The position numbers and the translations under genes were made by a program. Positions 1-64,000 of a DNA stretch of 64,000 bases are shown one piece after another (position 1 is the first letter of the stretch; every line of letters begins with the position of its first letter). This DNA comes from Isoptericola jiangsuensis (GTDB lineage: Bacteria > Actinomycetota > Actinomycetes > Actinomycetales > Cellulomonadaceae): NCBI RefSeq assembly GCF_002563715.1, contig NZ_PDJJ01000001.1:1116001-1180000 (forward strand). The letters run 5' to 3'. A model generated the notes under the pieces. The model worked only from the letters and a program-made list of their open reading frames with translations, had not been told where the DNA came from and made no database searches.

Positions 1-20
1 CACATCAAGGAGGATTACGA

Positions 21-1397
21 ATGCGCATCTCACAACGCCGTGGAGCACAGGTCGCCGTGGCCGCGCTGGCGGCCGGAGCGCTGCTCACCGCCTGCTCGTC
101 GGACGGTTCCGGCGAGGGCGGTGACGGAAGCACGGAGGCAGCGGGCGGTGACGCGACCTGCACCAACGAGATCGTCAACCCGGACGCCACGCAGGTCTCC
201 GTGTGGGCCTGGTACCCCGCGTTCGAATCCGTGGTCGACCACTTCAACGAGACGCACGACGACGTCCAGGTCTGCTGGACGAACGCCGGTCAGGGCGCTG
301 ACGAGTACAACAAGTTCTCGACCACCATCGAGGCCGGATCCGGCGCGCCGGACGTCATCATGCTCGAGTCGGAGATCCTGCCGACGTACACGATCCTGAA
401 CTCGCTCGCCGACCTGTCGGAGTTCGGTGCAGGCGAGCTGGAGAGCCAGTTCACCACCGGCGCCTGGTCCGACGTCGTCAGCGGCGACTCGGTCTACGCC
501 GTGCCCGTCGACGGCGGCCCGATGGGCATGCTGTACCGGGCCGACATCTTCGAGGAGTACGGCGTCGAGCCGCCCACGACGTGGGACGAGTTCGCCCAGG
601 CGGGTCAGGACCTGCGGGACGCCGGCTACGAGGGCTACATCACCAACTACCCGACCAACGGCAACGCGCTGAACTACGCGCTGTTCGCGCAGAACGGGTG
701 GACCCCGTTCGCGTACGACCCCGCGAACCCGCAGGAGATCGGCATCGAGGTCGCCACGCCGGAGGCGGAGCAGGTCCTGTCGTACTGGAAGGGCCTGATC
801 GACGAGGGCCTCGTGTCCACGGACGACGCGTTCACCTCGGACTACAACACCAGCCTCGTCGACGGCACCTACGCCGTCTACCTGGCGGCCGCATGGGGCC
901 CGGGCTACCTCCAGGGGCTCTCCGACGCCGACTCCGAGGCCGAGTGGAAGGCCGCGCCGCTGCCGCAGTGGGACACCAACGACCCCACCCAGGTCAACTG
1001 GGGCGGCTCCACCTTCGCGGTGACCGAGCAGGCGTCCGACAAGCAGGCCGCGTACACGGTGGCGTCCGAGCTGTTCGGCAACATGGACGCCTGGGAGCTC
1101 GGCATCGACGAGGCCGCCCTCTTCCCGCAGTGGAACGAGGCGCTCGAGTCCGACTTCTTCGTGAACAAGGAGTACGAGTTCTTCGGCGGGCAGCAGATCA
1201 ACAAGGACGTGTTCCTCGAGGCCGCGAACGGCTACGAGGGCTTCTCCTTCAGCCCGTTCCAGGTCTACGCCTACGACCAGCAGACGCAGGCGCTGTTCGA
1301 CATGGTGGAGTCCGGTGGTGACGCCGCCACCACGCTGCAGACCATCCAGGACGCTCTCGTGTCCTACGCCCAGCAGCAGGGCTTCACCGTCAAGTGA
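21..1397 (+). CDS. Sugar ABC transporter substrate-binding lipoprotein
   Basis: Extracellular solute-binding protein (family 1, CUT1 class) that would capture an oligosaccharide and deliver it to the two permeases just downstream. It has 458 residues, normal for the family. The N-terminus has two Arg, a hydrophobic stretch and a lipobox LLTAC with Cys25, so it is a membrane-anchored lipoprotein. The start is fixed by a strong RBS (AAGGAGGA, positions 7-14). The neighbouring GH51 arabinofuranosidase suggests that the ligand is an arabinose-containing oligosaccharide; this is inference from context. The promoter lies upstream of the window. Confidence 0.93.
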   Translation: MRISQRRGAQVAVAALAAGALLTACSSDGSGEGGDGSTEAAGGDATCTNEIVNPDATQVSVWAWYPAFESVVDHFNETHDDVQVCWTNAGQGADEYNKFSTTIEAGSGAPDVIMLESEILPTYTILNSLADLSEFGAGELESQFTTGAWSDVVSGDSVYAVPVDGGPMGMLYRADIFEEYGVEPPTTWDEFAQAGQDLRDAGYEGYITNYPTNGNALNYALFAQNGWTPFAYDPANPQEIGIEVATPEAEQVLSYWKGLIDEGLVSTDDAFTSDYNTSLVDGTYAVYLAAAWGPGYLQGLSDADSEAEWKAAPLPQWDTNDPTQVNWGGSTFAVTEQASDKQAAYTVASELFGNMDAWELGIDEAALFPQWNEALESDFFVNKEYEFFGGQQINKDVFLEAANGYEGFSFSPFQVYAYDQQTQALFDMVESGGDAATTLQTIQDALVSYAQQQGFTVK

Positions 1398-1402
1398 CCG
1401 AC

Positions 1403-1436
1403 GGGTCGCCGGCCCGGGCCACCGGGCCGGCGACCC
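1403..1436 (+). terminator. Intra-operon hairpin after the binding-protein gene
   Basis: A perfect 15-bp inverted repeat with a 4-nt loop follows the stop codon of the binding-protein gene and precedes the first permease. No T-run follows. Such hairpins usually stabilise the upstream mRNA or cause partial termination, so that the binding protein is made in excess of the permeases; that role is inferred. Confidence 0.6.
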
Positions 1437-1470
1437 CTCGGTCCGGTCAGGATCGCGCAGGGAGTAGACC

Positions 1471-2448
1471 ATGACAACGTCGTCGGCAGCAGTCGACCGA
1501 GGCGCCGGACCCGTCACGACGGGCGAGAGGGGCACGAGCTCCCGCCGGACGGCCTCGACCAGCACCATCGACAGCAAGCGGCAGTGGTGGGGATGGCTCT
1601 TCGTCGCCCCGTTCACCGTCGTGTTCCTGCTGTTCCTCATCATCCCGCTCGGCTACGCGTTCTGGATGAGCCTGCACAACAAGGGGCTCGCGACCGGCGG
1701 AGAGTCCGTCTTCGTCGGCCTCGACAACTACGTGCGAGCGTTCACCGACCCCGTCTTCCTCGAGGGGTTGCTGCGGGTCGCCAAGTTCGTGGTCGTCATG
1801 GTCCCGATCCAGATCGGGCTCGCGCTCCTGTGCGCGCTGGTGCTGGACACCCTGGCGACCCGGCTGTCCAAGGCGTCGCGCCTGCTCATCTTCGTGCCGT
1901 ACGCGGTCCCCGCGGTCATCGGTGCGCTGATGTGGGGCTTCCTCTACAGCCCGCGGTTCGGCCCGGCCACCGACGTCTTCGGGCTCTTCGGCATGACCGC
2001 ACCGAACTTCCTCAGCTCGTCGATGATCTTCGCCTCCCTGGTCAACATCGTGACCTGGCAGTGGGTGGGCTACTACATGATCATCATCTACGCGGCGCTG
2101 CGGACGATCGACCCGTCGATCTACGAGGCCGCGCGCATCGACGGGGCGAACGGCCTCCAGACGGCGGTGCGCATCAAGGTGCCGATGGTGTCGTCGTCGA
2201 TGGTCATGGTCGTCGTCTTCTCGCTCATCGGGACCCTGCAGTTCTTCACCGAACCGACGGTGCTGCGCTCCGTGGCGCAGGGCGCGATCCCCCCGGACTA
2301 CACGCCGAACATGTACGCCTACTCCCTGGCGTTCTCCTACAGCCAGTTCAACTACGCGTCCACGATCGCGTTCGCACTGGGCATCTTCGTGTTCATCGGG
2401 TCGTACATCTTCCTGTACCTGACCCGCAAGCAGAGCGGACTCAAGTGA
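1471..2448 (+). CDS. Sugar ABC transporter permease (MalF/UgpA type)
   Basis: Inner-membrane permease of the CUT1 sugar importer. The 325-residue protein has a Ser/Thr-rich cytoplasmic N-terminus of about 35 residues, then six predicted membrane segments beginning near WWGWLFVAPF. The ATPase-docking EAA loop is at about residue 219 (EAARIDGAN). It sits 73 bp after the binding-protein gene and overlaps the next permease by ATGA, so the pair is translationally coupled. A purine-rich RBS (AGGGAG) precedes the ATG. Confidence 0.93.
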   Translation: MTTSSAAVDRGAGPVTTGERGTSSRRTASTSTIDSKRQWWGWLFVAPFTVVFLLFLIIPLGYAFWMSLHNKGLATGGESVFVGLDNYVRAFTDPVFLEGLLRVAKFVVVMVPIQIGLALLCALVLDTLATRLSKASRLLIFVPYAVPAVIGALMWGFLYSPRFGPATDVFGLFGMTAPNFLSSSMIFASLVNIVTWQWVGYYMIIIYAALRTIDPSIYEAARIDGANGLQTAVRIKVPMVSSSMVMVVVFSLIGTLQFFTEPTVLRSVAQGAIPPDYTPNMYAYSLAFSYSQFNYASTIAFALGIFVFIGSYIFLYLTRKQSGLK

Positions 2449-3362
2449 TGACGACGGACACCTCCACCAGCCCGGCCCCGACGCAGCGTGAGCGCCGCCC
2501 TGGCAGGGGTGCGAAGGGCGGCCGCCGGATCGGCTCGCACGCGTTCCTGGTGCTCATGGCCCTGTACTTCGTCGTCCCCCTGTGGTTCCTCGTGGTGGGG
2601 TCCACCAAGACGAACAGCGGTCTGTTCGTCGGTTCCGGCGGGGCGCTGTGGTTCAACGACGACTTCTCCCTCGTGGACAACATCCGGGGGCTCTTCGAGC
2701 ACCAGGGCGGCATCTACTGGATCTGGCTGCGCAACTCGTTCATCTACGCGCTCGCCGGCGGCATCGGTGCCACCGTGCTCGCGATCCTCGCCGGGTACGG
2801 GCTCGCGAAGTACCACTTCAAGGGGCGTACCGCGTACTTCACCGTGCTGCTCGGGTCCGTCATGGTTCCGCTGACGGCGCTGACGATCCCGACCTTCGTG
2901 CTGCTGAGCGACATCGGGCTCATCAACACGATGTGGGCCGTCATCCTGCCGTCGCTGCTCAGTCCCATCGGGGTCTACCTCGTGCGGGTGTACTCCCAGG
3001 AGGCGATCCCGAGCGAGATGCTCGACGCCGGACGCGTCGACGGTGCCGGGGAGGTGCGGCTCTTCGTCCAGGTGGCCCTGCCGCTGCTGCGACCCGCGAT
3101 CGTCACGGTGCTGCTGCTGACCACGGTGTTCAGCTGGAACAACTTCTTCCTGCCGCTCGCGGTGCTGCGCGACACCGACCTACTGCCCGTGACGGTCGGC
3201 CTCAACCAGTGGCAGGCCCTCTCCAACGCCGGCGCCGGCGGCGAACAGGTGTGGAACCTCATCGTGACCGGTGCGTTCGTGTCGATCATCCCGCTGATCG
3301 CGGCGTTCCTCGGCCTGCAGAAGTACTGGCAGGGCGGGCTCTCCCTCGGGTCGATCAAGTAG
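2448..3362 (+). CDS. Sugar ABC transporter permease (MalG/UgpE type)
   Basis: Second permease of the importer, 304 residues. The ATG overlaps the stop of the preceding gene (ATGA at 2446-2450), which decides the start. A basic N-terminal tail is followed by about six membrane helices; the EAA-type loop is LDAGRVDGAGE near residue 192. No ATP-binding subunit is encoded in this operon. In actinobacteria such CUT1 systems commonly share one ATPase (MsiK) encoded elsewhere, so the same is likely here. Confidence 0.93.
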   Translation: MTTDTSTSPAPTQRERRPGRGAKGGRRIGSHAFLVLMALYFVVPLWFLVVGSTKTNSGLFVGSGGALWFNDDFSLVDNIRGLFEHQGGIYWIWLRNSFIYALAGGIGATVLAILAGYGLAKYHFKGRTAYFTVLLGSVMVPLTALTIPTFVLLSDIGLINTMWAVILPSLLSPIGVYLVRVYSQEAIPSEMLDAGRVDGAGEVRLFVQVALPLLRPAIVTVLLLTTVFSWNNFFLPLAVLRDTDLLPVTVGLNQWQALSNAGAGGEQVWNLIVTGAFVSIIPLIAAFLGLQKYWQGGLSLGSIK

Positions 3363-3380
3363 TCGACCCGCCCCACGCCC

Positions 3381-3410
3381 CGGCGGGCACCGCGACCGCG
3401 GTGCCCGCCG
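3381..3410 (+). terminator. Hairpin between permease and arabinofuranosidase genes
   Basis: A perfect 14-bp stem with a 2-nt loop lies in the 80-bp gap before the GH51 gene. There is no T-tract. It probably acts as an mRNA-processing or partial-termination element inside the operon, like the one at 1403-1436. Confidence 0.5.
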
Positions 3411-3442
3411 GACCCATCGTCGACCCCGTCAGGGGAGGAACC

Positions 3443-4957
3443 ATGCTGTCCGCCACCGTCACCGTCGACCCGGCCTTCGTCGTCGGCCCCGTGCGTCGCC
3501 GCACGTTCGGCTCGTTCGTCGAGCACCTCGGTCGCTCCGTCTACACCGGGATCCACGACCCCGGCCATCCCACCGCCGACGCCGACGGGTTCCGCGGCGA
3601 CGTCGTCGAGCTCACCCGTGAGCTCGGCGTGTCGACCGTGCGCTACCCGGGCGGGAACTTCGTCTCCGGCTACCGCTGGGAGGACGGCGTCGGGCCGGTC
3701 GAGGACCGCCCGCGCCGTCTCGACCTGGCCTGGCACTCGACCGAGCCCAACCTGGTCGGGGTCGACGAGTTCATGCGCTGGGCGGCACGCACCGGCGTCG
3801 AGCCGATGATGGCCGTGAACCTCGGCACGCGCGGCGTCCAGGAGGCGCTCGACCTGCTCGAGTACTGCAACGTCCCCGGCGGCACCGCCTGGAGCGACCT
3901 GCGCCGGGCGCACGGGGCCGAGGAGCCGTACCGCGTGAAGATGTGGTGCCTCGGCAACGAGATGGACGGGCCGTGGCAGATCGGTGCGAAGACGGCCGCC
4001 GAGTACGGGCGCCTCGCCGCCGAGACCGCCCGGGCCATGCGCATGATCGACCCCGACCTCGAGCTCGTCGTGTGCGGGTCGTCCAACTCCGGCATGCCGA
4101 CCTTCGGCGCCTGGGAGCACACGGTGCTCACCGAGGCGTACGAGCACGTCGACCACGTCTCGGCGCACGCGTACTACTGGGAGTCCGACGGTGACCTCGC
4201 CTCGTTCCTCGCGTCCGCTGTGGACATGGACCACTTCGTCGACTCCGTCGCCGCCACGGCCGACGCCGTGCGGGCCGCGGGCAAGCGGAGCAAGTTCATC
4301 AACATCTCCTTCGACGAGTGGAACGTCTGGTACCAGAAGCGTGCCGAGTCCCGTCCGCCGTCGGGAGACGACTGGCCCGTGGCCCCGGTCCTGCTCGAGG
4401 ACCGGTACAACGTGGCCGACGCCGTCGTCGTGGGCAACCTGCTCATCAGCCTGCTGCGGCACACCGACCGCGTGCACGCCGCCTCGCAGGCCCAACTGGT
4501 CAACGTCATCGCCCCGATCATGACCGAGCCGGGCGGACGCAGCTGGAAGCAGACGATCTTCCACCCGTTCGCGCTGACCTCCCGGCACGCGGCGGGCGAG
4601 GTGCTGCGGCTCGCGATCGACTCCCCGACGACCGGTACGGCCCGGTTCGGCGAGGTCCCGGTGCTCGACGCCGTGGCCACCCACGACGCCGAGACCGGTG
4701 AGGTCGTGGTGCTGGCCACGAACCGGTCGGTGACGGACGAGGTCACGCTCGACGTCGACCTGCGCGGGTTCGCCGGCCTGCGGGTCGTGGAGGCGCTCAC
4801 GCTGTCCAACCCCGACCACACGTGGACGGCCACCGCCGACGACGACTCGTCGGTCGTGCCGCGGACGAACGGGTCCGCGCGGCTCACCGACGCCCGGCTC
4901 GGCGCGGTCCTGCCGCCGGTGTCCTGGAGCATCGTCAGGCTCGGGCCCGCGTCGTGA
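3443..4957 (+). CDS. abfA: Alpha-L-arabinofuranosidase, GH51
   Basis: Retaining exo-acting glycosidase that removes terminal alpha-L-arabinofuranosyl groups from arabinan or arabinoxylan fragments. It has 504 residues, the usual length of intracellular GH51 enzymes, and no signal peptide, so it acts in the cytoplasm on oligosaccharides brought in by the adjacent transporter. The acid/base Glu is E173 in CLGNEMDG and the nucleophile is E292 in SFDEWNVW, both at the family's usual spacing. The N-terminal half is a TIM barrel (VRYPGGNFVSGYRWEDG is a GH51 signature) followed by a beta-sandwich. The ATG was chosen because AGGGGAGG lies directly upstream; in-frame sequence before it is intergenic. 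Confidence 0.95.
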   Translation: MLSATVTVDPAFVVGPVRRRTFGSFVEHLGRSVYTGIHDPGHPTADADGFRGDVVELTRELGVSTVRYPGGNFVSGYRWEDGVGPVEDRPRRLDLAWHSTEPNLVGVDEFMRWAARTGVEPMMAVNLGTRGVQEALDLLEYCNVPGGTAWSDLRRAHGAEEPYRVKMWCLGNEMDGPWQIGAKTAAEYGRLAAETARAMRMIDPDLELVVCGSSNSGMPTFGAWEHTVLTEAYEHVDHVSAHAYYWESDGDLASFLASAVDMDHFVDSVAATADAVRAAGKRSKFINISFDEWNVWYQKRAESRPPSGDDWPVAPVLLEDRYNVADAVVVGNLLISLLRHTDRVHAASQAQLVNVIAPIMTEPGGRSWKQTIFHPFALTSRHAAGEVLRLAIDSPTTGTARFGEVPVLDAVATHDAETGEVVVLATNRSVTDEVTLDVDLRGFAGLRVVEALTLSNPDHTWTATADDDSSVVPRTNGSARLTDARLGAVLPPVSWSIVRLGPAS

Positions 4958-5055
4958 CGCGCCGGACCCACCAGGGCGTCGTCGTCGGGCGTCCGCACGC
5001 GGTGACCCCGACGCCGCCGACGCCCTGACGGTCCGGCAGCCGTCGCGCGTCGTCC

Positions 5056-5089
5056 GGAGCCCGCGCACCACGTCGGGTGCGCGGGCTCC
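5056..5089 (+). terminator. Terminator of the arabinoside operon
   Basis: A perfect 14-bp GC-rich stem (GGAGCCCGCGCACC and its complement) with a 6-nt loop, 98 bp after the arabinofuranosidase stop codon and before the amylase promoter region. It lacks a clear T-tract, as is common in high-GC actinobacteria. Confidence 0.7.
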
Positions 5090-5118
5090 GTCGCGTCCGG
5101 GGCCGACCCCTGTAGGCG

Positions 5119-5146
5119 CTTGCAAGTCTTGCAGTAACGTTGCACG
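5119..5146 (+). promoter_or_regulatory. TTGCA-repeat operator of the amylase gene
   Basis: Three TTGCA motifs begin at 5120, 5129 and 5140, about one helical turn apart; the first lies in the 8-bp palindrome CTTGCAAG. Streptomyces amylase and maltose genes carry direct repeats of this type bound by the LacI-family regulator MalR/Reg1. The site is 120-150 bp before the amylase start and probably overlaps its promoter. Identification rests on motif resemblance, and no malR gene is in the window. Confidence 0.55.
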
Positions 5147-5265
5147 CGCATCGACAGGATGCTCCCGCCAGAGGCGGCCCACCGGCCGCAGCACCGCCCG
5201 CCCGGCACCGACGCCGGGCAGGACGCACCGGGTCCGACGACGGTCCCCGACGAAGGAGCAGAGCA

Positions 5266-7335
5266 ATGCCGCTCGCACATCGATCCCGCACCACCGCACG
5301 CCCCCACCGGGCGCTCGCCGCGCTCGCCGCCGTCGGCGTCGCGGCCGCCGGCCTCCTGGCCCTGCCCGGGCCGGCCGCCGCCACGACACCCGTCCCCAGC
5401 CCCGTCGTGGACTCGGCGAACGGGCGCGGCAACGTCATCGCGAACCTGTTCCAGTGGACCTGGGACTCCGTGGCGGCCGAGTGCACCTCGACCCTCGGCC
5501 CCGCCGGGTACGGCTGGGTCCAGGTCTCCCCGCCGCAGGAGCACGTGCGCGGCACCGCGTGGTGGACCTCCTACCAGCCCGTCAGCTACCGGATCGAGTC
5601 CAAGCTGGGCACGCGCGCCGAGTTCGCGGCGATGGTCGACACGTGCCGCGACGCCGGTGTGGGCGTCGTCGTCGACGCCGTCGTCAACCACACCACGGGC
5701 GCCGACCAGGGGTCCGGCACCGGGGTCGCGGGCAGCCCGTTCGGCGTCGACTCGTTCCCCGGCCTCTACTCCGCGGCCGACTTCAACGACTGCCGCACCA
5801 GCATCACGAACTACTCCGACCGCTACCAGGTGCAGAACTGCCGCCTGCTGTCCCTGCAGGACCTGCGCACCGGGTCGGCGTACGTCCGCGACCGGATCGC
5901 GGCGTACATGAACGACCTCATCGACCTCGGGGTCGGGGGCTTCCGCATCGACGCGGCGAAGCACGTCCCGGCGGCCGACCTGGAGGCGATCCGGGCCCGG
6001 CTGTCGGACCCGGACGTCTTCTGGGTGCACGAGGTCATCGGCGCGGCCGGTGAGCCGGTCCGTCCCGCGGAGTACCTGGGCAGCGGCGACTCCCACGAGT
6101 TCGACTACGCCCGCGAGCTGCGGTCCCGGTTCGACGGCAGCATCGCCGGGCTGCGCACGATCGGCGACGGCAAGCTCCCGTCCGCGAACGCGGGCGTGTT
6201 CGTCGACAATCACGACACGGAGCGCAACGGCGAGACGATGAACTACAGGTGGGGCGCCAAGTACCTCCTGGCGAACACCTTCCTGCTGTCGTGGCCGTAC
6301 GGGTCGCCCACCGTCTACTCGGGCTACACGTGGACGGACAAGGACGCCGGTGCGCCCGGCGCCACGCAGACGACGGTGCCGGACGCGTCCTGCGGGTCGG
6401 CGGCGTGGACGTGCACGCACGCCGCGACCGAGGTCCGGGGGATGGTCGGGTTCCACAACGCGGTGGCCGGCACGGCGGTCACGAGCTGGTGGGACGACGG
6501 CGGCAACCACATCGCCTACGGGCGCGGCGACGTCGGCTACGTGACGATCAACAACACGGCCTCGGCCGTCACGCGCACCTACTCCACGTCGCTGCCCGCC
6601 GGGACCTACTGCGACGTCGTCGCCGCCGACGACTGCTCGCGGACCTACACGGTCTCCGGGGCGGGCACGTTCTCGGCGACGGTCCCCGCGTACGGGGCGC
6701 TCGCGCTGCTCGCCGCGGGCGGCGACGGCGGGTCCGACGGCGGCACCACCACCGTGTACTACGCGACCGACGCCGCCTGGTCGGCGTACCGCGTGCACCA
6801 CCGCGTCGGTTCGGGGGCGTGGACGGCGGTGCCGGGAGCGCCGATGACGGCCGCGTGCACGGGCTGGGTGTCCCGCGAGATCGACACCGACGGCGCGACC
6901 GTCACCGCGGCGTTCACCGACGGCTCCGGCACGTGGGACAACAACGGCGGGCGGGACTACACGCTCAGCGGTGAGCACGTCGCCGTGCGGGGCGGTCAGG
7001 TCACCGCCGGGGACCCGTGCGCGTCGTCGGGCGGCGGGCAGGCGACGGGCGAGACCTCCGTGTCGGTCACCGCGACGACGGCGTGGGGCCAGGACGTGCG
7101 GCTCGTCGGCTCGCTGCCGGAGCTCGGGTCGTGGGCGCCGCAGCAGGGGGTGCGGCTCGGTGCGGACGCCTACCTCGTGTGGTCCGCCACGGTCGACCTG
7201 CCGCCCGGCACCGCCTTCGAGTACAAGTACGTCAAGGTGGACGGCTCGGGCGCCGTCGTGTGGGAGAGCGGTGCGAACCGCACGGCCACCGTGGGCCAGG
7301 ACGGCGTGCTCGCCCTGGACGACACGTGGCGCTGA
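5266..7335 (+). CDS. Secreted alpha-amylase GH13 with CBM25 and CBM20
   Basis: Endo-acting starch hydrolase of 689 residues. A Sec signal (basic start, hydrophobic core, cleavage near PAAATT, residue 40) marks it as secreted. The GH13 catalytic barrel shows the nucleophile D229 (GFRIDAAKH), acid/base E256 (WVHEVIG) and transition-state Asp D317 (VDNHDTE). After a Gly/Asp/Ser linker near residue 485 come a CBM25-like module (about 488-584, with aromatic Trp/Tyr ligands) and a C-terminal CBM20 starch-binding domain (about 592-689). The ATG at 5266 follows AAGGAGCAGAGCA; an upstream in-frame ATG at 5140 would put 42 residues before the signal peptide and was rejected. Confidence 0.95.
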   Translation: MPLAHRSRTTARPHRALAALAAVGVAAAGLLALPGPAAATTPVPSPVVDSANGRGNVIANLFQWTWDSVAAECTSTLGPAGYGWVQVSPPQEHVRGTAWWTSYQPVSYRIESKLGTRAEFAAMVDTCRDAGVGVVVDAVVNHTTGADQGSGTGVAGSPFGVDSFPGLYSAADFNDCRTSITNYSDRYQVQNCRLLSLQDLRTGSAYVRDRIAAYMNDLIDLGVGGFRIDAAKHVPAADLEAIRARLSDPDVFWVHEVIGAAGEPVRPAEYLGSGDSHEFDYARELRSRFDGSIAGLRTIGDGKLPSANAGVFVDNHDTERNGETMNYRWGAKYLLANTFLLSWPYGSPTVYSGYTWTDKDAGAPGATQTTVPDASCGSAAWTCTHAATEVRGMVGFHNAVAGTAVTSWWDDGGNHIAYGRGDVGYVTINNTASAVTRTYSTSLPAGTYCDVVAADDCSRTYTVSGAGTFSATVPAYGALALLAAGGDGGSDGGTTTVYYATDAAWSAYRVHHRVGSGAWTAVPGAPMTAACTGWVSREIDTDGATVTAAFTDGSGTWDNNGGRDYTLSGEHVAVRGGQVTAGDPCASSGGGQATGETSVSVTATTAWGQDVRLVGSLPELGSWAPQQGVRLGADAYLVWSATVDLPPGTAFEYKYVKVDGSGAVVWESGANRTATVGQDGVLALDDTWR

Positions 7336-7395
7336 CGCCGTGACCGTCCGGCGCCGGACCGTCCGGGCGACGGTCCGGCGCCATCGGCTAGGATC

Positions 7396-7475
7396 GCGGT
7401 GTCGCGACTGGCGTACAGGTGGATCACCACCGGGGAGCGACGCGCTGTGTGGCGAGGGGTCGGTCGCCTGGGCCC
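7396..7475 (+). ncRNA. ZTP (pfl) riboswitch aptamer
   Basis: The region matches the conserved pfl-motif skeleton: GACTGGCG, then a GGTGGA...CACC hairpin, then ACCGGGGAGCG, a variable linker, and the 3' element CGCCTGGGC (7465-7473). This RNA senses ZMP/ZTP, which accumulate when 10-formyl-tetrahydrofolate is scarce, and switches on folate and purine one-carbon genes. Here it precedes glyA and folD, classic members of the regulon. A hairpin at 7480-7491 and an 8-bp stem with one G-U pair at 7503-7522, between aptamer and start codon, are candidates for the expression platform. Confidence 0.92.
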
Positions 7476-7562
7476 TGTCGCTCGACCGAGCAATGCCCGA
7501 ACGCCGTTCCGCCAGGAGCGGCACCACGTTCGTCCACCGCCGACACAGCATGGAGACGCCCG

Positions 7563-8846
7563 ATGAGCACTCCCGACCCCACGTTCGACGCGCCGCTGGC
7601 CGAGGTCGACCCCGAGATCGCCGCCGTCCTCGACGGCGAGCTGGCCCGCCAGCGCGACACGCTCGAGATGATCGCGTCCGAGAACTTCGTGCCCCGTGCC
7701 GTCCTGCAGGCCCAGGGTTCCGTCCTGACCAACAAGTACGCCGAGGGCTACCCGGGCCGCCGCTACTACGGCGGCTGCGAGCAGGTCGACGTCGCGGAGA
7801 ACCTCGCGATCGCCCGTGCCCAGGAGCTGTTCGGCGCCGAGTACGCGAACGTCCAGCCGCACTCCGGCGCGCAGGCCAACGCGGCCGTGCTGCACGCCCT
7901 CATCAACGCGGGCGACAAGATCCTCGGCCTGGAGCTGGCCCACGGCGGTCACCTCACGCACGGCATGAAGATCAACTTCTCCGGCAAGCTGTACGACGTC
8001 GGCGCGTACGGCGTGGACCCGACCTCGCACCGCATCGAGATGGACGAGGTCCGCAAGAAGGCCCTCGAGCACCGTCCTGACGTCATCATCGCCGGCTGGT
8101 CGGCGTACCCCCGTCACCTCGACTTCGCGGCGTTCCGCGAGGTCGCGGACGAGGTCGGCGCCAAGCTGTGGGTCGACATGGCGCACTTCGCGGGCCTGGT
8201 GGCCGCGGGCCTGCACCCGTCCCCGGTGCCGCACGCCGACGTCGTGTCCTCCACGGTGCACAAGACCATCGGCGGTCCCCGCTCCGGCTTCATCCTGGCC
8301 AAGGACGAGTACGCCAAGAAGCTGAACTCGGCGGTGTTCCCGGGTCAGCAGGGCGGCCCGCTCATGCACGTCATCGCGGGCAAGGCGGTCGCGTTCAAGA
8401 TCGCCGGCAGCGAGGCGTTCAAGGAGCGCCAGGAGCGCACCCTGCGCGGCGCGCAGATCATCGCCGAGCGTCTCGGCCACGCCGACGTCGCCGACACCGG
8501 CGTGTCCGTCCTCACGGGCGGCACCGACGTGCACCTCGTCCTCGTCGACCTGCGGAACTCCGCGATGGACGGCCAGCAGGCGGAGGACCTCCTGCACTCG
8601 GTCGGCATCACCGTGAACCGCAACGCCGTGCCGTTCGACCCGCGCCCGCCGCGCGTCACCTCCGGCCTGCGCATCGGCACGCCGGCGCTCGCCACCCGCG
8701 GGTTCGGCGACGCCGAGTTCACCGAGGTCGCGGACATCATCGCGACCGCGCTGCGCGACGGCGCGTCGGCCGACGCCGACGCCCTGCGCGCCCGCGTCGC
8801 GAAGCTCACCGCGGACTTCCCGCTCTACCCGGGCCTCGCCCAGTAA
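7563..8846 (+). CDS. glyA: Serine hydroxymethyltransferase
   Basis: PLP enzyme interconverting serine plus tetrahydrofolate with glycine plus 5,10-methylene-THF in the cytosol. It has 427 residues, typical of bacterial GlyA. The PLP-binding lysine is K234 in [13 protein letters not shown]; other hallmarks are SENF near the N-terminus, [14 protein letters not shown] and the PHSGAQAN loop. The ATG at 7563 has a GGAG element a few bases upstream; the longer in-frame extension runs through the riboswitch and is rejected. Expression is expected to respond to ZTP through the RNA at 7396-7475. Confidence 0.97.
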
Positions 8847-8858
8847 CGACCCCGCCGA

Positions 8859-8908
8859 GCATGCGGTGGCGGCCCGTCACCACCGAAGGACGGGCCGCCA
8901 CCGCATGC
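8859..8908 (+). terminator. 20-bp perfect hairpin between glyA and folD
   Basis: Two perfect 20-nt arms separated by a 10-nt loop, 12 bp after the glyA stop and 41 bp before folD. It would be a strong terminator or mRNA 3'-end stabiliser. No T-run follows. If it terminates fully, folD needs its own promoter; if partly, glyA is expressed above folD. Confidence 0.7.
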
Positions 8909-8949
8909 CCGACCGCCACCACGGCATGTTCGACCCCCAGGGAGCACCC

Positions 8950-9837
8950 ATGACCGCACAGATCCTCGACGGCAAGGCCACCGCGGCCACGATCAAGGGC
9001 GAGCTGCGCGAGCGCGTCGCGGCGCTGCGCGAGCGCGGCGTCGTGCCCGGCCTCGGCACCCTGCTCGTCGGCGACGACCCGGGCTCGCAGTGGTACGTCG
9101 CCGGCAAGCACCGCGACTGCGCGGAGGTCGGCATCGAGTCCATCCGGGAGGACCTGCCCGGGGACGCCACGCAGGAGGAGATCGAGGCGGCCGTGCGCCG
9201 GCTCAACGAGGACCCCGCCTGCACCGGGTTCATCGTGCAGCTCCCGCTGCCGAAGGGCATCGACACCAACCGGGTGCTCGAGCTCGTCGACCCCGCCAAG
9301 GACGCCGACGGCCTGCACCCGACCAACCTGGGCCGGCTCGTGCTGCGCGTCAACGAGGAGATCGACTCCCCGCTGCCGTGCACCCCGCGCGGGATCATCG
9401 ACCTCATGCTGCGGCACGACGTCGACCTGCACGGCAAGGAGGTCGTGGTGCTGGGTCGCGGTGTCACCGTGGGCCGTCCCATCGGCCTGCTGCTGACCCG
9501 TCGCGCCGTCAACGCGACGGTCACGCTGACGCACACCGGCACCCGCGACCTGCCGGAGCTCGTGCGCCGCGCCGACGTGATCGTCGCCGGGGCCGGCGTC
9601 AAGCACCTCGTCACGGCCGACATGGTCAAGCCGGGCGCCGTGCTCATCGACGTCGGCGTGTCCCGCGAGACCGACCCGGCCACGGGGAAGTCCAAGGTCG
9701 TCGGCGACATCGACCCCGCCGCCCGCGAGGTCGCGTCCTGGTACTCGCCCAACCCGGGCGGCGTCGGGCCGATGACCCGCGCCATGCTGCTCGCGAACGT
9801 CGTCGAGACCGCCGAGCGGGCGGTCGCCGCCGTCTGA
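8950..9837 (+). CDS. folD: Bifunctional methylene-THF dehydrogenase/cyclohydrolase
   Basis: NADP-dependent enzyme converting 5,10-methylene-THF to 5,10-methenyl-THF and then 10-formyl-THF, the donor for purines and formyl-Met-tRNA. It has 295 residues, standard length. The catalytic lysine is K53 in YVAGKHRDC, followed by QLPLPKGID and the dinucleotide-binding [11 protein letters not shown] motif; the C-terminal signature PGGVGPMT is present. It uses the methylene-THF made by the upstream glyA product, so the pair forms a one-carbon unit under a common ZTP signal. Confidence 0.97.
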
Positions 9838-9853
9838 CCCGTTCCCGGCAGTC

Positions 9854-9923
9854 GCGCGACGAGCGTGCTGGCTTCGTACTCCATCCGACCGGATGAGGTA
9901 CGAAGCCAGCACGCTCGTCGCGC
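9854..9923 (+). terminator. Very long 26-bp palindromic terminator after folD
   Basis: Two perfect 26-nt arms flank an 18-nt loop that itself contains a 5-bp stem (CATCC/GGATG). It begins 16 bp after folD and would form an exceptionally stable hairpin. It probably terminates the glyA-folD unit; its perfect symmetry would also stop transcription from the other side. Confidence 0.75.
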
Positions 9924-10008
9924 TTCCGGGAGGAGCGACCGATGAGTTCGACGCCCCCGCGTGGTCCCGACTCCTGAGACCCCGACCGGCGGGGCGCGAG
10001 GAGGAGTC

Positions 10009-10491
10009 ATGGTCACCGTCAGACCGCACCTGTGGTTCGCCGACGACAACGCCCACGAGGCCGCCGTCTTCTACGCCGAGCACGTGCCCGACTCCCGCGT
10101 GGGCCGCGTGCTCACCGCGCCCGAGGGCGTGCCGGGCGCGACGGCCGGCAAGCCGTTCATCGTGGAGTTCACGGTCGGCGGGATCGACGTCATCGGCCTC
10201 AACGCCGGGCCGGCCCTGCGCCTCGACGAGGCGTTCAGCCTCTACCTGCTGTGCGACGGCCAGGAGGAGGTCGACCGGTACTGGGACCTGTTCACCGCCG
10301 ACGGCGGCAAGCCCGGCCAGTGCGGCTGGTGCACCGACCGGTTCGGGGTGAGCTGGCAGGTGATCCCCCGGCAGCTCGAGGAGCTCAGCGGCGACTACTC
10401 GACGCCCGCGAACCGGCGCGTCATGGAGGCGATGCTCCAGATGACGAAGATCGACGTCCCCGCGCTGGAGGCCGCCCACCGAGGCGACTGA
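10009..10491 (+). CDS. VOC-superfamily protein (PhnB/3-demethylubiquinone-9 type)
   Basis: Small 160-residue protein of the vicinal-oxygen-chelate fold (DUF1338-unrelated, PhnB-like branch). It shows the paired beta-alpha-beta-beta-beta modules, including PHLWFADDNAHEAAVFYA at the start and GKPGQCGWCTDRFGVSWQV in the second half. The family binds metals or small ligands, but the substrate is unknown for this member. A strong RBS (GAGGAGGAG) directly precedes the ATG. It stands alone between the folD terminator and the exonuclease gene. Confidence 0.85.
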   Translation: MVTVRPHLWFADDNAHEAAVFYAEHVPDSRVGRVLTAPEGVPGATAGKPFIVEFTVGGIDVIGLNAGPALRLDEAFSLYLLCDGQEEVDRYWDLFTADGGKPGQCGWCTDRFGVSWQVIPRQLEELSGDYSTPANRRVMEAMLQMTKIDVPALEAAHRGD

Positions 10492-10558
10492 CCTCGGCGT
10501 CCGGTCCGCGGAAGGATCGTGACCTGCGCCGCTGACGATGTCGGCGCGGTGTGGTGGG

Positions 10559-11377
10559 ATGTCCGGCGTGCTGACCGTCGCCACCGCCAACGTCAACGGG
10601 ATCCGAGCCGCCGTCCGCCGCGGCATGGACGCCTGGACCGCCCACCGAGCCCCCGACGTCCTGCTGCTCCAGGAGGTCCGCGCCCCCGAGGAGGTCGTCA
10701 CCGCCCAGTTCGCGGGCTGGCACGTCGCGCAGCTGCCCAGCGCGATCAAGGGCCGCGCCGGCGTCGCGGTCGTCTCCCGCCTGCCGATCACGGCCTCGCG
10801 CGCCGGCCTGCCCGGCGACGACGGCACCGAGCCGGACGTCGACACCGGCCGCTGGCTGGAGGCCGACCTCGCGCTGCCCGACGGCGGGCGGCTCACCGTC
10901 GTGTCCGCGTACCTGCACTCGGGGTCGACGAAGCCGGGGGAGGAGCACACGATGACCGCCAAGTACGCGCACCTCGACAGGGTGTCCGCCCGGCTCGACG
11001 GGCTCGTCGCGGACGACGCCCCCGTCGTCGTGGCGGGCGACGTCAACATCGCGCACCGCGAGGTGGACATCGCGAACTGGAAGGGCAACCTCAAGAGCGC
11101 GGGGTTCCTCCCCGCCGAGCGCGCGTACGTCGACCGGTGGCTGGCCGGCGGGTGGACCGACCTCGGTCGTGCCCACGGCGGCGACGGCCCGGGCCCGTAC
11201 ACCTGGTGGACGTGGCGCGGCCAGGCGTTCGACAACGACAAGGGCTGGCGCATCGACTACCAGCTCGCCAACCCGGCGCTCGCGGAGCGGGCCGTCAAGG
11301 TGGAGGTCGACCGGGCGACGACCTACGACGCGCGGTGGAGCGACCATGCGCCGCTGCTGGCCACCTACGACCTGTGA
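10559..11377 (+). CDS. xth: Exodeoxyribonuclease III (AP endonuclease family)
   Basis: Mg-dependent 3'-5' exonuclease/AP endonuclease for base-excision repair, 272 residues. Motifs of the endonuclease/exonuclease/phosphatase fold are visible: NVNGIRAA, LLLQEVRAP with the catalytic Glu, GDVNIAHREVD with the catalytic Asp/Asn, and the terminal SDHAPL with Asp/His. The start is uncertain: ATG 10559 (MSGVLTVATANVNG) fits the family; an ATG at 10538 would add seven residues, and GTG 10568 is also possible. No clear RBS is seen. Confidence 0.92.
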   Translation: MSGVLTVATANVNGIRAAVRRGMDAWTAHRAPDVLLLQEVRAPEEVVTAQFAGWHVAQLPSAIKGRAGVAVVSRLPITASRAGLPGDDGTEPDVDTGRWLEADLALPDGGRLTVVSAYLHSGSTKPGEEHTMTAKYAHLDRVSARLDGLVADDAPVVVAGDVNIAHREVDIANWKGNLKSAGFLPAERAYVDRWLAGGWTDLGRAHGGDGPGPYTWWTWRGQAFDNDKGWRIDYQLANPALAERAVKVEVDRATTYDARWSDHAPLLATYDL

Positions 11378-11414
11378 CGGGACAGGTGGCCGTGTGATGG
11401 ACGAGACGGTGCGA

Positions 11415-11436
11415 GTTCACCTGCCGTTCACCTGGG
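11415..11436 (+). promoter_or_regulatory. PHO box (PhoP-binding direct repeats)
   Basis: Two adjacent 11-bp units, each starting GTTCACC (GTTCACCTGCC and GTTCACCTGGG), match the direct-repeat PHO box of streptomycete PhoR-PhoP. The site is 99 bp before the Na/phosphate cotransporter gene, which is the expected type of target under phosphate starvation. Confidence 0.75.
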
Positions 11437-11534
11437 CTCTGGGTGCGGGACACCGAGGACTGGTTGCCTCAGGGGTGCCATGACGTGCTGCGGTCGCCAC
11501 CCGGTGACCGCCCCACCCCCACCCGGGAGCTCAC

Positions 11535-12764
11535 ATGACCGCCGTCCTGCCCCAGGCACCCGTGTCCGTCGCCACCCCGGCGTCGTCGACCCCGCGCCTG
11601 GTCAGCCCGTTCGAACGGTTCGGCCTGACGGGTCGGCGCCTGAACGCCGCGAACTGGCTCGGTGTCGTCGCGGGCGTCTACGTGCTGGTCACCGCCGTCG
11701 AGCTCATCGGCTCCGGCTTCAAGGCCGCGACGGGCGACTCCGCGGAGGCGCTCTTCGGGTTCGCGTCCAACCCGTTCGTGGGCCTCATGGTGGGCGTGCT
11801 GTTCACGGCGCTGGTGCAGTCCAGCTCGACGACGACGTCGGTGACGGTCGGTCTGGTCGCCGGCGGCCTGCCCATCCAGATCGCGATCCCCATGCTCATG
11901 GGCGCGAACATCGGTACCACGCTGACGAACACGCTGGTCAGCCTGGGCGCCGCCCGGGACAAGGAGGCGTTCCGCCGGGCGTTCTCCGCCGCGACGGTGC
12001 ACGACTTCTTCAACCTGCTGGCCGTTGCGATCTTCCTGCCGCTCGAGATGATGTTCGGCCTGCTGGAGCGGACGTCGGGCTGGCTGGCGGGGGCCGCGTC
12101 GGGTACGGACGGCGGGTTCGTCGCCACGATGTTCGGCGCCGTGGGCAGCGTCGTCGACACGATCACGGAGCCCCTGGCGAACCTGTTCGCCGGCGCGACC
12201 TCGTTCCTGCCCGGCGCGTGGCACGGTGTCGCGATGATCCTCCTCGGGATCGGTCTCATCCTGTTCGTCATCAACTGGCTGGGCCGCCTGCTCAAGGTGC
12301 TGCTCGTGGGCCGCGCCGCCGAGGTCCTGCACCGGTCGATCGGTCGCGGCCCGGTGACCGGCATGGCCAGCGGCGCGCTGGTGACGATGATGGTGCAGTC
12401 GTCCTCGACGACCACGAGCCTCATGATCCCGCTGGCGAGCTCCGGCACGTTCTCGCTGCGCCAGATCTACCCCTTCACCGTGGGCGCCAACATCGGCACC
12501 ACGGTCACGGCGCTCATCGCCGCGTTCGCCTTCACCGGCCCGGAGGCGACGGTCGCCCTCCAGGCGGCGTTCGTGCACGTGCTGTTCAACGTGTTCGCCG
12601 CGGCCGTCGTGTTCGGCCTCCCGCTGCTGCGCCAGGTCCCGCTGCGGGCCGCGACGCGGCTCGGCGGCCTGGCCGCCACCCACAAGGTGTGGGCGGGCGT
12701 GTGGGTGCTCGGCGTCTTCGTCGGCATCCCGGGGGCGCTCATCGCCGTCACCACCCTGTGGTGA
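11535..12764 (+). CDS. Na+/phosphate cotransporter (NptA/PNaS family)
   Basis: Integral membrane protein of 409 residues, predicted to import phosphate with sodium. It shows the family's internal duplication, with the QSSSTTTS motif in each half (VQSSSTTTSVTVG and VQSSSTTTSLMIP), and GANIGTT also occurs twice. About eight hydrophobic segments are visible. No PhoU domain is fused at the C-terminus. The PHO box upstream supports induction at low phosphate. An RBS (GGGAG) precedes the ATG. Confidence 0.92.
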   Translation: MTAVLPQAPVSVATPASSTPRLVSPFERFGLTGRRLNAANWLGVVAGVYVLVTAVELIGSGFKAATGDSAEALFGFASNPFVGLMVGVLFTALVQSSSTTTSVTVGLVAGGLPIQIAIPMLMGANIGTTLTNTLVSLGAARDKEAFRRAFSAATVHDFFNLLAVAIFLPLEMMFGLLERTSGWLAGAASGTDGGFVATMFGAVGSVVDTITEPLANLFAGATSFLPGAWHGVAMILLGIGLILFVINWLGRLLKVLLVGRAAEVLHRSIGRGPVTGMASGALVTMMVQSSSTTTSLMIPLASSGTFSLRQIYPFTVGANIGTTVTALIAAFAFTGPEATVALQAAFVHVLFNVFAAAVVFGLPLLRQVPLRAATRLGGLAATHKVWAGVWVLGVFVGIPGALIAVTTLW

Positions 12765-12781
12765 CCACCCGCCGCTGACGC

Positions 12782-12818
12782 GGACGAGGCCGGACCCCGC
12801 GGGGGTCCGGCCTCGTCC
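12782..12818. terminator. Bidirectional terminator between nptA-like gene and galK
   Basis: A perfect 17-bp stem with a 3-nt loop lies between convergent genes, ending 10 bp before the galK stop codon on the opposite strand. Its symmetry makes it usable from both sides. Confidence 0.8.
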
Positions 12819-12828
12819 CGTCGGGGGG

Positions 12829-14058
12829 TCAGCCCGCGGGCTGCGAGGGCGGGGAGAGCAGGAACCCCGGCGCGGTGAGGCCGGCGTCCTCGAACGCCGC
12901 CTGGATCGCGGCGACGACCGGCGCGACGGCGTCGGCGCGCAACAGCGCGATGGCGGAGCCGCCGAACCCGCCGCCGGTCATGCGGGCGCCGAGCGCGCCG
13001 TGGGCGCGCGCCGTGTCGACGACGAGGTCGAGCTCGCGTGCGGAGACCTCGTAGTCGTCCCGCAGGGAGTCGTGGGAGGCGTCCATGAGGGGGCCGACGT
13101 CGGTGAGCCGACCGGCCTGGACCAGCTCGGCGAACCGTGCGGTGCGATCGATCTCGGTGACGACGTGGCGCACGCGCGCCTGCAGCGTCGCGCCGTCCTC
13201 GGCGTCGGCCAGGCGGGCGAGCGCGTCGTCCAGGTCGGCCGGGTCGATCGCGCGGAGGTTCTCGACGCCCAGGAGCGCGGCGGCCCGCTCGCAGGCGGCC
13301 CGGCGCGCGGCGTACTGGCCGTCGACGAGCGCGTGCTCCGCGCGGGTGTCGACGACGAGCAGGGTCAGGCCCGCCGGGACGAGGTCGAACGGCACGCGGT
13401 GGCCCGAGTCCAGGGCCGACAGCCCCGGGCGGCAGTCCAGCAGCAGCGCGTGCCCGGCCGAGCAGCGCAGGGACGCGGCCTGGTCCATGCCGCCCGTGGG
13501 GGCGCCCGCGATCTCGTTCTCCGCGCGCACGCAGGCGGCGGACAGCTCGGCGCGGCCCGCGTCGTCGGCGGCGAGCCCGAGGTCGTGCACGGCGTCGAGC
13601 GCGACGGCGACGGCGCACTCCAGGGCGGCGGACGACGACAGCCCGGCCCCGAACGGCACGCACGAGTCGACGACGGCGTCGAACCCGGTGACGGCGTGCC
13701 CGGCCTCGCGCAGCGCCCACGCGACGCCGGCGACGTAGGCGCCCCAGCCGGTGGTGACGCCGGGGCCGACGTCGGCCAGCGTCGTCTCCCAGGTCTGCCC
13801 GGGGGCCTGCGCGGAGGCGAGGCGGACCACGTCGTCGGCGCGGGAGCGCAGCGCGACGAACGTGCGGTGGGGGAGCGCGACGGGCAGGGCGAGGCCGGCG
13901 TTGTAGTCGGTGTGCTCCCCGATGAGGTTGACGCGGCCGGGCGCCGACCAGACACCGTCGGGTGCGGCGTCGGCGCCGAAGGCGTCGGTGAACAGGGTGC
14001 GGACGCGCGCGGCGCCGTCGGCGGCGGACCAGGAATCGAGCCACTGGGGAGACGTCAT
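12829..14058 (-). CDS. galK: Galactokinase
   Basis: GHMP-family kinase phosphorylating galactose at C1 with ATP, the first step of the Leloir pathway. It has 409 residues. The galactokinase signature GRVNLIGEHTDYNAG is near residue 42; the ATP loop PFGAGLSSSAALE and the third GHMP motif (GARMTGGGFGGSAIAL) are present. The other Leloir genes are not in the window. It lies 49 bp downstream of mrp on the same strand, so it may be cotranscribed with it. Confidence 0.95.
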   Translation of the reverse strand: MTSPQWLDSWSAADGAARVRTLFTDAFGADAAPDGVWSAPGRVNLIGEHTDYNAGLALPVALPHRTFVALRSRADDVVRLASAQAPGQTWETTLADVGPGVTTGWGAYVAGVAWALREAGHAVTGFDAVVDSCVPFGAGLSSSAALECAVAVALDAVHDLGLAADDAGRAELSAACVRAENEIAGAPTGGMDQAASLRCSAGHALLLDCRPGLSALDSGHRVPFDLVPAGLTLLVVDTRAEHALVDGQYAARRAACERAAALLGVENLRAIDPADLDDALARLADAEDGATLQARVRHVVTEIDRTARFAELVQAGRLTDVGPLMDASHDSLRDDYEVSARELDLVVDTARAHGALGARMTGGGFGGSAIALLRADAVAPVVAAIQAAFEDAGLTAPGFLLSPPSQPAG

Positions 14059-14107
14059 GGTGCTCAGTATCGCCGACCTGTGACCGCTCCCGGACCGCCG
14101 TCCGCCG

Positions 14108-15256
14108 TCAGGACGCGCTGACGGGCGTCACGCCCAGCTGCCGTCCCGCCAGCCCGCGGCGACGCCCCGCCACGGTGCGTGCGACGTCCCGCAGCACGCG
14201 CGCCCCGGGGGAGTCGGGCGCGGTGAGCACCACGGGCGTGCCGGCGTCGCCGCCCTCGCGCACGGCGACGTCCAGCGGCACCTGGCCCAGCAGCGGCACG
14301 TCCTGGCCGACCGCCGTCGACAGCCGCTCCGCGACCGCCGCGCCGCCGCCCGCCCCGAACACCTCCAGGCGCGAACCGTCCGGCTGCTCCAGCCACGACA
14401 TGTTCTCCACCACGCCCACCAGGCCCTGCGACGTCTGCGTCGCGATCGACCCGGCGCGTTCCGCGACCTCGGCGGCCGCGACCTGCGGCGTCGTCACGAC
14501 GAGGATCTCGCTGCCCGGCAGCAGCTGCGCCACCGAGATCGCGATGTCGCCCGTCCCCGGCGGCAGGTCCAGGAGCAGCACGTCCAGGTCGCCCCAGAAC
14601 ACGTCCGCCAGGAACTGCTCCAGCGCGCGGTGCAGCATCGGGCCGCGCCACACCACCGGCTGCCCCTCCGGCACGAACATGCCGATCGAGACCACCTTCA
14701 CCCCGTGCGCGATCGGGGGCAGCAGCATCGAGTCGACGCGTGTCGGCTGCCGGTCCACGCCCAGCATCCGCGGGACCGAGAAGCCGTAGATGTCGGCGTC
14801 CACGACCCCCACGGCGAGCCCGTCGGCCGCCATCGCCACCGCCAGGTTCGCCGTCACCGACGACTTGCCGACCCCGCCCTTGCCGGACGCCACCGCGATC
14901 ACCTTGGTCAGCGAGCCCGGCTGGGAGAACGGGATCACCGGGTCGCCCGAGCCGCCCCGCAGCCGGGACCGCATCGACGCCCGCTGCTCCGGCGTCATCA
15001 CGCCCAGCTCCACCTCCGCGGACGCCACCCCGTCCACCTCGACCGTCGCCGCGGTGACCTCCGACACGAGCTGCGACTTCATGGGGCAGCCCGCCACCGT
15101 GAGGTCGATCCCCACCACGACGTGCGCGCCCGCGTCGGTGTCCCGCACCTCCACGGAACGGACCATGTCCAGCTCCGTGAGCGGGCGGCGGATCTCCGGG
15201 TCGACGACCGTGGACAGCGCGGCGCGGACCTGCTCGGCGAGGGTGGCGGTGCTCAT
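14108..15256 (-). CDS. mrp: Mrp/ApbC P-loop ATPase, Fe-S carrier family
   Basis: 382-residue protein with an N-terminal MIP18/DUF59 domain (about 1-95, containing GCPMKSQL) and a ParA/MinD-type ATPase domain with the deviant Walker A GKGGVGKSS and the DxD region LLDLPPGTGD. Relatives bind or transfer Fe-S clusters. The CPxC pair that holds the bridging cluster in most Mrp proteins is replaced here by ENMSWLEQPDGS, as in other actinobacterial Mrp, so the cluster role is less certain. The ATG at 15256 lies 6 nt after a TACGAT box, indicating leaderless mRNA; the longer frame was rejected. Confidence 0.92.
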   Translation of the reverse strand: MSTATLAEQVRAALSTVVDPEIRRPLTELDMVRSVEVRDTDAGAHVVVGIDLTVAGCPMKSQLVSEVTAATVEVDGVASAEVELGVMTPEQRASMRSRLRGGSGDPVIPFSQPGSLTKVIAVASGKGGVGKSSVTANLAVAMAADGLAVGVVDADIYGFSVPRMLGVDRQPTRVDSMLLPPIAHGVKVVSIGMFVPEGQPVVWRGPMLHRALEQFLADVFWGDLDVLLLDLPPGTGDIAISVAQLLPGSEILVVTTPQVAAAEVAERAGSIATQTSQGLVGVVENMSWLEQPDGSRLEVFGAGGGAAVAERLSTAVGQDVPLLGQVPLDVAVREGGDAGTPVVLTAPDSPGARVLRDVARTVAGRRRGLAGRQLGVTPVSAS

Positions 15257-15262
15257 CCCCCG

Positions 15263-15268
15263 ATCGTA
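15263..15268 (-). promoter_or_regulatory. Leaderless -10 box of mrp
   Basis: TACGAT on the minus strand ends 6 nt before the ATG, placing the transcript start at or next to the start codon. Confidence 0.55.
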
Positions 15269-15316
15269 GGCGGACCGTGTGTGGCCCCGGTGCGCACAGT
15301 AGGAAATACTGGGCGA

Positions 15317-16129
15317 ATGAGCTTCAGCCGCGCGACGCCCGTGCCCCGCGTCCCCACCCTGCCGCAGGGCGACGAGGTGGCGGCCTACGACTCCTACCTG
15401 GAGGCCCAGAAGGCGGTCGACTACCTGTCCGACGAGAAGTTCCCCGTGCAGCACGTCACCATCGTGGGCACCGACCTGCGCATGGTCGAGCGGGTCACCG
15501 GCCGTCTCACGTACGGCCGTGTCGCGCTCGCGGGTGCGCTGTCGGGTGCCTGGTTCGGGTTCTTCGTGGGCCTGCTGCTCACGCTGTTCGCCGGGGGCGC
15601 CTCCAGCGTGCTGCTCGTGGCCATGGCCCTCGGTGCCGGGTTCGGCCTGATGTTCTCCGTGCTGTCCTACGCGTTCACCGGCGGCCGCCGCGACTTCACG
15701 TCGCAGTCGCAGATCGTCGCGTCCACGTACGCGCTGCTGTGCGCGTCGGAGCACGCGGGCGAGGCCCGCCGCATGCTGGCCGACTCCCCGAGCGGGGTGG
15801 GCAAGCCGCGCCGACCGGAACGCCCCGCCGCCACGACGAACCCCGCGTCGCCGGCCTCGGCGCCCTCGGCCCCGGCTCCGTCGACCCCCGACCCGCGCTG
15901 GACGATGCCCGACGGCGCCCCCCGCTACGGGGCGATGCGTCCCGAGGGCGACACCCCGGCCCCGGCGCCGGAGCAGCCCGTCGCGCCGGACGCGGGCAGC
16001 GGCTCGTCGACGACGTCCGTCGCCGGCGGGGAAGGGCCGTCGAACCCGCAGCCGTCGCAGGACGCCCCGCAGCCCGGCGGCTCCGACCCGGAGGACCCGT
16101 GGGCGCCCCCGGGGAGGTCGGACCGCTGA
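15317..16129 (+). CDS. Membrane protein with general-stress 17M-like domain
   Basis: 270-residue protein of unknown function. The N-terminal 80 residues resemble the general stress protein 17M-like domain (YDSYLEAQKAVDYLSDEKF, VTIVGTDL). Two membrane segments follow (ALAGALSGAWFGFFVGLLLTL... and VLLVAMALGAGFGLMFSV), then a conserved cytoplasmic piece (TSQSQIVASTYALLC) and a long Pro/Ala/Ser-rich disordered tail from about residue 165 ending in an acidic stretch. Divergent from mrp with a 60-bp shared promoter region. The role is unknown. Confidence 0.85.
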   Translation: MSFSRATPVPRVPTLPQGDEVAAYDSYLEAQKAVDYLSDEKFPVQHVTIVGTDLRMVERVTGRLTYGRVALAGALSGAWFGFFVGLLLTLFAGGASSVLLVAMALGAGFGLMFSVLSYAFTGGRRDFTSQSQIVASTYALLCASEHAGEARRMLADSPSGVGKPRRPERPAATTNPASPASAPSAPAPSTPDPRWTMPDGAPRYGAMRPEGDTPAPAPEQPVAPDAGSGSSTTSVAGGEGPSNPQPSQDAPQPGGSDPEDPWAPPGRSDR

Positions 16130-16132
16130 CCT

Positions 16133-16190
16133 GAGCGACGAAGGGGCCGGTCCGGCAGCCGTGGCTGCCGGACCGGCCCCTTCGTCGCTC
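16133..16190. terminator. 28-bp perfect bidirectional terminator
   Basis: A perfect palindrome of two 28-nt arms with a 2-nt centre sits between the convergent stress-protein and aminopeptidase genes, 20 bp from the latter's stop codon. It is one of three unusually long perfect hairpins in the window (also 9854-9923 and 63801-63850). Confidence 0.85.
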
Positions 16191-16210
16191 GTCCGGGACG
16201 CAGGCGGGTC

Positions 16211-17728
16211 TCAGTCGCGCAGGCCCGCCATCCAGGCCTCGACGTCCTCCGGGCGGCGCGGCAGCCCCGCCGACAGGTTCTCGTTGCCGTCGGCCGTCAC
16301 CAGCACGTCGTCCTCGATGCGGACGCCGATGCCGCGGTACTCCTCGGGCACCGCGAGGTCGTCCGCCTTGAAGTACAGGCCCGGCTCGATGGTGAACACC
16401 ATGCCGGGCTCCAGCACGCCGTCGAGGTACATCTCGCGGCGGGCCTGCGCGCAGTCGTGCACGTCCAGACCCAGGTGGTGCGACGTGCCGTGCACCATCC
16501 AGCGGCGGTGCTGCTGACCCTCGGGGGCCAGCGACTCGGCCGCGGTGACGGGCAGCAGGCCCCACTCCTCGAGCCGGGCCGCGATGACCTCCATCGCCGC
16601 GGCGTGGATGTCCCGGAACCGCGCGCCCGGCACCGCGACGGCGAACGCGGCGTCCGCCGCGTCGAGCACCGCGGTGTAGATGCGCCGCTGGACGTCGGTG
16701 AACGTGCCGTCCACGGGCAGCGTGCGCGTGACGTCGGCGGTGTACAGCTCGTCGACCTCGACGCCCGCGTCCACGAGCACCATCTCGCCGCGGCGCACCT
16801 GGCCGTCGTTCGTGATCCAGTGCAGCGTGGTGGCGTGCTCGCCGGCCGCGGCGATCGTCTCGTAGCCCACCGTGTTGCCCTCGAGGCGCGCGTGCGCGTC
16901 GAACGTCGTCTCGATGACGCGCTCGCCCCGACGGTGCTCCACGGCGCGCGGCAGCGACCGGACGACGGCCTCGAAGCCGTCGATCGTGCGGCCCACGGCC
17001 TCCCGCATGAGCTCGATCTCCAGCTCGTCCTTGACGAGGCGCAGCTCGGAGGCTGCCTCCGCGAGGGCGGCGTCCGACGCGTCCTCGGCGATGCCGTACT
17101 CCTCGCGCAGCGCCTCCACGACGGCCGTGATCTCGTCGTCGGCCTCCGCCACGACGAGGATCCGCACGCCGTCGACGCCGAGGTCCTTGGCCAGCGCCTC
17201 GCGCAGCTCGTCGACGTGCCGGGCCTCGACGCCCGTCGCCGTCGTGACGTCGTCCAGGGAGGGCCGGGCGCCGACCCAGAACTCGCCGTACCGGGAGTCC
17301 GCGTAGAACTCCTCGGTGTCGCGGGGGGCGAGGGGCCGCACGTACAGCACCGCGTGGTGGTTCGAGCCGTCGTCGCCGGCGCCCTCCGCCGTGGGGTGCA
17401 GCACCAGCACGGCGTCGGGCTCCTGGTCGGTGCCGAACCCGGTGAGGTGCGCGAACGCCGAGTGCGGGCGGAACCGGTAGTCCGTGTCGTTGGACCGCTG
17501 CTTCAGCGGGCCGGCGGGGAGCACCAGCCGCGTCCCAGCGAACGCCGCGGAGAGCCGGGCGCGGCGGGACGCGGTGAACGGCACCGCGCGACCCGGCGTC
17601 ACGCCGAGGTCCGCGCGGGGTCCCCACCCGGAGGTGATGAAGTCCTTGAAGGCCTGCGAGTCGGGACGCTGGGACCGGTTGCTCCCGCGGTCCTCGAGCT
17701 CCTGCTCGACGGAGGTCGTGTCGCTCAT
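16211..17728 (-). CDS. pepP: Xaa-Pro aminopeptidase (aminopeptidase P)
   Basis: M24B metallopeptidase that removes N-terminal residues before proline, 505 residues. The N-terminal creatinase-like domain is followed by the pita-bread catalytic domain with all five dinuclear Mn ligands: D in VLVDAGVE, D in YTADVTRT, H in HGTSHHLGLDVHD, E in FTIEPGLYF and E in GVRIEDD. The start overlaps the stop of the upstream alpha/beta hydrolase gene by ATGA (17725-17728), so the two are translationally coupled. Confidence 0.95.
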   Translation of the reverse strand: MSDTTSVEQELEDRGSNRSQRPDSQAFKDFITSGWGPRADLGVTPGRAVPFTASRRARLSAAFAGTRLVLPAGPLKQRSNDTDYRFRPHSAFAHLTGFGTDQEPDAVLVLHPTAEGAGDDGSNHHAVLYVRPLAPRDTEEFYADSRYGEFWVGARPSLDDVTTATGVEARHVDELREALAKDLGVDGVRILVVAEADDEITAVVEALREEYGIAEDASDAALAEAASELRLVKDELEIELMREAVGRTIDGFEAVVRSLPRAVEHRRGERVIETTFDAHARLEGNTVGYETIAAAGEHATTLHWITNDGQVRRGEMVLVDAGVEVDELYTADVTRTLPVDGTFTDVQRRIYTAVLDAADAAFAVAVPGARFRDIHAAAMEVIAARLEEWGLLPVTAAESLAPEGQQHRRWMVHGTSHHLGLDVHDCAQARREMYLDGVLEPGMVFTIEPGLYFKADDLAVPEEYRGIGVRIEDDVLVTADGNENLSAGLPRRPEDVEAWMAGLRD

Positions 17729-18552
17729 GCCCTCAGTGTCGCACCCTCGGCGTCGCCCGCGACGGCCCGGGCGCCGCGCCGCGTGAAGTCCGACAGGGCG
17801 CGCGACAGGATGCGGTTGTACACCTGCGGCGCCTCCAGCTGGACGTCGTGGCCGGTGCGGGGCACCACGACCAGCGCGCCCCGCTCCGCCGCGCGCAGGT
17901 GGGCCTGCTCCTGCCAGCGCAGGTGGCAGCGGGACCCGTTGACGAGCCACACCGGGACGCGGACCGCCGCGAGGTCCGCCAACGACGACCGGCCCGCGAG
18001 CTGGCCGAGGGCGTCCGTGACGAGACCCCACGCGGGGCGGGTCGACCCGTCGGGCGACGTGCGCGGCCGGGGGGTGCCCCGGCCCCAGCGGGCGCGGACG
18101 GACGCCGCGGTCCGCGCCACCCGGTCCGCCGCCCCGCGGTACAGCGCGACCGGCTTGCCGAGCGGGTCCGTGCTGCACCCCGACGCGACCACGCCGGCCA
18201 GGCGGCCGAGCGTGCCGGCACGGGACAGCCCGGCGGCCCAGCCGAGCGTCACGTACCCGCCCAGCGACTGACCCACCACGACGACGGGGAGGTCGGCCGG
18301 CAGCGACGCGACCGCCTCGTCGAGCACCGCGTGCGCCCGCGCCAGCGTGAAACGCTCCCGGATGCGCGACCCGTGCCCGGGCAGGTCCACGGGTGCCACC
18401 GCGTGGCCGGCCCGCCGCAGGTGCGCCTCCTGCGCCGCCCAGGTCCGTGAGCTCTGCCGCATGCCGTGCACGAGCACCACGCCCAGCGGCTCAGCGGCCG
18501 GGGACGCGGGCGGTGTCGGGGACGTGGGCGGGGGAGCGAGGAGGAACGTCAT
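17725..18552 (-). CDS. Alpha/beta hydrolase
   Basis: 275-residue hydrolase of unknown substrate. It shows the oxyanion region LVHGMRQSSRTW, the nucleophile elbow GQSLGG (Ser in VVVGQSLGGYVTLGW) and a late catalytic His (PRTGHDVQLEAP). No signal peptide. GGGAGGA lies before the ATG at 18552, which decides the start. It forms a two-gene operon with pepP through an ATGA overlap, suggesting a joint role in peptide or amide breakdown, which is inference. Confidence 0.88.
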   Translation of the reverse strand: MTFLLAPPPTSPTPPASPAAEPLGVVLVHGMRQSSRTWAAQEAHLRRAGHAVAPVDLPGHGSRIRERFTLARAHAVLDEAVASLPADLPVVVVGQSLGGYVTLGWAAGLSRAGTLGRLAGVVASGCSTDPLGKPVALYRGAADRVARTAASVRARWGRGTPRPRTSPDGSTRPAWGLVTDALGQLAGRSSLADLAAVRVPVWLVNGSRCHLRWQEQAHLRAAERGALVVVPRTGHDVQLEAPQVYNRILSRALSDFTRRGARAVAGDAEGATLRA

Positions 18553-18645
18553 GGTCCTCCCATCGTGGCGCGCGGGCCCGCACGACGGGCGTGCGGCCCG
18601 GGCGGGGCCGGTGGAGACCGTGTGGGGGAGCGGCCGCCACCTCTC

Positions 18646-18651
18646 TACACT
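18646..18651 (+). promoter_or_regulatory. Leaderless -10 box of the PHP gene
   Basis: TACACT ends 6 nt before GTG 18658, implying a transcript that starts at or near the start codon. Confidence 0.6.
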
Positions 18652-18657
18652 TGGCGC

Positions 18658-19509
18658 GTGATCGACCTGCACACCCACTCGCGCGCCTCCGACGGGACGG
18701 AGACGCCGCGCGAGCTGCTCGCGGCCGCCGCCGCGGCCGGCGTGCGCGTCGTCGCGCTCACCGACCACGACACCACGGCGGGCTGGGCCGAGGCCGCCGA
18801 GGCCGTCGCCGCGACCGGCGTGGCCCTGGTCCGCGGCATCGAGCTCTCCACCCGCGCCGCGACGCCCGACGGCGGCATCAGCGTCCACCTGCTCGCCTAC
18901 CTGCCCGACCCGGCGCACCCCGACCTCGTCGCCGCGATGGACCGCACCCGCGACGACCGCGTCGCCCGCGCCCGCCGCATGGTCGACCTCCTCGCGCAGG
19001 ACCACCCCCTCACCTGGGACGACGTCCTCGCGCAGACCGCCGACGGTGCCACCGTGGGCCGACCGCACCTCGCCGACGCGCTCGTCGCCGCCGGCGTCGT
19101 CGCCGACCGCGACGAGGCGTTCGCGACGATCCTGCACCCCGGCGCCCGCTACTACGTGCCGCACTACGCCCCCGACACCGTCGACGCGGTGCGCGCCGTC
19201 CTCGCCGCCGGCGGCGTCCCCGTCATGGCGCACCCCCGCGCCGGACGACGTGGACGCGTCGTCACCGACGACACGATCGCCGAGCTCGCCGCCGCCGGGA
19301 TGGCCGGGCTCGAGGTCGACCACCGCGACCACGACGACGTCGAACGGTCCGCGCTGCGCGGCCTCGCCACCGACCTCGGGCTGCTCGTCACCGGGTCCAG
19401 CGACTACCACGGCACCGGCAAGCTCAACCGGATCGGGGAGCGCACCACCGCCCCCGAGGTCCTCGACGCCATCGCCGCACGCGGGCTGCTGGAGGTGCTG
19501 CACCCGTGA
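18658..19509 (+). CDS. PHP-domain phosphoesterase (TrpH/RNase AM-like)
   Basis: 283-residue metal-dependent phosphoesterase. PHP motifs are present: DLHTHSRASDG, ALTDHDTT, RGIELST, a His in VMAHPRAG and the terminal GSSDYHG. Relatives hydrolyse 3',5'-nucleoside bisphosphates or trim RNA 5' ends (RNase AM/YciV). GTG 18658 starts the domain exactly at its first motif and lies 6 nt after a TACACT box, so the message is probably leaderless. Its stop overlaps the next start by GTGA. Confidence 0.92.
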   Translation: MIDLHTHSRASDGTETPRELLAAAAAAGVRVVALTDHDTTAGWAEAAEAVAATGVALVRGIELSTRAATPDGGISVHLLAYLPDPAHPDLVAAMDRTRDDRVARARRMVDLLAQDHPLTWDDVLAQTADGATVGRPHLADALVAAGVVADRDEAFATILHPGARYYVPHYAPDTVDAVRAVLAAGGVPVMAHPRAGRRGRVVTDDTIAELAAAGMAGLEVDHRDHDDVERSALRGLATDLGLLVTGSSDYHGTGKLNRIGERTTAPEVLDAIAARGLLEVLHP

Positions 19510-20144
19510 GCTCCGTCATCGACATGACCCTGTTCACCCAGGCGTTCGTCACGCTGTTCGTCATCATGGACCCGCCCGGCACGATCCCCGTGTTCCTCGC
19601 CCTGACCTCGACGATGGGCGCCAAGCAGCGCAAGCGGGCCGCCCTCCAGGCCGTCGGGGTGGCGTTCGGCGTCATCGTGTCGTTCGCGCTGTTCGGGCAG
19701 CAGCTCCTCGCCTACATGGGGATCTCGCTGCCCGCCCTCCAGGCCGCAGGCGGCCTGCTGCTGCTCATCGTCGCCATGCAGCTCCTCACCGGGCACTTCG
19801 AGAACGGCGAGGCGACCGCCGCCACCGCCGGCGCGAACGTCGCCCTCGTCCCGCTCGGCACACCCCTGCTCGCCGGACCCGGCGCCATCGTCGCCACCAT
19901 GGTGTTCGTCCAGCAGGCCCACACCACCGACGGCTCGTGGGTGCCCTCGGCCGTCGCCATCACCGTCGCGATCGTGCTCGTCCACGTCTGCCTCTACCTC
20001 GCCATGCGGTTCGCCGACGCCCTGCACCGCGTCCTGCGCGACTCCGGCGTCACCCTCATCACCCGCATCGCCGGCATCCTGCTCGCCGCCATCGCCGTGC
20101 AGCACATCGCCGACGCCGTCGTCGAGTTCGTGCAGACCGCCTGA
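19506..20144 (+). CDS. MarC-family integral membrane protein
   Basis: 212-residue protein with six predicted membrane helices and the family motif VIMDPPGTIPVFLALT near the N-terminus; LAGPGAI in the middle is also typical. MarC proteins (UPF0056) have no settled function. GTG 19506 overlaps the PHP gene stop (GTGA); an internal ATG at 19524 is an alternative. Coupling to the PHP gene is seen in other actinobacteria, but its meaning is unknown. Confidence 0.9.
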   Translation: MSSVIDMTLFTQAFVTLFVIMDPPGTIPVFLALTSTMGAKQRKRAALQAVGVAFGVIVSFALFGQQLLAYMGISLPALQAAGGLLLLIVAMQLLTGHFENGEATAATAGANVALVPLGTPLLAGPGAIVATMVFVQQAHTTDGSWVPSAVAITVAIVLVHVCLYLAMRFADALHRVLRDSGVTLITRIAGILLAAIAVQHIADAVVEFVQTA

Positions 20145-20158
20145 CCGGCCCTACCGGC

Positions 20159-20458
20159 TCAGAGGTCGACCGTCACCAGCCGGACCGTGACGGGCGCGTC
20201 CGGCTCCAGACCCTCCGCCCGGCGCACCTGCTTCTTCATCGGCAGCACGTACGCCCTGCGCTCGTCCGACGGGAACACCGACGTCCGCCACGTCGTCGAC
20301 CCCACCGTCACCTCCACCCGGATCGACCCGAAGCCGCGCGGCGGCAACGGCAGGTCCGCCAGCAGGTCCGACTCGTCCGGGGGCACCGTGACGAACCACC
20401 AGGCGTCGTCCTGACGGGCCTGCCACTGCCACAGGGGTGCGGTGAAGGTGAGCTGCAC
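20159..20458 (-). CDS. DUF1905 protein
   Basis: 99-residue protein with the DUF1905 beta-barrel pattern: FTAPLWQW near the start, WWFVTVP, GSIRVEVTVGSTTWRTSVFP and the basic motif MKKQVRRAEG. No catalytic function is known. GTG 20458 follows GGGAGG and was chosen over the long upstream frame. Convergent with marC, the two stops being 15 bp apart. Confidence 0.85.
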   Translation of the reverse strand: MQLTFTAPLWQWQARQDDAWWFVTVPPDESDLLADLPLPPRGFGSIRVEVTVGSTTWRTSVFPSDERRAYVLPMKKQVRRAEGLEPDAPVTVRLVTVDL

Positions 20459-20552
20459 CCTCCCGACGTTACGACGCGCCGGTGACAGGCGGGCCCGGGT
20501 GCGGTGCGGTGCGGGTCGTCCGCGCGAACGTCGCTGCGCTCCCGACGACGAA

Positions 20553-20582
20553 CGGCCCGCCCCGCGGAGGCGGGACGGGCCG
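20553..20582 (-). terminator. Terminator of the DEAD-box helicase gene
   Basis: Imperfect 13-bp stem with one mismatch and a 4-nt loop, starting 21 bp beyond the helicase stop codon on the minus strand. Confidence 0.6.
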
Positions 20583-20603
20583 GACGTCGAGAGGGGGCCG
20601 AGA

Positions 20604-22274
20604 TCAGTCGGTGCCGGGGGCGGGGGCGCCGCCCTGGGCGCCCGGGGTGCCCTGGCCGTCGGGACGGCCGCTGCGCGTGCGGCGACGACGGCGACGACGC
20701 TGGGCCTCGCCCGAGCCCTCGCCCGCGGGCTTGTCGGCCGCCGGGGCACCGGTCGCGCGCTCGCCGCCGGACCGCTCCTGACCGCCGGACCGCTGGCCCT
20801 GGCCGCCACGGCTGCGGCCGCCGTCACGCTGACCACCACGGCCACCGTCACGACCGCCGGAGCGGGAGCCACCGCGGGACGGCGACGACGAGCCCGTGCG
20901 CTTGCCGGTCTCGCCCAGGTCCTCCAGGACCTCGGCGTCCAGACCGCCCAGCTCCTGCTTGGCCTTCGGCAGGCGGCCCTTGGTGCCCTCGGGGATGCCG
21001 AGGTCCGAGTACAGGTGCGGCGACGACGAGTACGTCTCGACCGGCTCCGGGAACCCGAGGTCCAGGGTGCGGTCGATGAGCTGCCAGCGCGGCACGTCGT
21101 CCCAGTCGACGAACGTGACCGCGGTGCCCTTGTTGCCCGCGCGGCCGGTGCGGCCGATGCGGTGCAGGTAGGTGCGCTCGTCCTCCGGGCACTGGTAGTT
21201 CACGACGTGCGTGACGTCGTCGACGTCGATGCCGCGGGCCGCGACGTCCGTGGCGACCAGCACGTCGATGTGGCCGTGCCGCAGCGCGCGCAGCGCCTGC
21301 TCACGGGCGCCCTGGCCGAGGTCGCCGTGCAGCGCGCCCGCGGCGAAACCGCGGTCGCGCAGCTCGTCCGACACCTTCGCGGCGGTGCGCTTGGTGCGCG
21401 TGAAGACGATGGTGCGGCCACGACCCTCGGACTGCAGGATGCGCGCCAGGACCTCGATCTTGTCGAGCGCGTGCGCCCGGTAGACCACCTGGCGGGTGTT
21501 CTTCACCGTCGCGCCGTCGTCGTCCGGGTCGGCCGCGCGGATGTGCGTCGGCTGCTTCATGTAGCGGCGCGCCATCGACACGACGGCGCCCGGCATCGTC
21601 GCGGAGAACAGCATCGTGTGGCGCACCGCGGGGGTGCGGGCCAGGATCTTCTCGACGTCGGGCAGGAACCCGAGGTCCAGCATCTCGTCGGCCTCGTCGA
21701 GGACGACCGTGGCGGCGCGGGTCAGGTTCAGGTGCCCCTGGTTGAGCAGGTCCACCATGCGGCCCGGCGTGCCGACGACGACCTCCGCGCCACGGTTCAG
21801 CGCCTCGATCTGCGGCTCGTACGCGCGACCGCCGTAGATCTGCACGATGCGCACGCCGCGGTGCTTCGAGGCGGTCTGCAGGTCGTTGGCGACCTGGACG
21901 GCGAGCTCGCGCGTCGGGGCGACGACGAGCGCCTGCGGCTTGCCCGGCGCGGGCAGCGCGTCGAACTCGGGCTCGCCCGGCGCGGCCACGCGGTGCAGCA
22001 GCGGCACGCCGAACCCGAGGGTCTTGCCGGTGCCCGTCTTGGCCTGACCGATGATGTCGTGGCCCTGCAGCGCGACCGGCAGCGTCATCGCCTGGATCGG
22101 GAAGGGGTGGGTGATGCCCGCGTCGCGCAGGGCGTCGACGATCTCCTCGCGGACGCCGAAGTCGGCGAAGCTCACGTCCTGGGCCTGGATGGCCGCGGGG
22201 GTCGAGAAGTCGGGCGTGTCGGTGGTCGCCGGGGCCGTGGTGGCGTCGTCGGCGGCGGTGTCTGTGGTGGTCAC
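20604..22274 (-). CDS. DEAD-box RNA helicase (RhlE type)
   Basis: ATP-dependent RNA helicase of 556 residues, probably in ribosome assembly or mRNA turnover and cold adaptation. The Q motif (FADFGVREEIVDAL), AKTGTGKT, PTRELA, DEAD (VLDEADEMLD), SAT and HRIGRTGRAG are all present in about 390 residues of core. The C-terminal 110 residues are rich in Arg/Gly/Ser, with repeated RGG-like segments and a run of eight Arg, an RNA-binding tail. M. tuberculosis rhlE (Rv3211) sits in the same gene neighbourhood. Confidence 0.95.
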   Translation of the reverse strand: MTTTDTAADDATTAPATTDTPDFSTPAAIQAQDVSFADFGVREEIVDALRDAGITHPFPIQAMTLPVALQGHDIIGQAKTGTGKTLGFGVPLLHRVAAPGEPEFDALPAPGKPQALVVAPTRELAVQVANDLQTASKHRGVRIVQIYGGRAYEPQIEALNRGAEVVVGTPGRMVDLLNQGHLNLTRAATVVLDEADEMLDLGFLPDVEKILARTPAVRHTMLFSATMPGAVVSMARRYMKQPTHIRAADPDDDGATVKNTRQVVYRAHALDKIEVLARILQSEGRGRTIVFTRTKRTAAKVSDELRDRGFAAGALHGDLGQGAREQALRALRHGHIDVLVATDVAARGIDVDDVTHVVNYQCPEDERTYLHRIGRTGRAGNKGTAVTFVDWDDVPRWQLIDRTLDLGFPEPVETYSSSPHLYSDLGIPEGTKGRLPKAKQELGGLDAEVLEDLGETGKRTGSSSPSRGGSRSGGRDGGRGGQRDGGRSRGGQGQRSGGQERSGGERATGAPAADKPAGEGSGEAQRRRRRRRTRSGRPDGQGTPGAQGGAPAPGTD

Positions 22275-22481
22275 TGGTGCCTTCGCAGGTCGTCGGCGCG
22301 GGGACCACGAGGCCAGGCCGCGGGTCGTCGCAGCGCCGAGGTGGTCGGCAGCCGATCGCGTATTTCACGTCGCGCGGTGCGCGCGGGGGGTCAGCATCGA
22401 GACGACCGGGCAACCGAGGTACGCCTGCCATGGTATCCGACGCCGCCCCGGACCGGGGGAGGCGTGCGTCACGGTGCCGCC
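22275..22481 (-). other. Long upstream region of the helicase gene
   Basis: About 200 bp without a gene between the divergent helicase and ferritin-like genes. Long structured leaders are known for cold-shock DEAD-box messages. I see no recognisable riboswitch or operator here. Confidence 0.3.
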
Positions 22482-22487
22482 TATCCT
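22482..22487 (+). promoter_or_regulatory. Leaderless -10 box of the ferritin-like gene
   Basis: TATCCT ends 6 nt before GTG 22494, the same geometry as at 18646 and 37129. Confidence 0.55.
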
Positions 22488-22493
22488 GGGGCG

Positions 22494-23219
22494 GTGAGCA
22501 GTGCATCCACGGGCGCCGCCGGCGTCGACCCCACCGTCCCCGCCGGCGTCGTCGAGCTCGTGGGGCTGGCCGCCTACACCGAGCTCGCGGAGTTCGGCCT
22601 GCTGGCCGCCCGGTCCGTGGACGCGCCCACCCTGGCCGCCCGGCAGGCGCTCGCGGACGGTGCGGCGCGCGCCCTGGCCCGGGAGCACGCCCTGCTGCGG
22701 CTGGTGTCGGACGGCTCCGCGGAGGCCGCCGGGCAGGTGCTGGGTCCGTTCGCCGGGGCGTTCGTCGACTTCGACGTGCGCACCCGCACCGACGACTGGG
22801 CCGAGGGGCTGCTCCGCGGCGTCGTCGGGCACGGCGTGGCGCAGGACTTCGCCCGCACCCTCGCGGCCGGCGTGCAGGGGCACGTCGGCACGTCCCTGCG
22901 GACGGTGCTGGAGCGTCCGGCGCCGGGACGCGAGGCGGAGGCCGCGGCCGGGGCGGACGCGGAGGCGGTGCGCCTGCTGGACGACCTCGCGGTCCGTGAC
23001 GAGGTGCTGGCCGCGAGGCTCGCCCTGTGGGGCCGTCGCGTGGTCGGGGAGGCGCTGAGCCTCGTCACCGTCCACGTCGACACGCGGCCGCACCTCGCGG
23101 CACTGGTCGGGGACGCCGCCCGCACGCTCGGCGCCGACGGCGACCCGCGGTCCTGGCTCGTGGCCCGCCTCACGGCGGAGCACACGCGGCGCATGGACCG
23201 GCTCCGGCTGGCGGCCTGA
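22494..23219 (+). CDS. Ferritin-like-fold protein (Rv3210c type)
   Basis: 241-residue helical protein. It resembles actinobacterial ferritin-like proteins encoded next to rhlE (Rv3210c in M. tuberculosis), distantly related to MiaE. Predicted long helices carry Glu/His positions (YTELAEF, AREHALLR, LTAEHTRRM) that could bind a di-iron centre, though not every ligand is obvious. Function unknown. GTG 22494 directly follows a TATCCT box. Confidence 0.75.
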   Translation: MSSASTGAAGVDPTVPAGVVELVGLAAYTELAEFGLLAARSVDAPTLAARQALADGAARALAREHALLRLVSDGSAEAAGQVLGPFAGAFVDFDVRTRTDDWAEGLLRGVVGHGVAQDFARTLAAGVQGHVGTSLRTVLERPAPGREAEAAAGADAEAVRLLDDLAVRDEVLAARLALWGRRVVGEALSLVTVHVDTRPHLAALVGDAARTLGADGDPRSWLVARLTAEHTRRMDRLRLAA

Positions 23220-23256
23220 GCGTCCGCCCGGGCCGCCGCCGGTGGTCCGGGCGGCG

Positions 23257-23481
23257 TCAGAGCGAGCCGAACCCGACCGGACGCTGCTCGCCGCTGCCGA
23301 TCTCCACGTAGCCGATGGTCGACGACGGCACGATCACGAGCCGACCCTTGGCGTCGGTGATCTCCAGGGGGGTGCCGTCCTCCAGCGCCTTGCGCACGGC
23401 CTTGGCCGCGCCCTCGGGCTTGAGGTCGGTCTCGACCACCAGCTCGCGGGTGAGGTTCTGCACACCGATCGTGATCTCCAC
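23257..23481 (-). CDS. DUF3107 protein (TB9.4 family)
   Basis: 74-residue actinobacterial protein starting MEITIGVQNLTREL, with the conserved PSSTIGYVEIG near the end. Function unknown. GTG 23481 lies 5 nt after GAAGGAG, which decides the start. M. tuberculosis Rv3208A has the same neighbours. Confidence 0.9.
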   Translation of the reverse strand: MEITIGVQNLTRELVVETDLKPEGAAKAVRKALEDGTPLEITDAKGRLVIVPSSTIGYVEIGSGEQRPVGFGSL

Positions 23482-23633
23482 GTTGACTCCTTCGCGATCG
23501 GCGTCGCGCACCGCGACGCCGGCTGGTACCTGGCCGTCCCGATCCTATGCACGCCCGGGGCGCGAGGACGGCGTCGTCCGCGCAGGGTGAACGCGGTGCG
23601 GCCCGTGTCGGTGGCCCGTGGTCGAATCCTCCC

Positions 23634-26600
23634 GTGACCGCCACCGTCCGCCTCGTGCCGCCGGCCCCCGCGCCCCGCGCCGGGGCCGCCGTCGTGCTGG
23701 ACCCCCAGCAGCAGGCCGCGCTGGACGCCGCGGCGGTCGAGCCCGTGACGCTGGTGGTCGGTGCACCGGGCACCGGGCGGACCACGGTCGTGCGCGAGGT
23801 CGCCGTGCGCGCGGTCGAGGCCGGGACGGACCCCGGTCGGGTGCTGGTGCTGGCCGCGTCCCGCCGGGCCGCGGCGCGTCTGCGCGACGAGGTCACCGCG
23901 GCCACCGGGCGCACCATCGGCGCACCCATGGTCCGCACCGCGGCGTCGGCCGCGTTCGCGGTGCTGCGCGCGCGCGACGAGGCGCTCGGCGATCCCGCCC
24001 CCACCCTCGTGTCCGGTCCCGAGCAGGACCTGGTTCTCGGCGAGCTGCTCGCCGGCCACCTCGACGGCGAGGGCGTGCCCCTGCCCCTGCCGCCGGGCCT
24101 TCCCGCGGAGTCCCTCGGCCTGCGCGGCCTGCGCCAGGAGCTGCGCGACCTGCTGATGCGCGCGGCCGAGCGTGGGCTCGGCCCCGAGGACCTCGCCGAC
24201 CTGGGACGGCGCCACGACCGTCCCGAGTGGGTGCTCGGCGGGCAGCTCTACGACGAGTACCTCGCCGTCTCCGCCCTGCGCGGCGCCACCCCCGACGTCG
24301 GGGCGCGCTACGACCCGGCGGTCGTCGTCGACGAGGCCGCCCACGCCCTGGCCACGTGGTCCGACACCGTGCCGGACGTCCCCGTGCCGTCGTGGGACCT
24401 GGTCGTGGTCGACGACTACCAGGAGGCGACCGTCGCCACCGCCCGCCTGCTGGGCGTGCTGCGCGCCGGCGGCGCGCGCCTGCTGCTCGCCGCCGACCCC
24501 GACCTCGCCGTCCAGGGGTTCCGCGGCGCCGCGCCCGCGCTCGTGGGCCGGGCCGGGGCGCGCGGTGACGAGGTCGGCGCCCTCGACGCCCACCCGGTCG
24601 TCCTCGGCACGGCGTGGCGCCAGCCCGCGCCCCTGCGCGCGGTCACCCGCGCGGTCACGTCCCGCGTCCCGACCGTCGGCGGGCCGCTGCACCGCGGGGC
24701 GGACGCCCGCCCGGGACCGGAGGACGACGGCGACGGGCCGACCGACGGGTCGTCGGCCTGGACCGGGACGGGCGGCGACGCCGGGGCGGCACGCGTCGAC
24801 GTGGCGGTCCTCGCGGGGGCGGCCCAGGAGGCCGCCTACGTCGCCCGCGAGCTGCGTGCGGAGCACCTGCTGCACGGCACGCCCTGGGAACGGATGGTCG
24901 TGGTGGCCCGCAGCGGCGATCGCCTCGCCGCGCTGCGCCGCGACCTCGTGGCGGCGTCGGTCCCGGTCGCCCTGCTGGGCTCGGACGTCCCGCTGCGCGA
25001 CGAGCCGGCCGTGGTGCCGCTGCTCGCCGCCCTGCGCATCTGCGCGGGTCCCGGTGCGCTGGACCGGATGCTCGCGGACCTCCGCCTCCCGGCCGACGGC
25101 GTGCCCGACGACACGCCGGACGACGCCCCCGGAGCCCTGGACCCGGCCGCGGCGGCGCTGCTGCTCACCTCCCCGGTCGGCGGCCTGGACGCGGTCTCCC
25201 TGCGGCGCCTGCGCCGTGCGCTGCGCGCCGAGGAGCTGTCCGGCGGCGGCGGCCGGTCCTCGGACGCGCTGCTGGTCGAGGTCCTGGGCGACCCGGACCG
25301 GGCCGCGACCCTGCCGCCGGGCGTGCGGCGCGGCCCCACCGCCGTGGCGCGCGTGCTCGCCGCCGGACGCGCGGCGGCCGCCGCCGAGGGCGCCACCGCG
25401 CAGACCGTGCTGTGGGCCGTGTGGGCGGCGACCGGCCTGGCCGACCGGTGGCGCGACCTCGCCCTCGCCGGGGGCCCCGCGGGTGTGCGCGCCGACCGTG
25501 ACCTCGACGCCGTGCTCGCGCTGTTCCGCGCCGCCGAGACGTACGTCGAGCGCATGCCCGGCGCGCCCGTCGCGTCGTTCGTCGACTACCTGTCCTCGCA
25601 GGACCTCCCCGCGGACTCCCTCGCGGCGTCCGCGACGGGTGCCCGGGCCGTCGAGGCCCTCACCCCGGCCGGGGCCGCGGGGCGCGAGTGGGACGTCGTC
25701 GTGGTCGCGGGGGTCCAGGACGGCGTCTGGCCGGACCTGCGGCTGCGCGACTCGCTCCTCGGGTCGCAGGCGCTGGTGGAGCTCCTCGCGGGTCGCAGCC
25801 GGGACGCCCACGGCGTCGGCAAGGAGGCGCGCACGCAGGTGCTCGCCGACGAGCTGCGCTCGTTCGCCGTCGCCACGTCCCGCGCCCGCCGGCGGCTGCT
25901 CGTCACCGCGGTGGAGGACGCCGAGGAGACCCCGTCGGTGTTCTGCGACCTCGTCTCGCCACGCGGCGACGACGGCGAGGGCCCCGACCCCCGTCGCGTG
26001 CGCGTGGGGCCGCCGCTCGACCTGCGTGGTGTCGTGGCGGCCGCCCGCGCCGAGCTCGTGCGGGAGGCCGCCGCCGACCTCGGCCGGCCCGCGGCGACGG
26101 GCACGGACACCCACGCCGGGCCGGACGCGTCGCGGGCGGCGGACGGAGGGTCGCACGCCGCCGGCACGGCGGCCGCGCTCCTCGCCCGGCTCGCCGACGC
26201 CGGGGTGGCGGAGGCCGACCCGCGCACCTGGTACGGCGTCGCGACGACGTCCAGCGACGCCCCCCTGTGGGGGCCGGACGACGTCGTGACCGTCTCCCCG
26301 TCGAAGGTCGACACGGTGACGACCTGCGCCGTGCGGTGGGCGTTCGAGTCGGCGGGCGGCACCGCCCCCGACGCGACCCACCAGAGCCTGGGCACGCTCG
26401 TGCACAGCATCGCCGAGGACCACCCCGCCGGGTCGCTCACCGTGCTGCGCGCGGAGCTGGACCGGCGCTGGCCGGAGCTCGCGCTGCCCGACGGCTGGCC
26501 GGCCCGCCAGCTGCGCCGCCGGGCCGAGGCGATGGTGGAACGGCTCGCCGCCTACACGGCGCAGGCGGGAGAGCCGGTGCTCGTCGAGCCCGCGTTCGAG

Positions 26601-27032
26601 GTCCCCGTGGGCCGCGCCCTGCTGCGCGGCAAGATCGACCGTGTCGAGCGCGACGGCGACGACGCCGTCACCGTGGCCGACCTCAAGACCGGCCGCAGCG
26701 CGACTTCGAAGGACAAGGCCGCGGAGAACCCGCAGCTCGGCGCCTACCAGCTGGCGGTCACCGAGGGTGCGCTCGACCTGCCCGACGGCACGCGCAGCGC
26801 CGGGGCCCGCCTCGTCTACGTCGGCACCGACACCAAGGGCCCGTCGCTGCGCGAGCAGGCCGCCCTCGACCCGGAGCCGGACGGGTCGAGCTGGGCCCGT
26901 ACCCTCGTCACCGAGGCCGCCGACACGATGGCGGCCGCCACGTTCACCGCGCGGCAGAACGACCTGTGCGGGATGTGCCCCGTGCGCCGCAGCTGCCCGG
27001 TGCAGACCGAGGGAAGGACGGTGATCCCGTGA
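23634..27032 (+). CDS. adnA: AdnA-like subunit of the DNA end-resection helicase-nuclease
   Basis: Subunit of the heterodimeric AdnAB motor-nuclease that resects double-strand breaks, 1132 residues. A UvrD-like motor domain is followed by a RecB-type nuclease: GKIDRVER, ADLKTGR and PQLGAYQLAV near residues 1000-1045. Four Cys (TTCAVRW, then CGMCPVRRSC near the end) match the Fe-S staple of AddB/AdnA nucleases. The motor is degenerate: Walker A is GAPGTGRT with R49 instead of Lys, and motif II has DDYQ (D260-D261) instead of DExQ. GTG 23634 was chosen from domain position; no RBS is clear. Its stop overlaps adnB by GTGA. Confidence 0.9.
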   Translation: MTATVRLVPPAPAPRAGAAVVLDPQQQAALDAAAVEPVTLVVGAPGTGRTTVVREVAVRAVEAGTDPGRVLVLAASRRAAARLRDEVTAATGRTIGAPMVRTAASAAFAVLRARDEALGDPAPTLVSGPEQDLVLGELLAGHLDGEGVPLPLPPGLPAESLGLRGLRQELRDLLMRAAERGLGPEDLADLGRRHDRPEWVLGGQLYDEYLAVSALRGATPDVGARYDPAVVVDEAAHALATWSDTVPDVPVPSWDLVVVDDYQEATVATARLLGVLRAGGARLLLAADPDLAVQGFRGAAPALVGRAGARGDEVGALDAHPVVLGTAWRQPAPLRAVTRAVTSRVPTVGGPLHRGADARPGPEDDGDGPTDGSSAWTGTGGDAGAARVDVAVLAGAAQEAAYVARELRAEHLLHGTPWERMVVVARSGDRLAALRRDLVAASVPVALLGSDVPLRDEPAVVPLLAALRICAGPGALDRMLADLRLPADGVPDDTPDDAPGALDPAAAALLLTSPVGGLDAVSLRRLRRALRAEELSGGGGRSSDALLVEVLGDPDRAATLPPGVRRGPTAVARVLAAGRAAAAAEGATAQTVLWAVWAATGLADRWRDLALAGGPAGVRADRDLDAVLALFRAAETYVERMPGAPVASFVDYLSSQDLPADSLAASATGARAVEALTPAGAAGREWDVVVVAGVQDGVWPDLRLRDSLLGSQALVELLAGRSRDAHGVGKEARTQVLADELRSFAVATSRARRRLLVTAVEDAEETPSVFCDLVSPRGDDGEGPDPRRVRVGPPLDLRGVVAAARAELVREAAADLGRPAATGTDTHAGPDASRAADGGSHAAGTAAALLARLADAGVAEADPRTWYGVATTSSDAPLWGPDDVVTVSPSKVDTVTTCAVRWAFESAGGTAPDATHQSLGTLVHSIAEDHPAGSLTVLRAELDRRWPELALPDGWPARQLRRRAEAMVERLAAYTAQAGEPVLVEPAFEVPVGRALLRGKIDRVERDGDDAVTVADLKTGRSATSKDKAAENPQLGAYQLAVTEGALDLPDGTRSAGARLVYVGTDTKGPSLREQAALDPEPDGSSWARTLVTEAADTMAAATFTARQNDLCGMCPVRRSCPVQTEGRTVIP

Positions 27033-30000
27033 CGACGCCCCCCGGCGGCCCGGTCCCCGACGACGCCGCGCCCGACACCCTCGCGGACGAGGAGTGGTGG
27101 TCGGCGCTCGGCGCGGACCACCGCGACGCGGGCCTCGGGTTCCCCGAGCTGGAGCCGTCGCCGCAGGCCCCCGCAGCCCCGCGGTACTCGGCCCGGGACA
27201 TCGCGGAGAAGCTGCGGCGGCCCGCGCCCACGGACGAGCAGGTCGCCGTCATCGAGGCCCCGCTGGAACCGGTGCTGGTCGTGGCCGGCGCCGGGTCCGG
27301 CAAGACGGAGACGATGGCGGCACGCGTCGTCTGGCTCATCGCCAACGGGCTGGTCGAGCCGGAGGAGGTGCTCGGCCTGACGTTCACGCGCAAGGCCGCG
27401 GGCGAGCTCTCGACCCGCGTCCAGTCGCGCCTGGCCCAGCTCGCGCGCGCGGAGGGCCGCACGACGGCCGACCTCGACCTCCTCGCACGCCCCACCGTGG
27501 CGACCTACAACGCGTACGCGGCCTCCCTCGTGGCCGACCACGGGCTGCGCCTCGGCGTGGAGCCGGGCTCACGGCTGCTCGGCGAGGCCAACCAGTGGCA
27601 GCTCGCCGCCGAGGTGGTCGAGTCGTGGGACGGCGACCTGCGCACCGACAAGGCGGTCAGCACGATCGTCGGCGCGGTGCTGTCGCTGTCCGGCGCCCTG
27701 GGCGAGCACCTGCGGGACGTCGAGGAGGCCCGCGCCGCGCTCGAGGACATCGTCGAGCGGCTCGACGCCCTCCCGCTCGGGCCGCGGCAGCGGCAGCGCA
27801 CCCAGGACGTGGAGAAGCTCATCGGGTCGGTCGCCGAGCGGGCCCGCCTCCTCGACCTCGTCGTCGAGTACCGGCGGCGCAAGCGCGTCGCCGACTCCCT
27901 CGACTTCGGCGACCAGGTCGCGTTCGCCGCCGAGCTCGCCCGCGGCGTCCCCGCGGTCGGCGCCGCCGAACGGGCCCGGTACCGGGCGGTGCTGCTCGAC
28001 GAGTACCAGGACACGTCCTACGCGCAGGTCGAGCTGCTGGCCGGGCTGTTCGGCGGCGGGCACGCCGTGACCGCCGTCGGCGACCCGCACCAGTCGATCT
28101 ACGGCTGGCGCGGGGCCTCGGCGGCCGGCCTGTCCCGGTTCCCCGACCGCTTCCGCCACGTCGACGGTGGCGCGGCCGCCGTCCGCTACCTCAGCACCTC
28201 GTGGCGTAACGACGCCGCCGTGCTCGCCGCCGCCAACGTCGCGTCCGGCCCCCTGCGGCGGACCGCCTCCGCGGCCGTCCAGGTGCCCCCGCTGGACCTG
28301 CGCGCCGGCGCCGGTGACGGCGTGGTGCGGGCGCACGTCGCCGCCACCGTCGAGGACGAGGCCGAAGCCGTCGCCGAGTTCGTCGCGGCGCGGTGGCGGC
28401 GCGCCACCCGGCCCGACGGGTCCGACCGCGTCACCGCCGCCGTGCTGTGCCGTGCCCGGTCGCAGTTCGCGGGGATGGAGACCGCCCTGCGGCGTCGCGG
28501 GCTCCCGGTCGAGGTCGTGGGCCTCGGCGGGCTCCTCACCACCCCCGAGGTCGTCGACGTCGTCGCCCTGCTGGAGGCCGTCCACGACCCGTCGCGCGGC
28601 GACTCCCTGCTGCGCCTGCTCACCGGACCCCGCGTCAACCTCGGTGCCGCCGACCTGCACGCCCTCGGGTCGTGGGCGGCCGACCTCGCCCGTCGCGACG
28701 CACCCCGCCGGCCCGGCAGCGACGCTCCCGACGCCGACGGGTCGGACGACGTCACCGTCGTCGAGGGCGACGTCGTCGACCACCGCTCCCTGGTCGACGC
28801 GCTCGACGACCTGCCCGAGCCCGGCCGGGCCGCGCGCGACGGCCGCGTCCTCACCCCGGACGGGCGCACCCGGCTGGTCGCGCTGGCGCGCCTGCTGCGG
28901 GACCTGCGCTCCCTGACGTACCTGTCCCTGCCGGAGCTCGTCGTGGCGGCCGAGCGTGCGCTCGGCCTGGACGTCGAGGTCGCGACCGCGGAGCTCCTCG
29001 CCGACGGGCTCGCCGCCGTCGGCCCGTACGCCGCCGACGGCGTCAGCCGGCGCGGGCGCGAGCACCTCGACGCGTTCCGCGACGTCGCGGCGTCGTTCGC
29101 GCAGTCCGCGGACGTCGCGACGCTGGGTGCGTTCCTCGCCTGGCTGGGCGTGGCCGACGACCAGGAGCGCGGACTCGACATGCCGGTCCGCGAGCCCGAC
29201 CCCGACGCCGTGCAGATCATCACGGCGCACGCCGCCAAGGGGCTCGAGTGGGACGTCGTCGCGGTGCCCGGCCTCGTCGACGGCGTGTTCCCGACCGTCG
29301 CGGAGACGTCCAAGGGCCGCACCTCCCCGGGCTGGCTCTCGGGCCTCGGGGAGCTGCCCTACCCCCTGCGCGGGGACGCCGCCGACCTCCCCGAGCTCCG
29401 GCTCGGAACCGTGGCCGACACCAAGGAGCTCGTGGCCCTGCGCGACGAGTTCGTCCTGGAGTGCGGCGCGCACCAGCTCGCCGAGGAACGACGGCTCGCC
29501 TACGTCGCGTTCACCCGCGCCCGCCGCGAGCTGTTCTGCACGGCCCACTGGTGGGGGACCGCGGCCCGCCCCCGGACCCTGTCCCCGTTCCTGCTGGAGC
29601 TCGCCGAGGCCGGGCTCGTCGACGCCGACGGCTGGGAGCCCGCCCCCGACGGCACGGACAACCCGCGCGACGGCGAGGTCCCGACCGGGGTGTGGCCGGC
29701 GCCCGAGCCCGGCCGGCGCCCGGGGGCCTCCGGCGGCGCCACCGGACCGACGTCCGGCGCCCACGTCGAGGACGACGTCACCCACGACGGCGACCACCCC
29801 GTCGACGCACCCTCCGCCCGCGAGGTGCTCCGCCGGACCGCCGCACGCGTCGCCGCGGCCGTCGACGACACGCCGGCCGACGGCAGGCTCGTCGACGAGG
29901 CCGGGCACGACCTCGTCGGCCTGGCCCGGCTGCTCCTCGCCGAGCGGGCCGACCGGGTCGAGCCGACCGTCGAGACCCCCGCCCACGTGTCCGCGTCCGG

Positions 30001-30592
30001 GCTGGTCCGGCTCGCCCGCGACCGCGACGAGTTCGCGCGCCAGCTCCGCCGTCCCGTCCCCGTCGAACCGACCGTGCACGCCCGCCGCGGCACCCTGTTC
30101 CACGCCTGGGTCGAGCAGTACTTCGGCGCCGCCTCCCTCCTCGACGTCGAGGACATGCCCGGCGCCGACGACGCCGACCCCCACGACGACGTCGTGCTGG
30201 ACGACCTCAAGGAACGGTTCCGGCAGACGCGGTGGGCGGCGCTCACCCCCGTCGCCGTCGAGCAGGACATCGAGACCCCCGTCGCAGGCGTCATGGTCCG
30301 GTCCCGCATCGACGCCGTGTTCGTCGACCCCGACGCGCCGCCCCCCGCCCCGGGCGAGCCGCCCGCCGTCGTCGTCGTCGACTGGAAGACCGGCCGCGAG
30401 CCCCGCGACCCCGCCGACCGGGCGCAGCGCGAGGTCCAGCTCGCCGCCTACCGCCTCGCCTGGTCCCGCTGGAAGGGCGTCCCGGTCGACAAGGTCAGCG
30501 CCGCGTTCGTCCACGTGGCCGACGGCACCACCATCCGCCCGGCGGAGCTCCTGGACGAAGCAGGCCTGGAAGCCCTGGTCCGGGGCGGCTGA
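27029..30592 (+). CDS. adnB: AdnB-like lead motor subunit
   Basis: 1187-residue partner of AdnA. The SF1A motor is complete: Walker A GAGSGKT (K92), motif II LLDEYQDTS, motif III VGDPHQSIYGWRGA, motif V ITAHAAKGLEWDVV and motif VI YVAFTRARREL. The C-terminal nuclease has GTLFHAWVEQYF, a RSRIDAVFVD strand, VVVDWKTGREP and VQLAAYRLAW; it lacks the Cys cluster of AdnA. Pro/Gly/Asp-rich insertions near residues 880-930 are probably disordered. GTG 27029 overlaps the adnA stop, so the subunits are made together. Confidence 0.93.
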   Translation: MTTPPGGPVPDDAAPDTLADEEWWSALGADHRDAGLGFPELEPSPQAPAAPRYSARDIAEKLRRPAPTDEQVAVIEAPLEPVLVVAGAGSGKTETMAARVVWLIANGLVEPEEVLGLTFTRKAAGELSTRVQSRLAQLARAEGRTTADLDLLARPTVATYNAYAASLVADHGLRLGVEPGSRLLGEANQWQLAAEVVESWDGDLRTDKAVSTIVGAVLSLSGALGEHLRDVEEARAALEDIVERLDALPLGPRQRQRTQDVEKLIGSVAERARLLDLVVEYRRRKRVADSLDFGDQVAFAAELARGVPAVGAAERARYRAVLLDEYQDTSYAQVELLAGLFGGGHAVTAVGDPHQSIYGWRGASAAGLSRFPDRFRHVDGGAAAVRYLSTSWRNDAAVLAAANVASGPLRRTASAAVQVPPLDLRAGAGDGVVRAHVAATVEDEAEAVAEFVAARWRRATRPDGSDRVTAAVLCRARSQFAGMETALRRRGLPVEVVGLGGLLTTPEVVDVVALLEAVHDPSRGDSLLRLLTGPRVNLGAADLHALGSWAADLARRDAPRRPGSDAPDADGSDDVTVVEGDVVDHRSLVDALDDLPEPGRAARDGRVLTPDGRTRLVALARLLRDLRSLTYLSLPELVVAAERALGLDVEVATAELLADGLAAVGPYAADGVSRRGREHLDAFRDVAASFAQSADVATLGAFLAWLGVADDQERGLDMPVREPDPDAVQIITAHAAKGLEWDVVAVPGLVDGVFPTVAETSKGRTSPGWLSGLGELPYPLRGDAADLPELRLGTVADTKELVALRDEFVLECGAHQLAEERRLAYVAFTRARRELFCTAHWWGTAARPRTLSPFLLELAEAGLVDADGWEPAPDGTDNPRDGEVPTGVWPAPEPGRRPGASGGATGPTSGAHVEDDVTHDGDHPVDAPSAREVLRRTAARVAAAVDDTPADGRLVDEAGHDLVGLARLLLAERADRVEPTVETPAHVSASGLVRLARDRDEFARQLRRPVPVEPTVHARRGTLFHAWVEQYFGAASLLDVEDMPGADDADPHDDVVLDDLKERFRQTRWAALTPVAVEQDIETPVAGVMVRSRIDAVFVDPDAPPPAPGEPPAVVVVDWKTGREPRDPADRAQREVQLAAYRLAWSRWKGVPVDKVSAAFVHVADGTTIRPAELLDEAGLEALVRGG

Positions 30593-30620
30593 CCTTCCGC
30601 CGTGCGCGAGTGCCTCCGCC

Positions 30621-31544
30621 TCAGGCGGGGGCGTCCTCGCGCGTCGCCTCGTCCAGGTCCGCCAGCATCGACTCGGCGTCCGCGACGACGTCGGCGAGAC
30701 CACGGCGCACGCCGTGCAGCAGCCAGCGGGCCAGCGCGAGCTCACCGACGAGCAGCGCCCGGTCGACGAGCCTCGGGTCGGTGAGCTCGGTGCGGCGGAG
30801 CTGGTAGGCCTCCATGATCGCGTCGACGCAGTCGGGCGGCGCCGCGGCGAGGAGCCACGCGAGGTCGTCGGCGGGGTCGGCGACGCGCGCGTCCGACCAC
30901 CCGCTGATGCTGGTGACGCGGTTGCCGGAGACGAGCACCTGGTCGGGCGCGAGGTCGCCGTGCACGACGACGGGCTGGAACCGCCAGAGGCTGACGTCCT
31001 CCAGGGCGTGCTCCCAGCGGCGCAGCAGGTCGGTGGGGACGCGGCGGGTCGCGGCGGCCTCGTCGAGCTCGACGAGGCGCCGCTCGCGGTACTCGGCGGC
31101 GGTGTACGAGGGGAGGCCGCACGCCTCGACCACGGCGGCGGGGAGCTCGTGGACGGCCGCGAGGGTGCGACCGAGGTCGGCGGCGAGCCCGGGTCCGGGA
31201 CGCAGCGCACCGACGTCGAGCGGTGCGCCGGTGAGGCGCTGGTGCACGACGGCGCGACCGCCCTCGGGGAGCAGCGCCGACCCGGCGATCTGCGGCACGG
31301 TGAAGGGCAGCACCCCGGCCTGCACGTACAGGTGGAGCGACTCCAGCAGCTCGATCTCGGCCTCGAGCGCCGCGCCGGCGAGCGCGGTGGTGGGAGCACG
31401 CACCATCCACTCGTCGCCGTCGACGGTGGTGACGACGGCGACGTCGTAGTCGCCGGGGACGTCGTCGGCGTGCACGGTCCTCGCGTCGAGGCCGGGGACG
31501 GCGGCCGTCGACAGGGCGGCGAGGGCGAGCGGGCTGCGGGGCAC
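30621..31544 (-). CDS. Phosphotransferase-fold (APH) protein, active site altered
   Basis: 307-residue protein of the aminoglycoside/macrolide phosphotransferase fold. The Brenner motif reads VVHGDLAPDQVLV, keeping the catalytic Asp but with Gln where the Mg-binding Asn is usual. The DFG-equivalent segment reads ISGWSDARVADPADDLAWL, lacking the metal-binding Asp. It may be a pseudokinase or use a shifted active site. Convergent with adnB. GTG 31544 lies 6 nt after a TACGGT box, indicating a leaderless transcript. Confidence 0.82.
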   Translation of the reverse strand: MPRSPLALAALSTAAVPGLDARTVHADDVPGDYDVAVVTTVDGDEWMVRAPTTALAGAALEAEIELLESLHLYVQAGVLPFTVPQIAGSALLPEGGRAVVHQRLTGAPLDVGALRPGPGLAADLGRTLAAVHELPAAVVEACGLPSYTAAEYRERRLVELDEAAATRRVPTDLLRRWEHALEDVSLWRFQPVVVHGDLAPDQVLVSGNRVTSISGWSDARVADPADDLAWLLAAAPPDCVDAIMEAYQLRRTELTDPRLVDRALLVGELALARWLLHGVRRGLADVVADAESMLADLDEATREDAPA

Positions 31545-31550
31545 GTGCTC

Positions 31551-31556
31551 ACCGTA
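31551..31556 (-). promoter_or_regulatory. Leaderless -10 box of the APH-fold gene
   Basis: TACGGT on the minus strand ends 6 nt before GTG 31544. The same hexamer serves the divergent nudC gene at 31635. Confidence 0.55.
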
Positions 31557-31634
31557 GTGCGGCGGCGACGGCCGCGGGACCCTGCGGGCCGGGCGTGTCC
31601 GGTGCGGGGCGCCGGGCGGCCCGGCGTCGCGGGG

Positions 31635-31640
31635 TACGGT
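31635..31640 (+). promoter_or_regulatory. Leaderless -10 box of nudC
   Basis: TACGGT ends 7 nt before GTG 31648. With the box at 31551 it forms a divergent promoter pair about 80 bp apart. Confidence 0.55.
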
Positions 31641-31647
31641 CGCTCGC

Positions 31648-32592
31648 GTGGACGTCCTCGACCTGCCCTTCACCCGGACCCGGCACGACCGTGCGGCGCA
31701 CCGCCGCACCGAGCCGGACCTCGTCGCGCGAGCCCTGGCCGACCCGACCACGCGGGCGGTGGTGCTGCACCGCGGGCGGCTGGCCGTGGCGGGGGAGCCC
31801 GCGCGTGCGGCGCTGCTGCCGGCGTCCGGGCTGCCGGACGGGCTCGCCCTGTTCCTCGGGGAGCACGACGGGGCGGCGTGCCTCGCGGTCGTCCTGCCCG
31901 CCGACGACGACCCGGCCCCCCCGGCGGGGGCGGACGCGTGGGCGGGCCTGCGCGACATCGCCCGGGAGCAGGTGGCGGCGCTCGCGGCGGACGACGACGC
32001 GGCGGTGCTGGCGCACGGGCTGGCCGTCGAGGCGGTGGCGCTGGCGGGCTGGCACGGCACCCACGGGTACTGCCCGCGCTGCGGGGCGCCCAGCGAGGTG
32101 GTGCAGGGCGGCTGGGCGCGGCGCTGCCCGGTGGACGGCCGCGAGTCGTACCCGCGCACGGACCCGGCGGTCATCATGGCGGTCGTCGACGACGACGACC
32201 GGCTGCTCCTGGGTCACGCGGCGACGTGGGCACCGGGCCGGTTCTCCACCCTGGCGGGGTTCGTCGAGGCGGGGGAGGCGCTGGAGGACGCGGTGCGGCG
32301 CGAGGTCGCCGAGGAGGCGGGCGTGACGGTCGGGTCCGGGCCGGGGGACGTGGTCTACCGGGGGTCGCAGCCGTGGCCGTTCCCGGCGTCGCTGATGCTG
32401 GGCTTCCGTGCCCGGGCGGTCACCACGGAGGTCCGCACCGACGACGACGAGGTGACGGACGCGCGCTGGTTCACCCGCGCGGGGCTGCTGGCCGCGGTGG
32501 AGGCGGGGGAGGTGGGCCTGCCGGGGCGGGCGTCGATCGCCCGCGCGCTCGTCGAGGAGTGGTACGGGGGCGAGCTGCCCGGCTCCTGGTGA
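31648..32592 (+). CDS. nudC: NAD+ diphosphatase / NAD-cap decapping enzyme
   Basis: Nudix hydrolase of 314 residues that splits NADH/NAD into NMN and AMP and can remove NAD caps from RNA. The zinc-ribbon region reads YCPRCGAP...RRCPVDG, with three of the four usual Cys. The Nudix box GFVEAGEALEDAV-RREVAEEAGV is intact, and the NADH-pyrophosphatase signature SQPWPFPAS follows. GTG 31648 is placed 7 nt after a TACGGT box. Confidence 0.94.
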   Translation: MDVLDLPFTRTRHDRAAHRRTEPDLVARALADPTTRAVVLHRGRLAVAGEPARAALLPASGLPDGLALFLGEHDGAACLAVVLPADDDPAPPAGADAWAGLRDIAREQVAALAADDDAAVLAHGLAVEAVALAGWHGTHGYCPRCGAPSEVVQGGWARRCPVDGRESYPRTDPAVIMAVVDDDDRLLLGHAATWAPGRFSTLAGFVEAGEALEDAVRREVAEEAGVTVGSGPGDVVYRGSQPWPFPASLMLGFRARAVTTEVRTDDDEVTDARWFTRAGLLAAVEAGEVGLPGRASIARALVEEWYGGELPGSW

Positions 32593-32622
32593 CCTCGGGG
32601 CCACCAGGGCCGGGCGTCGTCG

Positions 32623-32889
32623 TCAGCGGGTGAGCGCGGCCCGGACGTCGGCGAGCGTCGGGTTGGTGGCGGCGCTGCCGTCCGGGTAGACGACCGTGGG
32701 GACGGTCCGGTTGCCGCCGTTGACCTGCTCGACGTAGGCGGCGGTCTCCGGCTGCTCCTCGATGTCGATCACCGTGTAGCGGATGCCCTCGGAGTCGAGC
32801 TGCGTGCGCAGCCGCCGGCAGTAGCCGCACCAGGTGGTCGAGTACATGGTGACGGTGCCGGGCTCGGGGAGCGACGGGGTGGCGGTCAT
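32623..32889 (-). CDS. Mycoredoxin (glutaredoxin-like)
   Basis: 88-residue thiol reductase with the active site WCGYC (C21, C24) and the glutaredoxin cis-Pro region TVPTVV. Mycoredoxins reduce mycothiol-mixed disulfides in actinobacteria. The ATG follows CAGGAGAT. In M. tuberculosis (Rv3198A) it also lies between nudC and uvrD2. Divergent from uvrD2 with 61 bp between the starts. Confidence 0.93.
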   Translation of the reverse strand: MTATPSLPEPGTVTMYSTTWCGYCRRLRTQLDSEGIRYTVIDIEEQPETAAYVEQVNGGNRTVPTVVYPDGSAATNPTLADVRAALTR

Positions 32890-32950
32890 CGGGGGGATCT
32901 CCTGTGGACGGGGGTGGCGGTGTCGGTCTCGGCTGCGACAATCGCAGACG

Positions 32951-34984
32951 ATGTCCCTCACGACCAACTCAGCCGGTGCCCCGCTTCATCCCGACGCGAT
33001 CCTCGACGCGCTCGACCCCGAGCAGCGGGAGGTCGCGCTCGCCCTGACCGGTCCGGTCTGCGTCCTGGCGGGCGCGGGCACGGGCAAGACGCGCGCGATC
33101 ACGCACCGCATCGCCTACGGGGTGCGCACGGGCGCGTACGCCCCGACGTCGGTGCTCGCGGTGACGTTCACGGCGCGGGCGGCCGGTGAGATGCGGACCC
33201 GGTTGCGCGACCTGGGCGTGGCCGGGGTGCAGGCCCGCACGTTCCATGCGGCGGCGCTGCGCCAGCTCGGCTACTTCTGGCCGCGGATCGTGGGCGGCGC
33301 GCCGCCGCAGATCCTGGAGCACAAGGCCGCGGCGGTGGCGGAGGCCGCGCGCCGGCTCGGGGTGGCGGTGGACCGGGTGGCGGTGCGCGACCTCGCGAGC
33401 GAGGTGGAGTGGGCGAAGTCGTCGCTGGTCGGCGCGGACGACTACGAGAAGGCCGCGGCCGCCGAGGACCGCGCGGAGCCGTCCGGGCACGACCCGCAGA
33501 CGGTGTCCCGGCTCATCGCGGCGTACGAGGACGTCAAGACGGAGCGGGGCGTCATCGACTTCGAGGACGTCCTGCTCATGCTGGCCGACATGCTGGGCTC
33601 GCACCCGCACGTCGCCGACCAGGTGCGCTCGCAGTACCGGCACTTCCTCGTCGACGAGTTCCAGGACGTGTCGCCCCTGCAGGAGTACCTGCTGGGCCTG
33701 TGGCTGGGGGACCGCAAGGAGCTGTGCGTCGTCGGGGACCCGTCGCAGACGATCTACTCGTTCACGGGGGCCACCCAGCACTATCTCCTGGACTTCCCGC
33801 GCCGGTACCGCGGCGCGCAGGTGATCCGGCTGGTGCGGGACTACCGCTCGACGCCGCAGGTGGTGCACCTGGCCAACGACGTCCTGCGCCGGGGCCGGGT
33901 GACGAACGCCCTCGAGCTGGTCGCGCAGCGGCCCGCGGGCCCGCCGGTGGCGTTCACCACGTACGACGACGACGAGGCGGAGGCCGCCGGGATCGCGGCA
34001 CGTGCCGCCCGGCTCGTGGCGAGCGGGGTGCGTGCGAGCGAGATCGCGGTGCTGTACCGCACGAACTCCCAGTCGGCGGCTTTCGAGTCGGCGCTGTCCG
34101 ACGCCGGGGTGAGCTATCAGGTGCGTGGCGGCGACCGGTTCTTCAACCGCAGGGACGTGCGTGACGCCGTCGTCCTGCTGCGGGGTGCCGCGCGCTCGGC
34201 GGACCCGGACCAGCCCATGCCGGAGCAGGTGCGCGACGTGCTGCTGTCGGCGGGCTGGGCGGAGAAGCCGCCCGCCGCGCGGGGTGCGACGCGCGAGCGC
34301 TGGGAGGCGATGCAGGCCCTCGTCGGGCTCGCCGACGACCTCGCCGCCGCAGCGCCCGAGGACGCGCCCGCGACCCTGGAGGGTCTGGTCGCGGAGCTCA
34401 CCGAGCGGGCGGCCGCGCAGCACGCCCCCACGGTGGAGGGCGTGACCCTCGCGTCGTTGCACGCCGCGAAGGGCCTGGAGTGGGACGCGGTGTTCCTCGC
34501 GGGGATGAGCGAGGGCCTCATGCCGATCTCCCTGGCGGAGACCGACGACGGCGTGGACGAGGAGCGGCGGCTGCTCTACGTCGGGGTGACCCGCGCCCGG
34601 GAGCACCTGGAGCTGTCGTACGCCCGGTCGCGGAACCCGGGAGGTCGGGCGTCGCGCAAGCGCACCCGGTTCCTCGACGGGCTCTGGCCCGACGACCGCC
34701 GGGCCGGGGCGGGCCGGGCGCAGCGCGGTCAGGCGCGGGCCCGGCTCGGCGAGGCCGACGCGGAGCTGTTCGACGCGCTGCGCGAGTGGCGTTCCTCGGT
34801 GGCACGGGAGACCGACAAGCCGGCGTACACCGTGCTGGGTGACGCGACGCTCGCGGCGATCGCCGAGCTGCGGCCCGGGTCGACCGCCCAGCTCGCCCGG
34901 ATCAACGGCATCGGCCCGGCGAAGATCGACCGGTACGGCCAGACGCTGCTCAGCCTCGTGGAGACCGCCGGGCGCGGGACCTGA
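32951..34984 (+). CDS. uvrD2: UvrD2-type ATP-dependent DNA helicase with HRDC domain
   Basis: SF1A helicase of 677 residues. Walker A GAGTGKT (K46), motif II VDEFQDVS, GDPSQTIYSFTGA, SLHAAKGLEWDAV and YVGVTRAREHL are present. A C-terminal HRDC domain (about 600-675, ELRPGSTAQLARINGIGPAKID) identifies UvrD2. The linker between motor and HRDC (SRNPGGRASRKR... to ...REWRSSVARE) has no cysteine, whereas mycobacterial UvrD2 carries an essential tetracysteine module there. The start ATG is 8 nt after GACAAT, a possible leaderless -10. Confidence 0.94.
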   Translation: MSLTTNSAGAPLHPDAILDALDPEQREVALALTGPVCVLAGAGTGKTRAITHRIAYGVRTGAYAPTSVLAVTFTARAAGEMRTRLRDLGVAGVQARTFHAAALRQLGYFWPRIVGGAPPQILEHKAAAVAEAARRLGVAVDRVAVRDLASEVEWAKSSLVGADDYEKAAAAEDRAEPSGHDPQTVSRLIAAYEDVKTERGVIDFEDVLLMLADMLGSHPHVADQVRSQYRHFLVDEFQDVSPLQEYLLGLWLGDRKELCVVGDPSQTIYSFTGATQHYLLDFPRRYRGAQVIRLVRDYRSTPQVVHLANDVLRRGRVTNALELVAQRPAGPPVAFTTYDDDEAEAAGIAARAARLVASGVRASEIAVLYRTNSQSAAFESALSDAGVSYQVRGGDRFFNRRDVRDAVVLLRGAARSADPDQPMPEQVRDVLLSAGWAEKPPAARGATRERWEAMQALVGLADDLAAAAPEDAPATLEGLVAELTERAAAQHAPTVEGVTLASLHAAKGLEWDAVFLAGMSEGLMPISLAETDDGVDEERRLLYVGVTRAREHLELSYARSRNPGGRASRKRTRFLDGLWPDDRRAGAGRAQRGQARARLGEADAELFDALREWRSSVARETDKPAYTVLGDATLAAIAELRPGSTAQLARINGIGPAKIDRYGQTLLSLVETAGRGT

Positions 34985-34991
34985 CCGGCGT

Positions 34992-35018
34992 CCCCGGGTA
35001 GCCGGACGAGGCCCGGGG
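34992..35018 (+). terminator. Weak terminator after uvrD2
   Basis: A 7-bp CCCCGGG/CCCGGGG stem with a 13-nt loop just after the uvrD2 stop codon and before the whiB7 promoter. Confidence 0.35.
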
Positions 35019-35053
35019 AGGGCCGTCGCGGGACCGGAGAAAAAAGTTCGGGA

Positions 35054-35091
35054 AAAAAGATGTGGCGACCCCGGCGGCGAGGTCTATGCTC
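35054..35091 (+). promoter_or_regulatory. Probable WhiB7-autoregulated promoter
   Basis: An A6 tract (35054-35059) ends 3 bp before a -35-like GTGGCG (35063-35068), followed after 17 bp by a TATGCT -10 (35086-35091). A second A6 tract is at about 35041. An AT-rich block 3 bp upstream of the -35 is the recognised feature of WhiB7-dependent promoters, read by the AT-hook. It stands out in sequence that is otherwise about 75% GC. The transcript would start near 35098, giving a leader of about 400 nt. Confidence 0.7.
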
Positions 35092-35162
35092 GTCCTGACC
35101 GAGTTCGTGGCGGTCCGTGCCGAGAGGTGCGGGCCCGAGACAGTGAGGAGGTGGGTGAAGAG

Positions 35163-35327
35163 ATGGAGATCATGAAGCCGTTCATCGGCGCGATCGGCAA
35201 CGTCACGGGGGAGAACTCTGCCCTGCGTGGACCTGTGCCGACCGTGCGTCTGCGCGCGCGTCACGCCACCGGCGAGCTCCTCGCCGATCTCGCACCCAGC
35301 TCCGCCACCTGGAGTCAACCGGTCTGA
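35163..35327 (+). CDS. Upstream leader ORF of whiB7 (54 codons)
   Basis: Small ORF encoding a 54-residue peptide beginning MEIMKPFIGAIGN and ending SSATWSQPV. A strong RBS (GTGAGGAGGT) lies upstream of its ATG; a second ATG is three codons later. Its stop codon lies in the loop of a 5-bp stem (CCGGT/ACCGG, 35319-35334), a few bases before the terminator arm at 35339. In mycobacteria and Streptomyces a uORF in this position senses ribosome slowing by antibiotics and controls termination before whiB7. The peptide has no recognisable domain. Confidence 0.8.
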   Translation: MEIMKPFIGAIGNVTGENSALRGPVPTVRLRARHATGELLADLAPSSATWSQPV

Positions 35328-35338
35328 GCACCGGTCCA

Positions 35339-35379
35339 GGCCGCGGAGTCCAACTGGGACCCGCGGCCTTCGTCTTTCC
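35339..35379 (+). terminator. Intrinsic attenuator in the whiB7 leader
   Basis: A stem of 8 bp (GGCCGCGG/CCGCGGCC), one bulged A and 4 further bp with a 5-nt loop, followed by the T-rich TTCGTCTTT. It starts 12 nt after the uORF stop codon and 157 nt before whiB7. It is one of few hairpins here with a clear T-tract, as expected for a true Rho-independent attenuator. Confidence 0.8.
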
Positions 35380-35441
35380 CCACCGGGAAGTCGGCCCTCA
35401 CCGGCCGGACGAACCGGAACCCCGATCACGGGGATCCACCG

Positions 35442-35482
35442 CAGGTCCTGAACATCGACGTTCACACCACACCCAGGACCTG
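35442..35482 (+). promoter_or_regulatory. Stem next to the whiB7 ribosome binding site
   Basis: CAGGTCCTG (35442-35450) pairs perfectly with CAGGACCTG (35474-35482), which ends 3 nt before the GGAGG of whiB7. A smaller CCCCG/CGGGG hairpin is at 35420-35433. These could influence translation or form part of an antiterminator; the role is inferred. Confidence 0.4.
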
Positions 35483-35495
35483 ACGGAGGAACATC

Positions 35496-35867
35496 GTGCG
35501 TCTCGCACAGCTGTTGGACGAGCGGCTGGTCGACGCGGCCCCCGCCGGTGGTGTCCGCCACTGGACCCCTCACCAGCCCGTGACCCAGGACCCGAACGAG
35601 GCCGCAGAGCTGGACCGCCAGTTCGCCGCTCTGCTGCCCTGCCGCACCAACGACCCCGAGCTCTGGTTCGCCGAGCACACCACCCAGGTGGAGCAGGCCA
35701 AGGCCCTGTGCCGCTCCTGCCCGCTCCAGGCGGGCTGCCTGGCCGGTGCCATCGAGCGAGCCGAGCCGTGGGGCGTCTGGGGCGGCGAGGTCTTCGTGGA
35801 CGGCGCCGTCGTCGCCCGCAAGCGTGGCCGGGGTCGGCCGCGCAAGTCGGAGCAGGCGGCCGCCTGA
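35496..35867 (+). CDS. whiB7: WhiB7 transcription factor
   Basis: Fe-S cluster-binding regulator of intrinsic antibiotic resistance that acts with the primary sigma factor. It has 123 residues. The four cluster ligands are C49, C72, C75 and C81 (LPCRT, LCRSC, GC). The G(V/I)WGG turn is at 93-97, and a C-terminal AT-hook KRGRGRPRKS (109-118) distinguishes WhiB7 from other Wbl proteins. GTG 35496 follows ACGGAGGAACATC. It is preceded by an attenuated leader and an AT-rich promoter and, as in mycobacteria, is next to uvrD2. Confidence 0.95.
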   Translation: MRLAQLLDERLVDAAPAGGVRHWTPHQPVTQDPNEAAELDRQFAALLPCRTNDPELWFAEHTTQVEQAKALCRSCPLQAGCLAGAIERAEPWGVWGGEVFVDGAVVARKRGRGRPRKSEQAAA

Positions 35868-35879
35868 CACACCCACCCC

Positions 35880-35913
35880 AGCGGGGCCCGTCGCACGAGC
35901 GACGGGCCCCGCT
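35880..35913. terminator. whiB7 terminator (bidirectional)
   Basis: A perfect 15-bp stem with a 4-nt loop, 12 bp after the whiB7 stop and 39 bp before the stop of the convergent ThiF-like gene. Confidence 0.85.
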
Positions 35914-35951
35914 CCCGTACCCGCGGACGTTCGCGCGTCCTTCGCCGGCCC

Positions 35952-37013
35952 TCAGGAGGGCACGGGCCGCGGCGCGGTGCACCCGCACGCCGGATGCGGG
36001 TCGAGGGGACGCAGCCGCGGCAGGGCGTCCGGCAGGCGCACCTCCGCCACGGCGTCGCACAAGCCGGGCCGGGTGCCGTCGAGGTGGCTGAGCACCTGCC
36101 CCGCGGCGACCGCGGCGACCGTCGTCGCGAGCACGGTCTCCTGGCCCGTGACCCCCTGCCAACCGCGCAGCTGGCGCGCCAGCTCCGGCCACCGGGGGTC
36201 GTCGTCGCCCGCCTGGTGGTGCCGGCAGGCGACGCACGCCGACGTGCCCGGCAGGACGAACGGCCCCACGAGCACGTCCGCCTCGCGCACGACCACGGAC
36301 AGGTGCGGGACGCCGAGACCCGTGAGCCGGGCGAACGCCTCGGGCCGGTCGACCCGGTCGGCGACGACGACCACCGCGGACGGCGGGTCGTCGTCGCGCC
36401 ACCGGGTCGCGCCCGTCCCTGTGCGGGGCGTCAGCGCGGCCAACGAGCCACGGAGCGCGTCGGCACGCCGCCGACCGACGTCCGCCGCGGCGTAGGTGCC
36501 CACCCCGAGGTCGGTGACCTGCACGGGGAGGTCGTCGTCGAGCAGGAGGCTCCCGACGCCGGCGGCCGCGAGGTGGGCGGCCACCAGCGACCCGATGCGC
36601 GCCAACCCGACCACGGCGACAGTCCGTGCGGCGCGGCGCGCGAGCGTCCCGAGCCCGTCGCCGTCGGGCAGCAGCGCAGCGAGCGCGGGGACGTCGGCGC
36701 CGCCCGCGGCGACGGCGGTGACCTCGGGACGCGAGCGCGCCGGTGCGAGCACGAGCCCGCCGCGGGCGAGGGTGGCGAGGACGTCGTCGCGCCGGTCGGC
36801 GGCGACGCCGTGGCGCGCGGCCGACCGGCGGAGCGATCCGTGCCGGTGGGCGGCGACGTCGCAGAGCCAGCGCACCTCGCGCTCGTGCAGACCCGTCAGG
36901 ACGAGGGCCCACCGGGGGTCGGTGCCGAGCTGGACCTCGCCGTCGCCGCGGTCGAGCACGGGCATGCCGGGGCGCAGCACCGGCTCGGGAGGTCGGGGGC
37001 GGGTGCGCGTCAT
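35952..37013 (-). CDS. ThiF/MoeB-family adenylyltransferase-like protein
   Basis: 353-residue member of the E1-like superfamily. An N-terminal winged-helix-like segment (about 1-120) precedes a Rossmann domain with TVAVVGLARIGSLVAAHL, whose nucleotide loop differs from the usual GxGGLG. CVACRHH and CGCTAP supply four Cys that could bind the structural zinc. The partner sulfur-carrier protein is not nearby, so the substrate is unknown. Starts at 37013, 37049 and 37109 are all possible; the shortest is given because it places the domains normally, and no RBS discriminates. Confidence 0.78.
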   Translation of the reverse strand: MTRTRPRPPEPVLRPGMPVLDRGDGEVQLGTDPRWALVLTGLHEREVRWLCDVAAHRHGSLRRSAARHGVAADRRDDVLATLARGGLVLAPARSRPEVTAVAAGGADVPALAALLPDGDGLGTLARRAARTVAVVGLARIGSLVAAHLAAAGVGSLLLDDDLPVQVTDLGVGTYAAADVGRRRADALRGSLAALTPRTGTGATRWRDDDPPSAVVVVADRVDRPEAFARLTGLGVPHLSVVVREADVLVGPFVLPGTSACVACRHHQAGDDDPRWPELARQLRGWQGVTGQETVLATTVAAVAAGQVLSHLDGTRPGLCDAVAEVRLPDALPRLRPLDPHPACGCTAPRPVPS

Positions 37014-37128
37014 GGCTGCACCGTGCCACGGGTGTCGGGGCGACGTCATGGCTGTGTCGCAGTCCTGTGGACAACGCCTCGGGGTGGGCGGCGGTGTGTC
37101 AGAAGTCACGAGTGCGCCGTCCAGACGG

Positions 37129-37134
37129 TACTGT
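37129..37134 (+). promoter_or_regulatory. Leaderless -10 box of the YgjP-like gene
   Basis: TACTGT ends 6 nt before GTG 37141. Confidence 0.55.
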
Positions 37135-37140
37135 CAGGGC

Positions 37141-37689
37141 GTGGCCCAGGACACGACGGCGTCCGTCGAGGTCCGGCGGAGCCGTCGCCGGACCGCCACG
37201 GTGAGCGCGTACCGCGACGGGGATCGGACCGTCGTGGCCATTCCCGCGCGCTTCTCGCAGGCGCAGGAGCGCGAGTGGGTCGCCAAGATGCTGGCCCGCC
37301 TGGAGGACAAGGAACGCCGCCGCCGCCCGTCCGACGACGAGCTGGTCGAGCGGGCCCAGGAGCTCTCCACGCGCTACCTGGACGGCCGGGCGCACCCGAC
37401 GAGCGTCCGCTGGGCGGCCAACCAGGAACGGCGCTGGGGGTCCTGCACGATCACGGACGGCTCGATCCGGCTGTCGTCACGGCTGCAGGGCATGCCCGAG
37501 TGGGTGATCGACTACGTGCTGCTGCACGAGCTCGCGCACCTGCTGCACGCCGGGCACGGCCCGGAGTTCTGGAAGCTGCTCGACGCCTACCCGCGCACCG
37601 ATCGGGCGCGCGGCTTCCTCGAGGGCGTCTCGTTCACGTCCGACGGCGCCCAGGAGGGCGACGCCGACTCGGGGTCGTCGCCCTCCTAG
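37141..37689 (+). CDS. YgjP-like (DUF45) zinc metallopeptidase
   Basis: 182-residue cytoplasmic metallopeptidase-like protein. The zinc motif is HELAHLLHAGHGPEFW (HExxH with a third His), preceded by RWGSCT and SSRLQGMPEWVIDYVLLHE, both diagnostic of the YgjP/SprT-related M48 group. The substrate is unknown. The start is the GTG 6 nt after TACTGT. Convergent with the DUF2342 gene, with only 5 bp between stops. Confidence 0.9.
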   Translation: MAQDTTASVEVRRSRRRTATVSAYRDGDRTVVAIPARFSQAQEREWVAKMLARLEDKERRRRPSDDELVERAQELSTRYLDGRAHPTSVRWAANQERRWGSCTITDGSIRLSSRLQGMPEWVIDYVLLHELAHLLHAGHGPEFWKLLDAYPRTDRARGFLEGVSFTSDGAQEGDADSGSSPS

Positions 37690-37694
37690 AGACC

Positions 37695-39134
37695 TCAGGA
37701 CGCCGGGTCCGCGGGGGAGCCCGGCTCGTCGGGCAGGTCGCCGAAGATCTGCGCGAGCGCCGCGTCGACGTCGGACTGCTCGTCGGCCTGGGCCGTCCGG
37801 CGGGCCTCGTACCCCGTGGGGTCGTCCAGGTCCTCGGTGCCGGGCAACAGGTCCGGGTGCTCCCACACGGCGTCGCGGGCGGCCGGCCCGCCGGTGGCCA
37901 GCAGGTGCGCGAACAGCGCGGCGGCGTCGCGGGAGCGGCGCGGCCGCAGCTCGAGCCCCACCAGGGAGCGGAACGTGTGCTCCGCGGGACCGCCGGCGGC
38001 GCGGCGCCGGCGGATCATCTCGCGCAGCGGCACCGAGTGGGGCAGGTGGGCGAGCGCGGCCGTGGCCGCGACCTCCGACACCCAGCCCTCGACCAGCGCG
38101 AGCGCGGTCTCGAGGCGCAGGAGGGTGGACTCCTGCTCGGGCGTGTGCTGGAGGCCGAACACGTCGCCCGACAGGGCGCCCCGCAGGGCCTCCGGGTCGG
38201 ACATGTCGACGTCGCGCACCTGCGCCTCGAGCGCGTCGAGGTCGATGGTGATGCCGCGGGCGTACTGCTCGACGAGGGCGTGCAGGTGCGCCTTGAGCCA
38301 CGGCACGTGCACGAACAGGCGAGCGTGCGCGGCCTCGCGGAGGGCGACGTACAGCTGGACCTCCTCGTAGGGGGAGTCCAGGCCGTCGGCGAACGCGGCG
38401 ACGTTGGTCGGCAGCAGGACGGTGGCGGGCTCGTCCAGGAGCGGCACACCGACGTCCGTGGACCCGAACACCTCGCGCGACAGGGTGCCGGCCGCCTGCC
38501 CCACCTGCATGCCGAACACGGCGGAGCCGAGGCCGCGCATCATCGCCGCGGGATCCATGCCGCCGAGCATGCCGCCGGGGAACGCGGGCGCGCCGGGGAA
38601 GGACTCCCCGCCGGGCAGGCCGAGGGCGTCGGGGCCGTCGCCGAGCTGGTCGCGCATCACGGTCGCCAGGGCGTCCGCCACGGACGCCGCGACAGGGGCG
38701 ACGAGCCGCTGCCACGCGGGCAGCGTCGCCTCGACCCACTCGCTGCGGCTCCACGCGCGCGCCGGGCCGCCCGACGGCGGCAGGTCGGTGACGGCGTCCA
38801 GCCACAGCTCGGCGACCTTGAGCGCCTCGGTCGCGGAGCGCGCCTGCGCGCCGTTGAGCGACGGGTCGCCCTCGGCCACGGCGACCTGACGGGCGAGGTC
38901 GTGCGCCACCTCGGTGTTGACGGGCCCCTCGCCGGTGAACATGCGCTGCAGCTGGGCCATCAGCCGCTGCATGGTCCCGGGGTCGGGCGGCGCACCGCCC
39001 ATGAGGGCAGCGGGGTCGAGCCCCTGGGCGCGCATCTGGGCCAGCACCTCGTCGGTGCGGTCCCCGAAGATGCCGCGCAGGGCCTCGTGCAGCCGGCGGT
39101 CGCGCTCCTGGGGGTCCTCGGGCAGGTCGCTCAT
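37695..39134 (-). CDS. Zincin-like protein (DUF2342 family)
   Basis: 479-residue actinobacterial protein of the DUF2342/zincin_2 family (M. tuberculosis Rv3195 occupies the same position). It contains a helical core with LREAAHARLFVHVPWLKAHL, where the metal motif is expected, and Gly/Met/Pro-rich linkers near residue 160-175. Predicted metallopeptidase; no substrate known. The ATG at 39134 opens with MSDLPEDPQERD. It is antisense to its neighbours and ends beside the YgjP-like gene. Confidence 0.88.
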   Translation of the reverse strand: MSDLPEDPQERDRRLHEALRGIFGDRTDEVLAQMRAQGLDPAALMGGAPPDPGTMQRLMAQLQRMFTGEGPVNTEVAHDLARQVAVAEGDPSLNGAQARSATEALKVAELWLDAVTDLPPSGGPARAWSRSEWVEATLPAWQRLVAPVAASVADALATVMRDQLGDGPDALGLPGGESFPGAPAFPGGMLGGMDPAAMMRGLGSAVFGMQVGQAAGTLSREVFGSTDVGVPLLDEPATVLLPTNVAAFADGLDSPYEEVQLYVALREAAHARLFVHVPWLKAHLHALVEQYARGITIDLDALEAQVRDVDMSDPEALRGALSGDVFGLQHTPEQESTLLRLETALALVEGWVSEVAATAALAHLPHSVPLREMIRRRRAAGGPAEHTFRSLVGLELRPRRSRDAAALFAHLLATGGPAARDAVWEHPDLLPGTEDLDDPTGYEARRTAQADEQSDVDAALAQIFGDLPDEPGSPADPAS

Positions 39135-39269
39135 GGCAGGTCGTCGGCTCCTTCCGGTACGGCGTTCGCCGCACGCTCACGGTAACCGGGTCCGACGTCC
39201 CGGGAGCGGGGACGGTTCCGGCTTTCGCTCACGGCGCACCCGCGCCCGCGGATCGGCGATGATGGGGCG

Positions 39270-40448
39270 GTGAGCTTCGAACGCGGCCAGGACCCTGTCG
39301 AGTCGTCCGGTCAGGCGCTGGCTGCGCCGCAGGGCACCGAACCGTGGCACGGCGACGACGACCCCCGCGTCACGCGGCACCGCGCCGGCCCGCGCGCGAC
39401 CACCCTCGTCGTCTCGATGCTGGTGGCGTCGGTGACGGCGGCGGTGCTGCTCGTCATGCCCACGGCCTACGCGATCCGCACGCCCGGGCCGACCGAGGAC
39501 ACGCTCGGCACCCAGGAGCAGGGCGAGGGGCAGAGCGCCACCGAGGTGCCGCTCATCGAGATCGAGGGCGCCGAGACCTATGCCGCCTCGGGCGAGCTGC
39601 GCCTGACGACCGTCTCGGTGTACGGCGGTCCGGGGGGCGACGTCCTGTTCGGGGACGTGCTGTGGGGCTGGTCGTCGCAGGAGCGGTCCGTCCAGCCGGT
39701 CGAGTCGATCTTCCCCGAGGCGGTGACGTCCCAGGAGCAGCAGGAGCTGGGCCAGGCGCAGATGCTCAGCTCGCAGGAGTCCGCGACCGTCGCGGCGCTG
39801 ACCGAGCTCGGGTACGAGGTGCCGACGACGATGACGGTCGTCGAGGCTGCCGCGGGGACGGGCGCGGACGGCGTGGTCGAGCCCGGCGACGTCATCGTCT
39901 CGCTCGACGGGGAGCCGCTGGAGACGTACACCGAGCTGCTGACCGCGCTCGACGCCGTCACCCCCGGCGCCGATGTCGTCCTGGGCGTGGAGCGTGACGG
40001 CGAGCCGACGGACCTCACCGTGACGACGGGGCAGGGCGACGGCCGGGCCCTGCTCGGCGTGCTCATCGACCCGCGGTACGACTTCCCGGTGGACGTGACG
40101 ATCCAGATCGAGGACATCGGCGGTCCGAGCGCGGGGACGATGTTCGCCCTCGGGATCATCGACCGGCTCACGCCCGAGGACGAGCTGGCCGGGGCGGTCG
40201 TGGCCGGCACCGGCACGATGGACGTCGACGGCCGGGTGGGCGCGATCGGCGGCATCGAGCAGAAGATGTACGGCGCGCTGCGTGACGGGGCGCAGTGGTT
40301 CCTGGCGCCGGAGGGCAACTGCGGCGAGGTGGTCGGGCACGAGCCCGACGGCCTGGAGGTGGTGAAGGTCGCGACGCTCGCCGAGGCGCGGGCCGCGATG
40401 GAGGCGATCGGTGCCGGCACGGGGGAGGACCTGCCGCGCTGCGGGTGA
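39270..40448 (+). CDS. Membrane-anchored PDZ-Lon (S16) protease
   Basis: 392-residue protease. One membrane anchor (about 42-68, TTLVVSMLVASVTAAVLLVM) leaves the rest outside the cell. A PDZ domain (about 185-255) is followed by a Lon-type S16 domain with the Ser-Lys dyad: Ser in GGPSAGTMFALG and Lys in GGIEQKMYGAL. M. tuberculosis Rv3194c is the counterpart. GTG 39270 is preceded by GATGAT at the 6-nt spacing seen for other leaderless genes. Confidence 0.92.
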   Translation: MSFERGQDPVESSGQALAAPQGTEPWHGDDDPRVTRHRAGPRATTLVVSMLVASVTAAVLLVMPTAYAIRTPGPTEDTLGTQEQGEGQSATEVPLIEIEGAETYAASGELRLTTVSVYGGPGGDVLFGDVLWGWSSQERSVQPVESIFPEAVTSQEQQELGQAQMLSSQESATVAALTELGYEVPTTMTVVEAAAGTGADGVVEPGDVIVSLDGEPLETYTELLTALDAVTPGADVVLGVERDGEPTDLTVTTGQGDGRALLGVLIDPRYDFPVDVTIQIEDIGGPSAGTMFALGIIDRLTPEDELAGAVVAGTGTMDVDGRVGAIGGIEQKMYGALRDGAQWFLAPEGNCGEVVGHEPDGLEVVKVATLAEARAAMEAIGAGTGEDLPRCG

Positions 40449-40499
40449 CGATCGTGACCGACTCGTGAGCGTCCCGGTGCCCCCACGTGTCGGAATCGT

Positions 40500-40526
40500 G
40501 GGAACCTGGAGCAGCGCCGGGGCGTT
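40500..40526 (+). promoter_or_regulatory. ECF-sigma-like promoter of the UPF0182 gene
   Basis: GGGAAC (40500-40505), a 17-bp spacer and CGTT (40523-40526) match the consensus used by SigE/SigH-type ECF sigma factors of actinobacteria. It lies 65 bp before the UPF0182 start. An envelope-stress input would suit a membrane protein; identification is by motif only. Confidence 0.5.
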
Positions 40527-40590
40527 GAGATGGGAGTCCCGCGTGTCCGAGCACGCGTCCAGCCACGAGCACGAATGAGGTGCCCGCACC

Positions 40591-43500
40591 GTGTCCTTCG
40601 CCCCACCCCGCCGTCAGGACGGTCCACCGGCCCGGCGACGCAGCCCGCTGCTGATCACCCTGCTGGTGCTCGGTGCCCTCGTGGTCGCGCTGCTGTTCCT
40701 GACGAACTTCTGGACCGAGATCCTCTGGTTCGACCAGCTCGGCTTCTCGGACGTGATCTGGACGCAGTGGATCGCCCGGGCCGTGCTGTTCGTCGCGGCG
40801 TTCCTCGTCATGGGCGGGGCGGTCTTCGCCTCGTTCTCGATCGGGTACCGGACCCGGCCGGTGTACGCGCCGTCGACGCCCGAGCAGGCGACCCTCGACC
40901 AGTACCGTGAGGCGGTCGAGCCGCTGCGCAAGGTCGTCACGTACGCGGGCCCGGTCCTCATCGGTCTGTTCGCGGGTGTCGCGGCGTCGTCCCAGTGGCG
41001 CACCGTGCTGCTCGCGCTCAACGGCCAGTCGTTCGGCCAGGACGACCCGCAGTTCGGCATCGACGTCGGCTTCTACGTCTTCACGCTCCCGGTGATCCGG
41101 TTCGCGGTGAGCTTCCTCATGGCCGTCGTGGTGATCTCGGGCATCGCGGCCGTGGTCACGCACTACCTGTACGGCGGCCTGCGGATCGGTCCGGTCGCGC
41201 AGGGCGAGTCCCGCACGACGACGGCGGCGCGGGTCCACCTCGCGGTGCTGGGCGCGGTGCTGATGCTGCTCATCGGCGCGAACTACTGGCTGGACCGCTA
41301 CACGATCCTGTCGGACCGGGGCGACCGCTACGACGGCGCCTCCTACACCGACGTGCACGCCGTCATCCCGTCGAAGGAGATCCTCACGGGTGTCGCGGTC
41401 ATCGTGGCCGTGCTGTTCCTCGTGGCGGCGTTCCGCGACTCGTGGCGCCTGCCGGCGATCGGCGTGGGTCTGATGGTGGTGTCCGCCATCGCCATCGGCG
41501 GTATCTACCCGGCGGTGGTCGAGCGCTTCCAGGTGCAGCCCAACGCGCAGAGCCTCGAGGCGCCCTACATCCAGCGCAACATCGACGCGACGCGGCAGGC
41601 GTTCGACATCGAGGACGTCGATTCGAAGACGTACGACGCCACCACCGAGGCGACGCAGGGCCAGCTCCGCGACGACGCCGAGACGACGACGCAGGTCCGT
41701 CTGCTCGACCCGCAGGTGGTCAGCCCGTCGTTCCGCCAGCTCCAGCAGAACAAGCAGTACTACAACTTCACCGACAACCTCGCGGTCGACCGGTACGAGA
41801 TCGACGGGGAGTCCCGCGACACCGTCATCGCGGTGCGCGAGCTCAACCTCGGTGGTCTGGCCGACCGCAACTGGGTGAACGACCACACCGTGTTCACGCA
41901 CGGGTTCGGCGTCGTCGCGGCCTACGGCAGCCAGCCCGGCCCCGACGGGCAGCCGGCGTTCTTCGAGGGCGGCATCCCGACGCAGGGCGCCCTGTCGGAG
42001 ATGTTCTCCTCCGGCTACGAGCCCCGGATCTACTTCAGCCCGGAGGCGCCGTCGTACTCGATCGTGGGTGCGCCGGAGTCCGAGTCCGGCTGGGAGCTCG
42101 ACTACCAGGCGGACGAGGAGGGCGGCCAGCAGGTCCTCACCAAGTTCCCGACGGACGAGGTCGAGGCCGGCCCGGAGATCGGGTCGTTCCTGCACAAGCT
42201 GCTGTACTCGCTGAAGTTCGGCGACGAGCAGATCTTCTTCTCCGAGCGCGTCACCGAGGCCTCGCAGATCCTCTACGACCGCGACCCGCAGGAGCGCGTG
42301 GCGAAGGTCGCGCCGTGGCTGACCCTGGACAACAAGGTGTACCCGGCGGTCGTCGACGGGCGCGTGAAGTGGGTCGTGGACGCCTACACGACGTCCGACG
42401 CCTACCCGTACTCGGCGAGCCAGCCGATGCAGGAGGCGACCACGGACTCCCTGACGCTCGCCGCGCAGGGCGTGCCGGTCGAGCTGCCGCCGGAGGTCAA
42501 CTACATCCGCAACTCGGTGAAGGCCACCGTGGACGCCTACGACGGCTCGGTCACGCTGTACGCGTGGGACCCGGAGGACCCGGTGCTGCAGGCGTGGAGC
42601 CAGGTGTTCCCGAACTCCCTGGAGCCGATCTCGGAGATCTCCGGCGACCTCATGTCGCACGTCCGCTACCCGGAGGACCTGTTCAAGGTGCAGCGCACGC
42701 TGCTCGAGCGGTACCACGTCACCGACGCGGTCCAGCTGTTCTCCGGCTCGGACGAGTGGGCGACGCCGAACGACCCCGTCGTCAGCACGACGGCCGAGAG
42801 CTCGAAGCAGCCGCCGTACTACATGACGCTGCAGATGCCGGAGGAGGAGTCGCCGGCGTTCTCCCTGACGAGCACGTTCATCCCGGGTGGCAACACCGAC
42901 CGGGAGATCCTCACGGGGTACCTCGCCGCGAACGCCGACGCCGGCTCGGAGGCCGGGGAGGTCGCCGAGAGCTACGGCAAGCTGCAGCTCCTCGAGCTGC
43001 CGCGCGACGCGACGGTCCCGGGCCCGGGCCAGGTGCAGAACAACTTCAACTCGAACCCGACGATCTCTGAGCAGCTGAACATCCTCGGGCGCGGCGACTC
43101 CGAGGTGGTGCGCGGCAACCAGCTGACGCTGCCGGTGGGTGGCGGTCTGCTGTACGTGCAGCCGGTGTACATCCAGTCGGGCTCGGGCACCCAGTTCCCG
43201 CTGCTGCGGCGCGTGCTGGTCGCGTTCGGTGACCAGACGGGCTACGCGGAGACCCTCGACGAGGCGCTGGACCAGGTGTTCGGCGGCGACTCGGGCGCCC
43301 AGGCGGGCGACGCGGACCAGGCGGAGACGGACGTCCCGACGGACGACGTCGTCGTGGACCCCGAGACGGGCGAGGCGACCCCGTCGCCCTCGCCGTCGGC
43401 CACCACCGCGGAGCCGTCGCCGACGCCGTCGGAGACGACGCAGGCCCCGGCCGGCGACCCGCAGACGCGTCTCGACGCGGCGCTGCAGGAGGCCAGCCAG

Positions 43501-43623
43501 GCGCTGACCGACTCGAACGAGGCGCTCCAGGACGGCGACTGGGCCGCGTACGGCGAGGCCCAGGACCGGCTCCAGGCCGCGCTGGAGGACGCGCTGGCCG
43601 CCGAGGGCGAGCTGTCCGAGTGA
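40591..43623 (+). CDS. UPF0182 large membrane protein
   Basis: 1010-residue protein of the UPF0182 family (Rv3193c in M. tuberculosis). About seven membrane helices occupy the first 310 residues (LLITLLVLGALVVALLFL is the first); a large extracytoplasmic domain of about 590 residues follows. The tail from about 900 has an acidic Asp/Glu region, a Pro/Ser/Thr-rich linker (about 930-960) and a final helical segment. Function unknown. It starts with GTG. The PDZ-Lon protease and this gene are a conserved pair in actinobacteria. Confidence 0.92.
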   Translation: MSFAPPRRQDGPPARRRSPLLITLLVLGALVVALLFLTNFWTEILWFDQLGFSDVIWTQWIARAVLFVAAFLVMGGAVFASFSIGYRTRPVYAPSTPEQATLDQYREAVEPLRKVVTYAGPVLIGLFAGVAASSQWRTVLLALNGQSFGQDDPQFGIDVGFYVFTLPVIRFAVSFLMAVVVISGIAAVVTHYLYGGLRIGPVAQGESRTTTAARVHLAVLGAVLMLLIGANYWLDRYTILSDRGDRYDGASYTDVHAVIPSKEILTGVAVIVAVLFLVAAFRDSWRLPAIGVGLMVVSAIAIGGIYPAVVERFQVQPNAQSLEAPYIQRNIDATRQAFDIEDVDSKTYDATTEATQGQLRDDAETTTQVRLLDPQVVSPSFRQLQQNKQYYNFTDNLAVDRYEIDGESRDTVIAVRELNLGGLADRNWVNDHTVFTHGFGVVAAYGSQPGPDGQPAFFEGGIPTQGALSEMFSSGYEPRIYFSPEAPSYSIVGAPESESGWELDYQADEEGGQQVLTKFPTDEVEAGPEIGSFLHKLLYSLKFGDEQIFFSERVTEASQILYDRDPQERVAKVAPWLTLDNKVYPAVVDGRVKWVVDAYTTSDAYPYSASQPMQEATTDSLTLAAQGVPVELPPEVNYIRNSVKATVDAYDGSVTLYAWDPEDPVLQAWSQVFPNSLEPISEISGDLMSHVRYPEDLFKVQRTLLERYHVTDAVQLFSGSDEWATPNDPVVSTTAESSKQPPYYMTLQMPEEESPAFSLTSTFIPGGNTDREILTGYLAANADAGSEAGEVAESYGKLQLLELPRDATVPGPGQVQNNFNSNPTISEQLNILGRGDSEVVRGNQLTLPVGGGLLYVQPVYIQSGSGTQFPLLRRVLVAFGDQTGYAETLDEALDQVFGGDSGAQAGDADQAETDVPTDDVVVDPETGEATPSPSPSATTAEPSPTPSETTQAPAGDPQTRLDAALQEASQALTDSNEALQDGDWAAYGEAQDRLQAALEDALAAEGELSE

Positions 43624-43702
43624 CGTCCGGGGCGGGTGGGTCGCACCTGTGAGGTGCGTCCCACCCGCCCGGATCGACTGGACTTCGCCCGATTCGATGC
43701 CG

Positions 43703-43708
43703 TAATGT
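43703..43708 (+). promoter_or_regulatory. Promoter of the first initiator tRNA
   Basis: TAATGT is a -10 box 12 bp before the tRNA, with TGGACT about 18 bp further upstream as a possible -35. The second tRNA has the matching TAGTGT at 43993-43998, and both are followed by TCAGG(G)AGTCG. Confidence 0.55.
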
Positions 43709-43720
43709 TCAGGGAGTCGA

Positions 43721-43797
43721 CGCGGGGTGGAGCAGCTCGGTAGCTCGCTGGGCTCATAACCCAGAGGTCGCAGGTTCAAATCCTGCCCCCGCTACCA
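43721..43797 (+). tRNA. Initiator tRNA-fMet (CAU), copy 1
   Basis: 77-nt cloverleaf with anticodon CAT in CTCATAA and encoded CCA. Initiator features are the unpaired C1 at the acceptor end (C1 opposite T72) and three consecutive G-C pairs closing the anticodon loop (GGG/CCC). The T-loop is GGTTCAAATCC. Confidence 0.97.
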
Positions 43798-43805
43798 CAT
43801 CGAAG

Positions 43806-43833
43806 GCCCCCGACCGGTTCACCGGTCGGGGGC
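43806..43833 (+). terminator. Terminator after initiator tRNA copy 1
   Basis: Perfect 13-bp stem (GCCCCCGACCGGT and complement), 2-nt loop, then TTTCGTC; starts 9 bp after the tRNA. Confidence 0.85.
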
Positions 43834-44009
43834 TTTCGTCATGTCCGGGTCCCAGTGGGGATTCTTTCGCGCCGGAGGTGTCGGCAGGGTCGGCGCCCCG
43901 CGGCCCGGGACGCAGCCTCGTGGTGCCGGGTGCCGGCGATCGCCGGGACCTGGTGCGACGGAGGCGGTTGGACGCAGACGGTTGCCATGGCGTAGTGTTC
44001 AGGAGTCGC

Positions 44010-44086
<77 letters not shown>

Positions 44087-44089
44087 AGG

Positions 44090-44123
44090 AAGGCCCCCGA
44101 CCGGATCTCCGGTCGGGGGCCTT
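44090..44123 (+). terminator. Terminator after initiator tRNA copy 2
   Basis: Perfect 16-bp stem (AAGGCCCCCGACCGGA and complement) with a 2-nt loop. The same palindrome recurs at 46262-46280 plus 47750-47765, where it is split by the IS30 element. Confidence 0.85.
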
Positions 44124-44157
44124 CGTCATGCGCGGATGCCGCGCGTCGGCCCGGACG

Positions 44158-44715
44158 TCAGCCGCTCTCGTGCAGCACCGTGATCACGGGGAAGTGGTCG
44201 GAGTACCCGTCCTCGTCGACGGGCTTGCCCATCCCGCCGAACGGCAAAGGCCGGGGATAGGCGCCGGTGTCGACCATGGCCGGGTGCCGGTGGACCTGCG
44301 CCGACCCGGGCACCACGTGCAGCGGCGCGTCCTCGCCGACGAGGTTCCGGGGCGATCGCCCGGTAGCCCGCGGACTCCAGACGGCCGCCGCTGCGGCTCG
44401 GCCAGTGGTTGCCCAGCACCACGAGCCTGCGTCCGCCGGCGAGCGTCTCGAAGGTGACCTGCACGATCTCCCGGGTGGCGTTGCGTCGCATGACCACGTG
44501 GAAGAACACGGCCTCGTCGCGCGGTTCCGGCACCCGGAACAGGTCGGCGTCGTAGAGGAAGGCGACGTCGATCCCGCGGGCGTCGTCGGTGTCGGCGTGC
44601 ACCACCTCGTACCGGCGGGGCGCGGGCAGGGCGGCGTTCACCCGGTCGCGCAGCCGGTCGACGACGAACCGGTTCTCGACCTCGCAGACGCCGAGCAGGT
44701 CCGGTCCTGCACCAA
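44158..44715 (-). pseudogene. Broken second copy of the endonuclease/phosphatase gene
   Basis: Near-identical in sequence to parts of the intact gene at 47802-48803 but with two internal deletions relative to it. About 260 bp is missing at 44346/44353 (equivalent to 47991-48256, which shifts the frame after AGYRAIA). About 222 bp is missing at 44713/44715 (equivalent to 48618-48840, which removes the start codon and about 62 N-terminal codons). Homology continues past the gene to about 44765. The original stop codon (44158-44160) survives. It is a remnant of a segmental duplication and no longer codes for a working enzyme. Confidence 0.9.
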
Positions 44716-44882
44716 CCCGGAGGGAGCCGTCGGGCCACCCGGGTGATACGGGACCGGGCGGGCGCGCGCCCCCGGTGCGTCGCGAGAACCGGCAGAACGC
44801 GAGGTCGGGCTGGACGACGTCGAGAGGCGCAGTCTCGCGCCCGCGTGCACCGCGAAGCGCACCGGGGCGGCCGGCCTCCAGC

Positions 44883-45488
44883 TCAGGCCGGGTCGACGGT
44901 CCGCACCATGACGCAGTTCTTCAACCCCTTGGGCCGGTCGTAGGTGAACCCGAGCCGTTCGTAGAGCCGGCGGGTGCCGTTGTAGAGGAAGGACGACGAC
45001 ATCTTCCTGGTCTGGTCGGTCAGGTCGTGGGGATAGCTCTCGACCCTGCCGCCTCCGGCACGGGCGATCTGGTCGAGCGCACCCCTGATCGCCAGCTCCG
45101 TCACACCGCGCCGCCGGTGGCGCTTGTCCACGAAGACGCAGGTGATCCGGTAGTCCGGCACCACCGTCACGGTGGCCTCGTACTCCTTGCGGTGGTGGAT
45201 GCCGGGCAGCTCAACCGGCGTGCCGTACTCCGCCCACGCGACGGCCTCGTCGCCGTCCATCACGAGGGCGGCGTGCGCCTCGCCCCGCTCGACGTAGGCC
45301 TTCTTGCGCGCCCGGTTGTCCTCCGCACTCCGGCCGCCCTCGGGCGCCTCCGGGTGGAACCAGATGCACCAGCACCCGCCGAAGATCCCACCGTGCCGCT
45401 GGACCAGCGCCTCGAAGGCCGGCCACGTCCCGGGCCCGAGCGGCGCGACGGTGTACGACGTCTCGGCGGACGACTGCTCGGCGCCCAT
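44883..45488 (-). CDS. GNAT-family N-acetyltransferase
   Basis: 201-residue acetyltransferase of unknown substrate. The acetyl-CoA-binding region reads ITCVFVDKRHRRRGVTELAI, with the pyrophosphate-loop basic motif RHRRRG, and the C-terminal LYERLGFTYDRPKG is typical of GNAT. A Cys/Trp-rich segment GGCWCIWFHPEAPEG near residue 37 is characteristic of a subgroup of small-molecule acetyltransferases. It lies 3 bp after the stop of the fusion gene upstream, so the two form an operon. Both lie inside the duplicated, IS-bearing zone. Confidence 0.85.
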   Translation of the reverse strand: MGAEQSSAETSYTVAPLGPGTWPAFEALVQRHGGIFGGCWCIWFHPEAPEGGRSAEDNRARKKAYVERGEAHAALVMDGDEAVAWAEYGTPVELPGIHHRKEYEATVTVVPDYRITCVFVDKRHRRRGVTELAIRGALDQIARAGGGRVESYPHDLTDQTRKMSSSFLYNGTRRLYERLGFTYDRPKGLKNCVMVRTVDPA

Positions 45489-45491
45489 GCG

Positions 45492-46196
45492 TCAGCCCTC
45501 CGTCACGGCGGAGGTGTCCACGCACAGGACCCCTCGGTTGCCGTCCTGGTCGGCGATCACGGTGAGCCCCGGCGCCTGGCTGTCGTCGACCACCTCGCCG
45601 CCGGCCGCCACGGCGGCTGAGACCCGCTGCTCGGCCACCTCGGGCGCCACGTAGACCTCGACGTGGACCCGCTGGTGCGGGGTGCTGGCCTCGTCACCGG
45701 CCGTGAACCACAGGTTCGGCACCCGTCCGGTGGCGTCCCGGATCTCGTCACCCGGCGTCCCTCGGCCCTGCGCCGCGGCGTCCCCGGTCAGCAGGGCCGC
45801 CCAGACAGGTGCGACGGTCGCGGAGCGAGTCGTGTCGAGGCCGAGCTCGATCTCGCTGACCGAGGCCGGGTCGGCATCGAGTCGGTGGTCCGCCGCGATC
45901 TCGGTGATCCGCTGAGCGAGGTCGAGGTCCCGCCGGGTCACCCACTCGACGACGTGCTCGACGTCCCCGTCCCGGTAGACGGCGTCGTCCGAGACCAGCT
46001 CGAGGTCGACGTGGTCGTGACCGACCGATACGCGCAGGTGGTGCCCGAGGTCGACACCCAACTCGCCGACCGCGGCGACGAACCGCGCTCCGGCGGCGAA
46101 GTCGTCGACCAGGTAGCGCGCGTGCAGTCCCTGGGCCAGCTTGCGCCAGTCGATGAGTCGGGCCTCCGCGATCTGCGTCCCCGTCATCATGTCCAT
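45492..46196 (-). CDS. Pterin carbinolamine dehydratase-like / glyoxalase-like fusion
   Basis: 234-residue two-domain protein. Residues 1-108 resemble 4a-hydroxytetrahydrobiopterin dehydratase (GTQIAEARLIDWRKLAQGLHARY, then LGHHLRVSVGHDHVDLELV). Residues 115-232 match a glyoxalase-like VOC domain (VWAALLTGDAAAQG, VPNLWFTAGDE, RVHVEVYVAPE, GLTVIADQDGN). Similar fusions are found in actinobacteria; the biological substrate is not known. The first in-frame ATG (46196) starts MDMMTGTQ; the Met at codon 4 is an alternative. First gene of a two-gene operon with the GNAT. Confidence 0.8.
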   Translation of the reverse strand: MDMMTGTQIAEARLIDWRKLAQGLHARYLVDDFAAGARFVAAVGELGVDLGHHLRVSVGHDHVDLELVSDDAVYRDGDVEHVVEWVTRRDLDLAQRITEIAADHRLDADPASVSEIELGLDTTRSATVAPVWAALLTGDAAAQGRGTPGDEIRDATGRVPNLWFTAGDEASTPHQRVHVEVYVAPEVAEQRVSAAVAAGGEVVDDSQAPGLTVIADQDGNRGVLCVDTSAVTEG

Positions 46197-46280
46197 GGCG
46201 AACGACGCTACCCGTGATCCACGTCACAGCGCGCGGCGGCGGGCAGGTCGCGGACATGACGAAGGCCCCCGACCGGATCT

Positions 46281-47749
46281 GGCGGTTTCCAGGGGTCCTC
46301 GCAACACCTGATGGTTTATGTGGCCGTCAGTAGACCACGCAGACGCTCGGCTGGGGTATCCCAGTCGAGCGTCTTGCGTGGTCGGCCGTTGAGTTCCTGG
46401 GCGACGTGTTCGAGGTCTTCGGGCCCGTAGGCCCGCAGGTCGGTGCCCTTGGGGAAGTACTGACGCAGCAGACCGTTGGTGTTCTCGTTCGATCCGCGCT
46501 GCCAGGGCGAGTGCGGGTCGCAGAAGTAGACCGGCACGTTCGTGGCAATCGTGAACTGGCGATGGGCGGCCATCTCGCTGCCCTGGTCCCAGGTCAGCGA
46601 GCCACGCAGGTGCGCGGGCAGGGTCCCGATCAGCGGGACCAGAACGTCGCGGACCTCCTCGGCGGTGTGTCCACCGGGCAGATGTCCGAGGAGCACGTAG
46701 CGGGTGGTGCGTTCCACCAGGGTCACGATCGCGGACTGCGAGGCGGTACCCACGATCAGGTCACCTTCCCAGTGGCCGGGCACGGCCCGGTCGGCGACCT
46801 CGGCCGGTCGTTCGGAGATCATCACCATCTCGTCGGCGAACCGGGGCGTGCGCTGCTCCGCGCTACGGCGCGGCTTGCGGCGGGTGCGTCCGGTGCGCAG
46901 CGCGGCCGCGACCTCACGACGCAGCCCGCCGCGGGCCTGGACGTAGAGCGCCTGGTAGATCGTCTCGGTACTCACCCGCATGCTCTCGTCGTTCGGATAC
47001 TCCTTGACCAGAGCGTGACAGATCTGTTCGGGCGACCACCGCACCGCGAGCTTGGCGGTCACGTACTGGCGCAGCGGACCATTCACGGCGAGCTTGGCCC
47101 GCTTGGGGCGCGCCCGAGACGCCACCCAGGACCGCTGGGCCGCATGGGGTCGGTAGACCCCGCCGGCCGACCGGGCGTCGATCTCGCGCTTGATCGTCGA
47201 GGCCGGGCGCCCCAGCGCCCGCCCGATCGCCCGCAACGAGGCGCCCTCACGGCGCAGGTCAGCGATCTGCTCCCGCTCCGCCAACGTCAAGAACCGTGGA
47301 TCCAGCTCGGCCTCCAGCGCAGCGAGCGAGGGCGTGATGGCCACTTCCACATGAGTCGTCACGCCCGTGGTGTAGTCCACCCGGCGACCATCCGGGTAGA
47401 TGCGAGCCCCGCGAGCCTTCCGTACCCCGGCGTCCCAGTCCAGCGCGGTACGCACGTTGACCCCGACCTGCTGCGCGGCCCGCCGCCGGGACATACCCGT
47501 GCGGCGAAGCTGTTCGTACTCGACCCTGCGCGGATGCGGGCCACGCCCACCCTGCCCCTCAGAACGCCGACCAGCCTTGCGCACCCACCCGGCAGCCGTA
47601 TGCCTGTTCACCCCGACCACGCGCGCCGCGATCGTCGCACTCGCTACCTCGTCGAAGACCTCGAAGAACCGCGCCCTGAGCTCTGGTGAAACCACGATCC
47701 CCGCAACCCCCTGAAATCCAGGGTGTTGCGGGGACCGCTAGAACCGGCC
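46281..47749 (-). mobile_element. Complete IS30-family insertion sequence
   Basis: 1469-bp element bounded by 28-bp imperfect inverted repeats (22 of 28 identical; each inner part ends in CGCAACACC). It is flanked by direct TCT triplets (46278-46280 and 47750-47752), a 3-bp target duplication usual in this family. Removing the element and one TCT rebuilds the palindrome AAGGCCCCCGACCGGA...TCCGGTCGGGGGCCTT, so the target was a terminator hairpin, consistent with the preference of IS30-type elements for palindromes. The single transposase is intact. Confidence 0.92.
46316..47695 (-). CDS. IS30-family transposase
   Basis: 459-residue DDE transposase. Two N-terminal helix-turn-helix regions (around 20-40 and 145-170, IADLRREGASLRAIGRAL) bind the ends. 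The catalytic triad is D in HWEGDLIVG, D in LTWDQGSEM and E in SNENTNGLLRQYFPKGTD. Starts with GTG 47695. No frameshift or stop is seen, so the element may be active. GC content and codon use are slightly lower in GC than in the neighbours. Confidence 0.95.
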   Translation of the reverse strand: MVSPELRARFFEVFDEVASATIAARVVGVNRHTAAGWVRKAGRRSEGQGGRGPHPRRVEYEQLRRTGMSRRRAAQQVGVNVRTALDWDAGVRKARGARIYPDGRRVDYTTGVTTHVEVAITPSLAALEAELDPRFLTLAEREQIADLRREGASLRAIGRALGRPASTIKREIDARSAGGVYRPHAAQRSWVASRARPKRAKLAVNGPLRQYVTAKLAVRWSPEQICHALVKEYPNDESMRVSTETIYQALYVQARGGLRREVAAALRTGRTRRKPRRSAEQRTPRFADEMVMISERPAEVADRAVPGHWEGDLIVGTASQSAIVTLVERTTRYVLLGHLPGGHTAEEVRDVLVPLIGTLPAHLRGSLTWDQGSEMAAHRQFTIATNVPVYFCDPHSPWQRGSNENTNGLLRQYFPKGTDLRAYGPEDLEHVAQELNGRPRKTLDWDTPAERLRGLLTAT

Positions 47750-47801
47750 TCTCCGGTCGGGGGCCTTCGTCATGCGCGGATGCCGCGCGTCGGCCCGGAC
47801 G

Positions 47802-48803
47802 TCAGCCGGTCTCGTGCAGCACCGTGATCACGGGGAAGTGGTCGGAGTACCCGTCCTCGTCGACGGGCTTGCCCATCCCGCCGAACGGCAAGGGCCGGGG
47901 ATAGGCGCCGGTGTCGACCATGGCCGGGTGCCGGTGGACCTGCGCCGACCCGGGCACCACGTGCAGCGGCGCGTCCTCGCCGACGAGGTTTCGGTTCACG
48001 AGGATCTGGTCGAGGACGTTCGGCTCGTTGTCGAAGTAGAACGTCCCCTCGGGCTCGCCGGCCACCGGCCACATGAGGTTCCACAGCAGGTGCGTGCGGG
48101 CCTTGCGGACCTTCACGGCCTGCCGCGTGCTCAGCGCGTGCTGCACCAGGGAGGCGTCGAACGGCTCGTCGTTGAAGTCGCCCATGGCCAGGACGGCGGT
48201 GTCGGCGCCGAGGACCTCCATCGCCCGCTGGTGGAAGTATCCGAGGGTCTCGCCCGCGATCGCCCGGTAGCCCGCGGACTCCAGACGGCCGCCGCTGCGG
48301 CTCGGCCAGTGGTTGCCCAGCACCACGAGCCTGCGTCCGCCGGCGAGCGTCTCGAAGGTGACCTGCACGATCTCCCGGGTGGCGTTGCGTCGCATGACCA
48401 CGTGGAAGAACACGGCCTCGTCGCGCGGCTCCGGCACCCGGAACAGGTCGGCGTCGTAGAGGAAGGCGACGTCGATCCCGCGGGCGTCGTCGGTGTCGGC
48501 GTGCACCACCTCGTACCGGCGGGGCGCGGGCAGGGCGGCGTTCACCCGGTCGCGCAGCCGGTCGACGACGAACCGGTTCTCGACCTCGCAGACGCCGAGC
48601 AGGTCCGGTCCTGCACCGTCGTTCATGCCGGCGACCACCGTGGCGAGCTGGGCGATCTTGCGGTCCCGCAGGGCCGGGGTCCAGCCCACGACGCCCTTGC
48701 CGATGGCGCGGGCCACCTTCTCGGGCCGGCGTCCGAGCGCCTCGGCGCCCTCCTCGTCGAAGAGGTTCTCGAGGTTCCACCACGCCACGACGTAGTCGCG
48801 CAT
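47802..48803 (-). CDS. Endonuclease/exonuclease/phosphatase-family protein
   Basis: 333-residue enzyme of the EEP fold. Visible motifs are WNLENLFDEEG (Asn/Glu metal site), GVCEVENRFVV (catalytic Glu), LGNHWPSRSGG (catalytic His region), AMGDFNDEPFDASLV (Asp/Asn) and the terminal YSDHFPVITV (Asp/His). Proteins with this layout act as extracellular or cytosolic nucleases or phosphodiesterases; no signal peptide is seen. The ATG at 48803 follows AGGAGGAACG. It is the intact member of a duplicated pair; the other is the pseudogene at 44158-44715. Confidence 0.88.
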   Translation of the reverse strand: MRDYVVAWWNLENLFDEEGAEALGRRPEKVARAIGKGVVGWTPALRDRKIAQLATVVAGMNDGAGPDLLGVCEVENRFVVDRLRDRVNAALPAPRRYEVVHADTDDARGIDVAFLYDADLFRVPEPRDEAVFFHVVMRRNATREIVQVTFETLAGGRRLVVLGNHWPSRSGGRLESAGYRAIAGETLGYFHQRAMEVLGADTAVLAMGDFNDEPFDASLVQHALSTRQAVKVRKARTHLLWNLMWPVAGEPEGTFYFDNEPNVLDQILVNRNLVGEDAPLHVVPGSAQVHRHPAMVDTGAYPRPLPFGGMGKPVDEDGYSDHFPVITVLHETG

Positions 48804-49004
48804 CGTTCCTCCTGGGCCGGGCCGGACGGGGGCAGCACTCACCCGGAGGGAGCCGTCGGGCCACCCGGGTGATACGGGACCGGGCGGGCGCTGCGAGCCC
48901 GCCCGTGCCGCGCGACGACGGTCGGGCGCCCGCCCGTCGCGAGCGGGCCGGACCGGGCGCACCATGGGAGGAGACCCTCGACGGCGAGACGGAGGTGACC
49001 GGAG

Positions 49005-49511
49005 ATGCACGCGTCGGTGGGGGACAGGATCGTGACGGCGTCCGGAGTGGTCGGCGGGTCGGTGCGCGCCGGTGTCGTGGTGGAGTGCCCGCACGGCGAC
49101 GGCTCCCCGCCGTACCGGGTGCGGTGGTCGGACACGGGGGAGGAGACGCTGGTGTTCCCCGGCCCGGACTCGCTGGTGCAGCCCGAGGGCGACACCGGCG
49201 GGGCCGCGGGCGAGGACGCGCCGCGGACGGCCCGGTCGACGACGTGGCACGTCCGCCTCACGCTCGTCGAGGCCGCGGGCAGCACCACCGCCGAGGCGGT
49301 GCTGGTGGCAGGGCCGCCGGAGCACGCGGACGTCGGCCCGCTGCGCTCGGTGGGGCACGCCCGCAGGGCGCCGCAGGACGAGGAGATCCCTGTCATCGGC
49401 GACGAGGTGGCCGCGGGCCGGGCGCTGCGGCGGCTGGCCGACGCGATGCTGGGCCAGGCGGAGGACGACATCACCGCGGTGACCGGTGAGCAGGGGCACG
49501 TGCACGCGTGA
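49005..49511 (+). CDS. DUF1918-DUF1876 two-domain protein
   Basis: 168-residue protein. Residues 1-60 form a DUF1918 SH3-like domain (VGDRIV...YRVRWSDTGEETLVFPGPD), and residues 80-160 match DUF1876 (WHVRLTLVEAAGSTTAEAVL, ADVGPLRSVGHARR, IGDEVAAGRALRRLADAML). Both are common small actinobacterial domains without a defined function. The ATG follows GGAGGTGACCGGAG. Confidence 0.85.
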   Translation: MHASVGDRIVTASGVVGGSVRAGVVVECPHGDGSPPYRVRWSDTGEETLVFPGPDSLVQPEGDTGGAAGEDAPRTARSTTWHVRLTLVEAAGSTTAEAVLVAGPPEHADVGPLRSVGHARRAPQDEEIPVIGDEVAAGRALRRLADAMLGQAEDDITAVTGEQGHVHA

Positions 49512-49617
49512 CGGGCGGCACACCGGCGGGAGGTTCACCCGGACCGCGCCCCCGCCTAGGCTCGTCCTCGGCCCGCGACGGTGACCCGCGCCGTCGTCCC
49601 GACCTCGGAGGAACATC

Positions 49618-50475
49618 GTGCGTACCCGTCGCGCCCTGGCAGCCCTCGCCCCTGTCGCCCTGCTCGCCCTGACCGCCTGCTCGGCCGACGGCGGCGACGC
49701 CGGGACCGGGGCGACGGCGGAGTCGACGGCCGCGGCCTGCGCGCCGGGCGACCTGCCCACCCTGACCGACGGCACGCTGACGGTCGGCGCGGGGGAGCCG
49801 TACGAGCCGTGGTACGTGGGCGAGCCGTCCACCGGGGAGGGCTTCGAGTCCGCGCTGGTGTACGCCGTCGCGGACCGGCTCGGGTACACGGCGCAGGAGG
49901 TCGTGTGGGAGTCGGTGACGTTCGAGCAGATCATCTCCCCGGCGATCAAGCCGTTCGACCTCGCCGCCTACCAGACGACGATCACGCCCGAGCGGACGGA
50001 GGCCGTCGACTTCTCCAGCCCCTACCTGACGAGCCGCCAGGGCGTCATCGTCGCGGACACCGGCGAGTACTCCGACGCCGCGTCGCTGGCCGACCTCGAC
50101 GGGGCGCGCGTCGGCGTGACCGCCGCCCAGACGTCGCTCGACGCCGCCGAGTCGGCGTGGGGCGACGCCGTCGAGGTCGTGCCGTTCAACGGCGCCGGCG
50201 ACGGCATGACCGCGCTCACCTCCGGCACGATCGACGCCATGGTGATGGACGTCGACCAGGGCGTGGCCGCGTCCACCGTCTACTTCCCCGACACCCACGT
50301 CGTCGGCACGCTGCCGCCCGTCGGCGAGCCGGAGCAGCTCGGCCTGGTGCTCGACAAGGACTCGGCGCTGACCGCGTGCGTGTCCGATGCGGTCGACTCC
50401 CTCGAGGCCGACGGCACCCTCGACGAGCTGCGCACGACGTGGCTGAAGTCGGACGACATCACCGAGCTGTCCTGA
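49618..50475 (+). CDS. Amino-acid ABC transporter binding lipoprotein
   Basis: 285-residue family 3 (PBPb-type) solute-binding protein for polar amino acids. The N-terminus is a lipoprotein signal with LTACSA; the mature domain carries GTLTVGAGEPYEPWY, YQTTITPERTEAVDFSSPY (substrate loop) and AMVMDVDQG. GTG 49618 follows CGGAGGAAC. A TAGGCT box at about 49556 could be the promoter. First gene of a three-gene importer. Confidence 0.92.
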   Translation: MRTRRALAALAPVALLALTACSADGGDAGTGATAESTAAACAPGDLPTLTDGTLTVGAGEPYEPWYVGEPSTGEGFESALVYAVADRLGYTAQEVVWESVTFEQIISPAIKPFDLAAYQTTITPERTEAVDFSSPYLTSRQGVIVADTGEYSDAASLADLDGARVGVTAAQTSLDAAESAWGDAVEVVPFNGAGDGMTALTSGTIDAMVMDVDQGVAASTVYFPDTHVVGTLPPVGEPEQLGLVLDKDSALTACVSDAVDSLEADGTLDELRTTWLKSDDITELS

Positions 50476-50482
50476 CCCGCCG

Positions 50483-51358
50483 ATGAGCCCGGCCGACCCC
50501 GTCCCCTCCGAGCGCGCGCGGGCGCGCGCCGCCTTCCGGCGCGCCCAGCACCGCCGCGCGCTCGCCGTGGCCGGGGTCGCGTCCGCGCTCGTCGTCGCGC
50601 TCGTCGTCTGGGTCGTCACCACGGCGCCCGGCTGGGAGCGGGCCCGCGACGCGTTCTTCTCGCCCGAGCGGGCGTGGGAGGTGCTGCCCGAGGTCGCCGA
50701 GGGCCTGTGGCTGAACCTGCGGGTGTGGGTCGTGGCGTCCGTCGTGGGGCTCGTCGTCGGGCTGCTGCTCGCCGTCGTTCGCACCTCGCGCATCCCCGCG
50801 CTGTTCCCGGCGCGCGTCGCCACCGTGCTGTACGTCGACGTGTTCCGCGGCGTGCCCGTGCTGCTGGTCCTGCTGCTCGTCGGGTTCGGGCTGCCCGCCC
50901 TGCGCCTGACGTGGCTCCCCACCAGCGCGGCGTTCCTCGGCGGGCTCGCCATCGTGCTCACGTACACCGCCTACCTCGCGGAGATCTTCCGGTCCGGCAT
51001 CGAGTCCGTGCACCCCTCGCAGGTCGCCGCCGCCCGCTCGCTCGGGCTCACCCGCGGCCAGACCGTCCGCCGCGTCGTCCTGCCGCAGGCGGTTCGCAAC
51101 GTCACCGCACCGGTGGCGAGCGTGCTCGTCTCCCTGCAGAAGGACTCCGGGCTGATCTCCATCCTCGGTGCCGTCGACGCGATCCGTGCCGCGCAGATCG
51201 CGACCACCGGCGACTACAACTTCACGCCCTACGTCGTCGCCGGCGTCCTGTTCCTGCTGGTCTCCATCCCGCTCACCCGGCTCGTCGACGCCTGGTCCGC
51301 GCGGCAGGGCTGGCGCGGCAGCCTGCGCGGGGTCGCCGGGGCCGGAGCGCTGCGATGA
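50483..51358 (+). CDS. Amino-acid ABC transporter permease
   Basis: 291-residue HisM/GlnP-type permease. After a basic N-terminus it shows five or six membrane helices and the ATPase-docking loop QVAAARSLGLTRGQTVRRVVLPQA near residue 180. It starts 7 bp after the binding-protein stop and overlaps the ATPase gene by ATGA. Confidence 0.94.
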   Translation: MSPADPVPSERARARAAFRRAQHRRALAVAGVASALVVALVVWVVTTAPGWERARDAFFSPERAWEVLPEVAEGLWLNLRVWVVASVVGLVVGLLLAVVRTSRIPALFPARVATVLYVDVFRGVPVLLVLLLVGFGLPALRLTWLPTSAAFLGGLAIVLTYTAYLAEIFRSGIESVHPSQVAAARSLGLTRGQTVRRVVLPQAVRNVTAPVASVLVSLQKDSGLISILGAVDAIRAAQIATTGDYNFTPYVVAGVLFLLVSIPLTRLVDAWSARQGWRGSLRGVAGAGALR

Positions 51359-52128
51359 CCGCCCCCGTCGCCGCACCGGCGCTGCTCAGCCTGCGCCAGG
51401 TCCGCAAGACCTACCCCGCGGGTCCCGGCCGCCGCGCCGGGCGCAAGGTCGTGCTCGACGGCATCGACCTCGACGTCGCCGAGCACTCCTGCGTCGTCCT
51501 CGTCGGGTCTTCCGGGTCGGGCAAGTCCACCCTGCTGCGTGTCGTCGACCTCCTGGAGGACGTCGACGACGGCCAGGTGCTGCTCGACGGGGTCGACGTC
51601 GCCGACCCGTGGGTCGACGCCGACGCCGTCCGCGCGCGGCTCGCCATGGTGTTCCAGCAGTACAACCTGTTCCCGCACCTGAGCGTGCTGGACAACCTCA
51701 CGCTCGCGCCCCGCGTCGTGCACCGGCGCGACCGCGCCGAGGCCGCCGCGGCCGGGACCGCCATGCTGGAGAAGGTCGGCCTGGCGCACCTCGCGTCCGC
51801 CTACCCCGACCAGCTCTCCGGCGGGGAGCAGCAGCGCGCCGCGATCGCCCGTGCGCTGATGAGCGGCCCCGAGCTGCTCCTGCTCGACGAGGTCACCTCC
51901 GCGCTCGACCCCGAGCTCGTCGGCGAGGTGCTCGACCTGCTGACCGCCCTGCGCGCCGAGGGCACCACGATGCTGGTGGCCACCCACGAGATGGGGTTCG
52001 CCCGCGAGGTCGCCGACGAGGTCGTGTTCCTCCACGACGGACGCGTGCACGAGCGCGGCACGCCCGCGCAGGTGCTCGACGACCCGCGCGAGGACCGCAC
52101 GCGCGAGTTCCTGCGACGCCTGCGCTGA
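51355..52128 (+). CDS. Amino-acid ABC transporter ATPase
   Basis: 257-residue GlnQ/HisP-type ATPase. Walker A is GSSGSGKST, the Q-loop is in MVFQQYNLFPHL, the signature is LSGGEQQR, Walker B is LLLLDEVTSALD and the switch His is in LVATHEMGF. ATG 51355 overlaps the permease stop. It completes a polar amino-acid importer with the two preceding genes. Confidence 0.96.
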   Translation: MTAPVAAPALLSLRQVRKTYPAGPGRRAGRKVVLDGIDLDVAEHSCVVLVGSSGSGKSTLLRVVDLLEDVDDGQVLLDGVDVADPWVDADAVRARLAMVFQQYNLFPHLSVLDNLTLAPRVVHRRDRAEAAAAGTAMLEKVGLAHLASAYPDQLSGGEQQRAAIARALMSGPELLLLDEVTSALDPELVGEVLDLLTALRAEGTTMLVATHEMGFAREVADEVVFLHDGRVHERGTPAQVLDDPREDRTREFLRRLR

Positions 52129-52161
52129 CCTCGCCGCCCGGCGCCGCCCCCCGGCGCGGCG

Positions 52162-52824
52162 TCAGTCCTCGCGTGCGGCCCCCGCCCGGTCGACGACGAC
52201 GGCGAGGGCCTCGCGGGAGTCCACCCCCAGCGTGCGCATCGCGCTCGACAGGTGCTGCTTCACCGTCGACGCGGACAGGTAGGTGCGCTCCGCGATCTGC
52301 GGGTTCGACAGGCCGAGCGGCAGCCACGCCACGACCTCGCGCTCGCGGTCCGTGAGCGCGGCGAGCCGGTCCTGCGCCTCGCGGCGACGGTCCGTCCCCG
52401 CCCGTTCCGCGCCGCGGCCGTCGATGAGGGAGCGCTGCGCGGCCGGGTCGAGACCGCCGTGCCCGGCCGCGACGTCGCGCAGCACCTTGACGATGTCGTC
52501 CGGGTCCGCCGTCTTGTGGACGAACCCCACGGCACCCGCGTCGAGCGCGGACCGCACCGCGTCGTCGGACCCGAACGACGTCAGGGCCACGACGGACGGC
52601 GGGTCGGCCAGCCGCCGGAGCGCCGCCGTCGCGGCGATCCCGCCGACGCGCCGCATCTGGATGTCCATGAGGACGACGTCGGGACGGTGGGCGGCCACCG
52701 CGTCGGGGACCTCGTCACCGTCCGTGGCGACCGCGACGACGTCGACGTCCCGGGCCGCCGCCAGGACGGCGGAGAGCAGGCCGCGCACCAGGGGGTCGTC
52801 GTCGACGAGGAGGACTCGGATCAC
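52162..52824 (-). CDS. NarL/LuxR-family response regulator
   Basis: 220-residue regulator. The receiver domain has the acidic pocket LLVDDDP, phospho-acceptor Asp54 in VLMDIQM, switch Thr/Ser in VALTSFG and Lys in FVHKTA. The C-terminal LuxR helix-turn-helix spans about 150-205 (LTDREREVVAWLPLGLSNPQIAERTYLSASTVKQHL). It follows the histidine kinase gene with 34 bp between, so kinase and regulator are one operon. Confidence 0.94.
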   Translation of the reverse strand: MIRVLLVDDDPLVRGLLSAVLAAARDVDVVAVATDGDEVPDAVAAHRPDVVLMDIQMRRVGGIAATAALRRLADPPSVVALTSFGSDDAVRSALDAGAVGFVHKTADPDDIVKVLRDVAAGHGGLDPAAQRSLIDGRGAERAGTDRRREAQDRLAALTDREREVVAWLPLGLSNPQIAERTYLSASTVKQHLSSAMRTLGVDSREALAVVVDRAGAARED

Positions 52825-52858
52825 GACGCCCGACCCTAGCCGGACGCACCGACACGCG

Positions 52859-54169
52859 TCACCGGCCGGGGGAGTGGTCGACCTCCGCCCACGGCAGCCG
52901 GGCCGCGACGACGAACCGGCCCGCGTCCGGTCCCGCCGTCAGCGTGCCGCCGAGCCGCTCCGCGCGCTCCTGCATGCCGGTGACGCCATGGCCCGTGCCC
53001 GCCCCCGCCGGCAGCGTCGACAGCGGGTTCTCGACCCGGATCTCCACGCCCCGGGCGCGACCCGCCCGCACCGTGACCGACACCGGCTCGCCGGGCGCGT
53101 GCTTCAGGGCGTTCGTGAGGGCCTCCTGCACGATGCGGAACGTGGCGCGGGTGACGTGCGGCGCCGCCAGGTGGGACTCGGTGACGAACACCGTGCCCCA
53201 CACCTGCGCGCCACCGGCCCGCAGCCGGTCCAGCAGCGGCACCAGGTCCTCCAGCGTCGTGCCGGGCAGCAGGTCGCCGTCGTCGGTGCGCAACGAGTGC
53301 AGGAGCGTGCGCAGCTCCGCGACCGCCCGCTGCGCCGACGCCCGCACCTCGCGGGCGGCGTCCCGCGTCGGCTCGTCGTCGGGGTGCTGCACCTCCAGGA
53401 CCGACGCGCGCAAGGAGATCGTCGCGATGTGGTGCGCGACCGTGTCGTGCACCTCGCGGGCGATGAGCTCGCGCTCCTCCTGCCGGGTCATGCGGTCCTG
53501 CAGGACGGCGCTGCGCGCCTCCACCGCGGCCGTCGCCTCCCGGGCGTCCCGCGAGTCCTGCCGCGCCGCGGCCGTCATCGCGCGGGACCGGCGCACCACG
53601 CCGGCCGCCACGGACACCCCGAGGAAGAACAGCCCCCAGCCGACGAACGCCACGATCCCGGGCTCGTAGGAGGTCGCGCCCGCCTCGTCGACGACGCTGA
53701 ACACCCGCGCGCCGAGGGGGCGCGCCGCGTCCCGCCACAGTGCCGCCGCAGTGCCGGCGGTCACCGCCGCGGTGCACAGCACGACCGTCCGGGTCCGGGC
53801 CACGGCCCACACCCACGGCAGCGCCAGCAGCGCCGCCGCGGCGTCCACCGGCAGCAGCACCGGCGCCACCGACGCCGCCAGGCAGATCGGCACCGGGAAC
53901 TCGCGGCGCAGCACCAGACAGCCGGCCAGGACCAGGCCGGCGATCATCGCCAGGATCGAGCCCAGCATCGCCAGGTCGTCGTCACCGGACGTCGGAGCCG
54001 TGAGCGCGACCGCCACCAGGGAGCTCGTGCCCGCCACGACGACGGCACCCACCGTGCCCAGCCGGGACCACGTCGACCGCCCGGCCGGGCGCCGGGACGG
54101 AGGCGGGTACGAGAGCCCGGCGGGCGGGACGGAGGCCGTGGCAGGCGCCGGGCCGAGCGGGACGGACAT
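52859..54169 (-). CDS. Two-component sensor histidine kinase (NarL-partner type)
   Basis: 436-residue membrane kinase. About five or six membrane helices in the first 190 residues have almost no extracytoplasmic domain, typical of intramembrane-sensing kinases of the LiaS/DesK group. The dimerisation box has the phosphorylated His in AREVHDTVAHH; the ATPase domain has NALKHAPGE and GHGVTGMQERAERLGG. ATG 54169 lies 7 nt after a TACCCT box, indicating leaderless transcription; an upstream ATG (54208) would add 13 residues. Confidence 0.92.
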   Translation of the reverse strand: MSVPLGPAPATASVPPAGLSYPPPSRRPAGRSTWSRLGTVGAVVVAGTSSLVAVALTAPTSGDDDLAMLGSILAMIAGLVLAGCLVLRREFPVPICLAASVAPVLLPVDAAAALLALPWVWAVARTRTVVLCTAAVTAGTAAALWRDAARPLGARVFSVVDEAGATSYEPGIVAFVGWGLFFLGVSVAAGVVRRSRAMTAAARQDSRDAREATAAVEARSAVLQDRMTRQEERELIAREVHDTVAHHIATISLRASVLEVQHPDDEPTRDAAREVRASAQRAVAELRTLLHSLRTDDGDLLPGTTLEDLVPLLDRLRAGGAQVWGTVFVTESHLAAPHVTRATFRIVQEALTNALKHAPGEPVSVTVRAGRARGVEIRVENPLSTLPAGAGTGHGVTGMQERAERLGGTLTAGPDAGRFVVAARLPWAEVDHSPGR

Positions 54170-54176
54170 GGCCCCG

Positions 54177-54182
54177 AGGGTA
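54177..54182 (-). promoter_or_regulatory. Leaderless -10 box of the histidine kinase gene
   Basis: TACCCT on the minus strand ends 7 nt before ATG 54169. Confidence 0.5.
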
Positions 54183-54210
54183 CGCAGCGCCACCGACGCG
54201 GACCACACCC

Positions 54211-54264
54211 GACCGGGCAGCGGATGCCGACCGACCGGGCAGGGCGGTCCTGACCGACCGGGTG
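54211..54264. repeat. Three GACCGGG repeats at 22-23 bp spacing
   Basis: GACCGGGCA at 54211 and 54233 and GACCGGGTG at 54256 lie about two helical turns apart in the divergent promoter region between the kinase gene and the DUF4190 gene. Regular same-face spacing suggests an operator, possibly for the response regulator encoded alongside. Confidence 0.45.
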
Positions 54265-54353
54265 ATGTGCCCGGTTCGTCCCGGCGGCGAGGCTGTGGAC
54301 GTCCCCCCGAGCAGGCCCCACGGGCTGCTCACCACGTCGTCCGAGGAGTCCCC

Positions 54354-55244
54354 GTGTCGTTCCCCGCCCCGCAGGCCCCGGCGCCTGCCGCCCCGCCCGT
54401 CCCGCCGGCGAAGGGCAACGCCCTCGCCGTCGCAGGTTTCGTCGTCGCCCTCGTCTCGCTGCTGTTCTGCCTCGTGCCGATCGTCAACAACCTCGCCCTC
54501 CTCGGCGCCGTCGTCGGCCTCGTGCTCGCGGTCGTCGGCGTCGTCAAGTCCCGCCGCGGTGCCCCGCGCGGCGGTCTCGCGATCGCCGGCGTCGTCCTGG
54601 CCGTGCTCGCCGGCATCGGCGTCCTCGCCTCCCAGGCGTTCTACGGCAAGGTCGTGGACGAGGTCACGGCCGAGCTGTCCGACACCCCGACCGCCGCGGG
54701 CGACGACACCGACTCCACCGACGCCGAGACCGACGACGCCGCCGGGGCCACCGACGCCGTCGCGGACACCGAGCCCGCCGACCAGGTCGACGCCGCCGCG
54801 GACGACGACGGCGGGGCCGGCGCCGCCGACGGCACCCGCGAGCACCCCTACCGGTTCTCCGAGACCGTCAGCAACGACGACTGGACCGTCGACCTCGGCA
54901 AGCCCTACGAGGCGTGGGACGAGGTCCACGCCGAGAACCAGTTCAACGAGGCCCCCGCCGACGGCACCGAGTTCTGGATCGTCCCCGTCGAGGCCACGTA
55001 CACCGGCGCCGACACCGGCACGCCGTGGCTCGAGCTCACCGTCGAGTTCGTCGGCGACGACGCGGTCACCTACTCCGACTCGTGCGGCGTCGTGCCCGAC
55101 GACCTCATCGACGTCGACGAGCTCTACGAGGGCGGGACGGGCAAGGGCAACGTCTGCGTCGCCGTCCCCGCCGGCGCCCACGGCACCTGGACCCTCACCG
55201 CCGGCTGGTTCTCCGACCCCGTGTTCTTCGCCACCCGCGGCTGA
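54354..55244 (+). CDS. DUF4190 membrane protein with extracytoplasmic domain
   Basis: 296-residue protein. A short Pro/Ala-rich start precedes two membrane helices of the DUF4190 type (NALAVAGFVVALVSLLFCLV; GLVLAVVGVVKSRRG; GLAIAGVVLAVLAGIGVLA). An acidic Asp/Thr/Ala linker (about 110-160) leads to a beta-rich outer domain (about 165-295) with two Cys (DSCGVV, NVCVAV) that could form a disulfide. GTG 54354 follows GAGGAG. It is divergent from the two-component system and may be its target or its sensed partner, which is inference. Confidence 0.82.
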   Translation: MSFPAPQAPAPAAPPVPPAKGNALAVAGFVVALVSLLFCLVPIVNNLALLGAVVGLVLAVVGVVKSRRGAPRGGLAIAGVVLAVLAGIGVLASQAFYGKVVDEVTAELSDTPTAAGDDTDSTDAETDDAAGATDAVADTEPADQVDAAADDDGGAGAADGTREHPYRFSETVSNDDWTVDLGKPYEAWDEVHAENQFNEAPADGTEFWIVPVEATYTGADTGTPWLELTVEFVGDDAVTYSDSCGVVPDDLIDVDELYEGGTGKGNVCVAVPAGAHGTWTLTAGWFSDPVFFATRG

Positions 55245-55309
55245 CCCGCCGCGCACCGGCAGCGCGCAGGTCGCCCGCACCGACCCGCCGCGCCCGCCGC
55301 CACCGGACC

Positions 55310-55349
55310 GGACGTGCCGGACCTGCCCCCCGACAGGCCCGGCACGTCC
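55310..55349 (+). terminator. Terminator after the DUF4190 gene
   Basis: An 11-bp stem (GGACGTGCCGG and complement) extended by a 4-bp CCTG/CAGG stem, ahead of the DUF2235 gene. Confidence 0.7.
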
Positions 55350-55403
55350 TCCGCTGTATCTGCCGCACCACCCCGCCCCTCCCTCCCCGACAGGAGGTGT
55401 GCC

Positions 55404-56636
55404 ATGAAGCGACTCGTCCTGTGCTGCGACGGCACGTGGAACCACGCCGTCAACTCCCGCGTCACCAACGTGGAGAAGCTCGAACGGTGCGTCGTCCAAG
55501 GACTCGTGCCGAACCCCGACGGCGACGACGCCGTCCAGATCGTCGGCTACGTCGGCGGCGTCGGCGCCCGCGGCTACAAGGTCGACCAGCTCCTCGGCGG
55601 GGCCTTCGGGTACGGCCTCACCCGCAACGTCGTCGACGGCTACCGGTTCCTCGCCACCACCTCGGCCGAGCACGACGAGATCTACGTCGTCGGGTTCTCC
55701 CGCGGCGCGTTCACCGCCCGCAGCGTCGTCGGCATGATCTCCCAGGTCGGACTCCTCACGCCCGAGGCCGTCGACGCCGGGATGCTCGACGACGCGCTGC
55801 GCACCTACCGCATCCCCCTCGACGCACCCGGCGCCAAGGAGACCAAGGCCGCCTTCAAGGCCGAGCACTCCGCCAGCCCCCGCGTCCGGTTCCTCGGCGT
55901 CTACGACACCGTCGGCGCGCTCGGCGTCCCCGGCATCACCCGCGGCCGCAGCCGGTTCCACGACGTCGTCCTGTCCGGCATCGTCGACACCGCCCGCCAG
56001 GCCCTCGCCATCGACGAACGGCGCATGACGTTCACGCCGTGCCTGTGGCGCGTCCCCGACGGCGACACCCCCGGCCGCGTGCAGCAGGTCTGGTTCCCCG
56101 GCGCGCACAGCGACGTCGGCGGCGGCGCACCCCGCTCCGGCCTGTCCGACGTCGCGCTCCACTGGATGGCCGACGAGCTCGAACGCGCCGGCCTCGTGCT
56201 CGACCGCGACCGACTCGCCCGTCAGCGCGGCCACGACCCCCTCGTGCTCGACCCCCGACCCCACGTCCTGTTCCGCGCCCTCAACCTCGGCCGCCGCGTC
56301 GTGTCCCGGTCCGGCCTGGTCGACGGCCGCCAGGTGTTCCGCGACGGACTGCGCGTCCTCGCCCTCGAACCCCCCGCGACGCCCGGCACCGCCACGGCGT
56401 CCGCCGTCGTCACCGCACCGACCGACGGTGACACCCCGGCGACCCCCGCCGCCGCAGCGCGCTGGGCCGACGCCGTCGCCCTCGCCGACACCGCCACCCG
56501 GTACGCGCAGCGCGACCACTACACCGAACGGGCCCGCAACCTCGCCTGGTGGGTCGAAGCAGCCGGCGGCCTCGACCTCGTCCCCACCGTCGACGTCGGC
56601 GCCGCCGACGACGAACGGCCCCTCCTCACCGCCTGA
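55404..56636 (+). CDS. DUF2235 alpha/beta hydrolase (Tle1-like)
   Basis: 410-residue hydrolase of the DUF2235 group, which includes type VI secretion phospholipase effectors but also many housekeeping proteins. The nucleophile elbow is GFSRGAF (S99). The likely catalytic partners are D168 in YDTVGALG and H235/D237 in FPGAHSDVGGG. The N-terminal LVLCCDGTWN is the family signature. No signal peptide and no secretion genes are nearby. The ATG follows CAGGAGGTGTGCC. Confidence 0.88.
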   Translation: MKRLVLCCDGTWNHAVNSRVTNVEKLERCVVQGLVPNPDGDDAVQIVGYVGGVGARGYKVDQLLGGAFGYGLTRNVVDGYRFLATTSAEHDEIYVVGFSRGAFTARSVVGMISQVGLLTPEAVDAGMLDDALRTYRIPLDAPGAKETKAAFKAEHSASPRVRFLGVYDTVGALGVPGITRGRSRFHDVVLSGIVDTARQALAIDERRMTFTPCLWRVPDGDTPGRVQQVWFPGAHSDVGGGAPRSGLSDVALHWMADELERAGLVLDRDRLARQRGHDPLVLDPRPHVLFRALNLGRRVVSRSGLVDGRQVFRDGLRVLALEPPATPGTATASAVVTAPTDGDTPATPAAAARWADAVALADTATRYAQRDHYTERARNLAWWVEAAGGLDLVPTVDVGAADDERPLLTA

Positions 56637-56639
56637 AGG

Positions 56640-57014
56640 TCAGGCGTCGTACACGTCCTTCACCACCAGCACCGGCACCGACGCGTCCAGCAGCACCCGC
56701 TGCGTCGTCGACCCCATGAGGAACGTGCCCTGGCTCGACCGCTTCCGCGACCCCACCACCACCAGCGTCGCACCCACCTCGTCCGCCGTGTCCAGGATCG
56801 CGTCCGCCGGCTCCGTGTGCTCACCCCGGTACGTCACCGCCACCTCACCCGCACCCAGCAGCGCCGCCAGCTCCGCCGGCGTCGGGTCCGACGCCGGCTG
56901 AGGGTCCAGCACCAGCACGTGCAGGGGGACGTCACGACTCTGCGACTCCTCCAGCGCCGTCCGGACAGCCGCCTCCCCGTGCGGGGAGGCGTGATACGCC
57001 ACGAGCACCGTCAT
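56640..57014 (-). CDS. Universal stress protein (UspA family)
   Basis: 124-residue single-domain Usp. The start TVLVAYHASPHGEAAVRTAL and the nucleotide loop VVGSRKRSSQGTFLMGSTTQRVLL (G-2x-G-9x-G-S/T pattern) indicate an ATP-binding type. It is convergent with the DUF2235 gene (3 bp between stops) and lies 48 bp downstream of sufE on the same strand. Confidence 0.92.
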   Translation of the reverse strand: MTVLVAYHASPHGEAAVRTALEESQSRDVPLHVLVLDPQPASDPTPAELAALLGAGEVAVTYRGEHTEPADAILDTADEVGATLVVVGSRKRSSQGTFLMGSTTQRVLLDASVPVLVVKDVYDA

Positions 57015-57062
57015 GGGGCCACTCTCGCACAGGCGGCGGCGTCGTCGCAGCGTCGCCGGAGG

Positions 57063-57518
57063 TCAGGCACGCGCCGCCAGCTGTTCCACGACCTGCCGCT
57101 TCGCCCGCGTCAGCATCCCCGTCATCCCGTTCAGCCGCAGCGCGGACACCGCCCGCGTCAGCCCCAGCTGCATCGGGAAGTCCTCCGGCACGTCCACCAC
57201 CTCCTGCGGCGACAGACCGGACAGCCCCTGCGCCAGGATCGACGCGAAACCCCGCGTCGTCGGCGCCTCCGCCGGGGCAGACGCGTAGAAGTGCACCACC
57301 TCGTCGTCGTCCACCTCCGCGAACGCCCGCACCGGCGACTGGCACTCCTCGACCTTCTCCAGCAGACCCGGCGCCAGCGCGTACCGCTCCGGCAGCTCGG
57401 GCAACTCGCGCGAGAACTCCAGCAGCAGCTGCAGCCGCTCCGGCTCGGTCAGCGCGAGGAAGTCCTCCCGGATCTCCTCCAGCGAGGCGGGCAGCGGCTT
57501 CACGGCGTCGTCGGTCAT
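57063..57518 (-). CDS. sufE: SufE-family cysteine desulfurase activator
   Basis: 151-residue protein that accepts sulfur from a cysteine desulfurase for Fe-S assembly or other sulfur transfer. The acceptor is C59 in KVEECQSPV; FYASAPAEAPTTRGFASILAQ and LTRAVSALRLNGMTGML are typical of SufE. In actinobacteria it is commonly adjacent to a rhodanese gene (sseA), found here 657 bp upstream but separated by a repeat island. ATG 57518 starts MTDDAVKPLP. Confidence 0.94.
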   Translation of the reverse strand: MTDDAVKPLPASLEEIREDFLALTEPERLQLLLEFSRELPELPERYALAPGLLEKVEECQSPVRAFAEVDDDEVVHFYASAPAEAPTTRGFASILAQGLSGLSPQEVVDVPEDFPMQLGLTRAVSALRLNGMTGMLTRAKRQVVEQLAARA

Positions 57519-57586
57519 GGTTCCATCCTGTCGTACTTCGGGTGTCGTGCGGTCGCGCGGTCGTCGGTCGGGGTGCGGCGGGGTGG

Positions 57587-57683
57587 GGCGGGGTGGGTGG
57601 GGCGGCGCCAGGTCGCGTTCACGGGCCCCAGGGGGCCCTCCACTTCGGGTCTGACGACCTGGCGCCGCCCCACCCACCCCGCC
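57587..57683 (+). repeat. Hairpin element 1 (29-bp perfect arms)
   Basis: Perfect 29-bp inverted arms (57587-57615 and 57655-57683) enclose a 39-nt loop containing GGGCCCCAGGGGGCCC and CTCCACTT. The inner 15 bp of each arm and the loop are shared, in reverse orientation, with element 2; the outer arm sequence is not. Confidence 0.85.
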
Positions 57684-57955
57684 TCGTCACTCACGTCGCG
57701 TGCATGGTCGAGCGTCGTCGCGTGACGAGTCGTGCTCGCAGACCCTCGTGGTCTCGCATGTGTTCGCCTCGGTGGCTCGCCCTGCTGTCGTTCCGTCATC
57801 CGCGCGACCGGTCGTCCGTACCGGTCAGGCCGCGGTTCTGGTCGGACGTGCCTCGTCGGACCTTGCGCGTGGTCGACCTCCAGGATGCCGGTCGGAGCGG
57901 CGTCGGCAGGTGCGGTCCCGTAGCCCGGTACGGCGCGGACGTCGACGAACGACGA

Positions 57956-58055
57956 GGACGTGGCGCAGGGAGGCGGCGCATGGTCGTCATCCCCAAGTGG
58001 AGGGCCCCCTGGGGCCCTTGAACGTGACCGTGCGCCGCCTCCCCGCGCCACGTCC
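57956..58055 (-). repeat. Hairpin element 2 (30-bp arms, inverted copy)
   Basis: Arms at 57956-57985 and 58026-58055 are complementary at 28 of 30 positions around a 40-nt loop. Read on the minus strand, the inner stem and loop match element 1 (about 32 of 34 identical across the loop core). The outer stem is a different sequence that still pairs. Confidence 0.8.
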
Positions 58056-58148
58056 GGACGTGACCAGAGAGTGCGGCGCCTCCCTGCGCCACGTCCGGAC
58101 GTGACCAGAGAGTGCGCCGCCTCCCTCCGCCATGTCCGGACCGACCCG
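58032..58148 (+). repeat. 41-bp tandem repeats (about 2.8 copies)
   Basis: Units begin at 58032, 58073 and 58114. Each contains CGCCTCCC, a palindrome CACGTCCGGACGTG (degenerate in the third) and ACCAGAGAGT. The first unit overlaps the right arm of hairpin element 2, so the array may have grown from that arm. Confidence 0.85.
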
Positions 58149-58175
58149 GCGAGCTGGACGCAGACCGGGGGAGCG

Positions 58176-59081
58176 TCAGGCCGCGGGGGCCTCGCCCGGC
58201 TGGTCGCCGGCGACGATCGGGACGCGGACGGCGTTGCCCCACTCGGTCCAGGAGCCGTCGTAGTTGCGGACGTCGTCGATGCCGAGGAGGTAGCGCAGCG
58301 CGAACCAGGTGTGGCTGGAGCGCTCGCCGATGCGGCAGTAGGTGATGACCTTGTCGTCGAGCTGGAGGCCGAGCCCGCCCTCGCGGTAGATGGCCTCGAG
58401 CTCGGCGCGGGGCTTGTAGGTGCCGTCCTCGGACACGGCGGTGGCCCAGGGGACGTTGCGCGCGGTGGGGATGTGCCCGCCGCGGAGCACGCCCTCCTCC
58501 GGGTAGTCGGGGATGTGGAGGCGCTCGCCGGTGAACTCCTGGGGGGAGCGGATGTCGACGAGGGGTCCGTGGCCGAGGTGGGCGAGGACGTCCTCCTTGA
58601 AGGCGCGGAAGGTGGTGTCGTCGCGCTGGACGTGCGGGTAGTCGACGTGCGCGGGGGCGGGGACGTCGGTGGTGAGGTCGCGGCCCTCGGCGACCCAGAG
58701 GTTGCGGCCGCCGTCGAGGAGGCGGACGTCCTCGTGGCCGAAGAGGGTGAAGACCCAGGCGGTGTACGCGGCCCACCAGTTGTTCTTGTCGCCGTAGAGC
58801 ACGATGGTGGTGTCGCGCCCGATGCCCTTGGAGCCGAGGAGGTCGGCGAAGCCGGGGCCGTCGAGGTAGTCGCGCTCGACGGGCAGCAGGAGGTCGGTGT
58901 GCCAGTCGATCTTCACGGCGCCGGGGATGTGGCCGGTCTCGTAGAGGAGGACGTCCTCGTCGGACTCGACGACGACGAGGTCGGGGTTGCCGAGGTTCGC
59001 GGCGAGCCACTCGGTGGTGACGAGGCGCTCGGGGTGGGCGTACTCCTGGAGGCGGGGGGTGGGGTCGAGCGGTGCGGACAT
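58176..59081 (-). CDS. sseA: Thiosulfate/3-mercaptopyruvate sulfurtransferase
   Basis: 301-residue protein with two tandem rhodanese domains. The N-terminal domain is inactive (Asp98 in LYGDKNNW where Cys would be); the C-terminal domain has the catalytic C249 in [11 protein letters not shown]. It transfers sulfur from thiosulfate or mercaptopyruvate to a thiol acceptor. SufE, encoded next downstream, is a natural partner. The ATG follows AGGAGGAAC. Divergent from the GAF regulator. Confidence 0.94.
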
Positions 59082-59258
59082 GGTTCCTCCTGGTCGGTGG
59101 GTGCGGCGGGTTCTGGGCTCACCCTAGGCCTGCTCTCACCGGGGACGACACCCGTTGTCCAGAATGTGGGACCACGATGTGAGACAGGATCGGCGGACGC
59201 GCCCGCCCACCGCGCCTACACTGGCCGCACCACCGCACGACGACGTCGGAGGTTCACG

Positions 59259-60533
59259 GTGCAGGGTCGCGTCATCAGGTCCACGGTCCCCTCGCGAGAG
59301 GTCGCCGCCGTCCGGCGCGACCGCCGCTGGGTGCTCGACGCCCACGGGGCGTTCCTCGACACCGGCCTGCTGCCGCCCGCCCTCGACCCCCTCGTCGCGG
59401 AGTCCTGGCGCCGCAGCCGCAGCAGCGGCGTCGACCCCGACGACCCCGCCACCCGCACGGGCCTCACCGGGGCCGAGCTCGACACCTACCGCGCCACCCA
59501 CCCCCTCGCCCCCCTCATGCCGCTCGTGCGGGACCTCGTCGTCGACGGGGCCGCCGACGACGGGCTCGTCGTCGCGGTGTCCGACGACGTCGGTCGTCTC
59601 CTGTGGGTCGAGGGCGACGCCCGCACCCGCCGCACCGCCGAGCAGGTCGGGTTCGTCCCCGGCGCCGTCTGGCGCGAGCAGGACGTCGGCACCAACGCCC
59701 CCGGTACCGCGCTCGCCACCCGGCGGGCCGTGCAGGTGCTCGGCGCCGAGCACTTCGCCCGCCCCGTGCAGGCCCTCAACTGCGTCGCCGCACCCATCCA
59801 CGACCCCGCCGGACGAGTCCTCGGCGTCCTCGACGTCACCGGCGGCCGCGCCGCCGGGTCCCGCGTCGCCCTGTCGCTCGTCCGCGCCGCCGTCGGCAGC
59901 CTCGAACGCGAGCTCGCCGCCCTCGCCCGCACCCCCGGGCACCCGGCCGGCACGGCACGCCCCGCCCTCACCCTGCTCGGACCCACCCCCACCCTGCGCC
60001 TGCCCGACGGCGTCCACCGCCTCTCCGGCCGGCACGCCGAGATCCTCGCCCTCCTCGGTGAGCACCCCCGCGGCCTCACCGCCGACGAGCTCGCCGTGCT
60101 CCTCCACCCCGGCGACCTGTCCGACGTCACCGTGCGCGCCGAGATCTCCCGGCTGCGCCGTGTCGCCGGGGACGTCGTCACGGGCTCGCGCCCCTACCAG
60201 CGCGCCGCCGGGCTGCGCTCCGACGTCGACGTCGTCCATGAGCACCTCACCCGCGGCGACGTCCGCGCGGCGCTCGCCGCCTGCCCCGGACCCCTGCTGC
60301 CCCGTTCCGGCGCGCCCGGCGTCGAACGGGCCCGCGCCGACCTCACGGCCGACCTGCGCGCCGCCGTCCTCGCGACCGGCGACGTCGACGTCCTCGAGGC
60401 GTGGACACTCACGGACCACGGCGCCGACGACGTCGAGGCGTGGCAGCGGCTCGTGCACCTCGCCACCGCCGGCAGCCCCCGCTGGCACCGCGCCCGCGCG
60501 CACCTCGCCGTCGTGGACTCCGCGCTGCGCTGA
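59259..60533 (+). CDS. GAF-domain transcriptional regulator of the aldehyde dehydrogenase cassette
   Basis: 424-residue regulator resembling the N-terminal half of AcoR-type activators. Residues about 45-215 (SWRRSRSSGVDP, VSDDVGRLLWVEG, WREQDVGTNAPGTAL, CVAAPIHDPAGRVLGVLDVTG) form the sensory GAF region. There is no AAA+ or Fis domain; instead a winged-helix-like segment (about 255-305, LSGRHAEILALLGEHPRGLTADELA) may bind DNA. GTG 59259 follows GTCGGAGG. The TGTGAGACA sequence at about 59178 in the promoter region is a possible self-binding site. It is usually encoded before aldehyde dehydrogenase and DUF779 genes, as here. Confidence 0.85.
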   Translation: MQGRVIRSTVPSREVAAVRRDRRWVLDAHGAFLDTGLLPPALDPLVAESWRRSRSSGVDPDDPATRTGLTGAELDTYRATHPLAPLMPLVRDLVVDGAADDGLVVAVSDDVGRLLWVEGDARTRRTAEQVGFVPGAVWREQDVGTNAPGTALATRRAVQVLGAEHFARPVQALNCVAAPIHDPAGRVLGVLDVTGGRAAGSRVALSLVRAAVGSLERELAALARTPGHPAGTARPALTLLGPTPTLRLPDGVHRLSGRHAEILALLGEHPRGLTADELAVLLHPGDLSDVTVRAEISRLRRVAGDVVTGSRPYQRAAGLRSDVDVVHEHLTRGDVRAALAACPGPLLPRSGAPGVERARADLTADLRAAVLATGDVDVLEAWTLTDHGADDVEAWQRLVHLATAGSPRWHRARAHLAVVDSALR

Positions 60534-60576
60534 GCGGCGACCGCCGGACGACGGCCGCCCGCACGTCACCCGCCGC

Positions 60577-60593
60577 TGCAACGCGGATGCAAC
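60577..60593 (+). promoter_or_regulatory. TGCAAC direct repeat before aldehyde dehydrogenase
   Basis: TGCAAC-N5-TGCAAC, an 11-bp period, ends 11 bp before a TAACGT -10 (60605-60610) and thus covers the -35 region. It is a likely activator site for the GAF regulator encoded just upstream; the assignment is inference. Confidence 0.45.
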
Positions 60594-60694
60594 CCCCGCA
60601 CCCCTAACGTCGGCCGCACGGCGCGACGAGGCGCCGTCGCCGCCGGCCCGACCCGGCCCCGCGGCGAGGTGAGCAGTGCGAGGAGGCACGCACC

Positions 60695-62218
<1,524 letters not shown>

Positions 62219-62231
62219 GCCGGGAGCCACG

Positions 62232-62663
62232 ATGTCCGACGACGCCACGGCAGACACGGCGGGTGCCGCGCACCCGCCGGCCCGCGTCGCCGTCACCGAC
62301 GCCGCAGCCGGGCTCCTCGCCCGGCTGCGGCGCCGGCACGGCGACCTCATGTTCCACCAGTCCGGAGGCTGCTGCGACGGGTCCAGCCCCATGTGCTACC
62401 CCGACGGCGACTTCCTCGTCGGCGACGCCGACGTCCACCTCGGCGACCTGCCCCTGGTCGACCCCGACGACGACGCCGCGTTCACCGTGCCCGTCTGGAT
62501 GTCGCGGGCACAGTTCGAGTACTGGAGCCACACGCACCTCACCATCGACGTGGTGCCCGGCCGCGGTGCCGGGTTCAGCGTCGAGGCGCCCGAGGGGGTG
62601 CGGTTCCTCATCCGCTCGCGCCTGTTCACCGACGCCGAGGCGGACGCGCTCGCCCTCCGGTAG
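62232..62663 (+). CDS. DUF779 protein
   Basis: 143-residue protein of the DUF779 family, always found beside aldehyde dehydrogenase genes. It has the conserved HQSGGCCDGSSPMCYP cluster (three Cys, one His; possible metal site), VWMSRAQFEYWSHTH and the C-terminal GVRFLIRSRLFT. Function unproven; a role as partner or metallochaperone for the dehydrogenase is speculative. It starts 13 bp after the dehydrogenase stop. Confidence 0.92.
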   Translation: MSDDATADTAGAAHPPARVAVTDAAAGLLARLRRRHGDLMFHQSGGCCDGSSPMCYPDGDFLVGDADVHLGDLPLVDPDDDAAFTVPVWMSRAQFEYWSHTHLTIDVVPGRGAGFSVEAPEGVRFLIRSRLFTDAEADALALR

Positions 62664-62766
62664 GCACGACGGGCGTCGCCGGGGTGCGGGGCGGCCGACG
62701 CGTCCGGCCGGTCCGTGGCCCCGACGGGCGGGACAGGGGGGTCTGGGCGCGGCGGGGACGAACAGG

Positions 62767-62772
62767 TATGTT
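62767..62772 (+). promoter_or_regulatory. Leaderless -10 box of the HNH/zinc-ribbon gene
   Basis: TATGTT ends 7 nt before GTG 62780; it rules out the ATG at 62768, which lies inside the box itself. Confidence 0.55.
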
Positions 62773-62779
62773 CTGGGCC

Positions 62780-63793
62780 GTGAGCACCGAAGCCGACGCC
62801 CTCCCGTCCGTCTCGTCCCTCCCGGCCTGGCTCGTGCCGTCCGTGTACCTGAACTGGTCCACGGACTGGCTGCGCGAGTCCGTCGCCATCGCGACGCGCT
62901 CCCGCGAGCACTCGCTGCCCGGCGGACCCGACGGCCCCAAGCGCGGCGACGTCGTCGTCACGGTGCTCGGCGACGCGGGCGTCGTCGCGTCCGTGGAGCT
63001 CATGGGCTCGTCCGACGGCGACTCCTGGGTCACCGACGAGCTGTTCGGCCCCGACCGCCCCATCGTGTGGGCCGACCTGTTCGACGGCGCCGACGCCTAC
63101 ATCGGCTCGTCCGGCTGGCTCCCCGCCGAGCACGCCCGCGCCGTGCTCGACGGCGTCGCCAACCAGTTCCACGACGGCCCCGTGCACACCATCGACCCCG
63201 GCGACTGCGGGTCCGGGCGCACCGCCCCCGACGTCCACGTGCTCCGCATCATCGGCCACCGCGCCGTCACCGGCTGGGCCATGCGCCGCGAGGAGCGCTG
63301 CGCCACCTGCGAGCGGTTCGTCGACGTGCACGAGCTCCACGCGCACGACGACGGCGCCGTCCGCCTCGGCACCACCACCGCCGGCGGCCGCACCCTCGAC
63401 CAGGTCATCCGCGACGTGCACCTCCTGTGCGGGCAGTGCCACGACCTCATGCACGCCCACACCGTGTCCGCGCAGCGCAACCGCCTGCGCCCCCAGTGCC
63501 CCGGCTGCGGCGTGCGCGGCAAGACCAAGCGCATCGTGTGGGGCATGACGTTCTCCGACGACGTCGTCTCCGCCGAGCCCGACGTCGTCTACGGCGGCTT
63601 CGAGGTCCCCGTGCCCGCCCCCGAGTGGTACTGCACGGAGTGCCACGCCAACTTCGGCAGCACCGTCGTCGCGTCCCGCGTGCTCGACGCCCACGGCCCC
63701 GCCGTGCCGCAGCCCGTCACCGGTGCCATCACGCGCGTGAGTGCCGACGAGGCCGCCGACGCCGACCGCTGGGAGCCCGCCGAGGGTCGCTGA
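62780..63793 (+). CDS. HNH-like zinc protein of unknown function
   Basis: 337-residue protein. Residues 1-160 show no family I recognise. From about 165, RCATCERFVDVHELHAHDD ... LLCGQCHDLMHAHT has the CxxC-H-CxxCH layout of HNH/treble-clef nucleases. A second zinc ribbon follows (PQCPGCGVRGK ... WYCTECHANFG). Whether the HNH-like fold is catalytic is unclear: the first catalytic His could be in ELHAHDDG. It stands alone with its own leaderless promoter and terminator. Confidence 0.75.
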   Translation: MSTEADALPSVSSLPAWLVPSVYLNWSTDWLRESVAIATRSREHSLPGGPDGPKRGDVVVTVLGDAGVVASVELMGSSDGDSWVTDELFGPDRPIVWADLFDGADAYIGSSGWLPAEHARAVLDGVANQFHDGPVHTIDPGDCGSGRTAPDVHVLRIIGHRAVTGWAMRREERCATCERFVDVHELHAHDDGAVRLGTTTAGGRTLDQVIRDVHLLCGQCHDLMHAHTVSAQRNRLRPQCPGCGVRGKTKRIVWGMTFSDDVVSAEPDVVYGGFEVPVPAPEWYCTECHANFGSTVVASRVLDAHGPAVPQPVTGAITRVSADEAADADRWEPAEGR

Positions 63794-63800
63794 ACTCCCG

Positions 63801-63850
63801 ACGCCGCAGGGCCTCACGCACCCGTCCGGGTGCGTGAGGCCCTGCGGCGT
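63801..63850. terminator. 24-bp perfect terminator
   Basis: Perfect 24-nt arms with a 2-nt loop start 7 bp after the HNH-like gene. Symmetrical, so probably bidirectional for the leftward gene at the window edge. Confidence 0.85.
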
Positions 63851-63920
63851 TCACGAGGGCTGTGGTCGGGCGTGCGACCGGGACGCGGCGCGCATCGCGC
63901 GACGCTCCGAGGGGGCGCGG

Positions 63921-64000
63921 TCAGGCGGCCGCGAGGGCCCGTGGACGTCTGCGACGCCGGACGACGGCGTGGTCGGCGTCCGGCACGTACGGCGTCACCC
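63921..64000 (-). CDS. 3' end of a leftward gene (partial)
   Basis: An open minus-strand frame enters from the right edge and stops at 63921-63923. It encodes a C-terminus of about 25 residues ending DHAVVRRRRRPRALAAA. The basic tail could follow a membrane segment or be cytoplasmic; nothing more can be said from this fragment. Confidence 0.4.
   Translation of the reverse strand, partial: VTPYVPDADHAVVRRRRRPRALAAA

Follow-up and report, generated by a model that had tools for sequence, protein, structure and literature searches.

WhiB7 is a main switch of intrinsic drug resistance in actinobacteria, and in Streptomyces and Mycobacterium the wblC/whiB7 gene is reportedly controlled by an attenuator built on an upstream open reading frame (uORF), as described by Burian and Thompson in 2018 and by Lee, Lee and Roe in 2022. 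According to the available text of PMC10727445, actinobacterial whiB7 typically has a uORF, a terminator and an antiterminator that shares overlapping bases of both, and the available portions of PMC11550727, PMC9618640 and PMC13393426 outline the same model, with Lee et al. 2022 among their citations. A uORF reporting stalling by several classes of ribosome-targeting drugs is also described, in the accessible part of PMC12121999, for topAI of Escherichia coli (toiL), although gene and organism are unrelated to those considered here; the same text states that drug stalling inside the whiB7 uORF has not yet been tested. In trp/ilv-type attenuators, such as ilvB1 of M. tuberculosis, ribosome position likewise picks the terminator or the antiterminator, but these leaders carry regulatory codons for the amino acids of the operon (PMC13236596, in the part available), and none is evident in the uORF described below. 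A search of the available literature combining 'Isoptericola' and 'whiB7' found no paper. The kind of switch is already known for actinobacterial whiB7, and the Isoptericola leader adds a new case whose function is predicted.

The leader lies in Isoptericola jiangsuensis, within a stretch of 64,000 nucleotides of contig NZ_PDJJ01000001.1 that was analyzed as a whole (hereafter the window). A preliminary description had recognized a complete antibiotic-sensing attenuation leader, with a promoter, a leader of about 400 nt, a 54-codon uORF with a strong ribosome-binding site (RBS), a stem at its stop codon, a T-tailed terminator and a stem adjoining the whiB7 RBS. Reading of the window at 35041-35495 confirmed all of these elements, yet the antiterminator, which completeness requires, had been missed; it is present, with 35299-35313 pairing with 35335-35349. 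Like the wblC/whiB7 attenuators of Streptomyces and Mycobacterium, as far as the sources available to us cover them, the locus has the order promoter, uORF, terminator and whiB7, and an antiterminator built from uORF and terminator bases. It differs from them in a peptide that is unrelated and not alanine-rich, in a helix A of GACTCCG/CGGAGTC-type bases accompanied by a second helix (CCTGGA/TCCAGG), and in a clade-specific hairpin proximal to the Shine-Dalgarno (SD) sequence. What was observed in favor of an attenuator is sequence, predicted folds, conservation and reading-frame evidence, and we put at about 0.9 the probability that the leader is a whiB7 ribosome-mediated transcription attenuator. 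Its features are as follows.

35053..35066, forward strand: AT-rich WhiB7-box-like element AAAAAAGA and a poor -35 (sequence, alignment)
35085..35090, forward strand: -10 element TATGCT (GTCTATGCTC in 8 of 8 aligned leaders)
35146..35153, forward strand: SD sequence of the uORF, AGGAGGTG (sequence; 80 of 104 family uORFs match the SD at 6 bases or more)
35163..35327, forward strand: uORF of 54 codons, MEIMKPFIGAIGNVTGENSALRGPVPTVRLRARHATGELLADLAPSSATWSQPV (ATG at 35163, TGA at 35325-35327; comparison)
35299..35305, forward strand: 5' arm of antiterminator helix A, GCTCCGC, inside uORF codons (fold, alignment)
35308..35313, forward strand: 5' arm of antiterminator helix B, CCTGGA, inside uORF codons (fold, alignment)
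35319..35334, forward strand: stop-codon hairpin of the uORF, CCGGT/ACCGG, arms 35319-35323 and 35330-35334 (fold)
35335..35349, forward strand: 3' arms of the antiterminator, TCCAGG and GCGGAGT, overlapping the terminator 5' arm (fold, comparison)
35338..35377, forward strand: intrinsic terminator, 9 + 4 pairs with one bulged A, tail TTCGTCTTT (fold, comparison)
35393..35406, forward strand: post-terminator hairpin H1, GGCC/GGCC (one pair A-U in 5, G-C in 5 and unpaired in 1 of 11 close leaders)
35420..35433, forward strand: post-terminator hairpin H2, CCCCG/CGGGG (two pairs changed on both sides among 11 leaders)
35442..35482, forward strand: SD-proximal hairpin H3, CAGGTCCTG/CAGGACCTG, with ACGTTCA in the loop (arms 35442-35450 and 35474-35482)
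35485..35489, forward strand: SD sequence of whiB7, GGAGG (invariant in the 11 rows of alignment A2)
35496..35867, forward strand: whiB7, GTG start, 123 aa (Pfam WhiB, 9.7e-16)

At the upstream end, AAAAAAGA occupies 35053-35060 and is followed directly 3' by the poor -35-like TGTGGC. The promoter block AAAAAGATGTGGC was exact in 6 of 8 aligned Isoptericola/Krasilnikoviella leaders, with one mismatch in a seventh; a genome search found a single exact copy and 1 further near match, with no TATGCT in the 120 bases inspected. In S. coelicolor, according to the accessible part of PMC7157823, the WblC consensus is GAAAWY, 3 bp ahead of the -35, and WblC promoters have a TANNNT -10 with starts 7-8 bp downstream. 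The AT-rich box of the window fits the GAAAWY motif and its spacing only approximately, the box and the TANNNT -10 being conserved; transcription would be expected to start near 35097, and the leader is about 400 nt long. A generic promoter/terminator scan had no match at the leader, which its limits (loops of 3-8, no bulge, near-consensus hexamers) would explain, and Rfam gave none there at gathering level over the window or at E up to 1 over 35000-35520.

The gene predicted to be controlled is, judging by similarity, a whiB7 orthologue. By reading, the C terminus of the protein contains GVWGG and the AT-hook-like GRGRP; the gene lies 3' of a UvrD-type helicase gene with HRDC and is among the four WhiB matches of the 4.04-Mb genome. 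NCBIfam assigned no family to the WhiB protein. The closest WhiB7 proteins are from Isoptericola and Krasilnikoviella (88% identity to Isoptericola sp. AK164), and the relatives found by WhiB7 sequence share the same leader terminator. As a separate observation, ten listed genomes of f5, a family of the same order, had no WhiB7-like match at E up to 1e-20, and the gene may be missing in that family. A second WhiB7-like gene with an AT-hook occurs in several genomes of genera g7 and g15 (and in G079); at these second-gene loci (L289-L300), the best T-tailed upstream hairpin was of the GGCC attenuator type in 0 of 12.

The comparison set comprised 253 non-duplicate leaders: the window, 80 named loci, 89 family loci and 89 class-level loci (259 in all), less 6 duplicates, which were removed before the class-level loci were added. 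Family loci came from 90 of the 101 family genomes, the ninetieth being the window's own genome, and class-level loci from 89 of the 166 other genomes of the class that gave a match at E up to 1e-20. Removal of identical segments left 104 distinct ones from 119 in the family and 215 from 233 leaders.

The terminator reads AGGCCGCGG-A-GTCC/GGAC-CCGCGGCCT followed by the tail, with its first paired base 11 nt 3' of the uORF stop and a predicted energy of -26.8 kcal/mol (z -5.0; 0 of 200 shuffles as good). By script, 233 of the 253 whiB7 leaders, among them all 89 class-level ones, have a homologous terminator with a T-tail, and the mycobacterial and Streptomyces-like leaders fetched share this GGCC-type terminator. 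Of these 233, 217 passed a strict motif test, 15 were variants and 1 (L044) was mis-picked, with the right hairpin present; L044 entered the duplex, cross-pair and uORF-length counts given below with its hairpin wrongly placed. The outer 8 pairs of the terminator were formed in every cell (100%) of the 104 distinct family segments, and the terminator passed the letter-shuffle control in a 60-row alignment, A3 (0/500). The arms alone are not special, because GGCCRCGG..CCGYGGCC sites numbered 10 in the genome and 22 for the reversed control; a T-rich tail was present only at the whiB7 site among the 10.

In 20 of the 253 leaders the script found no such terminator. Among these, the motif filter of the script missed strong T-tailed hairpins in L079, L171 and L172, and the usual sequence, T-run included, is present in L077. 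The Georgenia leaders L041 and L043, together with L042, kept the uORF and had no T-tailed hairpin beside it. More widely, no convincing T-tailed terminator was seen beside the uORF region in L041, L042, L043, L139, L143, L146, L149 and L155, which belong to the Georgenia type and another genus of the family, and L157 had a weak hairpin only. An SD-preceded uORF was still found by the script in L041, L042, L043 and L139, and L043 contains, by reading, a GC-rich hairpin without a T-tail. A switch of mechanism in the Georgenia-type and related leaders is possible.

Folded alone, 35294-35351 forms one long hairpin, in which GCTCCGC (35299-35305) pairs with GCGGAGT (35343-35349) and CCTGGA (35308-35313) with TCCAGG (35335-35340), enclosing the stop hairpin. 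The predicted energy of the antiterminator segment (helices A, B and C) is -29.6 kcal/mol (z -3.8; 1 of 200 shuffles as good), against -26.8 kcal/mol for the terminator, which needs the same bases within 35338-35351. As modeled, terminator and antiterminator exclude each other at similar energies, which is what an attenuator needs. Across the 104 distinct family segments, 92% of the cells of helix A (8 columns) were paired, compared with 28-51% in slid versions, and 63% of those of helix B, compared with 14-51%. Class-wide, cross pairs between the uORF end and the terminator 5' arm averaged 13.7 versus 8.3 in shuffles; at least 10 were found in 197 of the 215 distinct leaders, and in 159 of 215 at most 3 of 60 shuffles folded as stably (0 of 60 in the window). 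Furthermore, in L039, L132 and L137 one position is changed in all three arms, that of the antiterminator and both of the terminator, and both alternative pairings are kept.

Other measures of the antiterminator gave less. In a bare duplex test, the window antiterminator had a z of -1.2, with 12 of 100 shuffles as good, and over 233 leaders the mean z was -1.54, with at most 5 of 100 shuffles as good in 86; duplex energies alone are a weak test. The family-wide consensus fold of the antiterminator reached only -2.9. In alignment A3, some rows of which are cut short at the left, the antiterminator was 80.5% paired versus 26-48% when slid, and it failed the letter-shuffle control both for the percentage paired (25/500) and for covariation (119/500). 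Since slid versions were beaten and letter shuffles were not, its apparent support within A3 is conservation, not covariation. The stop hairpin has 6 bp when folded alone (z -2.2; 9 of 200 shuffles as good), and a GGTC..GACC pattern surrounds the stop in many A3 rows; in the family alignment, 42% of its cells were paired versus 29-47% when slid, which gives it no family-wide support.

A 54-codon open frame is by itself weak evidence in GC-rich DNA, and the frame of the uORF is open from 34839 already; it is conservation across leaders that makes the uORF credible. An SD-preceded uORF crossing the pairing bases and ending 8-26 nt ahead of the terminator core was found in all 104 distinct family leaders, a count to be read with a shuffle control because the script considered no frames other than those through helix A that had an SD match of 4 or more. 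In this control, such a uORF within 320 nt was present in 103 of the 104 real leaders versus 15.1% of 2080 shuffled ones; when an SD match of 6 or more was required, it was present in 78 of 104 versus 1.1%. The family uORFs found by the script ranged from 29 to 97 aa (median 56). These data bear on the idea that a GC-rich open frame and an ordinary terminator merely stand side by side, uncoupled. Chance of this kind would agree with the generic scans that found neither promoter nor terminator, with the long upstream extension of the frame and with the modest duplex z of the window, but it is barely credible given that all 104 family leaders keep the order and spacing, judged with the shuffle control, and given the conserved mutually exclusive pairing and the three-way change in three leaders. 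The presence in this lineage of the whiB7/wblC switch of mycobacteria and Streptomyces, as proposed earlier, finds good support in anatomy and comparison, its activity being predicted.

The peptide itself is another matter. The peptide body is under weak constraint, with non-synonymous/synonymous ratios of 0.63, 0.38, 0.69 and 0.84 in four groups, and peptides of the different groups compared look unrelated to one another. The divergence became clear when none of 39 relatives proved to have an 'MKPF'-like motif. Many leaders share an (A)PDSAPW-like motif at the C terminus of the peptide, which lies on bases of helices A and B, its PDSA part coinciding with helix A. Five of the 104 family leaders (L029, L030, L039, L132 and L137) retain the GACTCC bases in a different reading frame, so that their peptide there is unrelated. 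The uORF might encode a specific arrest peptide of the ErmCL type, with drug-specific stalling and the peptide sequence as the sensor, and the recurrent C-terminal motif would be expected of such a peptide; we regard this as very unlikely, as the motif sits on the helix A/B bases, the same bases appear in another frame in 5 of 104 leaders, and the body is weakly constrained and divergent where an arrest peptide would be conserved. Instead, the pattern argues that selection acts on RNA pairing rather than on the peptide. With a divergent peptide and persistent pairing bases, which 5 of the 104 leaders carry in another frame, ribosome position rather than the peptide is likely to be the signal of the attenuator.

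Composition and length were compared across groups whose labels, Streptomyces-like (f21) and Mycobacteriaceae-type (f8), are our own assignment. Of 17 named Mycobacterium leaders fetched, 14 were used and a uORF was found in 13; these uORFs encode 45-54 aa with 35% alanine. In the window, 7 of 54 residues are alanine (13%), close to the family mean of 14%, and the next commonest residues stand at 9%. The leader could in principle sense one amino acid, in the way that alanine starvation acts via whiB7 in mycobacteria, for which the 35% alanine of the named Mycobacterium uORFs and the need for WhiB7 in alanine starvation (PMC10727445, in the text available) would speak; with 13% alanine in the window uORF, against 35% there, such sensing is extremely unlikely in this leader. 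The comparison suggests that an alanine-rich uORF is a mycobacterial trait rather than a general one. The peptide had been described in advance as different from the mycobacterial one, which its composition and unrelated appearance bear out, and also as longer, for which there is no support: its 54 aa compare with the 45-54 aa of the 13 Mycobacterium uORFs and with 54-68 aa in 5 of 6 f8 leaders, and nine f21 leaders have longer uORFs, of 105-123 aa.

The attenuator is proposed to work as follows, its start site, termination, read-through, drug response and autoregulation all being predicted steps. RNA polymerase would start near 35097, and the leader would be translated from 35163. A ribosome at the stop codon (35325-35327) would cover the stop hairpin and helix B, the terminator 5' arm would then be free for its 3' arm, and transcription would end near 35377. 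If a ribosome stalled early, either drug-bound or without charged tRNA, 35299-35313 would pair with 35335-35349, and this antiterminator would occupy the terminator 5' arm, so that polymerase would read through into whiB7, whose product would in turn be expected to activate the whiB7 promoter. In the absence of a ribosome, the antiterminator would form first and should win. With a ribosome footprint of 26 nt, as used in PMC13236596 (in the part available), a ribosome at the stop codon would cover approximately 35313-35339, blocking helix B and the stop hairpin, and stalls in about the first 41 of the 54 codons would leave the antiterminator free, so that the switch should report ribosome position, that is, general translation trouble, and not a special peptide. 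On this comparison, evolution protects the mutually exclusive RNA pairing of the whiB7 leader and lets the peptide drift, which predicts a drug-general sensor of ribosome position. This bears on whether drugs really stall ribosomes inside the whiB7 uORF, a point raised in the accessible text of PMC12121999, and offers soil bacteria for the test.

The least explained part of the leader is the chain of post-terminator hairpins that ends in a clade-specific stem near the whiB7 RBS. The RNA of 35378-35495 has a predicted fold of -52 kcal/mol (z -4.0; 0 of 200 shuffles as good). H1 and H2 show compensatory changes among the 11 close leaders, and the whole hairpin set with the terminator was 98.2% paired in these leaders, with a covariation score reached by 0 of 500 shuffles; the numbers of covarying pairs (91/500) and of pair types (499/500) were unremarkable against the same shuffles, and H1-H3 had been chosen on the very alignment on which they were counted. 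H3, which ends 2 nt ahead of GGAGG, had a z of -2.4 on its own (6 of 200 shuffles as good), and its bases are nearly invariant among the 11 closest leaders, so there is no covariation there. Within the genome, copies of the post-terminator stretch elsewhere amounted to short weak matches only, and the H3 stem pattern was not enriched (19 forward sites versus 29 in the reversed control). A second uORF in this last stem (frame CTG...TGA, from 35448 on) was considered and dropped, as by reading it has no usual start codon and no SD.

Beyond the closest leaders, a set of 53, made up of four genus groups together with L021 and L129, had a stem of at least 6 bp at the H3 place in 49 cases, compared with 9-22% in shuffles, the groups having been assigned by us from named relatives and similarity. 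In the other family leaders it was found in 6 of 44, at background level (null 19%). For this count 7 of the 104 leaders were left out, the script having found no start. Three leaders of one group have a different, inner stem, CTGAAAG/CTTTCAG, at the same place. The ACGTTCA motif occurs in 36 of 97 leaders, all within the four groups, and twice as a loop motif in Promicromonospora-type leaders. Translational gating or protection from Rho by H3 are guesses. It is doubtful, if conceivable, that Promicromonospora, Isoptericola, Cellulosimicrobium, Oerskovia and their relatives have a two-level control of whiB7, in which the ancient attenuator is joined by a newer post-terminator element (H1-H3) that gates translation of the read-through mRNA, its last stem-loop, in many cases with ACGUUCA in the loop, lying 2-6 nt ahead of the RBS.

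A stronger version, in which the main control comes after read-through, with H1-H3 regulating whiB7 translation or shielding the RNA from Rho and the terminator acting as a partial block, is quite unlikely. It would account for the compensatory changes in H1 and H2, for a stretch that folds better than all 200 shuffles, and for the recurrence of H3, 2 nt before the SD, in a defined clade. However, 44 other family leaders keep the attenuator with the H3-place stem at background level, and the H3 bases hardly vary among the 11 closest leaders and show no covariation.

Elsewhere in the window, a ZMP/ZTP riboswitch lies at 7394-7480 (Rfam RF01750, 59.4 bits), ahead of a gene that starts near 7563 and, by reading, resembles one for serine hydroxymethyltransferase, and two tRNA-Met(CAT) genes lie at 43721-43797 and 44010-44086, approximately 210 bases apart.
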